From Rhizoclosmatium globosum (lineage: Eukaryota > Chytridiomycota > Chytridiomycetes > Chytridiales > Chytriomycetaceae): 64,000 nucleotides of DNA. The notes under the pieces were generated by a model. That model saw only the letters and a list, made by a program, of their open reading frames with translations. It was not told the origin of the DNA and ran no database searches. The stretch is taken from NCBI GenBank assembly GCA_002104985.1, contig MCGO01000007.1, positions 558,001 to 622,000 on the forward strand, written 5' to 3'. The position numbers and the translations under genes were made by a program. Below, in pieces: positions 1 through 64,000 of the stretch (the first letter of the stretch is position 1; every line of letters starts with the position of its first letter).

Positions 1-1
1 T

Positions 2-2025
2 ACATCTGATAAAAAGAAAGATGAAGAAGTTAAGGCCCTGACACCATTTGAACAAAAGTCTCAGGAAGTAGCTGCAATTACTGGTGCATCTACTGCATTG
101 ATGATTCTTGGAAAAGTAACTGGTGGTGCTTTTATGGCGGGAATGACAACATTCACTCTTGCTGGATTGATTGGATACCGCGTTGTTTGGGGCGTGACAC
201 CTGCACTACACTCCCCTCTTATGTCGGTCACAAACGCAATTTCTGGTATAGTTGGAGTTGGAGGAATGTTCTATATGGGTGGTGGTCTTGTTCCATACAC
301 GTTCTCTCAGCTTTTGGCTGCATTGTCGGTTTTATTGGCAAACATCAATGTGTTTGGAGGCTTCGTGATTTCTCAACGTATGCTTGACATGTTCAAGAGA
401 GAAGGAGATCCTCCAGAATACTCTTACTTGTACTTGGCGCCTGCTGCCGTGTTTGGATTTGGCTTCTTGTCAAACTTGGGTGCTGCTGACGTAAGTGGAT
501 TGGTTCAGGCTGGTTATCTTGCTTCGACGCTACTCTGCATGGCTTCATTGACAGGTCTTGCGTCTCAAGCCACAGCTAGAGCCGGCAATGCGATGGGAAT
601 TCTTGGTGTTGGGTCTGGTATTGCTGCTGCTCTACTTTCAGTTGGATTTTCACCTTGGGTTCTTGCTCAGTTTACCATCCTTACTGGTGTAGGAGCTGCT
701 GTTGGTATTTACTTTGGTCGGAAAGTGACTCCCGTTCAACTTCCTGAAACTGTTGCATTGTTGCACTCTGTTGTAGGTTTAGCTGCTGTCTTCACTTCCA
801 TTGCTGCATTTGTTGCCCATCCTGTGGGTGCAGCCTTACCTAAAGTTATTGCTTATCTTGGAACTTTTATTGGTGGAATTACTTTTACCGGATCCCTTGT
901 TGCATATGGAAAGCTGGCAGGAACAATGAGTAGCAAACCACTCGCTCTCCCAAACAAAAACTTGATTAATATGGACTTGTGACTGCGAATGCGGCCTTAA
1001 TGGTTCCATTTTTGACAACTACTTCTTGGGTTGCTATTCCCATTCTCTGCTTGCTTGGAAACGTAGCACTCTCATTTGTCAAAGGATATCATCTGACAGC
1101 TTCAATTGGTGGAGCTGATATGCCTGTTGTTATCACTGTCTTGAATTCTTACTCTGGTTGGGCACTTTGTGCTGAAGGCTTCCTGCTCGGAAATGATTTG
1201 CTTTCTGCTGTTGGATCATTAATTGGTGTATCTGGTGCAATCCTCAGTTACATTATGTGCAAAGCAATGAATCGATCTATTTGGTCTGTAATTTTTGGTG
1301 GTTCCTGGAATACAGCCGCTCCTGTTCTTGGAGAAGCTACTACAGCAAAGACAGGACCTGTCATTGAAACATCTGTTGAGAATATTGTAGAAGATTTGGC
1401 TAATGCTGAGACTGTGATTATTGTACCAGGATATGGACTTGCTGTGGCTAAAGCACAATATGCAATTGCAGATACAGTCAAGATGCTCCACGCAAATGGA
1501 GTAAAAGTCAGATTTGGAATCCACCCAGTTGCAGGAAGAATGCCTGGTCAACTTAATGTGCTGCTTGCTGAAGCTGGTGTTCCGTATGATGTTGTTCTTG
1601 AGATGGAAGAAATCAATGAGGACTTTGGTGAAACTGACATTACTCTTGTGATTGGAGCAAATGACACAGTAAACCCATTGGCTTTGGAACCTGGAAGTAT
1701 TATTGCTGGGATGCCTGTTTTGCATGTTTGGAAGAGTAAACAGGTGTTTGTCATGAAACGCTCCATGGCAAGTGGATACGCAGATGTTCCAAACCCCCTG
1801 TTCTTCAACACTAATACATCTATGTTGTTTGGTGATGCTTTGAAGAGTTGTACTGGCATTCGTGATGCTCTTGCTGTGAGACTTGGAAAAAGTGAAGACT
1901 ATACAATGTTCAATAAACTGAGATGTCTTTCCTACACAAAAAGACCTTTTTTCTTCCTCTTTTATGTTATGAGAGTCATATTCACTTCTGTGACCTCCAC
2001 ACTGAAAAGTACAGGTGGAAACTAA
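2..2025 (+). CDS. NNT: NAD(P) transhydrogenase, 3' part, with one frameshift
   Basis: Proton-translocating nicotinamide nucleotide transhydrogenase of the inner mitochondrial membrane; it moves hydride between NADH and NADP+ using the proton gradient. The frame is open from base 2, so the 5' end (NAD-binding dI) lies outside the window. The first part (to 982) is the membrane domain dII with motifs such as [25 protein letters not shown] and RMLDMFKR. The second part (from 979) carries the rest of dII ([20 protein letters not shown]) and the NADP(H)-binding dIII ([51 protein letters not shown]). The two parts are in different frames: a stop at 980-982 is bypassed if one base is missing near 979, giving a continuous match to the animal family. 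dIII normally ends soon after the GDA..K.C motif, but here the frame runs about 50 residues further to a stop at 2023-2025. The family call is secure; whether the frameshift is biological is not. Confidence 0.9.
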
Positions 2026-2785
2026 ATTTATCACTACACAGAACTGCTGTTCCCGTGATCTCCTGTTGACATAATTCTCTATACTGTTTGTGTTGGCCAT
2101 TGTTCCGCGTGTTTTGAATTTCTATTTAAGTTGCGGTGAAGTTGAAAATAGTTGCATGAATAAAAGGAAGGAGGGGGGGAAGTGTGTCCAATTCAAAGCA
2201 GCGAAGCAAAAGCACCATCCCAACGGCAGCGCCAATCAACTGCGACGAACGCCGTCGTCTCGCTCGTATCGCGGCGTGACTTACCTGTACAGCAAATTCA
2301 AGTGCGATTCGCGGTCATCATACGAATACTCTTGCTTATCGTAAGATACGAATAAACACCCCGTTGCGTCTGGCATTCTAAACATTAGGCCACTGTGGAC
2401 AAAGTAAATGAATTCCATGTTGTAGCAAAGAAAACGAAGCGGGGAAAGTAATAATAAATTGAATAAATCATCTTTATTGTCAACGTTTAACTCAATTACA
2501 ACTTTTGGTTCTTCTAAATTCTGGCAATCAGTGTGCTAAGTACCACTTAGAAAGACGTACTTGTTTCCAAGGAGTCTAATTCCTCGCAAAATCCAAGCAA
2601 CACCCACTTTGGAATTAAACCGTGAATTGTTTAAACGCTGCGTTGACGGATTTTGGGTTGGAAAGTAGGTCGATCGATCAAACAACAGATTCGGGACTTT
2701 CTTAAGAGATTCGTCTCCTGCTGTAAGTCATTGATACTGCAAGATAACAATAAACTATTTTCTTTAATTCTACATGTCGCTAGAA
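2026..2785. other. Intergenic stretch, no gene seen
   Basis: 760 bases between the convergent ends of NNT and the BIM1-like gene. AATAAA-like signals occur near 2158 and 2450-2465. Short open frames here have no recognisable protein features. Confidence 0.5.
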
Positions 2786-3593
2786 TTAAAAGAGGAAGCT
2801 TGCGATGAGGAGAGTAACTGATGAGACAATAACGAGGGGGTTGGCAGCCGATGTAATTTTCACGGTCGAGGTAGAAGTAGTCTTGTTGGATGCAGAGCCT
2901 TGGGTTGCAAGAACTGTAACAACAGATGTGGTTGGAGCAACTGAAACGGAGAGAGTTGGATTAGATTGAGCAATTAAAAATGAGGTGATGGAATCAACCA
3001 AAATGAGGTTTTGAGAGGTTTCAGTAGCAAGATTATTACCTCCTGCTGCAGTTGTCTCTTGAACAACAGATGCAAGTGTTGCAGTAGCTGAGCTGCTGGA
3101 TGGCTGGTCAACAGACAATGCAGAATCATAAACCACGTCAGCGCACTGGTAAATATCAAACTTGGGTTGATGGCAAACAACTTGGATAGTAAACTTGGCG
3201 CTAGTCGTCAACATGTCCTTTGGGACGGAGGCGAGATCGAGCTTCACCGTGTATGTTTCACCAATTGTAGCGTTCGGAAGGGATCCAATCTTGTATGGGA
3301 AGGTCTGGAATGATGGTTAAGGCCTTATAATGACATCAGTGTTTTTCACGGACCTGAGGGTTGTCTCCAAAGCCCACATCACATCGTTGCTACCATCCCA
3401 GTAAAAGGAGAGAACAATCTCGTTCTTTAGAGATGAGAAAGGAACTCGAGTAGTTGGAGCCAAGCTGGACCTGCGCATGGAAAGATCTTCTGCTCTGGCA
3501 TCGAGCCAACGTTTCTTGGAATGGGGCCATCATCTCCAAGTGTGCGAGTGCATTAGTTGCAACGAGGGCAATGAGAGCAAGGACTTGGAACAT
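2786..3593 (-). pseudogene. BIM1/X325-like copper-binding GPI protein, frame broken in three places
   Basis: Looks like a copper acquisition factor BIM1-like (LPMO-related X325) protein. The start at 3591-3593 opens a signal peptide ending ..TNALA, followed by a mature N-terminal His (HLEMMAP), as the family requires for its copper site. Family pieces then follow in shifting frames: IPRN..EQKIFPC, SFYWDGSND, VGFGDNPQ, FPYKIGSLPNATIGETYTV and QVVCHQPKFDIYQCADVVY, then a Ser/Thr-rich linker and a hydrophobic tail typical of a GPI anchor. A 49-nt intron at 3305-3353 fits. Three lesions break the frame: a short C run (3523-3526), a missing base near 3465, and a tandem duplication of ACATC at 3376-3385. 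Correcting all three gives 251 codons. Either a young pseudogene or an error-rich stretch. It is head-to-head with the peroxidase. Confidence 0.75.
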
Positions 3594-3822
3594 GGCAGTG
3601 TTTGTGAGGAGTTTTTAATGTCGGATGCCAAATGGGCAAAAATGCCTCATTGCGATTTGGTTGGTCTCAGCCTCCGATAAAACGGAGATGAACAAATGAA
3701 AACATCATCAGCATTCGAACTTTCGACAAAGAGGTGAGTCATTTTCGCAAAATCCCCTCATCTCCATTATTTCATCTCCATTTTCCCTTTTGCCTCTCTC
3801 CATATCTTTGTATCTAAACACC
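3594..3822. promoter_or_regulatory. Shared upstream region of the BIM1-like and peroxidase genes
   Basis: 229 bases separate the two divergent start codons, so both genes must be controlled from here. No specific factor-binding motif was identified; co-regulation is inference. Confidence 0.35.
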
Positions 3823-4903
3823 ATGAGTTTGGCACTACTTTCCGTCCTTTCGTTGCTTGTATCGAGCGTCGTGTCCCATGGTAACACTACTTCCTTTCCT
3901 GCAACTGTTTCTGGTTTGGCGCAAACATTCGAAGGACACTTGGCCGTTCCATTTGGATGCGGAATCAACTTGGATGATATGGTTTGTTTAAGGCGTCTGC
4001 ACATTCGCAAATCTAACTCTACCTAGCCCGAAGACTCTCCTTCTCAAACCTTGCCGCCCTCTGGCTCCGAGCTGCCTTCCACGATGTTGGAAAGTACAAT
4101 CCTTCAACAAGTGCGCCTGTTGCTGGTCTCCTTCCTACGTTCCTGAATGAGAAGGAAAACGATGGCATCGGGCTTTCTATTGCCACACACTTTGCGTCAA
4201 AGTACAAATTCAACTACAGCAGTGCCGATTTCATTGCCATTGCCGGACAAGTCACAGTCACGCACTGTGGTGGACCTTCTTTCAACTTCTCAGTTGGCCG
4301 AGTGGACGCTCCGTCTGGAACAAAGTTCTCAAGTCTACCAAACCTACTTCCAGATGACGAATTGGATTCGTATCAAGTCATCAAGCAAAAACTGTACCGT
4401 CTTGGCTTAAATAATGAAGATATCGTGGCTCTCGTTTCAGGAAGTCACACTATGGGTGGTGTCCATGCTGCTATTTCTCCAAAGGCAACCAACAAGACTT
4501 TCGAAGCTTTTGATACAACCCCGGAATATTTGACAATGACATTTTCAAGCAGTCACTCAAAGGAAACTGCCGCTTGAAGGTTGACTGCAATATTGCCAAA
4601 GATCCAGAGCTTCGACCAATTGTAGAGCTTTTTGCGCAAGATCAGGCTGCATTTTTCAAGCAGTATGCTTTATCATACCCCAAGTTAACTAGCGTTGGCC
4701 AGAATAATAATGGATGGGCAAGCTTTCACTTGGATTTGACTGTTCATGAAAATCTTGTGAAGGAAGGTGGTGTGAACCCACCCGAATTCAACGTATCTCC
4801 TCTTGCAACACCAAGCAGTGTCACGACCAGCTCTAAATCAGCTGCTGTTGGCATCTTTGGAACACTAGCTGCTTCTATTTGGGTTCTCGCCTTTTCACTT
4901 TGA
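3823..4903 (+). CDS. Secreted, membrane-tethered heme peroxidase (class II-like), one frameshift
   Basis: A secreted heme peroxidase of the fungal class II/plant peroxidase superfamily. The ATG at 3823 starts a signal peptide (MSLALLSVLSLLVSSVVSHG). A 41-nt intron (3986-4026) keeps frame into the distal heme motif LWLRAAFHDVGKY, which has the catalytic Arg and His. Later come a THCGGPSFNFSVGRVD block and the proximal His motif LVSGSHTMGGVH. After that, one base is missing in a C run (4519-4522); restoring the frame continues into an IFDNDIFKQSLKG-type block. The protein ends in a Ser/Thr-rich stretch and a hydrophobic tail that suggests a GPI anchor. With one base added the model is 346 residues. 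All heme-site residues I can see are present, so a working enzyme is likely if the frameshift is an assembly error. It probably oxidises extracellular substrates; the substrate is unknown. Confidence 0.8.
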
Positions 4904-4969
4904 AAATAAAATCATTTTTCATTCTAATACTATTTATCTCATCCATGAAGGGGAAAAAAGGAAAGAATA

Positions 4970-5165
4970 TCAAAGAACTAAAGCTCCAACAAAGAAAGAC
5001 AACACAGCGAGCCCGGTAGTGGACGCGGCACTGTACAACTTGTTTTAGGAGTGACAGGGCAACCGAGGAAGCGGGGACAGCAGTGGCGATAACCAATGGA
5101 CTAGTTGCAGTTGCAGCTGCTGTCGTCTTGGGGTAATATTGTAAATGATAGCACACTAGTAGATA
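4970..5165 (-). pseudogene. Relic of a GPI-anchored protein C-terminus
   Basis: On the minus strand this reads a Thr/Ala-rich linker (TTAAATATSPLVIATAVPA) and, after a frame change, a hydrophobic GPI-type tail (TTGLAVLSFFVGALVL) ending at a stop at 4970-4972. No matching upstream exons are visible. It lies tail-to-tail with the peroxidase, in the place where the second copy at 8.9 kb carries a BIM1-like fragment, so it is probably the last remnant of a BIM1-like neighbour. Confidence 0.55.
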
Positions 5166-5831
5166 TCGCAAAAATCCCTCATCCAGCATCCTGAAAAAGC
5201 TCACAAACATATTTTTCCGTTTTCCTTCGGAATTTATCGGGGCCAATGAAATGACGAACAGGTGCAACTCTGATTATCAGTTTATCTCTGGGCTTATGAA
5301 AATGACAGTGAAAATGATGTGTTCCATTTTAGAATGAAATTAACATTGGCAAACTCGGAAGCATCAAACAAATAACAAAGCTTCAAAATACTTCCATCCG
5401 TTTTTATTCACGATGAGCCAAACTGCAAAAGGCTGCCCGAAACATTCATTTCATATCTCAATGATAATGAACTGATGCCAAAGGATTGTCTCTCTCTTTC
5501 TCTCTTAATTTATCAAATTTGTTAAAGTTGACAAACTGGTATATCTGCTTGGCAAGAAAGTTGGGTTTCTTGCAACGACGAGTTGGGTTCCAGCACTGAG
5601 CCTCTGTGAAAAACAGCCAATGTAACAGGCCAAATGAATCTGAGGGTCCTCTCGACTGTTCTCTTGCTGATTTATGTGATATCAGCACCACACAAATGAA
5701 GAAAAAGTGCTTGGGTGTCGCGTGCCCATGTTTGATGGAGATGATCTCCTGATGAAAGGGCATGTTCTTGGCGCGTGTAAGTTTAAAAACGAGCTTAAAC
5801 GAGTACCTCCACCTTTTTCTACCACAAAAAA
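5166..5831. other. Intergenic stretch upstream of the nuclease
   Basis: No gene recognised. It includes the nuclease promoter, with a poly-A stretch directly before the ATG. Open frames here are short and without features. Confidence 0.4.
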
Positions 5832-7405
5832 ATGCTTGTTCAAACTGTGATTTCGTTGGTTTCGTTTGCTGCCACTGTGCATGCTTGGGGAGACACGTTG
5901 GCCCATCCTGTCACAGGAACTCTTGCTCAAAAGGTATCGAACGCAATTTTGTTGAAAGCCGCTTGCTGATGCTTTACAGTACTTGAGTGCCAATGGACAG
6001 AAGCTTGTGGCTTCTCTTGTCGACTCGACTTTCTCCCAATCTCTTGCTGGACAGAGTAAGTGTTCTTCTATTGATAAGCTGTGTGGAATAACAGTGACTG
6101 TTTAGCCGCAAACTGGGCGGACACATGGCGAACAGCGCACAGGGAGACTGCACCTTGGCACTTTGTTGACATGATGAAGGCTCCTCCTGCTTCGTGTGGA
6201 TACGTGTCCACCGATTGCGTGGGTCGCAACTGCATTATTGCAGCCATCACTGATCAGACTAATGTTCTCTTGAACAATCAATGTGCTCCATCAACTGCTT
6301 CAACTCAAGCCATCCAATTGTGAGTCAACACAAAATATGTCTGCCTTTGGTTTTCAATATTCTGATAATGCATTTCAGTTTGGCTCACTTCTTGGGTGAC
6401 ATCTCCCAGCCATTGCACAACTGCAACCGTGATGTTGGTGGAAACTCCGACAAGATTGTTTTCAACGGAGCCCAAACAAACTTCCACTCCATTCACGACT
6501 CTGAAATCCCTCAAGCTTATGCTGTCGAGAAGGGATTCTCTACCACGGACGCTGTGTCTGTTGCCAACTACTTGGATGGCATTTACGGAAAGAACAAGAA
6601 TGCGTACACTACGTCCACCTTCATTGACCTTAAAACGGTTGATGCGCGAATAACTTGATCGCCGCCATTGTAAGTACTTTTGACTCCTTCCACACGTAGC
6701 TCTAACAGACAGTAGGCCATGGCCAATGATGCAAACTCGCTTGACTGTAACAAGAATGCATTCTGGAGCCTTTACGATAAAGACCCAAGTGCTGACTTTG
6801 GTGGTGCTTATTACACTGCTGTAATTATTATTCATTGTTGTAAATCTTTAATGTATACTTATGTTGTTTTAACAGACCAAGGACCTCTTGATGGAACAAG
6901 TTGCGAAAGCTGGATACAGAGTGCGTGGCTAAATTGTTATATTATTATTGACTGACGATTGCTTTAGATGGCTGCTTGGATGAATGCCATTGCCGACCAG
7001 TGTTACGGTGTGGGTCCAGTCCCAACGACTAAAGCTCAAGTTAAAACTACTGCAACAACAGTGGTGAAGACCAAAACCATGGCAATCGTCACCACTACTA
7101 CTACAACCACTACTACCGCCACAAGCGTCCCAACTTCAACTCTTGTCAACGTTCCTTTCGGAACCTGTCTTCACAGTCCATGCACAGCTGGTGTTGGATC
7201 TACTTCTAAACTCACTCCACATGATTCCAGATATCCAACATGTGATCCCCTTGACTGTCTCTCAAAGATTGCTGCCGTTGTTCCACACTGTACCACTGTT
7301 GGATGGAGCAACAAGGTTTCAGTCACTGGTGGACCATATGGATGTGTTGATGCAGTTTACTTTGTGTGTGGAAACACATCATGTGGTATTCCAACCTCAG
7401 CTTGA
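5832..7405 (+). CDS. Secreted S1/P1-type zinc nuclease with Thr linker and Cys-rich tail
   Basis: S1/P1 nuclease family: zinc-dependent secreted enzymes that cut single-stranded DNA/RNA and remove 3' phosphates. The start at 5832 gives a signal peptide ending ..VHA before WGD; family members begin with this Trp, a zinc ligand. Zinc-site blocks follow: HFLGDISQPLHN and NFHSIHDSEI. Seven exons fit, with introns 5934-5979, 6056-6105, 6320-6378, 6670-6715, 6821-6875 and 6921-6967. One base is missing near 6647-6653 in exon 4; with it the protein is 423 residues. After the nuclease domain comes a Thr-rich linker (about 7030-7150) and a C-terminal module with about ten Cys, not part of the usual family. 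It may be a binding domain, like the linker-plus-module plan of fungal secreted hydrolases. Likely role: scavenging nucleic acids. Confidence 0.85.
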
Positions 7406-8340
7406 AAAGAATAGAATATAGATGTTCTACTGGTTCTAACGATTTATTCTCTCTGGTATATAAGTTCAACAAATCAAATAAAGAACTATAAGCCAGATAG
7501 CAGATCCGATTGTTGAGAATCCTCGCTCTTTGGCAAGAGACTATTCACGCCTTGATTGACAGGTTGCTCGACTCCCTGTGGGTAACTGAAGGCATATCAC
7601 AAAGTCGTAATACCCCAAGGGGTATTTCGCAGCTGCACAAGAGGGTGTGACGTGGCAATAGGGTTGAGTCATAGATTGGGCCAACACCGCAGGAATCTTG
7701 ACAAAGGCAGCCGATATTAGAAAGTAGGCTGTGTTGTTCAATGGTCCGTTGTTTAATACCGTTTGAGAAGCGGTGTAAAGAACTGTTGTCATCTTTCTTT
7801 GAGGTGACTGCCCAATGACAATTCTTGCTCTCGGGCCGAGAAGGGTTCAGTTCTTGACTCGCGCTTAAGTAATATTACTAACATACGGCTTTCATTTATG
7901 CTAAATACCGCTCCTAGTTCCAGCGCTCCTATTCGATCTGTCGCGCCTGCTTTTAGGTGATCCATGTTGACAGAAATTACTTGCGCAATCTGTTTCTTGT
8001 ATTTATAGAAAGAAACGCAACTAAAACGCGACGGCGCTCAAAATCAAGTTATGAAGCGGTCTTTGGATTCGATTACTTCATTAATTGTTGATTTCGGGCC
8101 GGACCTCTTTCAGGATTGTCTGAGATCTGCAATATTTCATATGGTTTGGCGTTGAGTTCTTCTCGTGCAGTTAGGCTTTGCCTATCTAATTCCAATAACC
8201 TGTTTTTACCGAGTCATACTTTATCTTCTAATTGTGCCTCAAACTTTATTCTTTTCTTATTTATTTACTCAACTATTAGGCTCCAATAATCATCCAAAGT
8301 ATAATTGCAAACAAGCCTAAGGAACCATTGACATCCACAC
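7406..8340. other. Intergenic stretch with one unrecognised minus-strand frame
   Basis: AATAAA-like signals follow the nuclease near 7478. A minus-strand open frame at 7541-7792 (83 residues, four Cys) has no features I recognise and no splice support. Nothing else is seen. Confidence 0.35.
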
Positions 8341-8357
8341 CTTGATTCTTTGGCAGG

Positions 8358-8441
8358 TTCTTATTTATGTTCTGTTGCGCCTGATTGATGCCCTGCTGTG
8401 CCTGATTGATGCCCTGCTGTGCCTGGTTAATCCCTGCTTGT
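8358..8441. repeat. 21-bp tandem repeat encoding a Gln-rich heptad
   Basis: Units 8379-8399 and 8400-8420 are identical (GCCTGATTGATGCCCTGCTGT, split as needed), with diverged units at 8358-8378 and 8421-8441. On the minus strand they read a seven-residue repeat of type GINQAQQ. The surrounding minus-strand frame is interrupted by stops, so this may be the end of a decayed repeat-containing gene. Confidence 0.6.
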
Positions 8442-8739
8442 TGAGCCTGTCCTATGGCTTGCTAAGCTTGACCAGCAACCTATTGAGCTTGGTTTGTGGC
8501 TTAATTTATTCCCGACACAATCTGTTGCAAGAGCGGCCTGTCACCATTGTCAAAATAGGCACCAGTCCAAAACAATTTCCATTTGGCGGAACAGGAAGTT
8601 GGAACCCCACAACAAGCTTTTAGCGGGCTTTCGGGTCCAACTCCACATAATGTTGAACATACGCAGCCAGAGTTTGAGTTACTGTATGACATAGATGTTT
8701 AATGTTTGCTTTTTGATGAGATTTAAAGAGGCCAACATG

Positions 8740-8915
8740 GATTCAATACCCTTGTAACACCAAGTAGTGTCACAACTATCTCTAAATCTGCTGCTGTTGG
8801 TATCTTTGGAATGCTAGCTGCTTCTATTTGGGTTCTCGCCTTTTCACTTTGAAAATAAATCTTTTTCTTTCTTATACTATTTATCTCATCAATGAAGGGG
8901 GAAAAAGGGAAAGAT
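8740..8915 (+). pseudogene. Duplicate of the 3' end of the peroxidase gene
   Basis: Closely matches 4785-4960: the last coding part (Ser-rich linker and GPI-type tail), the TGA at 8850-8852 and the following 3' untranslated sequence. The rest of the peroxidase is absent. It shows that a second peroxidase gene once stood here or that a fragment was copied here. Confidence 0.85.
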
Positions 8916-9140
8916 CAGCTGTAACCTTGCTCAAGTCAAGAAGAACCGTGTAAGTCTGGCCCATTGTAGCATTGGCAAGATCCAATCATGTAAGGGAAGA
9001 CTTGTGGGTTGTCACCAGCTCTGAGGAGAATATTGTTGCTACTGTTCCAGTAGAAGGCCTACACAATAGAGTCATTTGCAATGGACAAGTAGTTGATACG
9101 GGTGGCAGGAACAGTAAGTGGACCTGTGCAAGGAAAGATT
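8916..9140 (-). pseudogene. Fragment of a BIM1/X325-like gene
   Basis: Read on the minus strand this gives IFPCTGP, then AFYWN.SNN, a GDNPQ.FPYMIG block and, after a frame change, GQTYTV-type residues, all of which match the BIM1-like gene at 2786-3593. It has at least one in-frame stop and several frame changes. Its upstream half is cut off exactly where the inverted-repeat element at 9145 begins. It lies tail-to-tail with the peroxidase relic. Confidence 0.75.
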
Positions 9141-9144
9141 GCTT

Positions 9145-9842
9145 AGTGAGTCGGCAATTCGAGCCCAAAGTCGGCAATCCCGACTATATTCACGCACACT
9201 CTCAGTAGAACTGCATAAACATTGAGGCAGCTAGGATTTGTGGCAACCAATCCTTCCAAGAGCCACTCCTTGAACCCAATTGTGCAGGCTTACAGTTGAA
9301 CATTTGTGAATTTTAATTGTATAAATATTAATATTTTAAGTTCATTGCTCGAAATTATTGGTGATTTAACGGCTGGTGTATGAAAGAAGATCACCTTGAA
9401 AAAACAAGATACCATCCTCAGCTTCCACAGATTTATTAATTAGTACTTTTTTATACCATCCAAATAAAGAGACTCAGAAGTTAAGCCAAATAGAATGTAA
9501 CAATGTCATATCCCAAATAATTACAGTTCCCACATAGCTTTACTAGAGCTCTCTACTAATCAAATAAACTAGTTAACACAACAGCAAGCAGGTTGATATC
9601 TGATGTGCGTGAATGAGATGAGTGGAGAAAGCTCGCGCAGTACCTTGTTGAAGATGAAGACCTAACTAATTAAAACGGATAGACTGGCCTAAGACTGCTT
9701 AAAGATAATATTATTGCGTAATTTCCAATCTTTTCACTTAATTTGAGGAACCAATCTCGACAGGTTCTGCAGTAAATGCAGCTAAAAGATTTTTGGGGGT
9801 GGGCCAGGATTGCCAACTTTGGGCTCAAATTGCCGACTCACT
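9145..9842. mobile_element. 698-bp element with 36-bp terminal inverted repeats
   Basis: Bases 9145-9180 and the reverse complement of 9807-9842 agree at 34 of 36 positions, outer ends reading AGTGAGTCGGCAATT. Between them no coding capacity is seen. Size and ends fit a non-autonomous DNA transposon (MITE-like). No clear target-site duplication was found, so the family is not assigned. It abuts and apparently interrupts the BIM1-like fragment. Confidence 0.65.
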
Positions 9843-10017
9843 CACTTGTTTTAACAATTTTCAACCAATAAATTGAGAGCAATAGCTGTAGTTGTCTTTG
9901 AGCAAGTCCAGTTCATCTGTTTTATCTCTCTCTTTGTCTACTATGTATTGAATATTATAGCAAATGTTCTGAAACTTGTCCCTTGATCTCTTTTTGAGGT
10001 TCCATTTTGAAGTGCTG

Positions 10018-10057
10018 ATTTCAGGTCAATTTCAGGTTAATTTCAGGTCGATTTCAA
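10018..10057 (+). repeat. Short 11-bp tandem repeat with a nearby inverted copy
   Basis: About 3.7 units of ATTTCAGGTCA with one to two changes per unit. A reverse-complement-like copy lies at about 10098-10120, so the two could pair as a hairpin. Function unknown. Confidence 0.5.
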
Positions 10058-10476
10058 GTTTGCAAGACCAATTTGAGATCGTACTTCGAAATCACTTGGA
10101 ATTGACCTGGAATCAACTCAAAAATGACGTGAAAAGCACGTGGAATCGAAGCCTCAATTGAAAATGGTTGGATGGGACAAGTTTTGGAACAATTGCTGTA
10201 AAAGCAATGGAGCTTTGGACAAACAGATGTTGTCGGATAAAATTGAAAAATTTCATTGTTAATTGTTGTTTATACTATATTTGCACACATTCTCAGCTAC
10301 GCAGCTAGGTTGTGGCTAGTCTCCAAGACATGGTAAGCTCTTTTTCCTATCTAAATGCATCTGAGATAGTTGCAAATTTTCATTTGTGGACTCTGTAGAT
10401 CACAGTGTGGAACAAGGCAGGTAGGGAAACCGCTCACATAGAAGCTTGGGACAAAGAGACCTTCTCTACAGGCAAC

Positions 10477-12563
10477 TTAAAAACAATGCCATACTTGGTA
10501 ATATTCAGGATGCAAAATTGGAGATCCCACGCTGTCACTGCCCCTTAATTCCTTTGAATTGGCTGTGCCATGCGACAGGGCTTTTTTTCCATCCCCAATG
10601 CATACAATCCACACATACAGGAAAATCCATGTGCTACATTCACTGCAGTAATACACTTGAGTTCTTTGTTGTTTGGAGGGCACAGTATGTCTTCACAGGT
10701 TACCTGGACAACACCTTAGCAGAAATGACTCAGAGATTCAAGTGTAGTTTTTTTTTTGGTTTTTGTTCGTTTTTCCAAATCAACCATTCTTTGCAATGAA
10801 ACCTTCCAGCCCATCAAATAACACTTTCCCAACCCTGGGTTGAATACGCAACTGTTCCTGCCCATATAATCAGTGATCTGAAAGCATGTGTTGTCCTTTT
10901 CAGCATCTATTCCCTACACCAACAATTTACTTCCCACCCAATTACTATATATCTACCATGAGGTCTTTAGTTGTCCCATAACTTGGTCTTGTGGGCTGGA
11001 TGTGGTTAACATCAGCAGCCCTCCCCCCAAATGTTTCTAGAATATATATAGACCCTCCCTAGACCTTAGGTTTGGTTTCTACTCATGATTTAAAGGATGG
11101 CCCAGAGGCAAGCTCCTCTTGGATCCTTTTTGGTGACAGTTGGTGTTGTTCCTCAACACTTTCCTCCTGTGTTCAGTTTCTGGTTTCATCGTTCTCTGAT
11201 CTGTCAGTGTCGTCTTCGCCCACCACAGGTTGGCATCCTCCCAGTCTTGTGTGTCCTGTTGATCTGTTCCACTGTCCTTTGTTATTGTGTCTGGGAGGTA
11301 GAAGAACTCCTCTTCCCTTGCGTATTGGTCCATGTAGGCTACAAGTTTGTTTATTATTCTGGGTGGAATTTTTCCTTATTCCCATGTTATCTAATGATAT
11401 CAAATCAATGGCTCTTTTCTGTTGTCCATAGGATCCACCATGCTTGTGGGGTTTATCTCTGCTAAGTGTTTCCATACAGTGTTGGCAACATGTTCCTTCT
11501 TTTACCTCTGTTGTTTTTTGTTCCCATTTGCCTTCTGTTGGCTTGTTTCTGGGTACCTCGTGCTTCTGTCTGGTGTTACTTTGTCTGCCCTTGATTTTTG
11601 CAGTAATTTGGTTTGTTTCTTCCCATGCTGTGGTTTTGTCATCTAGATTCTTTCTTCCACCATCATTTTAGTTTCCTTCCATGTTGTCAGAATAATCATA
11701 TGTTGTGTTTGGGACTTCCTGATGCCACATTTTTCCTGAATTCTGTACATAACATTTGGTATGAATCAGGAATATGGGTGAATGTCATTTTATCAGCTTC
11801 AATGTCCATCTCATCTCTTGGTTGTGGCGGTCTATTGTCCCTGGTCTGTCCATCCCAAGTTTAGAGCCATGACCTAATTTAGGTTTTGTTCCCTCCTTTG
11901 CTGAGCACTAGAGCCATGTGTCCATTATTTGCATCTGATTCTGCCAGTTCATTACCAGGGACACCTGTACGGGACTTTAAGTGATGTAGTATTGGGAGGT
12001 GCTGTAGGTTTTGCAATTGGCAAATACTCATCAACTGAATTCCCAGACTTTCCAAATGCAAGTATGCAAATAGCTACAGTACCTTTCTGAAGTTCAGAGA
12101 GTCTCCAATGTGTCTGAGAAGTTGAGATCAGAACACTATGCATTGTCATCAAAGTAGTCCTTCATGAGGGCATTGTGTCGTGCCTCAGAGTCTCTGTCAA
12201 TGTTTTGCTGACAACCCTCCCAGGAGCCACTGTTGCTCTGTCAAGGTGTGCCACTTGAATTATTTCGAGAACGTCTGTTACAGCAGTTGTCCCAATTTGC
12301 TGCTTTAAGATCATCATCCATGAATAGAGAGGATTCATCAGAAATTTGTATTAGTGGTCGGCAGACATTCACAGGATTTGCAGGATTTGATATTCAATCC
12401 AGCCAATTCTGTTTGAGATCAAATCCTGCAGGGTTAGGGTTGGGTTTGTCAATTTCAAGCTGGATTCTGAGGTTTTGCCTCTCCTATTTCTCTGCCTCCA
12501 ACACCATGGCACCAAAACCAGCCAAAACCTGTCGCAACCCTTAGCACCGCCAAAAGAAGGCAT
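10477..12563 (-). other. Unassigned, possibly decayed transposon sequence
   Basis: The minus strand holds several short open frames (for example 10477-10683, 11079-11333, 11173-11475, 11879-12061, 12369-12563) that change frame often. Near 10560-10690 a Cys/His pattern (YYCSEC, then VCVDCMH in another frame) faintly resembles the zinc-binding end of piggyBac-type transposases. This is weak. No complete gene is supported. Confidence 0.25.
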
Positions 12564-12870
12564 TGAAGCAACCCAAGGTAGTGCAAAAGTCGGCGAGGAA
12601 GGTGTCCTACATCTGGCTAATCAACATTCATTTATCGGATTTTATTGTATGCAATGCAATTATCATCGCCTCCTTCGACTAATAGTCTGTTGTTTGAAAC
12701 TACCACCAACTATTTTAGAATTGGCGCATCTTCCGATGAGTTATTATCTATGCTTGTTGTTGTATTAAACAGTTTATTTGATTAGCAGAGAGTCACAGAA
12801 GTACACAGCAATTCTTGGATAACTAAGCTGTAGTTACTGGAACCAGGAGCAGGTTATTTCATTTTCTTAA

Positions 12871-13524
12871 CCTCTTGAGCACGGAGGGGTGAAAATTTTT
12901 TTCCTGCGGTTTTCCCTGTTGGCGTTTGGAAAGCACGCACACTCATAGACCCTCTTACACTGCAACTATGGCTATTGGCGACTTTGATAATGACAGATCC
13001 AACAAAGAATGAGTGCCCCTTGAAATGAGTGCACTGGAGTCTTCAGAAAGGAACAACAGTGACGAAGAGGATGAATGATGGAAGATATGTGGCAATAGTT
13101 AAATGTGGGAATCAAACTTTTGCTAGTGCTCTATGTCCCAATGTATCCACAGCGAATGCTGCAAAGCCAAACCCGTTTTGTGTGGAGTGTGACCCAAACG
13201 TGAGTATTTCTGAATGTTGGACTAAACCAACATACCACACTAATGACAACGTCTAGAAGTGTTTAAGAAACGAAAAGGGGAGTTTAATAAAGTATTTGTT
13301 GTTTATTAGGGTTCACTGGTGGATCATGATGGGGAAGTTTTAACGCCTACTTGATCAATTGACAACCCGCCACCCAATTCAAAAACGGTCAACGGATTTT
13401 TCATCGGATTGGTCAGAACCAGCCCTGGAAGAAGTTTGAGGTGGCGCTGATGCGGTGCTCGCAAGTAGCCAAAAAAGGTGTTTTCATTTTGTGGGATTTG
13501 TAAACGCCAATAGTAACCAAGGGG
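12871..13524 (+). mobile_element. TTAA-flanked element, piggyBac-like ends
   Basis: The segment is flanked by TTAA at 12867-12870 and 13525-13528. Its ends are CCTCTTGAGC on the left and CCCCTTGGTT on the right (reverse complement), and both ends carry an inner inverted TTGGCGTTT. TTAA target sites with CCC-type ends are the mark of piggyBac elements. A short open frame inside (13029-13256) has a Cys-rich end. TTAA is common by chance and the inverted repeats are short, so this is tentative. Confidence 0.35.
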
Positions 13525-13994
13525 TTAAATTATTTTATTAAAGTCAAAAAAATCGAGGTATAGTGTTACGGATCAAAAAATGAGTCATAAATTCTTCTTC
13601 AGAATTCCTTGGGGCACTTGTGCATTCTGGTCCAAATTGGTTCTATGATCCGCTCAATCAATTGTTGACATTGGCAATCAATGCTGGGTACACTACGGGC
13701 TATTTTCAAGACGTTTAAATAATATGGACATCAAATTATGTTGGAAGGTGTAAAAAAAGGATAGAAAAGAATCAAAGGACGGAATATTTTGGAATGCGTG
13801 TCAAGAAACATTTTTGAACATTGGAGCAGCAATTCTTTCAGAACAGTTTTCAAATCAGAACGAGGAATATGGATGGTTCTATTATTTCACAGCCTTTCAA
13901 CCAAGGATTTTAGAATGTTTTATTAAATGAAAGATGTGTCAATGATTAAGGTTAATTATTTCCTGAAATGTCAAGGTAAAAAGGTTGCACAAAT
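13525..13994. other. Intergenic stretch, nothing recognised
   Basis: AT-rich sequence between the TTAA element and the end of the transposase-like gene. No open frame with features. Confidence 0.4.
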
Positions 13995-16900
13995 CTAATC
14001 ACTATAGCTATCATCATCTTCGTCATCCTCGTCAGATGAAGAGTCACTGTTGGAACTGTTTTGAATTGATGTTGAGATTTGTACAGGGACACGAGTTAAA
14101 CAAGTGCGGGGCTGAACATTAGTTGGAACTTTGACTGCATTTTTCACATGGGCCTGTCTTTTCACAGACGATCGATTAATATTCTTTTTGTTTTTTTTGC
14201 ACCAGCCTTCCAAACATGAAAGTTTGATTCAACACTTTCAGAAAGAATGTCTGCTGGAATGGGAACTGGTGCCCGAACCAAGTGTTGCATCTTTCTTCGT
14301 GTTTGGAATGAGTAGATGTTAATACAAAAGCTTGGGCCATTTGAGTGATTTAAGTATTCCAGATGTCGGGTTGGATCAACTTTCCGCTTCTTTTGGATTT
14401 TGCAGCCATCATCACAGACATGTTGAACATTAATTAGAGTAGCATCATTGGAATTTTTGGAGACAACTGTGGTAGTTTTGGAAATGACTGGGCAACCTAG
14501 AAAGTGTTCGTTTGTCAAAACGCAAACGTAGCCAACCAACAGCTTTTCAGCTGCGTTGATTTCTTTCAACTGCAAAACTTCATTGGTGGGTCCAATAACA
14601 CAGAATTTCCCAATCTTGAATACACTTTGTAGTTTAACAGTTGATTGTTTCTTTTTGTTGGATCATTAGATTGAAATGTTCCATTCAGCTTAAAACTTCC
14701 TCCGTCAAGAATATGGGATACGCTAAGTTTGGTGGCAAAAGATCCAGCAACATCTTTTGATGCGTCCAGCCGGCTCGAATGAAGAACTCCTGATCGAATA
14801 ATTTTGTTGAAGCTTTCAAATATCTCAGTTGCAGAGAAAGCAGGTAGGCCATATTGGTCTACTTGCCATGGAAGGTGGCGCAGAAGGTGTAGTTTCACTG
14901 TTGCCAAATCTCGGAAATGTTTTGACTGAGAAGCATTAAGGACAAATATGTCCAAATAGCAATTCAGATCAGATGTGTATGAATCTAAGTCGAAAATTGC
15001 ATTTCCATAAATGTGAGCAGTTAGGTCTGCAAGAGAAGTCCACAACTTCAATTCAGTCTCATCGCACACATGGTAAAATGCAAACGGAGCAAGCTGAATC
15101 AAACTACAAAAGTCTTTACCATTGAGGGATTTCACATATTGAACCTATTGATTGTCAGCCCTTTTAATATATAGTCAAAAACGTACCACACTGTGACCTT
15201 GAATCTTTGTCTTTAAACAGTCTTGAGAAAGACCTTCAATGACACCCTTTAAGGATTGTGCTGCCTTGTTATTTACAGGAATTGTGGCCCTTGCAGTATG
15301 CTTGACAACTCCAAGCAACACACAATGCAAAACTTCAACTGGGGCATCAGCTGCTCCGGAGAAGTAAGGACGCTCGTTTTTTGTCCCCAAGAACGGATTC
15401 ATAGACGGAGTTGAAAAATGGTTTTCTGCAAACTTAGCAAAGAACTTGTCAGAGATTCCATTTTCAGCCAATGACTTCAATGCTGTCTTTGAATCAATGA
15501 CCTTATTAAGCAGCTGCTGCTTTGTATTCAAAAGTAGATTTTTTGTTCGCTCAAATGTGTGGGGCTCGTAACAGTCTCCAGGACACTGCAGGAATGCCAG
15601 TAACTCTTCTGTAGTTGTTGGAGTTCGCACATTGCACATTCTACACGGATGCTTTGATCGATGTCCAATATGGGAGACAATTGTTGACTGAGCAGGATTA
15701 TCTCCTAAAACCTGAAGTACCTCAACTGTTTTTGTAGTTTTAGATACAAAAAATAAAGTTACTGCTTACCAATAATAATGATATCCTCTCAAAGCACGGA
15801 ATCATAAACTTTAATTCCATTTCGTAACGTGCGAAGGCTCATGGCAATCACAGTTCCACTTTCAACAGCCGAAACGTATTTTGATGTGCAGATAAAGTTA
15901 ATATTTTCTTGAAGCTGACTTTCTTTGAAAGGGAGTCCTGCCAATGTAAAGGACCACGACTCAAACTTGTTCCATTTTTTGGATGAATTACCACTTGTAT
16001 CGTCATTGAAGAGGGTTATTGGAACATTCACAACACGCAGCCCCTGTCCAATGTGTCTTAATTGAGAACCAGTTGTCAATGATGTTTTCAATTTCCTGTC
16101 AGCGGCTCCTTCAAATTGAATCTGGCTAATTATGGAAAATGGAACTGAGGCGGTAATTTGAGCAACAGGAATAATACACTCATCATCAAAGACATTCAAG
16201 CAGTGCTCTATTAACTCAGCCTGCCATCCTCTAGCAAACATAATACTATCAGTGTCTTCAAAAAATGTCACTGGTATAATAACAGAATTCTTCATATAGT
16301 AAGCTTCGCCTGTAAAAATGTCAAAATGGCCTTGACTGTTTTGCATTCTAACCATTGGTGTTGGGAGTTCATTTAACCATTTTAATGAATGAAAAATTTC
16401 GGTGATGACTTGTGAATATACTGGTACAACGTGAAGATTTTGCGGATACGAGGATTTGCAAATGAAAGCCGAATACTAGTTTCTAACGGAATATAATGAA
16501 ACTTTTTCCCTGAAACTTCTGCAACCTGTGGTATTACGTTCAAAAGTGTCTTCATCTCAGATTTAACTGCTCGCATTCGTCCCAATGAGGGGGGTCACAA
16601 ACTTTGGAAAAGGCACTTATGATTGATTCTTCTTGAACTCGAGAGAACCTCGCAGAACCCACTTTTGAGAATAATTCAACAAGAGTTTTCTAATAAGAGT
16701 TTTAACTAATTTAAAACACTCCTACAAAGAAGAAAGAAGCTACCTCAAGCTCTGACTTAAATGGCATAAATTTTCCAGAGCTGTAATTTGAACTCTTAAG
16801 AAGATTTGAGAAATCCCAACCATCTACTAAGGATTGATCAAAGACTGGTTCATCTGTCTCAAAATCTTCGGCATCAACAGTTGTGTATTCGTACTCGTCG

Positions 16901-17302
16901 GAATCAGTTTCTTTGTCGGAACCCAAATAACTTGAATCGCGGGAATCATTGCTGCTGCTAATGTCATCAAGGATAGTTTTTCAGAATTTCAATCATTTCG
17001 TTCTCATTGATTGTTTCATGGGCATCAGAAACAATGTCTTTGTGTTCGATTGCATTGGATAGAACAGTTGTTGGAATCAAATTGTTATGCTGAGATAAAG
17101 TAGAAGTAGGCTCAGAGGTATTAAAATTATTTGAACGGAGTGATTGTAGCCGTTGTGCTTCTTGTAGAATTTCGGAACGACTAATAGCCTGAAGGTGTCG
17201 TGTTGAAGTCAAATGCCGTTTTTTATCTGCTGGAAACGGTTCTCTGCTGTACTCTGCTCCACATATGGAGCATATCCATCCGTTCACTCCAGATCTCCAC
17301 AT
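13995..17302 (-). pseudogene. Large zinc-finger transposase-like gene, damaged
   Basis: Belongs, as far as I can judge, to a fungal transposon protein family seen in basidiomycetes and chytrids and grouped loosely with CACTA-type (TNP2-like) transposases. From the ATG at 17300-17302: a C2H2-like finger (WICSICGAEYS..HL..TRHL), an acidic Ser/Asp stretch, a LGDNPAQSTIVSHIGH..PCRMC block, the signature APVEVLHCVLLGVVKH, a HSV-VQYVKSLNGKDFC block, a NVQHVCDDGC block and an acidic C-terminus. Introns fit near 16683-16737, 15732-15777 and 15140-15186. At least five frame changes (near 16980, 16590, 16422, 14662 and the T8 run at 14191-14198) and an in-frame TGA (15789-15791) interrupt it. Most lie in homopolymers, so some may be assembly errors. 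No terminal repeats were identified. Confidence 0.6.
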
Positions 17303-17388
17303 ACTGTTTGATGCAAAAAAGAAAAGGCCCGAGGACGCAACAAAAAACAAAAAACGGTGATGTCACCAAAAAATCACTGTTTGAAGCC
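17303..17388. promoter_or_regulatory. Short divergent promoter region
   Basis: Only 86 bases lie between the start of the transposase-like gene (minus) and the start of the next gene (plus). Shared control is inferred from spacing alone. Confidence 0.3.
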
Positions 17389-18578
17389 ATGTCTACAGGG
17401 AACTCAAGCTCCAGTACTTCAAACTCCCGTGCTGTATTGGATCGGCTCATGGCAACACAAGAATCCGTCAGACTGCAGCCTCATCTACTACTCCAACCAA
17501 CACCCAACCCACAACATTCCAAACCATCACTCCATCAACTCACACTCCATCATCCCAACCTTCAACCCCAACTTCTATCACATCTACTGGTATGCCTGCA
17601 GCTGCCATGAAGCGTGTTTTTGACACTTTGGAGATATCCCCCAGCACACATGAAAAGCTAGCGAAATTGGGAAATGTACTCTGTTTATTTAATTAATCTC
17701 GCTCATTTCTCTTTTCCAGTTGACTACGCAGGAGCAGATCTTTGGATGCCTTGTTATTTTGAAGCGCGAAAAAGAGAAAACCGACACAAGGATCTTTGAG
17801 GCCAACTGGAAGGTGTGATCCTCTCTCTCTCTCTCTCTCTCTCTGTCTGTCATTTATTAATTTCTCTCCAGGCATTTTCAAAGCCGTTCATCGAGAAATG
17901 GTTTTACGCACACTTGGGGAAGGCATCTCTTTCCAGCCAAGACAACTTCCAGTCTTCAAACCCAGATGTCTTTAAGTCCTTGAATCTCACTGCTTTCGAA
18001 GTCAAGAACTGCAATCGAGAATGTCTGGAATATTTGCTGGTAAGTGAGTTCCCTGTGTTGGTTGGGACTTACCTATTGCATAGAACCATCCTGAAGTCCC
18101 TACACCTGCAAAGCCCTTCTCAGCTGCAGCTCTCGCGATTGCTCAATACAATATTTCAAGACAAATCTCGTCACTGAAATCCAGTCTTAAGAGAGTGGTA
18201 GGTGGTTTTCACTTTTGCACCCTTTCTGACAGAACCCCTCTAGTTGCTTACCTTGGCATCAAAGAAATTCGACCTTGCTACAGCAAAGAACAATTGCTCT
18301 GAATTGGGTCAAATTGGATGTTGACAGCTCAGACTTCCAAACAAGACTGCTGGTAACACATCCCTTTCTCTTAAGTTGCTCACCCTTCTTTATTAAAGGT
18401 ATATGCTTCAAAAGATCGTCGCTTCAAAGACGACTCAAAGTACTGGGCTCGCTTCTCAGCCCTCATAGCCCAGGTCAATGCCATGGAACCAACCCACCGA
18501 CTCCAATACAACAAAGCTATTGCGTTTGCTTTAGGCGCGATGCGGCTGGAGAAGATGTGTTTAATGGCAGTGTGGTAG
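17389..18578 (+). CDS. Unrecognised six-exon protein, divergent from the transposase-like gene
   Basis: Not recognised. From the ATG at 17389 a Ser/Thr/Pro-rich N-terminus leads into a helical region (KRVFDTLEIS, EQIFGCLVILKREKEK, KPFIEKWFYAHLG, KAIAFALGAMRLEK). Introns 17676-17719, 17813-17871, 18040-18083, 18198-18232 and 18353-18398 all have GT-AG ends and keep frame; the second contains a (CT)n run. One base seems to be missing in exon 1 near 17465, and with it the model is 320 residues ending at 18578. A second lesion near the end may hide a Ser/Asp-rich tail continuing to 18832 after an intron at about 18581-18630. Its close head-to-head pairing with the transposase-like gene suggests it could be a partner gene of the same element. 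Confidence 0.5.
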
Positions 18579-18835
18579 AGGTGAGTGGTGATGTGAACTC
18601 AACAACAAAGCACTCACAATACACTAAACAGCCCACTCAAGACGAACAGACCTCGATCGAATCGACAACTGCAGATATCCACGAAGGAAATGGTGGTAAC
18701 ATTCAATCAAGATCTGATGGGATTGATGTTGAAGGTGATGGAGTTGGTGGTGGCAGCTTCAGCAGCAACAGCAGTAACAGCACCAGTGATGAACTCCTTG
18801 GTCGCAGCGATGGTGGTGATTTTGATGAGTGAGGA

Positions 18836-20242
18836 GTGCGTGAGATGGTGGTGGTGGTGGTGGTTGTGGCTGTGGCTATTATTGAGGAGGTGGAAGGGGT
18901 TACAAATAGAATAAACAAAGTAACAATCACAAATTCATCAACATTTCATATTATTCTGTCTTACTTATTAGGAGAGGTTTATATTCAAAGAAGACTCATT
19001 CTTTTTCTTAAAATGATTCCACATATTGACTTATAAAGTCTTGAAAATATTGGGGCACAGAATATGTGTACATCTTAACTGCTAAGATTCGAAAAAAGAA
19101 GTACACATATGTAGATGCAAAGGTTTGGAACTATTTATTCAATCTTGTGCACACAATCAATGCAAAGGCCCCAAAATGATTTGATGGGAAGACAAATGAA
19201 ATAATATATCAAATTATTTGAAAATGTTGCAAATAATGTTTGTGGGTGTGAATCTCAACCCAGAGTGTAAGTAAAATCCTTCTATTTTGCAAAGTGGCGT
19301 AGTTGTATGGAGAAGAGTGGAGAAAATCAATGTCCTAAATTGATTTACAGCAATCGTACTTTAGGGATTCATAGATGAGGTATGATATTCTATCAGATTA
19401 AGTATACGCCTGGAGAACATGATAATAACAGAGAATGGTTGACGTAAATAGTACCTGCAATTCTGACTAATTAATGCATTTGAGCGAGTAAAATTGATAT
19501 TTTTGCCTTTATTGATTGTGTAGTTAGAGAAAAAAGAAAACCATCAACTTTCTTTGCAGAAGGAAAATAACAAAAGCGTCAGACCAAAATCTGCCCCTTT
19601 CACATGGCACTAAAATGTACCAATACACGGTGGTGTGGCTGAAAAATTGGGGGACTACTTAGCTGCTGCGTTTTCGAGTTGAGGGCCCATTTTGGGCTCC
19701 AAAATTTGTTGATAGAGAAAAGAGGACGAGATCATCACCCTGGTGCTAATTTTCAGCATTTCAAACAACAATGCTTTTCCTTACGACAGCAAATACTTCT
19801 GAGCAAACAAGCAAACAGTCTCAAATTAAGCAAAACAATATACTTACCCTTATTCTTTTTGAATATAAAACAGCATGGTGATTTGCTATACTAGGGTCCG
19901 GCTTACCAGGACCGTTGGGAAGCATGTGTGTTTGTTTTTGGCATTCTTAAGCTCTCACATACCCTGTGAATAATTTCTCTGTGGATTAGATGCAGACAAT
20001 TTATTTAACCCATATCCTTTCAATCACACTTGGGGATTGTGTCTGAGGAGATTCTTATATAATCTATAAATCCTTGGTTTGTCTTTGTTTTGTCCATCAT
20101 AAATCTCAAAGTATTTCAGAAGCCGTGTCCCTGAACATTTCCATTACACAACACAAATCAAATGAAAGTCATTGTTTGAATAAATGGACGCAGATAACAT
20201 AATGGCTTTATTTGAAGTCTTTATTAATCTTCTGGTTATAAA
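18836..20242. other. Gene-free stretch
   Basis: A GGT-rich run lies at about 18845-18870. The rest is AT-rich with short open frames that show no features. No RNA gene was recognised. Confidence 0.4.
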
Positions 20243-20422
20243 TCAATCCAAGTGTTTTTCAGCAATGGTTCTAACAACTTGGGTGTTGGCAGCACCAGTA
20301 GCATCCATCAACGACTTGAACAACCTGGCTTCACTGTTCAAAAGATTGACAGGACTGTCAAACTCAACCAAACAACCAGCATCCAACACCAAAATGCTGT
20401 CAAAATCAGCAATGGTATTCAC
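20243..20422 (-). pseudogene. C-terminal fragment of an ABCC (MRP-type) transporter
   Basis: Read on the minus strand: NTIADFDSILVLDAGCLVEF and DSPVNLLNSEARLFKSLM, then a stop at 20243-20245. This is the segment after the second nucleotide-binding domain of MRP-type ABC transporters (H-loop follow-on, D.ILVLD.G.+.E.D+P..LL). Nothing upstream matches the rest of the domain, so it is a bare 60-residue end. The frame itself is intact. The full ABCC gene at 59.8 kb runs off the window before reaching this part, so the two cannot be compared here. Confidence 0.7.
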
Positions 20423-21015
20423 AGGTACTCATTTTCTCGATATTCACGTATTAATGGACTCACAATAGCTTGATTTCAATAGTTTCTGAGAAAGATGGTT
20501 TTTGAATTGTTTAGAAACCGTTGGCTACAAACAACTCACTAGAACAACCCAAGTCCCAACTTTTGATGACAAAAGCCATTTGCCTGCATTTTATCAATGG
20601 GAATCACCCCAAATACCACTCAATATTTAATCGTAAATATTCCTTAACAAAACCGAAAAGCATATATACTCATTGAACACTCGAGACGTTTTCACTTTCC
20701 CCATTGTTTGACACAAAAGCAGATGAGAGAGTAAGCTGATGAACGAGAGCCGCATGGCTCAATTAGATCACTCTTTTTGGCAAGGCGCTAAGGGGTGACA
20801 GACTTCAGGCCTATCTCTCCAAGATATTCTAATTGGGGAGATGCTGGAAGGCCTGAGTCATGGTACATGTGCGCGTTAAACTCCGACTTTATTAATGATG
20901 AACTCACCAGCAGTCATTTCTATGGTACTGACAGATACCCAAAGCTAACATGAGCATGAACACTGGTGAACATATTGATCAGCAAAGCAACGTGTGATTT
21001 TCAACAACGACTCAC

Positions 21016-21470
21016 CAATCTCATCACTTTTCTCAGCTTCCAACGTTTTTACAACAGCAGCAAACAATTTGAGACACCATTCTTTGTAAACAGAGTCCTC
21101 AGTTTGTCCAAGAACGGCTTTCACAGCCATATTGAACACAAGAAACAATGAGCATTGACGTACAGATTCTCCTGGACTAAGCAGAGCATCATCAACATGA
21201 GGAATTGTGAGTCAATGCACAAAGTGAGACATTGCGTAGGAATGCGCAAAGAGGTTGGAGGTGAGACGCAAAAGCATCATGTGCAATGCTTTCAGGAGCT
21301 TTGCAGTTTCATTATATTGCAAGTGAGATGTCTTTGGAACCAAGCGAGAAGAATAATGAGTGGCAAAGGAGCCTGGGAAATCAGGAAATTTGTGACAGTT
21401 TTGTCAAAGATGAGGAGACGCAGAATGTCGATTAAAGGAAAGACTTGGTCAGGTTTCAAAGTCGCGATAT
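21016..21470 (-). pseudogene. PUL-domain fragment of a DOA1/PLAA-like gene
   Basis: Read on the minus strand: ATLKPDQVFPLIDILRLLIF, then after a frame change MMLLRLTSNLFAHSYAMSHF, an in-frame stop, and LSPGESVRQCSLFLVFNMAV, ending at a plausible intron donor near 21015. The order (P..K.FP.+D+LRL, LR..N.F, R....++ N.AV) fits the PUL domain of Doa1/Ufd3/PLAA, the ubiquitin-binding Cdc48 partner. The WD40 and PFU parts are absent. Its upstream side runs into the retrotransposon-like sequence. Two lesions show it is dead. Confidence 0.6.
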
Positions 21471-21479
21471 ATTTCTCTG

Positions 21480-22740
21480 TGGACTATATGAGTGTTACAT
21501 CCCAACTCAAACCTCAGCTGCCCGCAGCCACCTGCCCCTGCAGGAGGCCCAACCCGCAATTTTGCAGCAAACACCTCAGCCCGCCCAACACCCTGTCACC
21601 CATAATATCCACCCCCACCCCAAAACAACCTCCAACAAGGCTCAGGCTGCTACAAATCACTTCTCACATGAATGCCTAAACAAAACTGCCAACTTTGCAG
21701 GTGGAGTGACTGACTTCAGTGGAACTGACAACTTCAACATGTACGACAACAATTCCAACAACCAAAACCCCACAAGCCACAGGGACACATCAACTGCCAA
21801 AATACAACAGCCACAACGACTCAAGTTCTTCTTGAGCCTTCATCAGCACAGGCAAGCCTAAATCAAAAAAACAACACCAAGTGCCTTCAGTGCACTCTCA
21901 GCCACAACCACACCCCTCCTCTCACATGGCTCAGGATATGCCATCACCCCAGCAAGAAGAGACAACATAACTCTCTTCAAAATCCACTGTCATAATGCCC
22001 AATACTGCATGCTCGTCAAAATGAAATTCAATCTCCCATTCATACCTACCATCAATTCTACCCAATTCTAAGGCCAGACCCTCTCCCAACTACAGCAATA
22101 CTGCCCACATGTTGGCACATTATCAAGGAAATACATGGAAGACCTCACAAACAGACTGAAACTCGATTCCCTCTGACTCCACAAAATACTTGGACACACC
22201 TCCGTTGAACGCTTACCCTATATGATCTGCTGCCATAGAATAGCTGATTTACCGCTATCTGCCAACTGATCCAACAACTGAACAAAACAGTTGACAGACC
22301 AGTCCAAAGGGTGAACTCTTCTCAACAGCCTTCCACAACTTCTGCAAGGCAAACAATATCACAGTGGAACCCACACTCTGCAAAGCACCTGAAGAAGATA
22401 GAGTTGCAGAATCCCACATCAAAACCCTGTGTGACAGCATGTAAAGCCACAACTTCAACCAACACACTAACCTTACAACAGTATTGTGCTCACTTGTTGC
22501 CGGTGCACCAAACCTTTCAGCCACAGACTGGGACCTTGTCTGCATGCCAATGACATCAAGAATAAACTACCAGTGACAACCCAAGACGTCTACTCCCCAG
22601 GCAAAGAATGGACACAATACGGCTCTGGCTCATCCAAATGGCATTTTATGTACAATCCCTGTTCCTGGCCACTTGTTATTCCATCTCCTCCAATGCTCCA
22701 TTCTCCTGCATTGCTTCCCACTCTAAGTTGCCATTGTTGA
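21480..22740 (+). mobile_element. Decayed Ty1/copia-like retrotransposon sequence
   Basis: A Pro/Gln/Asn-rich stretch at 21445-21861 is followed by a GAG-pre-integrase-like motif at 22177-22230 (LHKILGHTSVERL; family pattern L.H..LGH.S..RL) and, further on, short blocks resembling the C-terminal part of the integrase. Stops and frame changes are frequent. No long terminal repeats were found by eye. Only a relic; the assignment rests mainly on one motif. Confidence 0.4.
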
Positions 22741-25700
22741 GTGTCTCCTCTTGATTGTTTTCTGTGGTTCTTTCTTCTTTGTTTAATTCTTTCTTTAATT
22801 CTTTCTCTGCCTTTGTCCATGGGTTTCTTGCTTTTCTCTCTAGAATCTCTTGTAAAACAGTACTTTGTTAATGTGACTCTGGAACCAAAGCAAAGTAGTT
22901 TGCCACCAAAGCTAAAGCAGCATCAGTTGGTGTAGCCGCTGTTGATTCTGGCTTCAGCCTCCTCATTGTTATGCATATGCATAAGAACGTTTCGCTATCA
23001 AACACAAAATTTTCACAAAGAGCTCCCTTGACCACCCAACAAAATGCTGTTTTTGCTGCACTGTCATTGGGATCTTAATCATTTCCAAGTGCACATACTC
23101 ATCACACTTACCAACATTGTTGGTTACAAAGGCTGCTTTGATGTGAGTTTTGGCATTTTATCTTCTTTGTGAGGTGAAGAGTTGGAGTTATGTTTAGGGC
23201 AGACGGCTGAGTTTATGTTGGATTGCAGGTCACATAAGTCCTTCATTAATTATTGCTTCAATACAGTTCACAACTAACCTAGGTGGATGGCCTTTATATA
23301 GAAGACTTGCCTTCTTGGGATCAACGTATAGGTCTAGAGGGTTTGAAAAGAAAGGCTTGAGAGACATTTTTTCAAAATGTGGTAATAAAACTTTTTAAAT
23401 GTGTTTCTAGTCACATGGTAACCTGTACGCCCTGCCCAAGATTTGACAAAGATTTTCCACACAAGCATATTTCTTGACAAATCAGATTTATCCACAACTT
23501 CATAACAGTAACAAGGCGCATTACAATTGCTTCTTTTGTAGTGAAATAGTGTGGGAGTCTGAAGTCTGGAGTTAAAAGAATTGGTCAATCAAACAGAGTA
23601 TAAACTAGTCAAGCTATAGCAAAAGAACAGCACTTTAATTGAATCAAACACAGATTTACAGAGTGCTACACTTTTGAGATTTAGAAAAAATTGATGTGCA
23701 ATGTGTGATACAGACACCCTCTGTGGCAAAACACTTGAAGTTGCAGGAGAGGCTAAGTTCTTCTGCCAGAAACTGACAAAAGAATGGATGCCAACAATCA
23801 CGTAACCAAAGACATGTCCGTTGTAATCCAGGATTGTTCCTTCAACTCCTGAAATGATGTGGATACAAGACGCCAACATTCAATCAAAAAGTACAGTATG
23901 AACATATTTTAAGGCAGTCAGTGGTTGTGCACTGTGGAAACCTTATATTCATCATCCACAAGATTGAGCCCACTAGTTTCCGTTTTTTATTTGCTATTCA
24001 AAGCAACAGACTCATAAGAACTTCTTACGGTTTTGTGCTAAAAACTCCAATGGAATGGGATTTGCAAGAACTGCCATAATTTGGTGTGGATTGAGCTTGA
24101 ACAGAGACAGTGTTTGTCTAGACAGAGACACTATGTCAGGCTATCACTACATGTTACCCCAAAGTGAATCCCAATGTGGGAGCAGACATTTTTGAGAATG
24201 AGGATACATAGTTTGGATTGATAAGGTTTATTTCTACTAAACAAAAAAGCACTGTACATTTTCACTTAGTGTCTAAGACACTTCTTCTTTCTTGAAGCGA
24301 AAAAAAGCCATATGCAGCATAGTGTTGAATGGTGTACATTTGCATCACATGTTTTCAGAGGAAGTGACAGAAGGCTTGACAAAGTGCTTTATTTGCAAAG
24401 GTGTGTTTGCGCCTTAAGATTTGTTTCAAGTCATGATCCAAGATAGTGAAGATGATAACTACTTGCACAAAATGTCGTAAATAGCTTAAGCTGAAAAATG
24501 TTAATATTGACGCTGTTGTGGAGGATTTGCATTAGTTGTCAGTGGCTCCCATAATTGAGCAACACCTGTAAATCACAGTGTCTTTGTTGTTTCAATAGCA
24601 ATGTACAAAGAGCATTTGTACTTCCCATACAGGGTACTACATATTTTTGGAAGTGTACAGATATACTAGGTGAGTTGGAGAAAGAGAAAAAAATACGTTA
24701 ATTTAATTGGCATCGTGACTCACTGAGTGAAATCGCAGATAGCGGCAGTTTGAAAACTTCCTGAAACCACACCATTTCCGGCGTCAACAATTCTTACAAC
24801 ATGAGAGTGACAAAGTAAAGCTTAAGGAGATAAATCAAGCTAAATAGTTTCAGAAACCATGTACAAAATGTTTTGAGGGATTTAGAATCAGGTTTGGTTT
24901 GGATAAAATGTTTCAAAGGTTTGTAACACAAGAGTTACGTTAGGAACAAGCCATTTGAAAAGTGCGCCTTTGATCAGCACAATAAGTTTGAAGTGTATAG
25001 TTTAATTGTACATGAGGGTATTGACTGTTACAGCTGATTCCTGCTTTGGCTTCGAGTTTGGAATACCAATTGGTGTGTATAGCACGATTCTTTTTGGAGG
25101 CATGCTTGCTGTTTTGCAGTATGTTATTTAATACTTTAATACTTTGTCTTTTGATTTTACTGTAATCAGGAGTTTGGGAAGGAACGTTTCCGATCAAGGG
25201 ACTGAGGAAAAATTTCTTGGTGATCTAACTCTGCAGATGATCTGGATGATTCAGTTTGAGACACCTCTGAAAAACAGGATGATACACATCCACTTCCAGT
25301 CATGTATTTGTACATGACTCACAGGTCAATCCTAAAATTGAATGTTTTTGATCACCATTCTTGAATTGGGCTTTACTAATAGAAAAAGGGCACAAAAATG
25401 GCTGTTATGATCCAAAAAATCTTTAATGAGGACAGTAGAATGCTCCAGATTCCCACTTACAAAAAGGACAAAACCTTCAATGTAGAAGCTGTGATGTCAA
25501 TTTTCCTAAAGATTTTGGAGGACACTCTGGATTATACAGTTAATGCACAGTACATAAAAACCTTCAGCAACTGATTACTGCTCTGACACTTATCTATTGT
25601 TAGATGAATGCTTATTTATGATTAATTATAATAGAGTCTATTAGTGGTGCATTGTAGGTAAAACCCCTGGGATACACAATTGTTTTAGTTTAATTAGCAG

Positions 25701-26365
25701 CATACAAAATTATGTTACCAATAACTCCAAGCATGTAGCCTCAAACAGCTGTTGCCAGAGCAACAGCAATTAGATCCAGCTAGTGTCAGTCTGAGAATCA
25801 CAATGAATAAATAACTTTGAGAGAGACTTGCTGACATACCCAGGTTAATGCTATCCTTTATTGACTTGGCACTCCTGCTGTGAGCTAGGATCCCCGAATT
25901 TTGAACATTTTGGTCTTGTTGCAGTTTGCTTCTTTCAAGGATTTTGTGTATGAATACTGCATTTAAGCATTTTGTGTTGCTTCTTACAATCACACAAAGA
26001 CAATTACACCTATTGCTCTCAATTTATTGGTTAAATGTTGTAAAAGAAAGTAGACTTAAAAGAAGAGAAAGCAAAACTGGAACGCGTCAAAGACTGCGTC
26101 AATTAAAAATAGTAAATGGGAGAATTTAACATCAACAGACATATTCATACTACAAAGGAAGTGGTTTGTATCAGCTTACTTCAGCCGTCAAGTTCTCACA
26201 TAGATCACTATGAACTTGGGCAACAATTGAAGCCAGTGTTTTTTGAGAGAGGACAACCACTTTCGAAGTGCTTCTGCTAAGGTTTACTTTGGGATAGTAA
26301 AATCTCAGAGTTGACTTGTACTCAGAATCAATATCCAGAAATTCTAGTGCTGGAATAACGTTGCC
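22741..26365. other. Gene-poor stretch with unassigned open frames
   Basis: No gene is supported. Minus-strand frames at 23334-23588 (Cys and aromatic-rich), 23589-23879, 24940-25197 and 25715-25993 and a plus-strand stretch near 25395-25540 look somewhat protein-like but match nothing I know and lack starts or splice support. They may be further relics of the kind seen on either side. Confidence 0.35.
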
Positions 26366-27300
26366 TCAAAGCTTAAGCTCAGATTGCAGATCTTTTTGCA
26401 ATATAACTAACTCTGATATTGCTGTAGACACCATAATGGGCAAAGAAGATTGCGTTGGTACAAACGGGTTGGCTTCAGAGAACCAGTCATGATTTGATAT
26501 ATTAATTAAAGTTGTACAGCAGTCTGGATTTGGATGCAACAGACCCTGAACAAATTTCAAGGTATTTGCTGATGATGATGGTAGAAGATTCCAGTCTGCC
26601 AAACTAGATTTCATCAAATTGAGCTGCTCTGACTCTGTCAATGCCAAGTGAAATGGAGACTTTGCTGTCAAAGCAAAAAACACAATAGCACCAATGCTGG
26701 CGATATTTGATCTTTGGTCATGGAGCTTTCCTGCAAGCACCTCATATGAGCTGTATAAAGGTGTTCTGTCCTTAGAAGAACAGTCACGTCCCTCCCAACT
26801 AGATCCAAAATCCAAAAGTGACCATTGGGAAGATGCATGATATTTTGGGGCTTAATATCATGATGGAAGATATTGTTTGCATTCAAGACCTAAGTAGTTT
26901 GTGAGTAAATGCTTGTAAAATGGAGGTCTGAGATACCTGAAGGATTTTAATCAGCTCTTCCATCCACTGCTTTGCAACAGACAATCTCACTGGACCATTG
27001 ACTAATGAAGTCATATAACGGCACTCCTGCCACCAGTTCCATGATAAGGTAGAGTTGGCCATCTCCCATTATCACATCCTCATATTGAGCCACGCCCTTG
27101 GCCCCTTTCAATATTTTGCAAATTTGCGCATTCACACTTGAAAGATTGCAGGACCATTGGGGCCCTCGATGATGGTATTTTGGCAGTAAAAGTCATCCCA
27201 GTGGATTTAGACTTCACCAAGTAAACAGCACCACCTCTTCCTTCACCCAACTTATTCTTTACAGCAGATTATTCGTGACCAATGTACAGGTCACAATTGC
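26366..27300 (-). pseudogene. Protein kinase pseudogene
   Basis: Minus strand, in order: a glycine loop LGEGRGGAVYLVKS, the lysine block TFTAKI, the hinge LYLIMELV, a catalytic loop HHDIKPQNI (HHD in place of HRD), LLDFGSSW (DFG) and a YSSYEVLAGK block in place of APE. These are the subdomains of a eukaryotic protein kinase. An intron of about 47 nt fits between LIKILQ and VLNANNIF. An in-frame TAA (27269-27271) precedes the loop and at least three frame changes follow (near 27140-27160, 26983 and 26815). The kinase group is not clear. Confidence 0.65.
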
Positions 27301-27344
27301 AAGGAAGGTAAACTTTTGACATTGATATGTTTGGATACTATGAG

Positions 27345-27745
27345 CAGTTATCCCTCATTTGTGTGACTTGATTCACAGGGGTCAACTTTTACCTTACCCC
27401 CTCAAAATTTCCATGTAAATTACAATAACTTCAGTTCATTTATCAACAATCTTTGACACTAATTGTAAGAGTTGATCTTGGCTGTTCCCATTCTGCAAAA
27501 ACCCAATTCAAATATAAGGTTGCCAATGGTATTGTGTGGCTCTCAAGTAAATTCCAAAGAGAGAGCAGTCAATCATGACCATGGCAACTCCACCACAACT
27601 CAATTCTTGTCCATGAATATTGATTGAATTGGGCTGATTCTGCGGGCCCTGGGTCCCACATATCCAAAAGACTGCAGAAGGCAATTTCCCAATGTGTAGC
27701 CACCCATAAGAACCATGCATTGCAATCCAAGGAGAATTCAAGTCA
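27345..27745 (-). pseudogene. Duplicate fragment of the DEAH helicase 3' end
   Basis: Parallels 33120-33500, the terminal exon and 3' flank of the helicase gene. The block ATTTATCAACAATCTTTGA occurs in both, as do nearby TGTAAGAGT, CCCAATTCAAATAT and CTCCACCACAACT. The copy has diverged and its frame is broken. It lies in the same orientation about 5.8 kb from its likely source. Confidence 0.7.
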
Positions 27746-27998
27746 AGTACCAGGCTTTGCGACTTAACAGTTGCATTAAGTGTCGCGCGCTGTTGGTGTC
27801 ACTGAAGGCATGTATGAAAAGCCCCTGCCAGGACTGTCTGCATGTGGACTTAATGACTTTCATTGCGACAGGCTCCATTGGCTGAGACTAGGAGCAGTGC
27901 AGTAACAGCAAGTTTTATTTCAAAAAAGTATATGTTGTGGTTTAACAACGCTTTTATCCACTTTTGGGTTGCCAAGTAAAAATATACCTCAGTGCATG

Positions 27999-30097
27999 TC
28001 AACCCAAATACAATGGTGGTTCATCCCCTTGTCTTGCACTGTTCCCACTTTCTTCAAACTCTTTACAACGTCTTTTCAACGCCCCAATTCCTTCCTCAAA
28101 TAAAGCACGTTCACCAAAACGCGTAATCCCCAGCACTGAACACAAATCACTTACACGTGTAACCAACAGAACACGGCCATTGATCTTTTCTTCAAACACA
28201 ATACGCGTTATGTCCAAAGCACTGACTCCAATTTCCACGAGCCACAGAGCTACTTGCGTGGAAGTCCAAGAAATTGGATCAGCAGGGAAAACAGAGGAAC
28301 CACCTTGCTCAAGAAGCTGTTTGATATTACTTTGAATTTCGTCGTAAGTGCTTGCTCGATTTTGAGGATTCTTTTCAGCAGTGATTGAGGCGGCGATGGT
28401 ATTGTTCATTGCTTGGAATAAAGATTCCCCCTTCTCCTGAAACTGATCTTGTGAACGCTGTCTTGGTTGCTCAGCCAAAGCAGATGGATGAAGTGTGTTT
28501 GTTCCAGCAGAGCTCAGAGTGACAGGCCGAGTAGTAGCAGGTGTTTGATTTTGTGATTTATAGCTCGTATGAACAGAGGATGGTAAAGGAGATGTAGAAA
28601 CTTTGAAGTGTGTTGTATCTCTAAGAGATAATTCATAAGGAATTGATGTAGGTACTTTATCAAACAACAAACCTCAAAACCTCAATCTCATTGTCAGTAA
28701 TGAGCGTTTCTGCAGAGCCTCGTACAACATTTTCCGTGACAGGTTTACTGTTTTGAAATTGAGGCTGTTCTCGCAGCGCTTGCTGTGGCGCTGTCATACG
28801 ACGTCTCCAAACCCATATAGAAAGCACAAACAACCCAACTCCGAGAACCAAAGCTCCAACAGATATGGCCACAACAGCTGCCTGAGATAAACTCTTAACG
28901 CCAGTTCCATCCACAATCCCAAATCCATCTGTAGCAGCGGAATCGCCAAAGACTCCTGAAATCTCATGCTGAAAAAACGAGGATGCAAGGGCAGAACCTC
29001 CGGTCAAGACATTTGCAGGTGGATATGAGGATACGGCAAAGATAAACTTTCCAGTGATGGACTTCCCCGACCGTCCAGAATCTGGGCTGAAGTTGTCCAC
29101 ATGCACAGCTGAGAAGGAGAGCTTGGCCCATTTGGGGACAGGTATATCTGTTACCAAGTCTATTTGCTGCCAGACTGGATTGTAGTTGATGTTGATTCCA
29201 TGGCTATACGTAGTAATAAAGGCAGTGGAAGTTTTGTTTTGATTCGGGTACCCTATAATGACATCTCCATCCATCATTGATTCGCCTAATCCAAATGCAG
29301 CCCATCCAGTTTTGAGGGAGTGAATGGTGAAGATTGTGTTGCCTGACCCGTCAGGTTTTAATATAGCACAAATGATTGGATTTCCCACGAGTGGATAGCA
29401 CATTGTAGTCGAATTCAGGACAGATTGCAAAGTTGTGTCTTGTGTGGATAGGAGTGATGGAGTAAGAGAAGTATCAACATATCCACCCAAACCAGACGAT
29501 ACATTGTATTCAAGAAGACGCGAGTACGCGTCCACGAAGTCCGTGATGAATGTGGTTTGGTCTGTGGCATACTGGTTCACATAATACATGTAGCTTGCGT
29601 CGTTGATTAAGCTCAAATCGACTGGAAGCATCATTCGTCCTCTTGTGTCAGCCCATTGCCACTTCTTTGAGTCATTATAGATCACAGACACGTTTGAGTA
29701 GTATGCAGGATTGCTGTGTGCAAGTGCGAGACGAACGAAGAATTCATTCGTGAGGGAGAGAGGGGTGGTGGTCCAAGGCCCAGCATATCCAGAAACTTGG
29801 ACATGGCAATTACCCAAATTATGGGCACCCATCAGCACCACTGCATCGCGGTCGTTTGTGAAACCAAGGCGATTAAACCACACGCGTAGGTCCTGGGCAT
29901 TCCACTGCGCATCCGTGTGCTCTGTTGCAGGCGAATACTTGACATCCGAGGCACTGACGACATCTGCGCGACCAGGTCTCCACGGCACCGCCAAATTCGC
30001 GGATTGAATTGCAGCGCCAACTGCCACGGCGCCAGCAAACGAAAGCGTGTCTGCGTTCGAAATGGATCCAACTAAAAGTAGAACATTGAACTTGCTG

Positions 30098-30145
<48 letters not shown>

Positions 30146-30364
30146 TCACCCACCTAATCCACTTTTAAGGCCTGTCACTAAATCAAAGTCCGCCGCGTTC
30201 TCCTCGCCAAGAAGTGACTGACCGTGCGGTGTTCCCGTCGCGTCTTTAAAGGCCAATCGAATCAGCTTCGGTCCAAGGCCGGCGCGTACGAGGCCTGCGA
30301 CATTCGAACGAAGCCGCGCCCAGTCTGAGTCGCTGAGTGTTGGCGCTGCGAATGGTGTCCACAT
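27999..30364 (-). CDS. CcP-like peroxidase domain fused to DOMON, one TM helix and SAM
   Basis: A 743-residue model from ATG 30362-30364 with introns 30072-30153 and 28621-28672; the exon sum is an exact multiple of three. Residues about 1-260 are a class I (cytochrome c peroxidase-like) fold: LIRLAFKDA holds the distal Arg36, but the distal Trp is Phe39 and the catalytic His is Lys40. The proximal site is intact: His154 (LMGAHNLG), Trp210 (WQWAD..GRMMLP) and Asp222. Residues about 295-435 look like a DOMON domain (TGWAAFGLG, DGDVIIGY). A hydrophobic helix (468-492) is followed by RRR, so the C-terminus should be cytosolic. A Gln/Ser-rich linker leads to a SAM domain (about 653-723). It probably binds heme yet lacks normal peroxide cleavage, suggesting a sensor or receptor. 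No signal peptide is visible from this start; an upstream exon is possible. Confidence 0.8.
30099..30144. repeat. (CA)n microsatellite inside an intron
   Basis: About 23 CA units within the first intron (30072-30153) of the peroxidase-DOMON-SAM gene, close to the splice donor. Confidence 0.95.
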
Positions 30365-30752
30365 TCTGCCAAGTTTTTGCCTGCTTGGACATTGGCCAAT
30401 AAAATAATGGAATGATGTTTGTGATGTTCTGACTGTCCCGCCCAAAAGCAAAGCACTCAATCTTTATACTTTTATGGCAAACACTGCTCATTCAGTCAAA
30501 TACTGTGGCTTTTGTTACGGGGATTCCGACGCCTCCTGACTGTGTCATTAGCATAAAAACGGTTTTGCTGCTACTATTTTGTAAATCAACAATTTATTAA
30601 CTAAATTTATGTGGGAAAATCTGCTGAAGTTGGCTTTGAAAGCTTTTTTACAAGTCTGGGGATACCTTATAGTTAAACAAAGGTTGAAAATATAAAATCG
30701 CACTTTATAATGTACATAGTAGCACCAGCAATTTCCTTCCTTAATATGTCGC
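30365..30752. other. Intergenic region with a TATA-like element
   Basis: Upstream of the peroxidase-SAM start a TATAAAG lies at about 30460-30467 on the minus strand. The rest separates it from the stop of the acyltransferase. No gene is seen. Confidence 0.35.
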
Positions 30753-32762
30753 TCAAAGCAAAATATCAGCTACTGTTGTTCCAGCAGGAGCAACACTCAA
30801 CTTTTCAAGAGTCTGACTAAAAGATTTGAAGAACACTTCTGCTTCATCAACTGCAACATTTCGGACGTCGTAACTCACAAATACACTCATGTTCCCTCCA
30901 AATGTGATCACTCCACAACTGAATAACCCTCGTGATCCCTCAAAACTACTATTCAATGCTCCTCCAAAATAATCCAACCTTGCTCTCTCGTCATCTGCAG
31001 GAGCGTCCGGTGGGGCACATGGATACTCCCACGCATTTAAATTAGCCACTTCCACGCTGTAGCTTTTTGACAGCTTGGCTAAATCAACTTTCTTTTCCAT
31101 TAAATTCCAGAGTTTTGGGTGACGGTAAGCATAGTTTGCCACCTTCATTCGCTGGATTGATGCACGAAGACTTGTCAGAATCCCCTTCTTCACTACACGA
31201 CAGCGGTCCCATATGCGAGAATCATTTGTCAGTTTCAAACTGCTGTTTGAAACGGAACCTTAAATTGATATTCAACAAAACTCTGATCAATTTGCCACGG
31301 AAAAAACTCACCTGCATATCCGCCAAATACTTTCAAGGAAGCATCGTTTTCCTTATTTTCTCCTTGAAGCAACCTGCTGTTTGGCAAAATGTGCCGAATA
31401 CTACTTGTCACGACCCAACCCTGGCTACTTGGAACAGATGTTTCGACTGCTTTTCCATCTCTTTGCGCACTGTGGATAAAAACAGCTCGACAGGCAGTCA
31501 ATGCAGCAACAACCAATACGGCCGAGACAGTAGTTTTCTCAGCTTTAGAGCGTTTTCGCAAGACTTCCATAAAATCTGAAGTGAAGTACATAAAGCGAGC
31601 GTTTGTGTATCCTCGAGATGCTTCAATACCAAGGGATATCGGAGCCGGAGACGTTGTTGGTGGTAGTGGTGTGACGGGATTTTCGAATTCTGGTTCGCTA
31701 GCCGCTGCTAATACTGGGACATTCTCTTGGGTGTGAAGAGCGTGTCCCAACTTCTTTGGTTTTTTCCCAAACGTTTTGATGGCTAAACCGGCAGCCGCTG
31801 CATTATGACTTTAGAAATTTGTAAATAGATCTGAAGGACTCACTTGGAAAAACCTCGAATAAGCTGGGATGGAACAGGTTATCCAGAACAGGAGGTGGCT
31901 CCTTGTTGACCAAAATTGAGTCCAATTTCAAATCACTGGACATAAAGTGGGAAGCATCTGCAGCCTCAAACCAAGTTCGAACAAATGCCAGCATTGAAAG
32001 ACCGTCTCCCAAACAGTGGTGGAATGTGAACATAATATCAAAATAAGCAGAATCAGCCAAAGGAGTCGGCGGGTTGAGACCAATATTTGTACTGGAAGTC
32101 CGATCAAAGAGGATTGGATAGTCTTTCTCTTTATGAGCAGGGAAAAGAGTTGTTTGCTGGTTAAATGAGTTTAATCGGTCATATCAGTGGTATTGATTCA
32201 TAGCTGTCAAATTAACTAAGCTTACTTTCTCATGCAGTTCTGATCCAGGTTTTGGCATCCAGTCTTTTGGCACGACAATGGCAGTGCGCCAAAGTGGACG
32301 GGTTGCATCGTTGATATCAAAGTTCTGATTGATTTCGTCTGTGTAGGTTTCCATCCAGTTGTCTCCATCGCGTTCAATAAAACTATAAGAATCAGATTCA
32401 GAACCATACGCTGGGACATGCATACACTACCGATAGTTAAGTGGCAGATCCTTGGCGTTCTCCGCAAAGGGCAGTGCAGTGAGGGTATCATGGTCGACTG
32501 AGGCTGACAGACGGTAGTGCTTCGCCTGCGCAACTTTGGTCAAGTCAACGATACGCTGTGGATCCAGGATATTGTTGCACTGGGGTGGCAAGCGTACGCG
32601 GAGCATGATACACATCAGGACTTGTTGCTTATGTGGTGGGGTCTTGTAGAAGAAGCGTTCGGTAATGCCCAAACCGTTCACTTCCACAACGTTCTTTGGT
32701 TGGCGGAACGTGAACAGCGTTGTGCGTTTGGGTGGCTCTCCATCTCTCCCTTCTGTTTGCAT
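30753..32762 (-). CDS. HHxxxDG acyltransferase (alcohol acetyltransferase/condensation-like)
   Basis: A CoA-dependent acyltransferase of the condensation/alcohol acetyltransferase superfamily. Five exons with introns 32383-32430, 32157-32225, 31798-31843 and 31259-31311 give an unbroken 597-residue frame from the ATG at 32760-32762. The N-terminal LGITERFFY resembles the start of fungal alcohol acetyltransferases. The catalytic motif is in FTFHHCLGDGLSM (HHxxxDG). A long Pro-rich insertion (about PPTTSPAP) separates the halves. The C-terminal half has a substrate-tunnel-like block ending GLFSCGVITFGGNMSVFVSYD. Apparent stops, including a TAG at 32427-32429, fall inside introns. The acceptor (alcohol, glycerolipid or peptide) cannot be told from the sequence. 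Confidence 0.75.
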
Positions 32763-32769
32763 TTTTCAA

Positions 32770-33095
32770 ATTGTTTTGGAGAGTCATGCACTCTATTACT
32801 TGATTCAACAATGTTTCTTGCCAGACCTTTGGTCGATCTTGGTGCAGCAAAGCCTGCAAGCTCAGGTTAACTTCTCTCCAGAAGCGAATGACTCTGATTT
32901 TTTGATGAACACTCCGGAAGAAAAGGTGAAACTGTTGGCTACTCAAGCGCTCCTGAATTTCTTCGAAGTTGGCTCAATGTTAACAACGTCATCGTCTTTC
33001 ATGCAGTGGTACACAGTCGCCTGAAGCATATCATCTGGTCGAACGGTTGGTGACATGCCTTCGGTTCGACCGGGATGCAGAACGTCCCACTTCAT
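32770..33095 (-). CDS. Possible short gene or upstream exons, unrecognised
   Basis: From an ATG at 33093-33095 the minus strand reads KWDVLHPGRTEGMSPTV. A small intron of about 35 nt near 32965-33000 would then allow a helical stretch with QFHLFFRSVHQKIRVIRF and QALLHQDRPKVWQETLL. A GTAATA donor at about 32810 could end it. It does not join the acyltransferase in frame. Not recognised; may be a separate small gene or chance. Confidence 0.25.
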
Positions 33096-33187
33096 AATAT
33101 ATGCGAACATGATTTAGGGTTATCCCTGATTTGTATGTCCAGATTGACAGGGTCTCACCCCATAAAGTAAATTACAATAACTTCTGT

Positions 33188-36100
33188 TTATTTATCAACA
33201 ATCTTTGATACTAACTGTAAGAGTCGGTCTCGGAGATTTTCCTGCTCGCTCGACTGTTCACGTTCTGCAACAACCCAATTCAAATATGTGTCAATCCACG
33301 ACCTTAGCAACTCCACCACAACTTTGCTTTTCTCATCAGTAAACTCAATTCTCAACCACCCACCCAACAAGGCAATCCAGTTGCCGTTGGTGCCGTGGAT
33401 CCAGTTCAAGCGAGATTCATGGGATCCAAAGGAGGAAAAGAGGAGTAATCCAATTGGCTCGGCTATTGTAGTGGTTCTAAGCCAAACAGCACCTTCCAGC
33501 ATTTGTTTTTCGTGATAACTAAGGAAACGTGGTGGAATTACTGGGATTTGTATGTCCGTTTTTAATTCATCCAAATCGGAGGCTTCATCGTCAAGGTCGA
33601 CAGTGTCTTCCGAATCCGAGACAATTGCACGTGCTTCACCTTTGTCAACAGATCGCTTCATGTGGCTTTTGGCGTCTTGAACCATCTAATACACAACCAA
33701 TTAAACAGGCATCAATGATTAGAATCACAAACCTGCAATGAAGAGTATGCATTGATTGTGCTGCCAGTTAATTTCAGCTTCCCATCCAAAGCCGACCCAT
33801 AAACATTTTTTTCTCTAGCTTCAGCAACGTTCGGGAACAACGAGGCTGAAATCAAAGCCCGTACCAATGCCACATTCCCACTGAAAGCATTCATCTCCCG
33901 CCCGCCAATGAGACTTTCAATCTGTCGGTTTTCTTCCCGTTCTCCTTCATCTTCCATCTCAACTCTGTTTCTCTTTCCGTTTTGAAGAACACGCAAGTCA
34001 TTTAGCGCCCCCAAAACTTGCTTCTTTGCACGCTCAATGTTCTCAAGTCCACTATTATTCAAGTAATTTTGGAGAGCGAATCCTCGTCGCTCGCGTATCG
34101 GCAGACGTCTCCAATCCCAGTAGGCTGTCACCATCGCAAGCAAGTCACTTCCATGACTTTCTGGGCGCCCACAAACAAATCGATCCATGAGATGCAATCT
34201 CGCTTTTTCTTTCTCATCTGGGTGAATAGCATGTACGCTACGACTTCCAGCCTCAAGGACGCATGCTGCGGAAAGAACTGGGTCAAGTGCTTTGAATGCA
34301 CTGGCAACAACAACAAGTTTAGCCAACCAAGGATCCATCGGAATATGCACAAGTGCTTTTCCAAGAGGAGTTAAAACTTCCTGATCTCCATCCAATGTTT
34401 CCTTGTCATTTACAGCAGACATTGATGCCTTCGAAGATACTCGCTTAGGTACTTTGATTGTAACGAGAGCACCAAGTGTGTGCAAGTCCCGAATAGCTTT
34501 AAGAACAGCGTCGGTAGATGGAGGTTGTGGAGCCAATGCGAGAACATCGGCAGTAAAGGGACTCAAATTCAGAGCTTTGATTTTTAAAGCAGTAGATTGC
34601 AGGTCCACACGTAATAATTCCGGTGGAATGTTGAAAGGCAAACTTTGACGATGGCGTTCAGATATGAGCGAGTAATATTCACCAGGTTGACATCGTCCAG
34701 CTCGTCCGGCTCTCTATTACTGTTTGTTAAACACGCTTTCAGCCAAAATGCAACGCACCTGCTTCAAATTTGATTGCGAGGCAACAACACAATTCAAGGA
34801 AGAAATTCTCGTGCTGGGATCATACGTATTAATCCTTAGCTTTCCGGAATCCACGACATAAACAATATCATTAATCTTGGTGGGTGTGTCAAATGTAGCC
34901 CATCATTAACAAAGGAATCGATACCGTAACACTGGTCTCCGCAATATTGGTCGACAAAATTATCTTTCGAACACCTTCAGGTGGTCGCTCAAACACCTCC
35001 TCTTGCCCAGAACTACTAACACTTGAGTGTAAAGCATAGATTCTAACCCGTGATGAATCACCAAATCCGACGCGATAGTAGTCTTCTTTAAGCTTGATCA
35101 TTAGTGCTTGAATCTCCTGCCATCCAGGCAAAAAGACTAATATAGCTCCAGAGTCACGCGACTTGTGGATTTGGGCCAGTACAGCTTCGAACAAATCCAC
35201 GGGAAAGTAATCAGGAGTGGTACTTGGATTCATGTACGCACTGATAGAATTCCGTGGTGGCTCAAAGTTCATTTCGTTGCGAATATACTTTTGAGTAGGA
35301 AGACGTAGCTTTTCTTGAGGGGTTATTCCATTTATCATCTTGATGACGTCACCCAAATAAAATTCTTTAACAGGGAAGGTTCGTCCTGGAACTGTCACAA
35401 TGGGTGGAGGATTGGCTCTGATTGATGGAGTGAACTTTGCCAGGGAGAATGCAGATTTTTCAGGTGGGGGACTAATAAGTTTAGAGAAGTACTTGGAGAA
35501 GAGAGTAGTATCCGCTGTGGCAGACATGAGAATGACCTTCAAATCCGGCCTCTTTTTCAAGAGTTGTCGTACAATCACAAGTAGGAGGTCGGTATTCTAG
35601 AGAGGATTTTAGGGAGTGTTTGAATGTCTCTATTCGATCGAATTACTGACCAAATCTCGTTCATGAACTTCATCTAGAATAATGTGTGTAACTGAATCCA
35701 AGTTTGGCTCTTCTTGTAATCGTTTCAAAAGAATCCCAGAAGTACAAAATACTAACATAATTATGAGCCTTTGTCTAGGAATTCGAGAAATAGCAACTTA
35801 CCAACTTGCCCATCATCTGGATTTGATTTGGGCGAAACAGAGTTAAACCGAACTGAGTATCCAATTGCAGAATTGCGCCCAATCTGCTCTCCTCGCTCCT
35901 TTGCGACTCTTTGCGCCACAGATATAGCTGCAATTCTTCGAGGCTGGGTCACAATTACGTTTGGCGGTCTCAGATACGATCGGTTCCCCAAATCACCCTC
36001 AGGTTCAGAGTTACTGAACCCGGACTTAAAGAGACCTCGTTTCAAGTTCCGCAGGCCATCTCTCTGCATTTTGTGGTGTGCAAGAATAAATTTCGGTAAT

Positions 36101-37089
36101 TGTGTTGTTTTACCGGCACCTGTTGAAGCAGAAAGGATTGTGACGGGATTGTTATCAATAGCAGCCATTATTTGAGAGTAGTAAGAGTACATAGGTAATT
36201 CGCGAGCTGAATCGAGCTCCGAGGGAACAGTAATGGATGCTGGATTTGTAATTCCTGTGTTGTTTTGTTGCACTGACATCTGATGTTTCTTGCGACCATG
36301 TGATCCATCCTCTGAGAAAGTAGTAGATTCATTCTCAGCAAGTACGACTCTTTCACTTATTCGAAATGCATCAGCGGTCTCCAAATCTTTAAACAGACTT
36401 TGAGCCTCTGCGACGATATCATCAGAAAGGGAAATACGCGCCGGGGTATCTAACATTTCCTGAATCTTCATCTTAATTGGTGTCGCATATTCAATGAAGT
36501 CTTTGATAACGGTAGGGTTGGCGACATTGAGCAGATGGTTCAAAAACAATTCACGGGCACGAGTCTGAGCAAGCACGCGTTTGGGAGCAGTATGAAACAC
36601 CCAAATTCGTTCCACATCTTTTGATTCGGGAACATCGACAAGCGAATGATGCGGCAGCTCGAAATGAACTGTCCATTTTGTTGCTTCATTCTTTCCTTTC
36701 TGCTTCACAATCTTCATTTCGGCACGCTCTTTTAGTTCGAGAGAGAATCTTTTGCAGTAGTAGGAAAGAAATGATTCCGGTCCTTTCTGGATAAATGGAG
36801 GAAAGTAGTCTTTTGCAGGCTTTGACGGTGCCTTCACTGGAATTGGAGAGAGAGGCGGAAGAGACTCAAATCGCTGCAAATTTGGCTTTGCTTTAGGTTT
36901 CTTGTGTCTCTGTTTCGGCATCAGTGCTTTGATCGGATCTTCAGCATCAAGGTTGCTGGTTCTGGCATGACTCTGAGGAGCCTTTCGCGGCTTCGCAAAC
37001 ACTCCAGCTGAAGCAGCGAGATATCGATGGGGAACATTGATCAGTCGAGAGAGATTCCGAAGTGCGGAAGTTGGACAGAGTATAACCAT
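33188..37089 (-). CDS. DEAH/DExH-box RNA helicase, probably mitochondrial
   Basis: A 1,218-residue superfamily 2 RNA helicase of the DHX30/DHX36/DHX57-like group. The start at 37087-37089 gives a basic, Arg/Ser-rich N-terminus ([17 protein letters not shown]) that could be a mitochondrial presequence. Motifs in order: I ([13 protein letters not shown]), Ia ([16 protein letters not shown]), [13 protein letters not shown] (ILDEVHERD), III (MSATAD), helicase C ([20 protein letters not shown]), VI (QRAGRAGR type, partly across an exon join), then HA2 and a C-terminal OB-like region ending in NWVVAERE. Introns 35752-35801, 35597-35650, 34876-34924, 34714-34758 and 33686-33732 leave a perfect frame. 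It lies 95 bp downstream of the PRP8 stop on the same strand. A decayed copy of its last exon is at 27.4 kb. Confidence 0.88.
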
Positions 37090-37184
37090 GATTCTGACTT
37101 GAAACCAACAAAAAAGAAAAGAAACTGATTGATCGAAGAGTCGATTCATTTAAATCAACAACATTTATTCGTTATGTGACCGAA

Positions 37185-45246
<8,062 letters not shown>

Positions 45247-45358
45247 CGATTGCTGTTGATGCGCAGTTGGTTCCTTCTTTCTTTGAGGGAAAGAAATAAA
45301 TAAGAACTGCATGCTCAAAAACTATCCTTTCAATCTACTCTACACTCCACCCTTGAAT
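45247..45358. promoter_or_regulatory. Divergent promoter between PRP8 and CRIPT
   Basis: 112 bases separate the two start codons, so both spliceosome genes share one short upstream region. No TATA box or other motif stands out. Confidence 0.5.
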
Positions 45359-45750
45359 ATGGTCTGTGCAAAGTGCGAAAAGAAACTGGCTACTCTCGTG
45401 ACTCCAGATGTGAAACGGCTGGATGGCGCTAGAGCCTCTTCAAGCTCCTCATCTTCCTCTTCAGCTGACTCTTCCTCAGTCAAACGTGGCGCTTCAAACA
45501 CTCTTCTCTCAAGTAAAAACAAAAATAAGTTTGCTCCGTGAGTAGTGTGCTCGATAGAGTTACAGATGAGATCGTAGTTCGATAAACTGAACAACTAAAC
45601 AGATACTCAGTCAAATGCAAAGAGTGCCGAGGAAGCGTTCATCAAAAAGGGTCAAATTATTGTCAGAACTGTGCATACAAGAATGGAATCTGTGCCATGT
45701 GTGGCGTAAAAATACTCGACACAAAGCTGTACAAGCAGACATCGAAATGA
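45359..45750 (+). CDS. CRIPT: CRIPT, small cysteine-rich spliceosome-associated protein
   Basis: A 108-residue Cys-rich protein first named as a PDZ-binding protein in animals and later found with the spliceosome, including the minor one. Starts MVCAKCEKKLATLVTPD, then a Ser-rich insertion (about ten Ser), then NTLLSSKNK.KFAP. After an intron at 45538-45602 comes CKECRGSVHQKGSNYCQNCA and GICAMCGVKILDTK. The CxxC pairs (zinc-binding) and the YKQ.. end are all present. Length matches the family (about 100). Frame is intact. Confidence 0.93.
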
Positions 45751-45986
45751 TCGCAGAAGTATCAAAGAAGAATGACTGTCTATAAAATCGAAATAAACTC
45801 GATACTGAGAGTATGGATCAAACTTGACGCCGTCTGCCTCAACTTCAACTTCAACTCTCCACATCATCCGTCCAATAATACGACGATCAAGTTCAAAAAA
45901 TTGAAATATTTGTTATTCGGTCAAAAGACAAAACTCAAAAGTCAAAGCTGGAAAGTCGAAAAACTACCAGAACAACGCCAAAAGAA
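45751..45986. other. Short convergent intergenic region
   Basis: 236 bases between the stops of CRIPT (plus) and the secreted repeat protein (minus). AATAAA-like signal at about 45789. No gene. Confidence 0.5.
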
Positions 45987-47717
45987 TTAATTAGACTGCT
46001 TCAAACGGATAACAGCTGGACTGGCATTCAATACAGCAGGAAGTGGCATATTGATCAACGGAGTTGGACTCTGGCTTCCAGTAACTTGCAAAGTACATGC
46101 CAACAGATTTCCGAATTGTGCCTGAGGATAAATAGTCAAGTTCATCAATGTATTGATATCACTTGGAATCACAGTCTTCCACCAGGGGTTTGTGTCTGTC
46201 TTTGAAGTCATGCAGTAAATCAGATTCCCATTCAAGTTCTTTCCGTCAAGGCAATTCACAGCAGGGTATGAGTCTGTCTGTCCTCCACCAGCGCTATATG
46301 GGGAACTTTGCGTTGCGTAACTGTTCAACGCGACATTAACACCATTCTCGTCATATACCTCAAGCTTATTAAAGCAGAGGATCGCGTGAGGACAAGAAAT
46401 CTGTACAGTCGTATAATTAACGTAATTCATGGCCAGTACATAGGCTGGTGGGTTGGAACCTCGAATCTGTTGAAGGTTCCGCTGTTGAACAACTCCATCA
46501 ATGGAATCAGTGACAATCACAGCACATCCATTTCCGATATCAATGTTCCCCTTCTTCCACACTTTAATGGTCGAAATACTCTTTGCAGCAACAGGTACGA
46601 CAACCTGAATCCAAGGGTTCGGATCATTGTTGACGCTTGTGAAGCAAGGTTTAACAAAGAGACCGTCATTACAGTTGAATGGCAGATTAGCTGCTTGAAC
46701 GGAGCTCATGGTGACATTTCCTTGAAGTGCAACGTTCGTACCATCTGCGGTAAAAGCCTCAATTTCAGTAAGAGCAAGCCCACTAAAGTTGATGCATTGA
46801 ACTTTGATACTCGTCGAAGGCTTAGTAATGTTGTAGACGAATGGGTCGATATTAGCATCAGGATTCGGAAGTGCAATAGTCATGACTGGTGAAGTACCAT
46901 ACTGACTTCCTGCAACAGTCAGTGTACACCCGAAAAAGTTTTCATACGAGTCCTGTGGAAACACCTTCAAGTATGAAAGTGTGTTGATGTCGGACGGAAT
47001 GACAGTCTGCCACCAGGGATTATTGTCTCCAAGACCAGTCATACAGTAAATCTGGTTCCCGTTCAAGTTCCTGCCCGTCAAACAGTTGGAAGCTGGATAC
47101 GAATCCGGTTCTCCACAACACGCGGAATAAGGAGAACTGAACGTCGCGTAACTACTGATGGCAACATTGGTGCCATTGTAATCATACACCTCAAGCTTGC
47201 TGAAAATCATTTTCTCTTGAGGACACGAAATGCGCACGGTAGTCGAAGTCACGTAATTCATTACAAAAGTATACTCTGGCGGAGTGTCACCACGAACTTG
47301 CAAAAGGTTGCGTTGTTGAACGATTCCATCAACAGAATCCGTCACAACCAAGGTACACCCATTCCCAATATCGATATTCCCGACCTTAGAAACCTTGATA
47401 ACACTGATGGTTTTAGCAGAAACAGGTACCGTAATTTGAATGTACGGGCTATGGTCGTTGTTTTCATTCGTGAAGCAGGCTTGGTTGAAGAGTCCGTCGT
47501 TACAGTTGGATGCAGGCCAAGGAGAATCTGGTCCACCTTCCTGCGAACTCATGCTGGCAACACCTTGAGGCCCCACATTTGTTCCATTCGCGAGCAAGAT
47601 TTCAATTTCAGTTAACGCGAGGGGACTGAAATTGACGCACTGGACGGTGACGTTCGTTGATGGGCTTTGGGCAAGAGCAAAGGTAGCCAGCGATAGGAGT
47701 GAAAGGCTGAGGAGCAT
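45987..47717 (-). CDS. Secreted repeat protein with discoidin/fucolectin-like modules
   Basis: A single-exon, 576-residue secreted protein. The ATG at 47715-47717 starts a signal peptide (MLLSLSLLSLATFALA). The mature part is two similar halves of about 280 residues. Each has a block of type FS.LALTEIE....NGTNV, a NCNDGLF..CFT..N.. line, GNIDIGNGC, D.VQQRNL and a second sub-module with SYAT.SSPYSA, LNGN.IYCMT and NPWW.TVIPSDINTL. These lines fit F5/8 type C (discoidin) or fucolectin-like folds, which bind sugars; each half seems to hold two such units. Paired Cys suggest disulphides. Likely role: carbohydrate or surface binding outside the cell. A TATATATG-type element lies just upstream (about 47740). 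The fold assignment is from pattern only. Confidence 0.7.
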   Translation of the reverse strand: MLLSLSLLSLATFALAQSPSTNVTVQCVNFSPLALTEIEILLANGTNVGPQGVASMSSQEGGPDSPWPASNCNDGLFNQACFTNENNDHSPYIQITVPVSAKTISVIKVSKVGNIDIGNGCTLVVTDSVDGIVQQRNLLQVRGDTPPEYTFVMNYVTSTTVRISCPQEKMIFSKLEVYDYNGTNVAISSYATFSSPYSACCGEPDSYPASNCLTGRNLNGNQIYCMTGLGDNNPWWQTVIPSDINTLSYLKVFPQDSYENFFGCTLTVAGSQYGTSPVMTIALPNPDANIDPFVYNITKPSTSIKVQCINFSGLALTEIEAFTADGTNVALQGNVTMSSVQAANLPFNCNDGLFVKPCFTSVNNDPNPWIQVVVPVAAKSISTIKVWKKGNIDIGNGCAVIVTDSIDGVVQQRNLQQIRGSNPPAYVLAMNYVNYTTVQISCPHAILCFNKLEVYDENGVNVALNSYATQSSPYSAGGGQTDSYPAVNCLDGKNLNGNLIYCMTSKTDTNPWWKTVIPSDINTLMNLTIYPQAQFGNLLACTLQVTGSQSPTPLINMPLPAVLNASPAVIRLKQSN

Positions 47718-48089
47718 CTGCCTAGAATAGAGGTTCTTACTATATATGATATATGTAGACGAGAATATACTTTACGTCAGCTTTTCGTGATGGAGAAGAG
47801 GAAGTTGGTACAGTCTTGTTTGACAGCTTGTGATGTCCAAGGCGACCTTCCGCCTTCTTATAGCGAATAAAACTTTGACAGGCTCCTGTAATTTCCAAAG
47901 GCCATTTTTTGGTATTTTGACAGTTCAGTCCTCAAAGATTAATCATCAGCGGTATTCGACATACTTTACATAAACTTGACAGGTTGCCGGATTCATCAAC
48001 AACGGTGAATGAAAGAGATACCTCGTTACCTTTCTTCTTCTCATTGAATTCGTTTGTTTTCCTTTGTTTTTGTTAAATATTCACTTTCA
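47718..48089. other. Divergent upstream region
   Basis: 372 bases between the start of the secreted repeat protein (minus) and the WW-domain gene (plus). A TATATA-rich block at about 47739-47755 lies close to the minus-strand gene. Confidence 0.4.
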
Positions 48090-49474
48090 ATGCGCCGCCA
48101 AACACTCTCGATTCCATGGCCGCTGAACCGAACAGTGATTCGGCAGCAAGAAGCCGCCGCAAAAGAAGCGACTGCGTCAACAGCGCTGTCTGGCCTTGCA
48201 GCGTATTCGGATGTCTCAGAGAGTGACAACGAAGGTAAACTCAGACTGAACCAATACCAAACTAGCTCGGCTTGGAATTGAAGGATGTATATGCGTGGTT
48301 TGAGGCCAGCTGCTACGTTTAAGCTTATGAAAGGGAACATTATCACAGAGGCAGAGTCGTTTCTGGTTTCTTGACACCATCCACTGACCTATCTTCAGAT
48401 GAGCCCAAAGTGGTTGCTGCTGAACCAGTTCCAATTCAAGAAGAAGACGACTTTGCTGCATTCATGGCCGATATTAACTCTTCAACATCATCGCTGAATC
48501 CACCTCTCCCACCCGAACCAACATCAAATGAACCCACTCCTATTCCACCAGATTCTTCATTTTCAACTCCTCTTATCCTCCCTGAACTATCTAAATTCTC
48601 CTCATCTCCTCTTGTCCCACCTCCCAAAACATCCCCACTTCATTCACGTCTTGAGCGAGTTCTTGCTCGTGTAGACCAACTCCCAGCCCTCCCAGTGAAC
48701 CTTCCTCCTTCATACACCGCTATTATTGAAAATAAGCGGCTGATTTTCGACACGCGCTGCTCGGACTGGAAGCGTGGTGGCTTGGTTGAATCTTTCTTTG
48801 CTGATATCTTGACCAACTTTGAGGCCCAAGTCGATATCCTGGAATGTGAGAGAAATATTGTACCAACTTTTTTGTTAAACTGAATTCGCGAAGCCCTCTA
48901 TAATCCTAAAGGATGGACTATTCATTGGGACGAGGCTACAGAATCGCATTATTTCGAGTGTACCGAAAACGTGCGTTTATTTTAAAATTAAACACATCGT
49001 TTAGTACTAAACTGTGATGCATAGGGATCCGTGAGTTGGTCTTGGCCTGCAATTCCTCCACTACCACCCTCCCAGCCACCTCTACCTGATGGAGATCCAC
49101 CAATACAGCCAGAAACACTCGAAACCAAATCTCCAACTGAAACAAACCCAGAACCTCCCCCTTGTCCCGAATCGCCACCACAGAATCAACCAACAAAAAA
49201 GACCAAGAAAATCACCAGACCCGAAACAGTTTCAATCAGTGCAAAGTCGCGTAAAATGGCCTCTATGCTTCAACAGTGGCATATTGCAAAGTCAGAACTA
49301 CGGGAAGCAGAAATCGAAGAGTCAAAGGACCCTGAAGAGCTGGAATTCGAACGATTACAGAATTGGGCTGAGACCCAAAGCAATATAAACGCATCCAATC
49401 CAAACTTTGCGCCAGTAGGTGTTCGAAAGAGACAACGACTCGAGGAAGATGTGGACGGAGAAAGACAAATCTAA
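48090..49474 (+). CDS. WW-domain protein, FNBP4-like
   Basis: A 372-residue model with introns 48235-48398, 48846-48893 and 48971-49024, in frame throughout. The N-terminus has LSGLAAYSDVSESDNE and an acidic, Pro-rich region. A WW domain is spread over two exons (GWTIHWDEATESHYFECTEN, then GSVSWSWP), with both Trp and the aromatic centre; WW domains bind proline-rich partners. After a long Pro-rich stretch comes a Lys-rich, helical C-terminus with SAKSRKMASMLQQW and EELEFERLQNWAE. This order (YSDxS start, WW, Pro-rich, KxxMASM end) is like formin-binding protein 4, a nuclear WW protein near the splicing machinery. The family call is my judgement from pattern. Confidence 0.65.
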
Positions 49475-49493
49475 GAAACTATATTTATTTTCA

Positions 49494-52400
49494 TCAAAGA
49501 CGGATATCCAATATAGTCGTGAACCCATTTCTACCCCACAAAATAACTCTCCATTCATTCTTTGGATCCAACCGGAACTCTTCCTTTGTTTGTGGGATAT
49601 GAGTGCCAAGAACTTTCATTCCCAAAAGAGAAGTACGGGCATGCCAGATTGAAATTAACGGTGCATGCTTCCGTATGACTTCGTTTCTATTCTCGTTCAA
49701 ATAACGAGGTGGCAGCGAAATATCGTATACCGCCACTGTTCCAAAGTCCGTGGCAATAATTACGGCATCAACTTGGATAGTTTTCAAGTGATACACACAT
49801 ATAACTGTTTCTCCTGAGGGAGTGGGTATTTTTCGAATTCTGAAGTTCGGGATGGGAATTTCAACTGGTGGTGGCTCCACAGCCACTGCAAAGTCTCCTA
49901 CTTCAGTAACATTAATATCTTCCGCCGGATTAGCTTCATATTCTCCAACTGTGCTTGGTGAAATATCTTGCTCTGGTTGCTGGTCTTCTCCTGTGGTGAC
50001 AACCACACTTGGTTGCCTGCTGATGAGTTCGTTCCCCTCATCGTCATTGTCAACACTATCGACATCCTCTACTTCTTCATCATAGCCTTCTTTCACCCAA
50101 TAGACAGCATCACAGACTCCTAGTAACATTACTCGAGCATCTTCGCTACTCTGGCATGAAGCCGTGCATCGCATTACAGAATTGACACCCAGTTTCTCTT
50201 CAATAAAACGCTTCAGTCCCGCACACTTTGGAATAGGCTCATTCGCAATAACAACGAGCTTCTCGATTCCAGTCACAAGACAAGTCGGTAATGTGCGCCG
50301 ATTAGACCCTGACGGGAAATAATCCGCAAACACATCCGATAGGTTTCCCCACGAGAGACTCAATAATGGATTTGACATGGGTCCATGAACGCATGGTAGC
50401 GACGAAATCCCGACTTGGTAATGAACAAACCTTTCGCCCGTAGTAAAGTTCCACAACTCAATTGAAGTGGGTTCAACAAATTTTTCAGGTGCTTCTTCAG
50501 TGTGAATTTGTTGAGGCATGAATATGGAAATCGCCACTGCTAAAATATGATTGACAGGATTCAAACTGTACCCCACGACAACGCTTGAGGAACTGTCTTT
50601 ACACACATTGAATTCCACATAGTCAATGTCTCCTGTTTGTTTTGAAGGAGATGACGAAGCCGCTTCAACTATATCCCAATCCCAGATTTTCACAATTCCA
50701 TTCCGCTCACCAGTCGCAAAGCACTCAGGTCCCTTATAGGAACACTCAAAATCACACCATATAATATCAGCGCTGATCGGAATGGAAAGGATTCGTTTTC
50801 CCGATGGAATATCCCAAATACTGATTTCAGTATCTTCTGGAAGATGTATTTTTGGCAGTGACGAGAAAGTGACTTGCTTTTTGAGTGCTGTACATGACGT
50901 CGACGCATCTGTATGCTTTTTCAATATGGACACAGATCGACTTTTAGAACTGAGCGTTCGACTCTGAGCTTTAGCAGGTGCATCCAACAGATGTGCCGAA
51001 TCATTATTAGAATCGTCAATCCCACTTCGGGCTCGAGCTATCATTTCATTCATATTTTCAAAGCTTGGAGTGCTGACTGGATAATTACTGAGTGAGGGTC
51101 GACGGTCAGTATTTTGCGGACCAATAAGGTTTTGAAGCTTATATTCTTTCGAAATGCCTCCAATTATAAGTAGCTTTTCGCCATCTTTCGAACAAGCAGC
51201 AGTCGAAACTGAGGTTCGTCTGATTTTTTCAGGCTGATTTCTGAATCCCATTACTTGCATAATACCATCAATAGATCCAGCCACCAGACGATAATGATGG
51301 TTGTCGAGGGAATAATCTTTAATAGAACTGTCCCAATTAGTGGCTCGTTTATGATACTTTTTCGTTTCAGCGAATACTGAAGGTTGAATATCAGACAAGT
51401 AATTGAGTGCCGTGACAGAATGAGACACGTGTTCTGACGCAATAATAGATCCGTCTTTTAAATTGATAATATCTACTATTCCGGTAGGTCCACCAATGGC
51501 AAGGCAGCTGTGACCTTCAATTGGAGCAATAGAATGAATAGGATCCTCCGCTAGATATCCAGATACAAGACCCTGCTGTCCTTTTCCAACTTCAAATTGT
51601 TGAATACATGTTCTATACTCATATGTGGCCCCAGCGACATTCGATTCACCGAGTCTATTCATCTTGGAGCCTTTATCTGAAACGACAACAACTGAACCGG
51701 CGTCATTCATGAATCTTATCTGTGAAATACCATGGAGTTCAAAGAGCGGGTCGATTGGGTGCAACCGTTGCGTCCAGATAATCGTCAGTGTCTGCGTGTT
51801 CAGCAAACGAATTCCTCGAATACCAAACACCACAAGCTTTCCATCTGAACTAACAGCCGCATTTCCAGACAGTAGCATATCGTCGTCTTCAGGATCAGGA
51901 TTAATGCTTTTAACCACTGTCTCAGATTCAAGATCCCAAATAGTCAACAAGCTGTTGAGACTCAACCCAAAAGCTCGATGATGTGTTTCTCCTTTCGGCG
52001 CGCATACAAATCCACATGATATTAATCCATGCCGTAAACCATTCTTCTTCCCAGAAATCATGGCTGTTGATATTTCTCTTTCCAAAGACCACCGAATCAC
52101 TTTATGCTCGTGCCCTTGTGAGGTGCTTATCAATAAATGCTTACAATCCTTTGTATTGGGTTGAAAATGAAGTCCAGTGATTCTTCCAGAATTGATAGCC
52201 GTACTCAAATGTGTACAAGTATAGCTGTCAAACAGCTTAACTTTTCCATCGGAAGATCCACTAGCAAAATACTTTCCATCTGGAGATGCACATATATGGT
52301 GATGATGGTCATGAAACAACGTGATAGTCGGTCTGACGAAATTTTTTTGATGGAGTGGAGGGCACTCAGTTCCATCCATACAGCATTCCATTCGTTTAAG

Positions 52401-55400
52401 TGGCATGGATGGAGTCACGCGGTTGCCTACAGCTTCACCGGGTTCTGTTTTGAGGTAATAAGGGACTTCCAGATTTTCTGCGCTTGCGTTATTAACGGTT
52501 TCACTCGCTACAGTTACATCCGTAACAAGCTTCCAAGCCTCTGCTGTTCTAAATATTCCTTTCACAGGTACAGTAACCTCTTCTGAGTCGCAAAGCTTCA
52601 AAAGTGGATGAGTTTTAGGTAACCTTGACAATTGCTCCTGGAGCATGACAAAGTGGAGCCCTGGATGAGTTTGGTTCAGTGTCTCTCGATTAATAACCAT
52701 GAAATCCAACAACGCCTCGAGTAGTCGCTGAGTTCCAACCGGAATCTCTTGGGTGTGGGAGCAAAGCAAAATTTCGTATAATTCTTCACAAGTTTTGTGA
52801 GCAAGCTATGAACTTAAGCTGTTATAAAACTTCCAAATCTCAATATTCTTACGTTAAGGCAGACAAGACCAGCGAAGAACTCAAAGTCCGAGAACAACTC
52901 CTCTATTTTGTGCCATCTCCCGCTCTGGATAAGAGCATTAGGCAGTTCTCGGATTTTTCTTTCATTCCATTGAAATCCTAAATTTTCAATAACTGCCATT
53001 CGAAGTGGCATTTGAAGCAAAGTACCAGATGGTGTCGACAAACCAACAGAAAAATATTCAGTCAAGTAATCGGCAAGTACTTGCTTTGTATCTTCATCGC
53101 TTAGATATCTGTTGTTAATGACATCAAGCAGTTCCTTATCCATTGAGAGCGAAAAGACTTCACCACCCCATACTGTTCTTCTCATGAAATACTTCTTGGC
53201 GTCATAAATGAGTGGGAGAAGTTTGTGATTGATTAATCCTCCATCATGATTCTGAAACAGTAAATAAGAAATAAGGTGACTAGTTTACACATATTACCAA
53301 GTCGCGCAGTTCAGAATCTAAGGATACTAAGTCTAAGATTTCATTTTGCGTGAGACCATCCCTACTCATTGCAATAAGACCTAAAACCGTGGACACAAGC
53401 TTCTTTCCATGCACAGCTTCAAGTTTGATAAGCTGCATCTCCAAAGCCTCTCGAATCGTTTTTGGAAATTGCAAGCTATCCACTGGCGTAAACGATTTCC
53501 ACTCTTTCGATATAGAGTGCAACAGTTTCATCATTCGAATAGGAACAATTCCATTCACAGGAGTGCAATCAGCAAACGCCTTCCTCAACGCTTCAGCTTG
53601 CTCTACGCGAATTTTTCTCTTCGCAGCGTCATTCATCTTTTTCAAACAGGCTTTCAAAACGGGGGCAATGATTTCGCCCACTTTCAGAATATACGGATCA
53701 TGGGCCGTGTCTAACTCGGCTTGACTCGGAGGAGGACCGTTTTTGCAAGCAGCATACACAACGCTAGGTGCTCGAGCTCGAATCCGTTTCGTCACAAAGG
53801 TTATCACTTCTTCATCGTGAGCTGAAACTATAATCCGTACAAATGGCGGCACCACGTCAATCAACCAAGAAATGCGAGAGTTCATAGGTCCCGAAACTAG
53901 AGAATCAACTTTTGCAAGCGTTATGACAAGAGGTTTCTCAGCAGTTGCGAACTTGAGAGCTTCACGAAACATTTCCAACGAGATTTCATCGTCGATATTC
54001 GTGGATACATTGTACGCGAGACAAATTTGATGTGTGATAGATTTCATCAATCCGTATGATGTACTGGAGTCAGGAGTGATTCCAACAATACGTGCGATAA
54101 ATACAGGTTGAATAGAACCTCTCTTCGCACTCAATCCTCCGCTCAAAAGAATAGATTTCGTCTTCTTGACCAGAGTTTGCATTTCCACTGTATTTGTTGT
54201 ACACGCAGTTCCAACAGAAGTCGCATTTGAACTTAGAGAACCACTGCTCTCATCTCGCTTCATCGTAGGAGAAGGATTAGGCTTCCGTTCTTGCAGATTT
54301 TCAGCCATTCTTTGAATACACGTTTGAATCACTTTCCCGATGATAGCCGTTTTCCCCATCGACGAGTCTCCCGAAATTATAAATGGTGGAAGAGAAACCG
54401 CATCAGTTCGAAAAATGTATGCAATCACTTTTTCAATCAGATGCTCTCTTAACTTATGATCATTTGCGCGGAGTTTGAACTGCGTGATATGAACAAGAAT
54501 CTCTTCGTTCAATCTGTTAGGTTCCAAGCGTGATTCGCCGAGATGCAAGATTCCATCCTCTATCGCAGAAGTAATAGGATTAACAGGTGCCCCACTCGAG
54601 TCTGAATTCATTGAAGTTCGACCTTCATTCATCTGCTCAAAGTAAGCAACCTTTGTAAATACGAATACCACATACTTCAAGACGATTATCTCTCGGCACA
54701 GATCCATAAAGATACTCCGTCAGTTTCTCCAGCAACCGCCTGTCATCTTTCGATGCCACAGCATTCCCAACCTCTTGATCCTCAAATGAACTGTTTGTAA
54801 ACATCAAACTTTTGTTCCACTCTCCTCTCCGAGATTGACGCACAATTCCATAAAGTACTTCGCTCTGAAACTGAGATTGAACAAATCGCTGCACAGATGC
54901 AGGCTCGAGGATTCCGTTTCGACCTAGTTTCACTGCTGAAATTTTCATGAGAGCTTGTAAGGGAATCTTGTTGTCATAACTTCATGCCGATTAGTAAACT
55001 AAGATGACATCTTACAATGCTTACATCCATTTCTTGTGGGCTTCATCATTGGTTGGATCAGAATACTCAGGGATTACAGAGCTAATAGGTCTCAAGATCC
55101 GACGTGGCGGGACCCAGTTCTCATCAAGTTCGTACCATTTCTCGAGCAAAGCTTCTGAAGCTATAGTGAACTGTTGCGGAATGCTGTTTATGGAATGAGC
55201 TTGAATCACCAGTTGGTCAAACACAGCAGCATCAATTTCAGTTGGAATATCACGTTCGCCATAGAAATTATGGTCAAAAAATGCAATTTGATTGAAAGCA
55301 ATTGAGTCCTATCTCGGAGTTTTGAGTATTTTCAGTTTGAAGTACAGTAGCTTACTTTCATTGAAGATTCCAAATTCCATCGTTGGAGTTTCTCAAACTA

Positions 55401-57256
55401 AGATATGTAGCTTTAATGCCATTATTGTTTCAAAAGGAATACCTTGTTAGAGTCATCCATATCGCGTGATAAACCGAGAGTCAAGTCATTCCACTGAAAT
55501 TCGATACCCAGACACATACAGAAGTTGCGAATCTTCAAAGTTCCTCGATCAGAGAGATGAATCCTAGGAAATTATTACCTCCCACTCACCTCAACAAGCT
55601 CTTCCATTACAAACTTTCGCCTCTCCTTTTCAAAAGATCCTTTCACAGAACTGACATGAACTCGACACAAATACTTTTTAGGCTCTTTCATAACAAAAGA
55701 CGACCCAAACGCAACTCCCGTTACCAAAGCCTTCGCAACAGTCTCCTCATCCAACCCACTCCTTCCAACCTTCTCCCTCGCCACACCACCACTACCAGAA
55801 ACTCCCTTTCCCCCAGAAATCTGACACCCAAGCCCCGTCAACCCCCACCCAGTCCCCTCACAATTCGGAATAAACAACTCCTCATCGCCAGGAAACTCAT
55901 CCAAATACTCATGCAAAACCAACTCATCCATCATATAAACCCCTGAATAATCTTTCCCGCCTACCTTCAACTTTTCCTCCTTCGCAATCTGTTCCTGCCT
56001 CGCCTCGAGTTTATCTTTCCAGCGACGGTACGCGCGGGGTTCAAGTTGAACGATAGGTTTCCGTTCTTTGGGCGGTAGTTTTTCGTCTCGAGTCAATGGC
56101 GCCGATTTGGGGCGAATCTTTGCGACACGGGGTACGAGTGGGGCTTTAGGGGAGTATCGGGGTGGAATGGGGGTCCTTGTTCACCCGTGTACTCCAACCT
56201 GGATTTCGTAGAAAACGCATCGAAACTGATTCTCTTTGAGGATGAAGGCCGTGTTGTAGATTGAGAAGACGGTGAGATATCAGAATCGGCATTTTGGAAG
56301 GGACTCGAGAAGGCGCTGCTAGGTCGTTGAGAAGGACTTGACAACGCACTACTCGGTCTTTGAGACACGGATTTTGAACGAAGGGGTCCAACGACAGAGG
56401 CTTGACGAGAGGGTAGAGGGGTAACAACTTTTCGAGTGACTTCTTCGGGGATAGCACGTTTGATGTGAACGCCAGAGCTTTCGAGTTCTTGGACGTATCG
56501 TTTTGGGAAACGCGAGATGCTTTGGAGGTATTTGAGGGTGTTGATGCGATCTTTTTGGAATTTCTTGGTGTCATAGAATGGTTCACTGTTTTCAACACGT
56601 TGCAAGTACATGTCGTTGGCTTGGTCAGTTTGGACACGTAAGGTCCGGTTCCTTGGTCCATTCAGACCTAGTTTCCGTACGACAGCGTCCGGTTGTGGTG
56701 GCTTGGGACGAATTTTTCCCGTGACTGTTTTCGGTGGTGGTGCAGGGTTGGGTACTTTTGTGATGTGTCGTTTGATGCGATACAACAAGTTCTTGTTTTC
56801 CAGCTGGATTTTAGTTTCCGTATCTGCAGTGAAATTAAGAAATTGGGATCTTGAATCTTCAACAAGCTCACCAAGTTTTCCCCTAGTTTTTCTTGCCCGT
56901 TCTTCCGCCGATAAATGAGAATACCTCGTTGGTTCTTTGTTATCAACTGACTGAACAATACTTTTCAATTTGTTTCGATGCTTTGTCCAAACAACTTGAT
57001 CCCATTTGACTTGAATGATCTTGTTGGCGCAAGGAAGAGTAGGCACATAAGCGCGATATGCCCAGATATCTTCTTGTGCTTGCGATATTCCCATGTGTGA
57101 GGTTGACAAGTGTGTGGGAGAATGAGAGGAAGATCGTGAACGTGAACGAGCCGGACTGTGAGTGGATCTTGAAGTAGACCTAGTTGTCTGATTCCGATCT
57201 TCTGGTGGAGCACACACTTTAATGTGCGGAGAATGTGCAGGAGCGATCATGTTCAT
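49494..57256 (-). CDS. STAND NTPase: DUF4062-like, NACHT and WD40 repeats
   Basis: A 2,463-residue NWD1/NWD2-like STAND protein, the architecture of NLR-type switches. Eight introns (56144-56184, 55533-55589, 55398-55442, 55309-55355, 54980-55024, 54633-54675, 53252-53297, 52806-52852) give an exact frame from ATG 57254-57256. Residues 1 to about 500 are Ser/Pro/Arg-rich. Around 515-575 is a DUF4062-like block (HVSSVKGSF..ER, then IRNFCMCLGIEFQWNDLTLG). The NTPase has its P-loop at about 870-877 (SGDSSMGKTA) and a Walker B-like PLVITLAKVD. The C-terminal 1,000 residues hold many WD40 units (ASGSSDGKVKLFD, SLLTIWDLES, GIVKIWDWD). Such proteins bind a trigger via the WD40 part and oligomerise through the NTPase. 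The trigger is unknown. Its stop is 19 bp from that of the convergent WW-domain gene. Confidence 0.85.
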
Positions 57257-57312
57257 GTTCTCAGCAAGTGACAAACTCTTTTCTTTCTTTTCTTTTTCTA
57301 TCGATTCAACAA
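57257..57312. promoter_or_regulatory. 56-bp divergent spacer between STAND gene and SUV3
   Basis: The two start codons lie only 56 bases apart on opposite strands; the spacer is pyrimidine-rich on the plus strand (TTTCTTTTC). The 5' UTRs must be very short or overlap. Confidence 0.45.
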
Positions 57313-59729
57313 ATGAGCCAACCACTTCGGACACACTGTCTCCGAATCCGAATCCCACTTCGACCAAGCCACTTCCGCCAAGCCACGGTCCGCGCATTTG
57401 CTTCGAAGGCGGCCAAGTTCGACTTTGGCGCCTTCAAATTCAACGAGGAAAAGAAGGAAAAGAGGGAAAAGAAGGCGACAACTCCGCAAAAGATTGTGAT
57501 CGATGCCGAACAGCCACGGCCAATTGACTTGGAAGTTGCTCGTGAGTCGCTCAAAGTTGTTTCTTTCGGATTCACTCACTCACTCACTCACTCTTCAATC
57601 AAAGTACTCGCAAAGTACCTGCGCTCAGAGTTCCGCAATTCAAGTTTCATCAACTTCAAATGCAAGGACATTGGCGTCGACGAAGACGAAGCTGCGACCA
57701 TCAAGAAAAACTACGCCGATGCCATCCTCGCCGACAAACTGTCTTACATCCGTCTCAATGCCGCAGCAGAAGCAATCAGAGACAAAAGTATGCTGATCCT
57801 TGGTTCTTGCTTCAACTGCTAACCCCGTTTGGACCAGAAAACATGGAACGCTTCCTTCTCCCTGGCCTCTATGAATTCATTCTTGATTCAAAGAAAGACT
57901 CAATAACGGATGTCGGAAACTTTAAAACATTGATGAAGTTTTCGGATTTGAGAACTCCTGCTGAATGGTACCCTGAAGCGCGACAACTGAAGAGGTACGC
58001 CCCCACTGCAACAAACTACAGATTTCTTATAAACCTGCACAGACAAATCATATTACATGTGGGCCCAACAAACTCGGGAAAGACTTATTCCGCCCTCAAA
58101 CGTCTCGAACAAGCAAAAACAGGGGTTTACTCAGGCCCTCTCCGCCTACTCGCCCATGAAGTATACGAACGCCTCAATATCGCCGGTGCAGCCTGCAACC
58201 TCCTTACAGGCGAAGAACGCAGAGAATCTGATGGCGTCGAAAAATGGGCCTGTACAGTCGAAATGACACCCTTAAACCGTGAAGTCGATGTTGCCGTCAT
58301 TGACGAAATTCAAATGATTGGTGACGAACAACGAGGTTGGGCGTGGACTCAAGCCGTTCTCGGCGTTCGTGCGCGTGAAATCCACCTGTGCGGTGAAGCA
58401 ACAGTCATTCCACTCATCCAACGACTCGCGGAAACCACTGGTGATACCGTGACAATCAACAAATACGACCGTCTTACGCCACTCCACGTTGAAAAGAAGG
58501 GATTCCACAACTCGTTCTCCAATATCCAAAAAGGGGATTGTGTCGTGACGTTTTCACGAAAGAATATCTTTGCATTGAGAAAGAAAATCGAAAGCTATGG
58601 GAATTTGAAGGCGGCCGTGATTTACGGGAACTTGCCGCCTGAAACGCGTGCGGAACAAGCGAAACTGTTTAATGACCCACACAGTGGTTATGATGTTCTC
58701 GTTGCCTCTGATGCTATTGGAATGGGACTCAATCTGTAAGATCCATAACTACTCTCAAACTCAATGTTGACAACTCACAGGAATATTCGTCGCGTCGTTT
58801 TCGAATCAATCTCGAAATTCAATGGCAAAGAAATTGTTCCACTCACAATGAGCCAAATCAAACAAATCGGTGGCCGCGCGGGAAGATTTAAAACTCAGTA
58901 TCAAGAGGGTTATGTATGCACGTAAGCCAACCAATATCATATATATCACAAGATTTACAAGGTACCTAGATTGAACAACGGAGATATGAGAAGACTTCGA
59001 GATGCCTTGGCTACAGTGAACCCTCTGCCATTAGCATCCGCAGGGCTTTACCCAACTCTGGACCAAATGGAAAAGTTTGCCGCAGAACTCCCCAACGAGA
59101 CGTTCGCAGGCCTTCTCGACAGGTTCGAACAACTCGCTCGTCTTGATGGAGATTATTTCCTCTGCAACTTGAGCTCTCAAAAGGATGTAGCTGATTTGAT
59201 TCAACATATCGATCTGTCTCTGCAAGATCGTTACACTCTTGTCGCGGCACCTTCAAATGCAGATGATCCATTCATAAGTAAAGCTATGCTCAAGTTTTCG
59301 AAAGCAATCAGCGACGGTACGGAGCTGGCATTGCAAGACATGGTCACACTTCCAAGTGGAGCCGTCAAGAGCCCAGAGAAACTACGTGAACTAGAAAGTT
59401 GGCATAAAGTCATTGTCCTCTACATCTGGTTGAGGTAAGAACTCCTCCCACAATCACTTTTCAGGACTGTCTAAAAACGCGTTTGAAACAGCTTCCGCTT
59501 CCCATCCACATTCACAGGAACAGAATCAGCGTCCCATTTAAAACGAGTTTGTGAAGATTTGATCACTCAATCGTTGGATCAGATGCATGATAAGAAGGTG
59601 GAAGCTCGGATTCAAAAGATCTTGAATAAGGAAGCTGCAAAGAGGGAGAAGCAGTTGAAGCACGCTTTCCATAACAGGAAAGGGCCAAAGAAAGTGGAGG
59701 GCGAGGCTATGAAAAAACCTGAAGAATAA
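57313..59729 (+). CDS. SUV3: Mitochondrial ATP-dependent RNA helicase SUV3
   Basis: A 717-residue Ski2-like helicase that works in mitochondrial RNA degradation with an exoribonuclease partner. The start at 57313 gives an Arg-rich, acid-free N-terminus (MSQPLRTHCLRIRIPLRPS), a good mitochondrial presequence. Motifs: I (VGPTNSGKTYSALKRL), YSGPLRLLAHEVYER, II (VIDEIQMIGDEQRGWAWTQA), III-like HLCGEA, TFSRKNIF, VIYGNLPPETRAEQA, SDAIGMGLNL and VI (QIGGRAGRF). The C-terminus is Lys-rich. Introns 57542-57604 (with a CACT run), 57788-57837, 58736-58780, 58922-58969 and 59435-59491 leave an exact frame. Length fits the family (about 700-790). Confidence 0.93.
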
Positions 59730-59826
59730 AACAGATCGATTGCTCCACAATTTGATTTGACGCCACTACTGAAAATTTTCCGGAGCAGATCCATGATGCC
59801 AAGAAAGTTGTTTCCAAATCATAGTT
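59730..59826. other. Short spacer between SUV3 and ABCC gene
   Basis: 97 bases between the SUV3 stop and the ABCC start on the same strand; the promoter of the transporter must lie here or inside the SUV3 end. Confidence 0.4.
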
Positions 59827-62800
59827 ATGTCAGCAAAGGTTGACAAGACGGATTCCTCACAACATGAATGGGCAGAGTTCCCTGGTGCAGGACCTTGTCC
59901 CAGAGACACTGCCAATATATTCAGCAGGATCGTCTTCCAGTTCATCAATCCGTATGCCCCTCCTTCTCAATCACCCACCCACTAACCACGTTTCAATGGC
60001 TAGACTCTTCAAGAAGGGATGGAAGCAGCCATTGACCATGATGGATCTCTGGGACATCAGCGACGACATCAAAGCAAACGCCATGGCCGACAAGTTTGAG
60101 AGGGAGTGGAAGCATGAACTGAGTCTGTGGGAGAAGGCACAAGCAGGAAAGCCGGTAGAGGTTGATGCAGATGGGAACCAAGTCAAGAGAGTCATTGATG
60201 GATCAATTCTTCGGTCTTGCTTGTGGCGCTTGTTTAAGAAGGAAGTCTTTCCTATGGCGATTATTAGTTTGATGTCCAATATGTATGTACCTCCCACTTT
60301 ACAATTACCCATCCGGTCTCAATACTTTCTGTTCAGGTGCAACTTATTGTCCCCATACATGCAAGAGTTTATTATCCGCTTCGTTATCAAGCGGGACTCA
60401 CCATTCGCCGAACCGATCGGAAATGGTGTAGGTTATGCGTTGGGCCTATTCGCCCTCCAGATCATTGGTGCATTATTTTCCACCTACTTTCAACAGGAGA
60501 TGGCCATCAAATCGTTGGGTGTGAAATGTATGTTTTCAACCAAGATTTATCGAAAGGCGTTGCGATTGTCTCCTGCTGCAAGGCAACAATTCTCTTCGGG
60601 GCAGATTATCAATATGGCTACAACGGATACTGCCAGAATTCAGGCATTCATGTCTCAAACAATCTCAATTTTCACTCTTCCGATTATTTTGCTGATCAAT
60701 GTGGTGTTTTTGACTGTCTCGATTGGCTGGCCTGCACTTGTAAGTTGAAGTGAAATCTAGCTCTTTTTTCCCTAATGCACTTAATTTTGATATAGGCAGG
60801 TATCGGTGTCTTGGTCTTATCGTTTCCACTCCAAAAGTGGTTGGTTGGCAAGATGAAAGTTATCCGTGCCCGACAAGCTCCAATTACCGACAAACGTATC
60901 AAAAAGACCGAAGAAATCTTGACGGGAATCCGAATCATCAAGTTTTTCGCATGGGAGAGTAGTTTCTTTTCCGTTGTCGAAAAAATCAGAAACGAGGAAC
61001 TGATTCAAGTTCTGACTCGTTCAGTGTACACGGGTCTGGTGTTCACGCAAGCAAACGCCCTGCCCGCACTTTGTACCTGTGTAGCTTTCATCGCTTATGG
61101 CTTGGAACATCCATTGGACTCTTCAAAAGTCTTTTCCTCAATGTCTTGGTTCAATCAACTCAAAAACCCCATTCGAATGCTTCCGAACCTGTTCACCTCA
61201 TACGCAGAATTCAATGTGGCGATCACTCGAATTGAATCATTTTTGCTCTCAATTGAGCTTGATGATGAAGGATTGGAAGCGTGCGCCAATCCAAATCACG
61301 CGATTGAGATTTCGGATGCCGAGTTTAGCTGGACAGGACCCGTTTTCCCCGCTGACATGGCCCCGCCAGCTCCAGCTACTCCAGCAAAAGGAAAGGAAGC
61401 CAAAAAGACTGATTCTAAGGAAGACAAGTCCACAAAAAAGACCTCAACTGATTCTAGTACCTCAAATCCAACAAAGGCCTTAACACAATCCGATTTAGCT
61501 ATTGTGGAAGAAAAAAAGACGGTATCGTCGCTCAAAAATATCAACTTGAATATTCCAAAAGGAGCTTTGACAGCTATAGTTGGCAGTGTAGGCGGCGGAA
61601 AATCATCACTCCTCAGTGCCATTATTGGTGAAATGCGAAGAGTCTCTGGAGGTGTCGCGGTTTCAGGAACTATCGCGTACGCAGCCCAGACAGCCTGGAT
61701 CCAAAATGCGACAGTGAAGGAAAATATTCTGTTTGGACAACCATACGAGAAGGAGCGCTACCTTCGAGCTCTTTACGATGCAGCGCTTTTGCCAGATCTT
61801 AGGATTCTAAAAGATAGCGATCAAACGTCGATTGGAGAAAAAGGCATCAATTTGTCTGGTGGCCAAAAGCAGGTTTGTGGCATTTCCCATCTTTCTGCAA
61901 AAGTTGTAACGTCTGATTAGAGAATCAACATTGCCCGATTACTCTATAATCCTGCTAGCATAGTATTGCTAGATGATCCGCTTTCTGCCGTCGATGCTCA
62001 TGTTGGGAAACACTTGTTTGAACGATGCATCTTGGGATCTTTGAACGACCGTACCCGCGTTCTTGTGACTCATCAACTGCACTTCTTACCGCAATGTGAC
62101 TACATTGTTTTCGTGAAGGATGGGACAATCTTGGAACAAGGAAGCTTCAAAGAGCTAATGGCAAGCGGAGGTTCCTTTTCTGAGATGATGACAACATATG
62201 GTGGTCATGATGAAAACGTGAAAGAGGGTACACCTGAAATCCAAGACGCGAGCGATTTTGAGAAAGTCATCGCTGAGCTCGATGAGTTGACATCTCCTAA
62301 AGAAAACGCTGTGAATATTATGAGCAAAGAAGACCAAGCTTCTGGTGGAGTTGCATCTGATGTGTGGTGGAACTATCTTCGTGCTTGTGGAGGTATCTGG
62401 TTCTGTATTTGCACCCTCGGCATGGTTTTGTTGAACGAAGGAACAAACGTTCTCACAAATTTGTGGCTCGCGTGGTGGACTGAAAACTCGTTCCCTTCCT
62501 TGAGCAATGCAGGATACTCTTTGATCTATCTCGCTATTGCAGTCATTTCGTCTATTATCACTTTCATTTACGCGTACTATTTCGCTTTCACTGGTACGCG
62601 AGCATCTCGCATCATGCACGAGAAGGCCTTATCACGCGTGATGCGCTGCCCAACAGTGTTTTTCGATACAACGCCAGTTGGTCGAATTATTAATCGGTTC
62701 ACTACAGACGTTGACGCTTTGTAAGTTCTATTTCCTCTCATTAATCTAACAAATTTTCAGGGACAACACGGTCGCTTTTTACGTGCGTTCTCTGGTGGGA

Positions 62801-63956
62801 ACCGTTTCAACAACCCTGTCGACATTCATTGTCATGATCGTGACGCTTCCAATTCTAACTGCAGTTCTGGTCCCATGTATGGCCATCTATTGGTTTGTGC
62901 AGAATATATATCGCAAAACTGCGAGAGAAATTAAGCGAATTTCGTCTACTGCGAGATCTCCTTGGTTCAATAATTTCGGAGAAAGTTTGGTGGGACAGCA
63001 ACCATTCGTGCGTACAAGGAACAGACCCGTTTTGTGTCCCGCAACGACACCGCGTTAGATATTTCAAACTCTCCAAACTATTATTTGACGACGGCGGGGA
63101 ACTGGTTGTCGGTGCGCCTTCAACTTATCGGCTCTCTTTTGGTATTGGGTGCTGCATTGTTGGGAATCACTACTTCAGTATTGTCGGCTCCACTGTTCGG
63201 TCTTTGTTTGACGTATGTAACTTATCTTCAGTTAAAATAGCTAATTTACCCTAGATATTCACTGACGATCACCCAAACGCTTGCGAATGTGGTTGAAAAT
63301 TTCACTCAATGCGAGATTGCAATGAATTCAGCTGAAAGAGTCGAGCATTATGCGCATAAAGTGCAAGTAGAAGACGATAATGGCCAGCACAAGCTTCCAA
63401 CGAATTGGCCAACAGAAGGATCTATTGAGTTCAAGGGTGTCACCATGCGTTATGCACCACACCTCCCTGTCGTTTTAGACGACGTTTCGTTTAAAATTCG
63501 TCAAAAGGAAAAAATTGGAATTGTTGGAAGGTTAGCTTAAGTTCGCTTAATGTTAATACTAAACAACAAATTAGAACCGGATCTGGAAAATCGTCTCTTA
63601 TGCAAGCTTTATTCCGTATGATCCAATGCGAGGGTCTCATCACTATTGACGGAATTGACATCACATCAATTGGCCTTCACAAATTGCGAAGTTCACTTGC
63701 CGTAATTCCTCAGGATCCGTTTGTATTTTCTGGAACCTTCCGCTTCAATTTAGACCCTTTTGGAGAGCATTCAGATGCTGAACTCTGGGAGTCGCTGGAA
63801 CGAGCTGGATTGAAAGCCAAAGTTGCAGCACAAGATGGCGCATTGGACGCACTAGTTCAAGCAGGTGGAGAAAACTTGTCAGTTGGCGAGCGCCAGCTCC
63901 TATGTCTTGCGCGGGCCATGCTCAAGAAACCTGTCGTTCTCATCATGGACGAAGCG
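59827..63956 (+). CDS. ABCC (MRP/Yor1-type) transporter, 3' end outside window, one frameshift
   Basis: A full-type ABC exporter of subfamily C. The ATG at 59827 leads, after an intron (59952-60003), to two membrane domains and two nucleotide-binding domains. TMD1 spans about 60240-61250 (SLMSNM.., TRIESFLLS). NBD1 has Walker [12 protein letters not shown]-loop region [20 protein letters not shown], signature LSGGQKQ and Walker [18 protein letters not shown] Lys/Ser-rich insertion precedes NBD1. TMD2 follows, and NBD2 has [21 protein letters not shown], signature LSVGERQ and VVLIMDEA at the window end, just before a GTAAG donor. At 62996-63000 one base is missing: restoring it links SLVGQ to the conserved [12 protein letters not shown]. 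Substrates of this group are conjugates and organic anions; the exact one is unknown. Confidence 0.9.
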
Positions 63957-64000
63957 TAAGTTGTTTACCGAAATATAGTTTCCAGAATATCAAACTAATT

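Follow-up and report, generated by a model that had tools for sequence, protein, structure and literature searches.

The question posed by this locus of Rhizoclosmatium globosum is whether a cytochrome c peroxidase (CcP)-like domain, a DOMON domain, a membrane helix and a SAM domain truly belong to one gene product and, if so, what that product might do. Within the window, by which is meant the whole 64,000 nt stretch of DNA analysed, the gene lies on the minus strand in three exons (30364–30154, 30071–28673 and 28620–27999) and encodes 743 residues, ordered as class I peroxidase, DOMON, a single transmembrane (TM) helix followed by RRR, a linker, SAM and a PPxY motif, the last being an addition to the domains listed in a preliminary description of this DNA. 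The features of the gene are as follows.

30154–30364, minus strand: exon 1; residues 1–70 and the first base of codon 71; N-terminal part of the peroxidase, with the start MWTPF
30072–30153, minus strand: intron 1; GT..AG, 82 bp, containing a GT repeat
28673–30071, minus strand: exon 2; remainder of the peroxidase, DOMON, membrane helix and start of the linker
28621–28672, minus strand: intron 2; GT..AG, 52 bp
27999–28620, minus strand: exon 3; linker, SAM, PPxY and stop
29488–30343, minus strand: class I heme peroxidase-like domain, about residues 8–265, with intron 1 inside the range
30245–30247, minus strand: Lys40, at the place of CcP distal His52 in the alignment of family rows
29821–29823, minus strand: His154, proximal heme ligand (CcP H175 place), 18/18 rows
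28918–29406, minus strand: DOMON/CDH-cytochrome-type domain, about residues 293–455
29275–29277, minus strand: Met336, candidate DOMON heme ligand, 18/18 rows
28966–28968, minus strand: His439, candidate DOMON heme ligand, 17/17 rows
28798–28899, minus strand: membrane helix 462–493 (hydropathy 2.69) and RRR 493–495 (from the sequence)
28068–28280, minus strand: SAM domain, about residues 651–721, from a profile search and a homologue model; below Pfam cut-offs
28008–28019, minus strand: C-terminal PPLY (PPxY), residues 738–741, from family conservation and control frames
30365–30578, minus strand: 5′ flank, with a TATA-like box at 30468–30463 (by eye) and out-of-frame ATGs at 30554, 30548, 30491 and 30392

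It appears somewhat probable that this gene belongs to a family of single-pass membrane proteins, so far seen in chytrids only, in which a heme-bearing pseudo-peroxidase serves as a receptor or sensor with a SAM–PPxY tail.

One gene, its copies and its relatives

Intron 2 was called by prediction, and read-through of exon 2 meets a stop soon past the 5′ splice site, both of which would suit a chimeric gene model in which separate peroxidase–DOMON–TM and SAM genes have been falsely joined at this intron. The 56.9 Mb genome assembly, searched with the window gene, nevertheless holds a paralogue on contig C372 (49 % identical, with signal peptide, peroxidase, DOMON, helix, SAM and tail), whose match to query residues 72–743 runs through a single 658-codon open frame that intron 2 does not interrupt. 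As the peroxidase-to-SAM parts share one frame here, the fusion first described from the window is real, independently of intron 2, and the deposited proteins P0004, P0006 and P0018 display the same order. A two-gene chimera, rejected on the C372 frame, is therefore extremely improbable. The deposited R. globosum protein P0005 matches the C372 frames.

A much closer copy, on contig C375, encodes a protein 98 % identical to that of the window gene; with 96–98 % DNA identity in the matched flanks as well, it is read as the other allele or haplotype. The introns differ in length between window and C375 (82 and 60 bp, and 52 and 51 bp, respectively), the reading frame being intact in both. There are 27 synonymous and 17 replacement codon differences, with no stop or frameshift in either copy, giving dN 0.010 and dS 0.054 (NG86) or dN 0.011 and dS 0.042 (YN00). 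The resulting dN/dS of ~0.19 (NG86) or 0.27 (YN00) fits a coding gene under constraint. Due to the divergence of C372, which is too high for dS in most regions, the inference of selection rests on the C375 pair.

Two decayed relics lie near these genes. One of promoter-like and exon-1 DNA (L056; C372:218116–218414), 76 % identical to window 30241–30578, sits upstream of the intact C372 gene. The other, a short peroxidase relic just downstream of the window gene (27651–27722, minus strand; tblastn E 0.002, 13/24 residues alike), has both His places of the proximal motif changed. Also downstream, fragmented kinase-like frames are apparent by eye at about 26600–27270 (minus strand).

At least 19 related proteins were found in Rhizoclosmatium, Chytriomyces, Siphonaria, Entophlyctis and Physocladia, a taxonomic range to be read as a lower bound (each search scored ~8000 candidates). 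The same order, for which a search of other chytrids had been proposed, recurs amongst these relatives: by eye, P0004, P0006, P0007, P0010, P0016 and P0018 all read signal peptide, peroxidase, DOMON, TM, SAM and PPxY, and the JEL0117 relative extends to the same C-terminus as the window protein. Other models are incomplete: the proximal-His stretch is missing from P0001, the membrane helix from P0002, the N-terminus from P0003 (UNVERIFIED_CONTAM), and the SAM end from P0005 and P0013. The record from Siphonaria carries the UNVERIFIED_CONTAM flag. In two Chytriomyces genomes, three members each seemingly lie on one contig (253,925 and 162,640 bases), which suggests local expansion of the family.

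These relatives are deposited under the names 'heme peroxidase' or 'L-ascorbate peroxidase 3'. Literature searches, with most subscription papers outside their coverage, found no paper on this architecture amongst the matches listed; the accessible part of PMC3591440 holds nothing on a peroxidase–DOMON–SAM protein, and the word DOMON is absent from the text of PMC4232752 and PMC8945051, both on hybrid B heme peroxidases. The domains are known and their order is apparently undescribed. The earlier statement that no described protein has this order therefore stands with regard to papers, but not as a claim of uniqueness, given that relatives are deposited and that the SAM tail occurs with other outer parts.

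The peroxidase domain

Recognition of a CcP-like domain was well founded. The window protein matches PF00141 above the cut-off, the fold predicted for the domain (from a homologue model) matches yeast CcP, and proximal H154, W170 and D222 are all present. Across the family alignment, the proximal His is found in 18/18 rows, the radical-site Trp (CcP W191 place) in 18/18, the Asp in 17/18 and the distal Arg in 14/17, with the His of a nearby GGxH motif in 17/17. The place of the distal His, to which the title of PDB entry 5ccp ascribes a critical role in forming compound I rapidly, is occupied by Lys in the window protein, Thr in C372, and Ala, Ser, Gly, Asn, Asp or His elsewhere. His is kept in 4/17 rows and absent from 13/17, and the window copy, with Lys40, lacks the distal His expected of an active CcP/APX-type enzyme. 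In variability, this column ranks at the 96th percentile of 233 peroxidase columns, and the family tree, with its long branches and weak backbone, indicates at least 8 residue changes at the site and at least 2 changes between the His and not-His states.

Ordinary peroxidase chemistry is consequently unlikely in most of the members compared. Since four rows retain the distal His, enzymatic function may survive in part of the family; the full R..WH set is present in P0004, and Arg together with His in P0007, P0011 and P0012. Such residues bear on a different reading, namely that the protein is a membrane-tethered enzyme, a cytochrome and a cytochrome peroxidase in one chain, in which the DOMON cytochrome feeds electrons to the peroxidase heme and peroxide is removed at the cell surface, with SAM and PPxY controlling placement or turnover only. 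The retained Trp, Asp and distal Arg would be expected of such an enzyme, as would the four members just named and DOMON candidate ligands that resemble those of electron-transfer cytochromes; loss of the distal His from most rows, and its replacement by Lys in the window copy, would not, and we regard this reading as unlikely. The earlier idea of a surface or organelle-membrane sensor that would read heme, peroxide or a sugar and signal by SAM clustering is partly supported: it is in keeping with the order of parts, the tail-side charges and the SAM tail, but the peroxidase part of the window protein is without its catalytic distal His.

The DOMON domain

The DOMON assignment held by fold but not by the curated cut-offs of Pfam, against which the DOMON and CDH-cytochrome scores fall short (17.2 vs 32.7 bits and 19.5 vs 27 bits, respectively). 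The predicted fold of the window's own domain matches the DOMON of DBH and CDH. This fold test was carried out because a profile running from DOMON to the C-terminus (A2, seven rows) gave no DOMON match against the sequences of solved structures, its best SAM match being 0.0076 and its membrane-segment matches weak. In the whole-length fold search all matches listed were CcP-type entries, such that DOMON and SAM could not appear.

Within the family, a Met (18/18) and a His (17/17) are tentatively assigned to the CDH ligand places by position and spacing. For the plant CYBDOM protein HYP1, comparison with CDH led to the proposal, in the accessible text of PMC10784544, that a Met/His pair binds the DOMON heme, whilst human DBH DOMON is described in the portion available of PMC4846438 as being without such Met/His ligands. 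Conservation of the proximal His in the peroxidase and of the Met/His pair in DOMON points to heme-binding potential in both outer modules, and the outer part probably carries two hemes. Conservation of the axial ligands suggests, moreover, that heme is a built-in cofactor and not the thing sensed.

Membrane topology and the missing signal peptide

The single helix at 462–493 is followed by RRR, placing positive charges on the tail side, and a weaker second hydrophobic stretch (1.63) lies inside SAM. A signal peptide is absent from the window copy, the C375 copy and the annotated P0001, all of which start MWTPF; one is present in C372 and in 8/17 homologue models by scan, and by eye also in P0009, P0013 and P0018. 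The signal-peptide exon suspected upstream of 30364 was scanned for and no candidate was seen: the 396 bases upstream contain no ATG frame that opens with a strongly hydrophobic segment and gave 0 matches in the signal-exon scan. Chance matches arose in 76/500 shuffles of that stretch, and a match would therefore not have proved such an exon either. Another scan returned two hydrophobic ATG frames, both within the frame of the neighbouring gene. None of the five ATGs between 30365 and 30800 is in frame with 30364. Surface placement as originally stated was thus not upheld for the window copy, whose location at the surface is suggested by its paralogue and homologues and not by its own start.

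Three other TM–SAM–PPxY genes of this genome, on C164, C362 and C135, likewise show no signal peptide by eye at the start of the outer-part frame; upstream scanning turned up a single hydrophobic ATG frame, of 19 codons, at C164, and nothing at C362 or C135. Either small signal exons have escaped notice, or insertion depends on the helix by itself. The lack of a signal peptide and the out-of-frame upstream ATGs could also mean that the window copy is a decaying, 5′-truncated duplicate that has lost its signal-bearing start and whose product is mislocalised or not made, a fate in line with the similar decayed exon-1 relic upstream of C372 and the peroxidase relic downstream of the window gene. 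The intact frames and low dN/dS of the window and C375 copies are at odds with this, as is the C-terminus shared with the JEL0117 relative. Because the three further TM–SAM genes show the same absence by eye, simple decay is weakened, and is in our view distinctly unlikely.

The SAM–PPxY tail and the genes that share it

As with DOMON, the SAM domain stood on one kind of evidence and fell short on another. Its Pfam scores are below the cut-offs (SAM_PNT 23.2 vs 24 bits, SAM_1 18.2 vs 23 and SAM_2 12.9 vs 20.5), but a profile of nine tails, the window's included, matches the solved SAM of liprin-beta-1 in the PDB at 1.3e-10 (0.0076 for a family-only profile). The SAM helices of the homologue model have block-mean pLDDT of 75–93; the whole-length model, the best of five, is of moderate confidence (mean pLDDT 56.5). 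Amongst the 17 homologues, SAM models at E 0.01 comprise SAM_PNT, SAM_Ste50p and SAM_KIDINS220 in one member each, and an NCBIfam scan of P0004 and P0018 gave below-cut-off matches only.

The window protein ends in EPPLYLG. In most relatives the motif is PPLY, PPAY or PPEY, with the first Pro in 15/17 rows, Tyr in 17/17 and LPAY in two. In the control set, a PPxY within the last 20 residues was found in 0/242 open frames of at least 100 codons from 29 other loci, and within the window the gene is alone amongst 129 open frames in possessing it.

Two tail searches of the genome listed 37 and 26 matches, amongst them haplotype copies as well as SAM proteins lacking a membrane helix, and from these 14 distinct TM–SAM genes, the window gene counted, were inspected. 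PPxY lies inside the last 20 residues in 13/14, the exception ending APPPFTE; of the 12 that are not peroxidase–DOMON genes, 11 end in PPxY. Helix and SAM share one open frame in 10/14, whilst intron 2 separates them in the window gene, and in L029, L072 and L073 the helix occupies a neighbouring frame with a putative join to SAM. The outer part is peroxidase–DOMON in 2/14 and, by eye, Cys-rich or LRR-like in most of the other 12, for six frames of which Pfam gave no outer-part match over cut-off. The C164-type receptor has matches in two Rhizoclosmatium records only. Adjoining genes L027 and L071 (C157:286300–292864) encode TM–SAM proteins whose outer parts look LRR-like by eye and which terminate in PPSY or PPPF.

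Where SAM lacks a membrane helix, it can be joined to arrestin domains: the one protein of this kind that was scanned matches Arrestin_N and Arrestin_C over the cut-offs. Arrestin-domain proteins with a C-terminal SAM occur at L030 (C24:184396–187626) and also on C103 and C364, one being Pfam-confirmed, and numerous SAM matches lie close together on these three contigs. WW domains are common in the genome (53 exon-level matches, haplotype copies counted), and PY motifs are used by Nedd4/Rsp5 and arrestin adaptors.

Proposed mode of action

In the receptor reading, the outer part would comprise a degenerate class I peroxidase and a CDH-cytochrome-type DOMON, with one predicted heme each, and the inner part a flexible linker, the SAM domain and the terminal PPxY. 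Most members would act as sensors and not as catalysts. A redox change, or a small ligand acting at the heme sites, might alter the association of the outer parts, whereupon the SAM domains could cluster or recruit SAM partners, for example the arrestin–SAM proteins of the same genome, and PPxY could recruit a protein with a WW domain, such as a ligase of the Nedd4/Rsp5 type, leading to signalling or endocytosis. The window copy may be anchored N-out by its membrane helix, may have an unseen signal exon, or may have lost surface display.

More tentatively, one may envisage a single inner tail (TM, linker, SAM and PPxY) that in this chytrid lineage serves interchangeable outer domains (peroxidase–DOMON, Cys-rich and LRR-like). 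The peroxidase branch would then be heme sensors whose distal site has diversified in the manner of a ligand-specificity site, with a readout by SAM clustering together with arrestin–SAM partners and WW-domain ubiquitin ligases. If this is true, the shared tail would define a class of signalling proteins in zoosporic fungi that is open to experiment, and the peroxidase branch would plainly illustrate how an enzyme became a sensor, its members offering natural variants of the catalytic residue. Single-pass receptors bearing adaptor tails like those of animals are, as far as is known, few in fungi.

Comparison with known proteins

Yeast CcP is a soluble mitochondrial enzyme. The window protein shares with it, and with class I (PF00141), the fold (tested on a homologue), proximal His, Trp, Asp and distal Arg, but has Lys for the distal His and adds DOMON, a membrane helix and SAM. 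With the CDH cytochrome domain and CYBDOM proteins it has in common the DOMON fold and perhaps the Met and His candidate ligands; the partner of DOMON is there a dehydrogenase or cytochrome b561, and here a peroxidase with a single-pass SAM tail. Eph receptors, which are single-pass with a cytoplasmic SAM, follow the same general plan, although the window protein has no kinase match, an unlike outer part and a terminal PPxY. DUOX similarly bears a peroxidase-like outer part on a membrane protein, but its extracellular domain is of another peroxidase superfamily and is carried by a multi-pass NADPH oxidase. As far as the accessible portions of PMC4232752 and PMC8945051 go, fungal hybrid B heme peroxidases also fuse a peroxidase to a further domain, which is of the WSC sugar-binding type and for which the window protein has no match.

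Identity with hybrid B peroxidases was rejected, there being no WSC amongst 7 Pfam families at E up to 1. Identity as the mitochondrial CcP was likewise rejected, as a CcP-type gene of this genome sits elsewhere, on contig C374. Further class I-like peroxidases with RLAWHD, GPI-type by eye, are encoded at L063, L064 and L065 (C399 and C207). The GGPHA motif of L063 and L064 resembles the GGxHAQ of the peroxidase–DOMON–SAM family, and it may be from proteins of this type that the peroxidase domain of the receptor derives. A second peroxidase gene of the window, at about 4017–4900 (plus strand), is of a different type, with an LRAAFHDV motif and, by eye, a hydrophobic, GPI-anchor-like tail; it has a near copy on C375 (L005).
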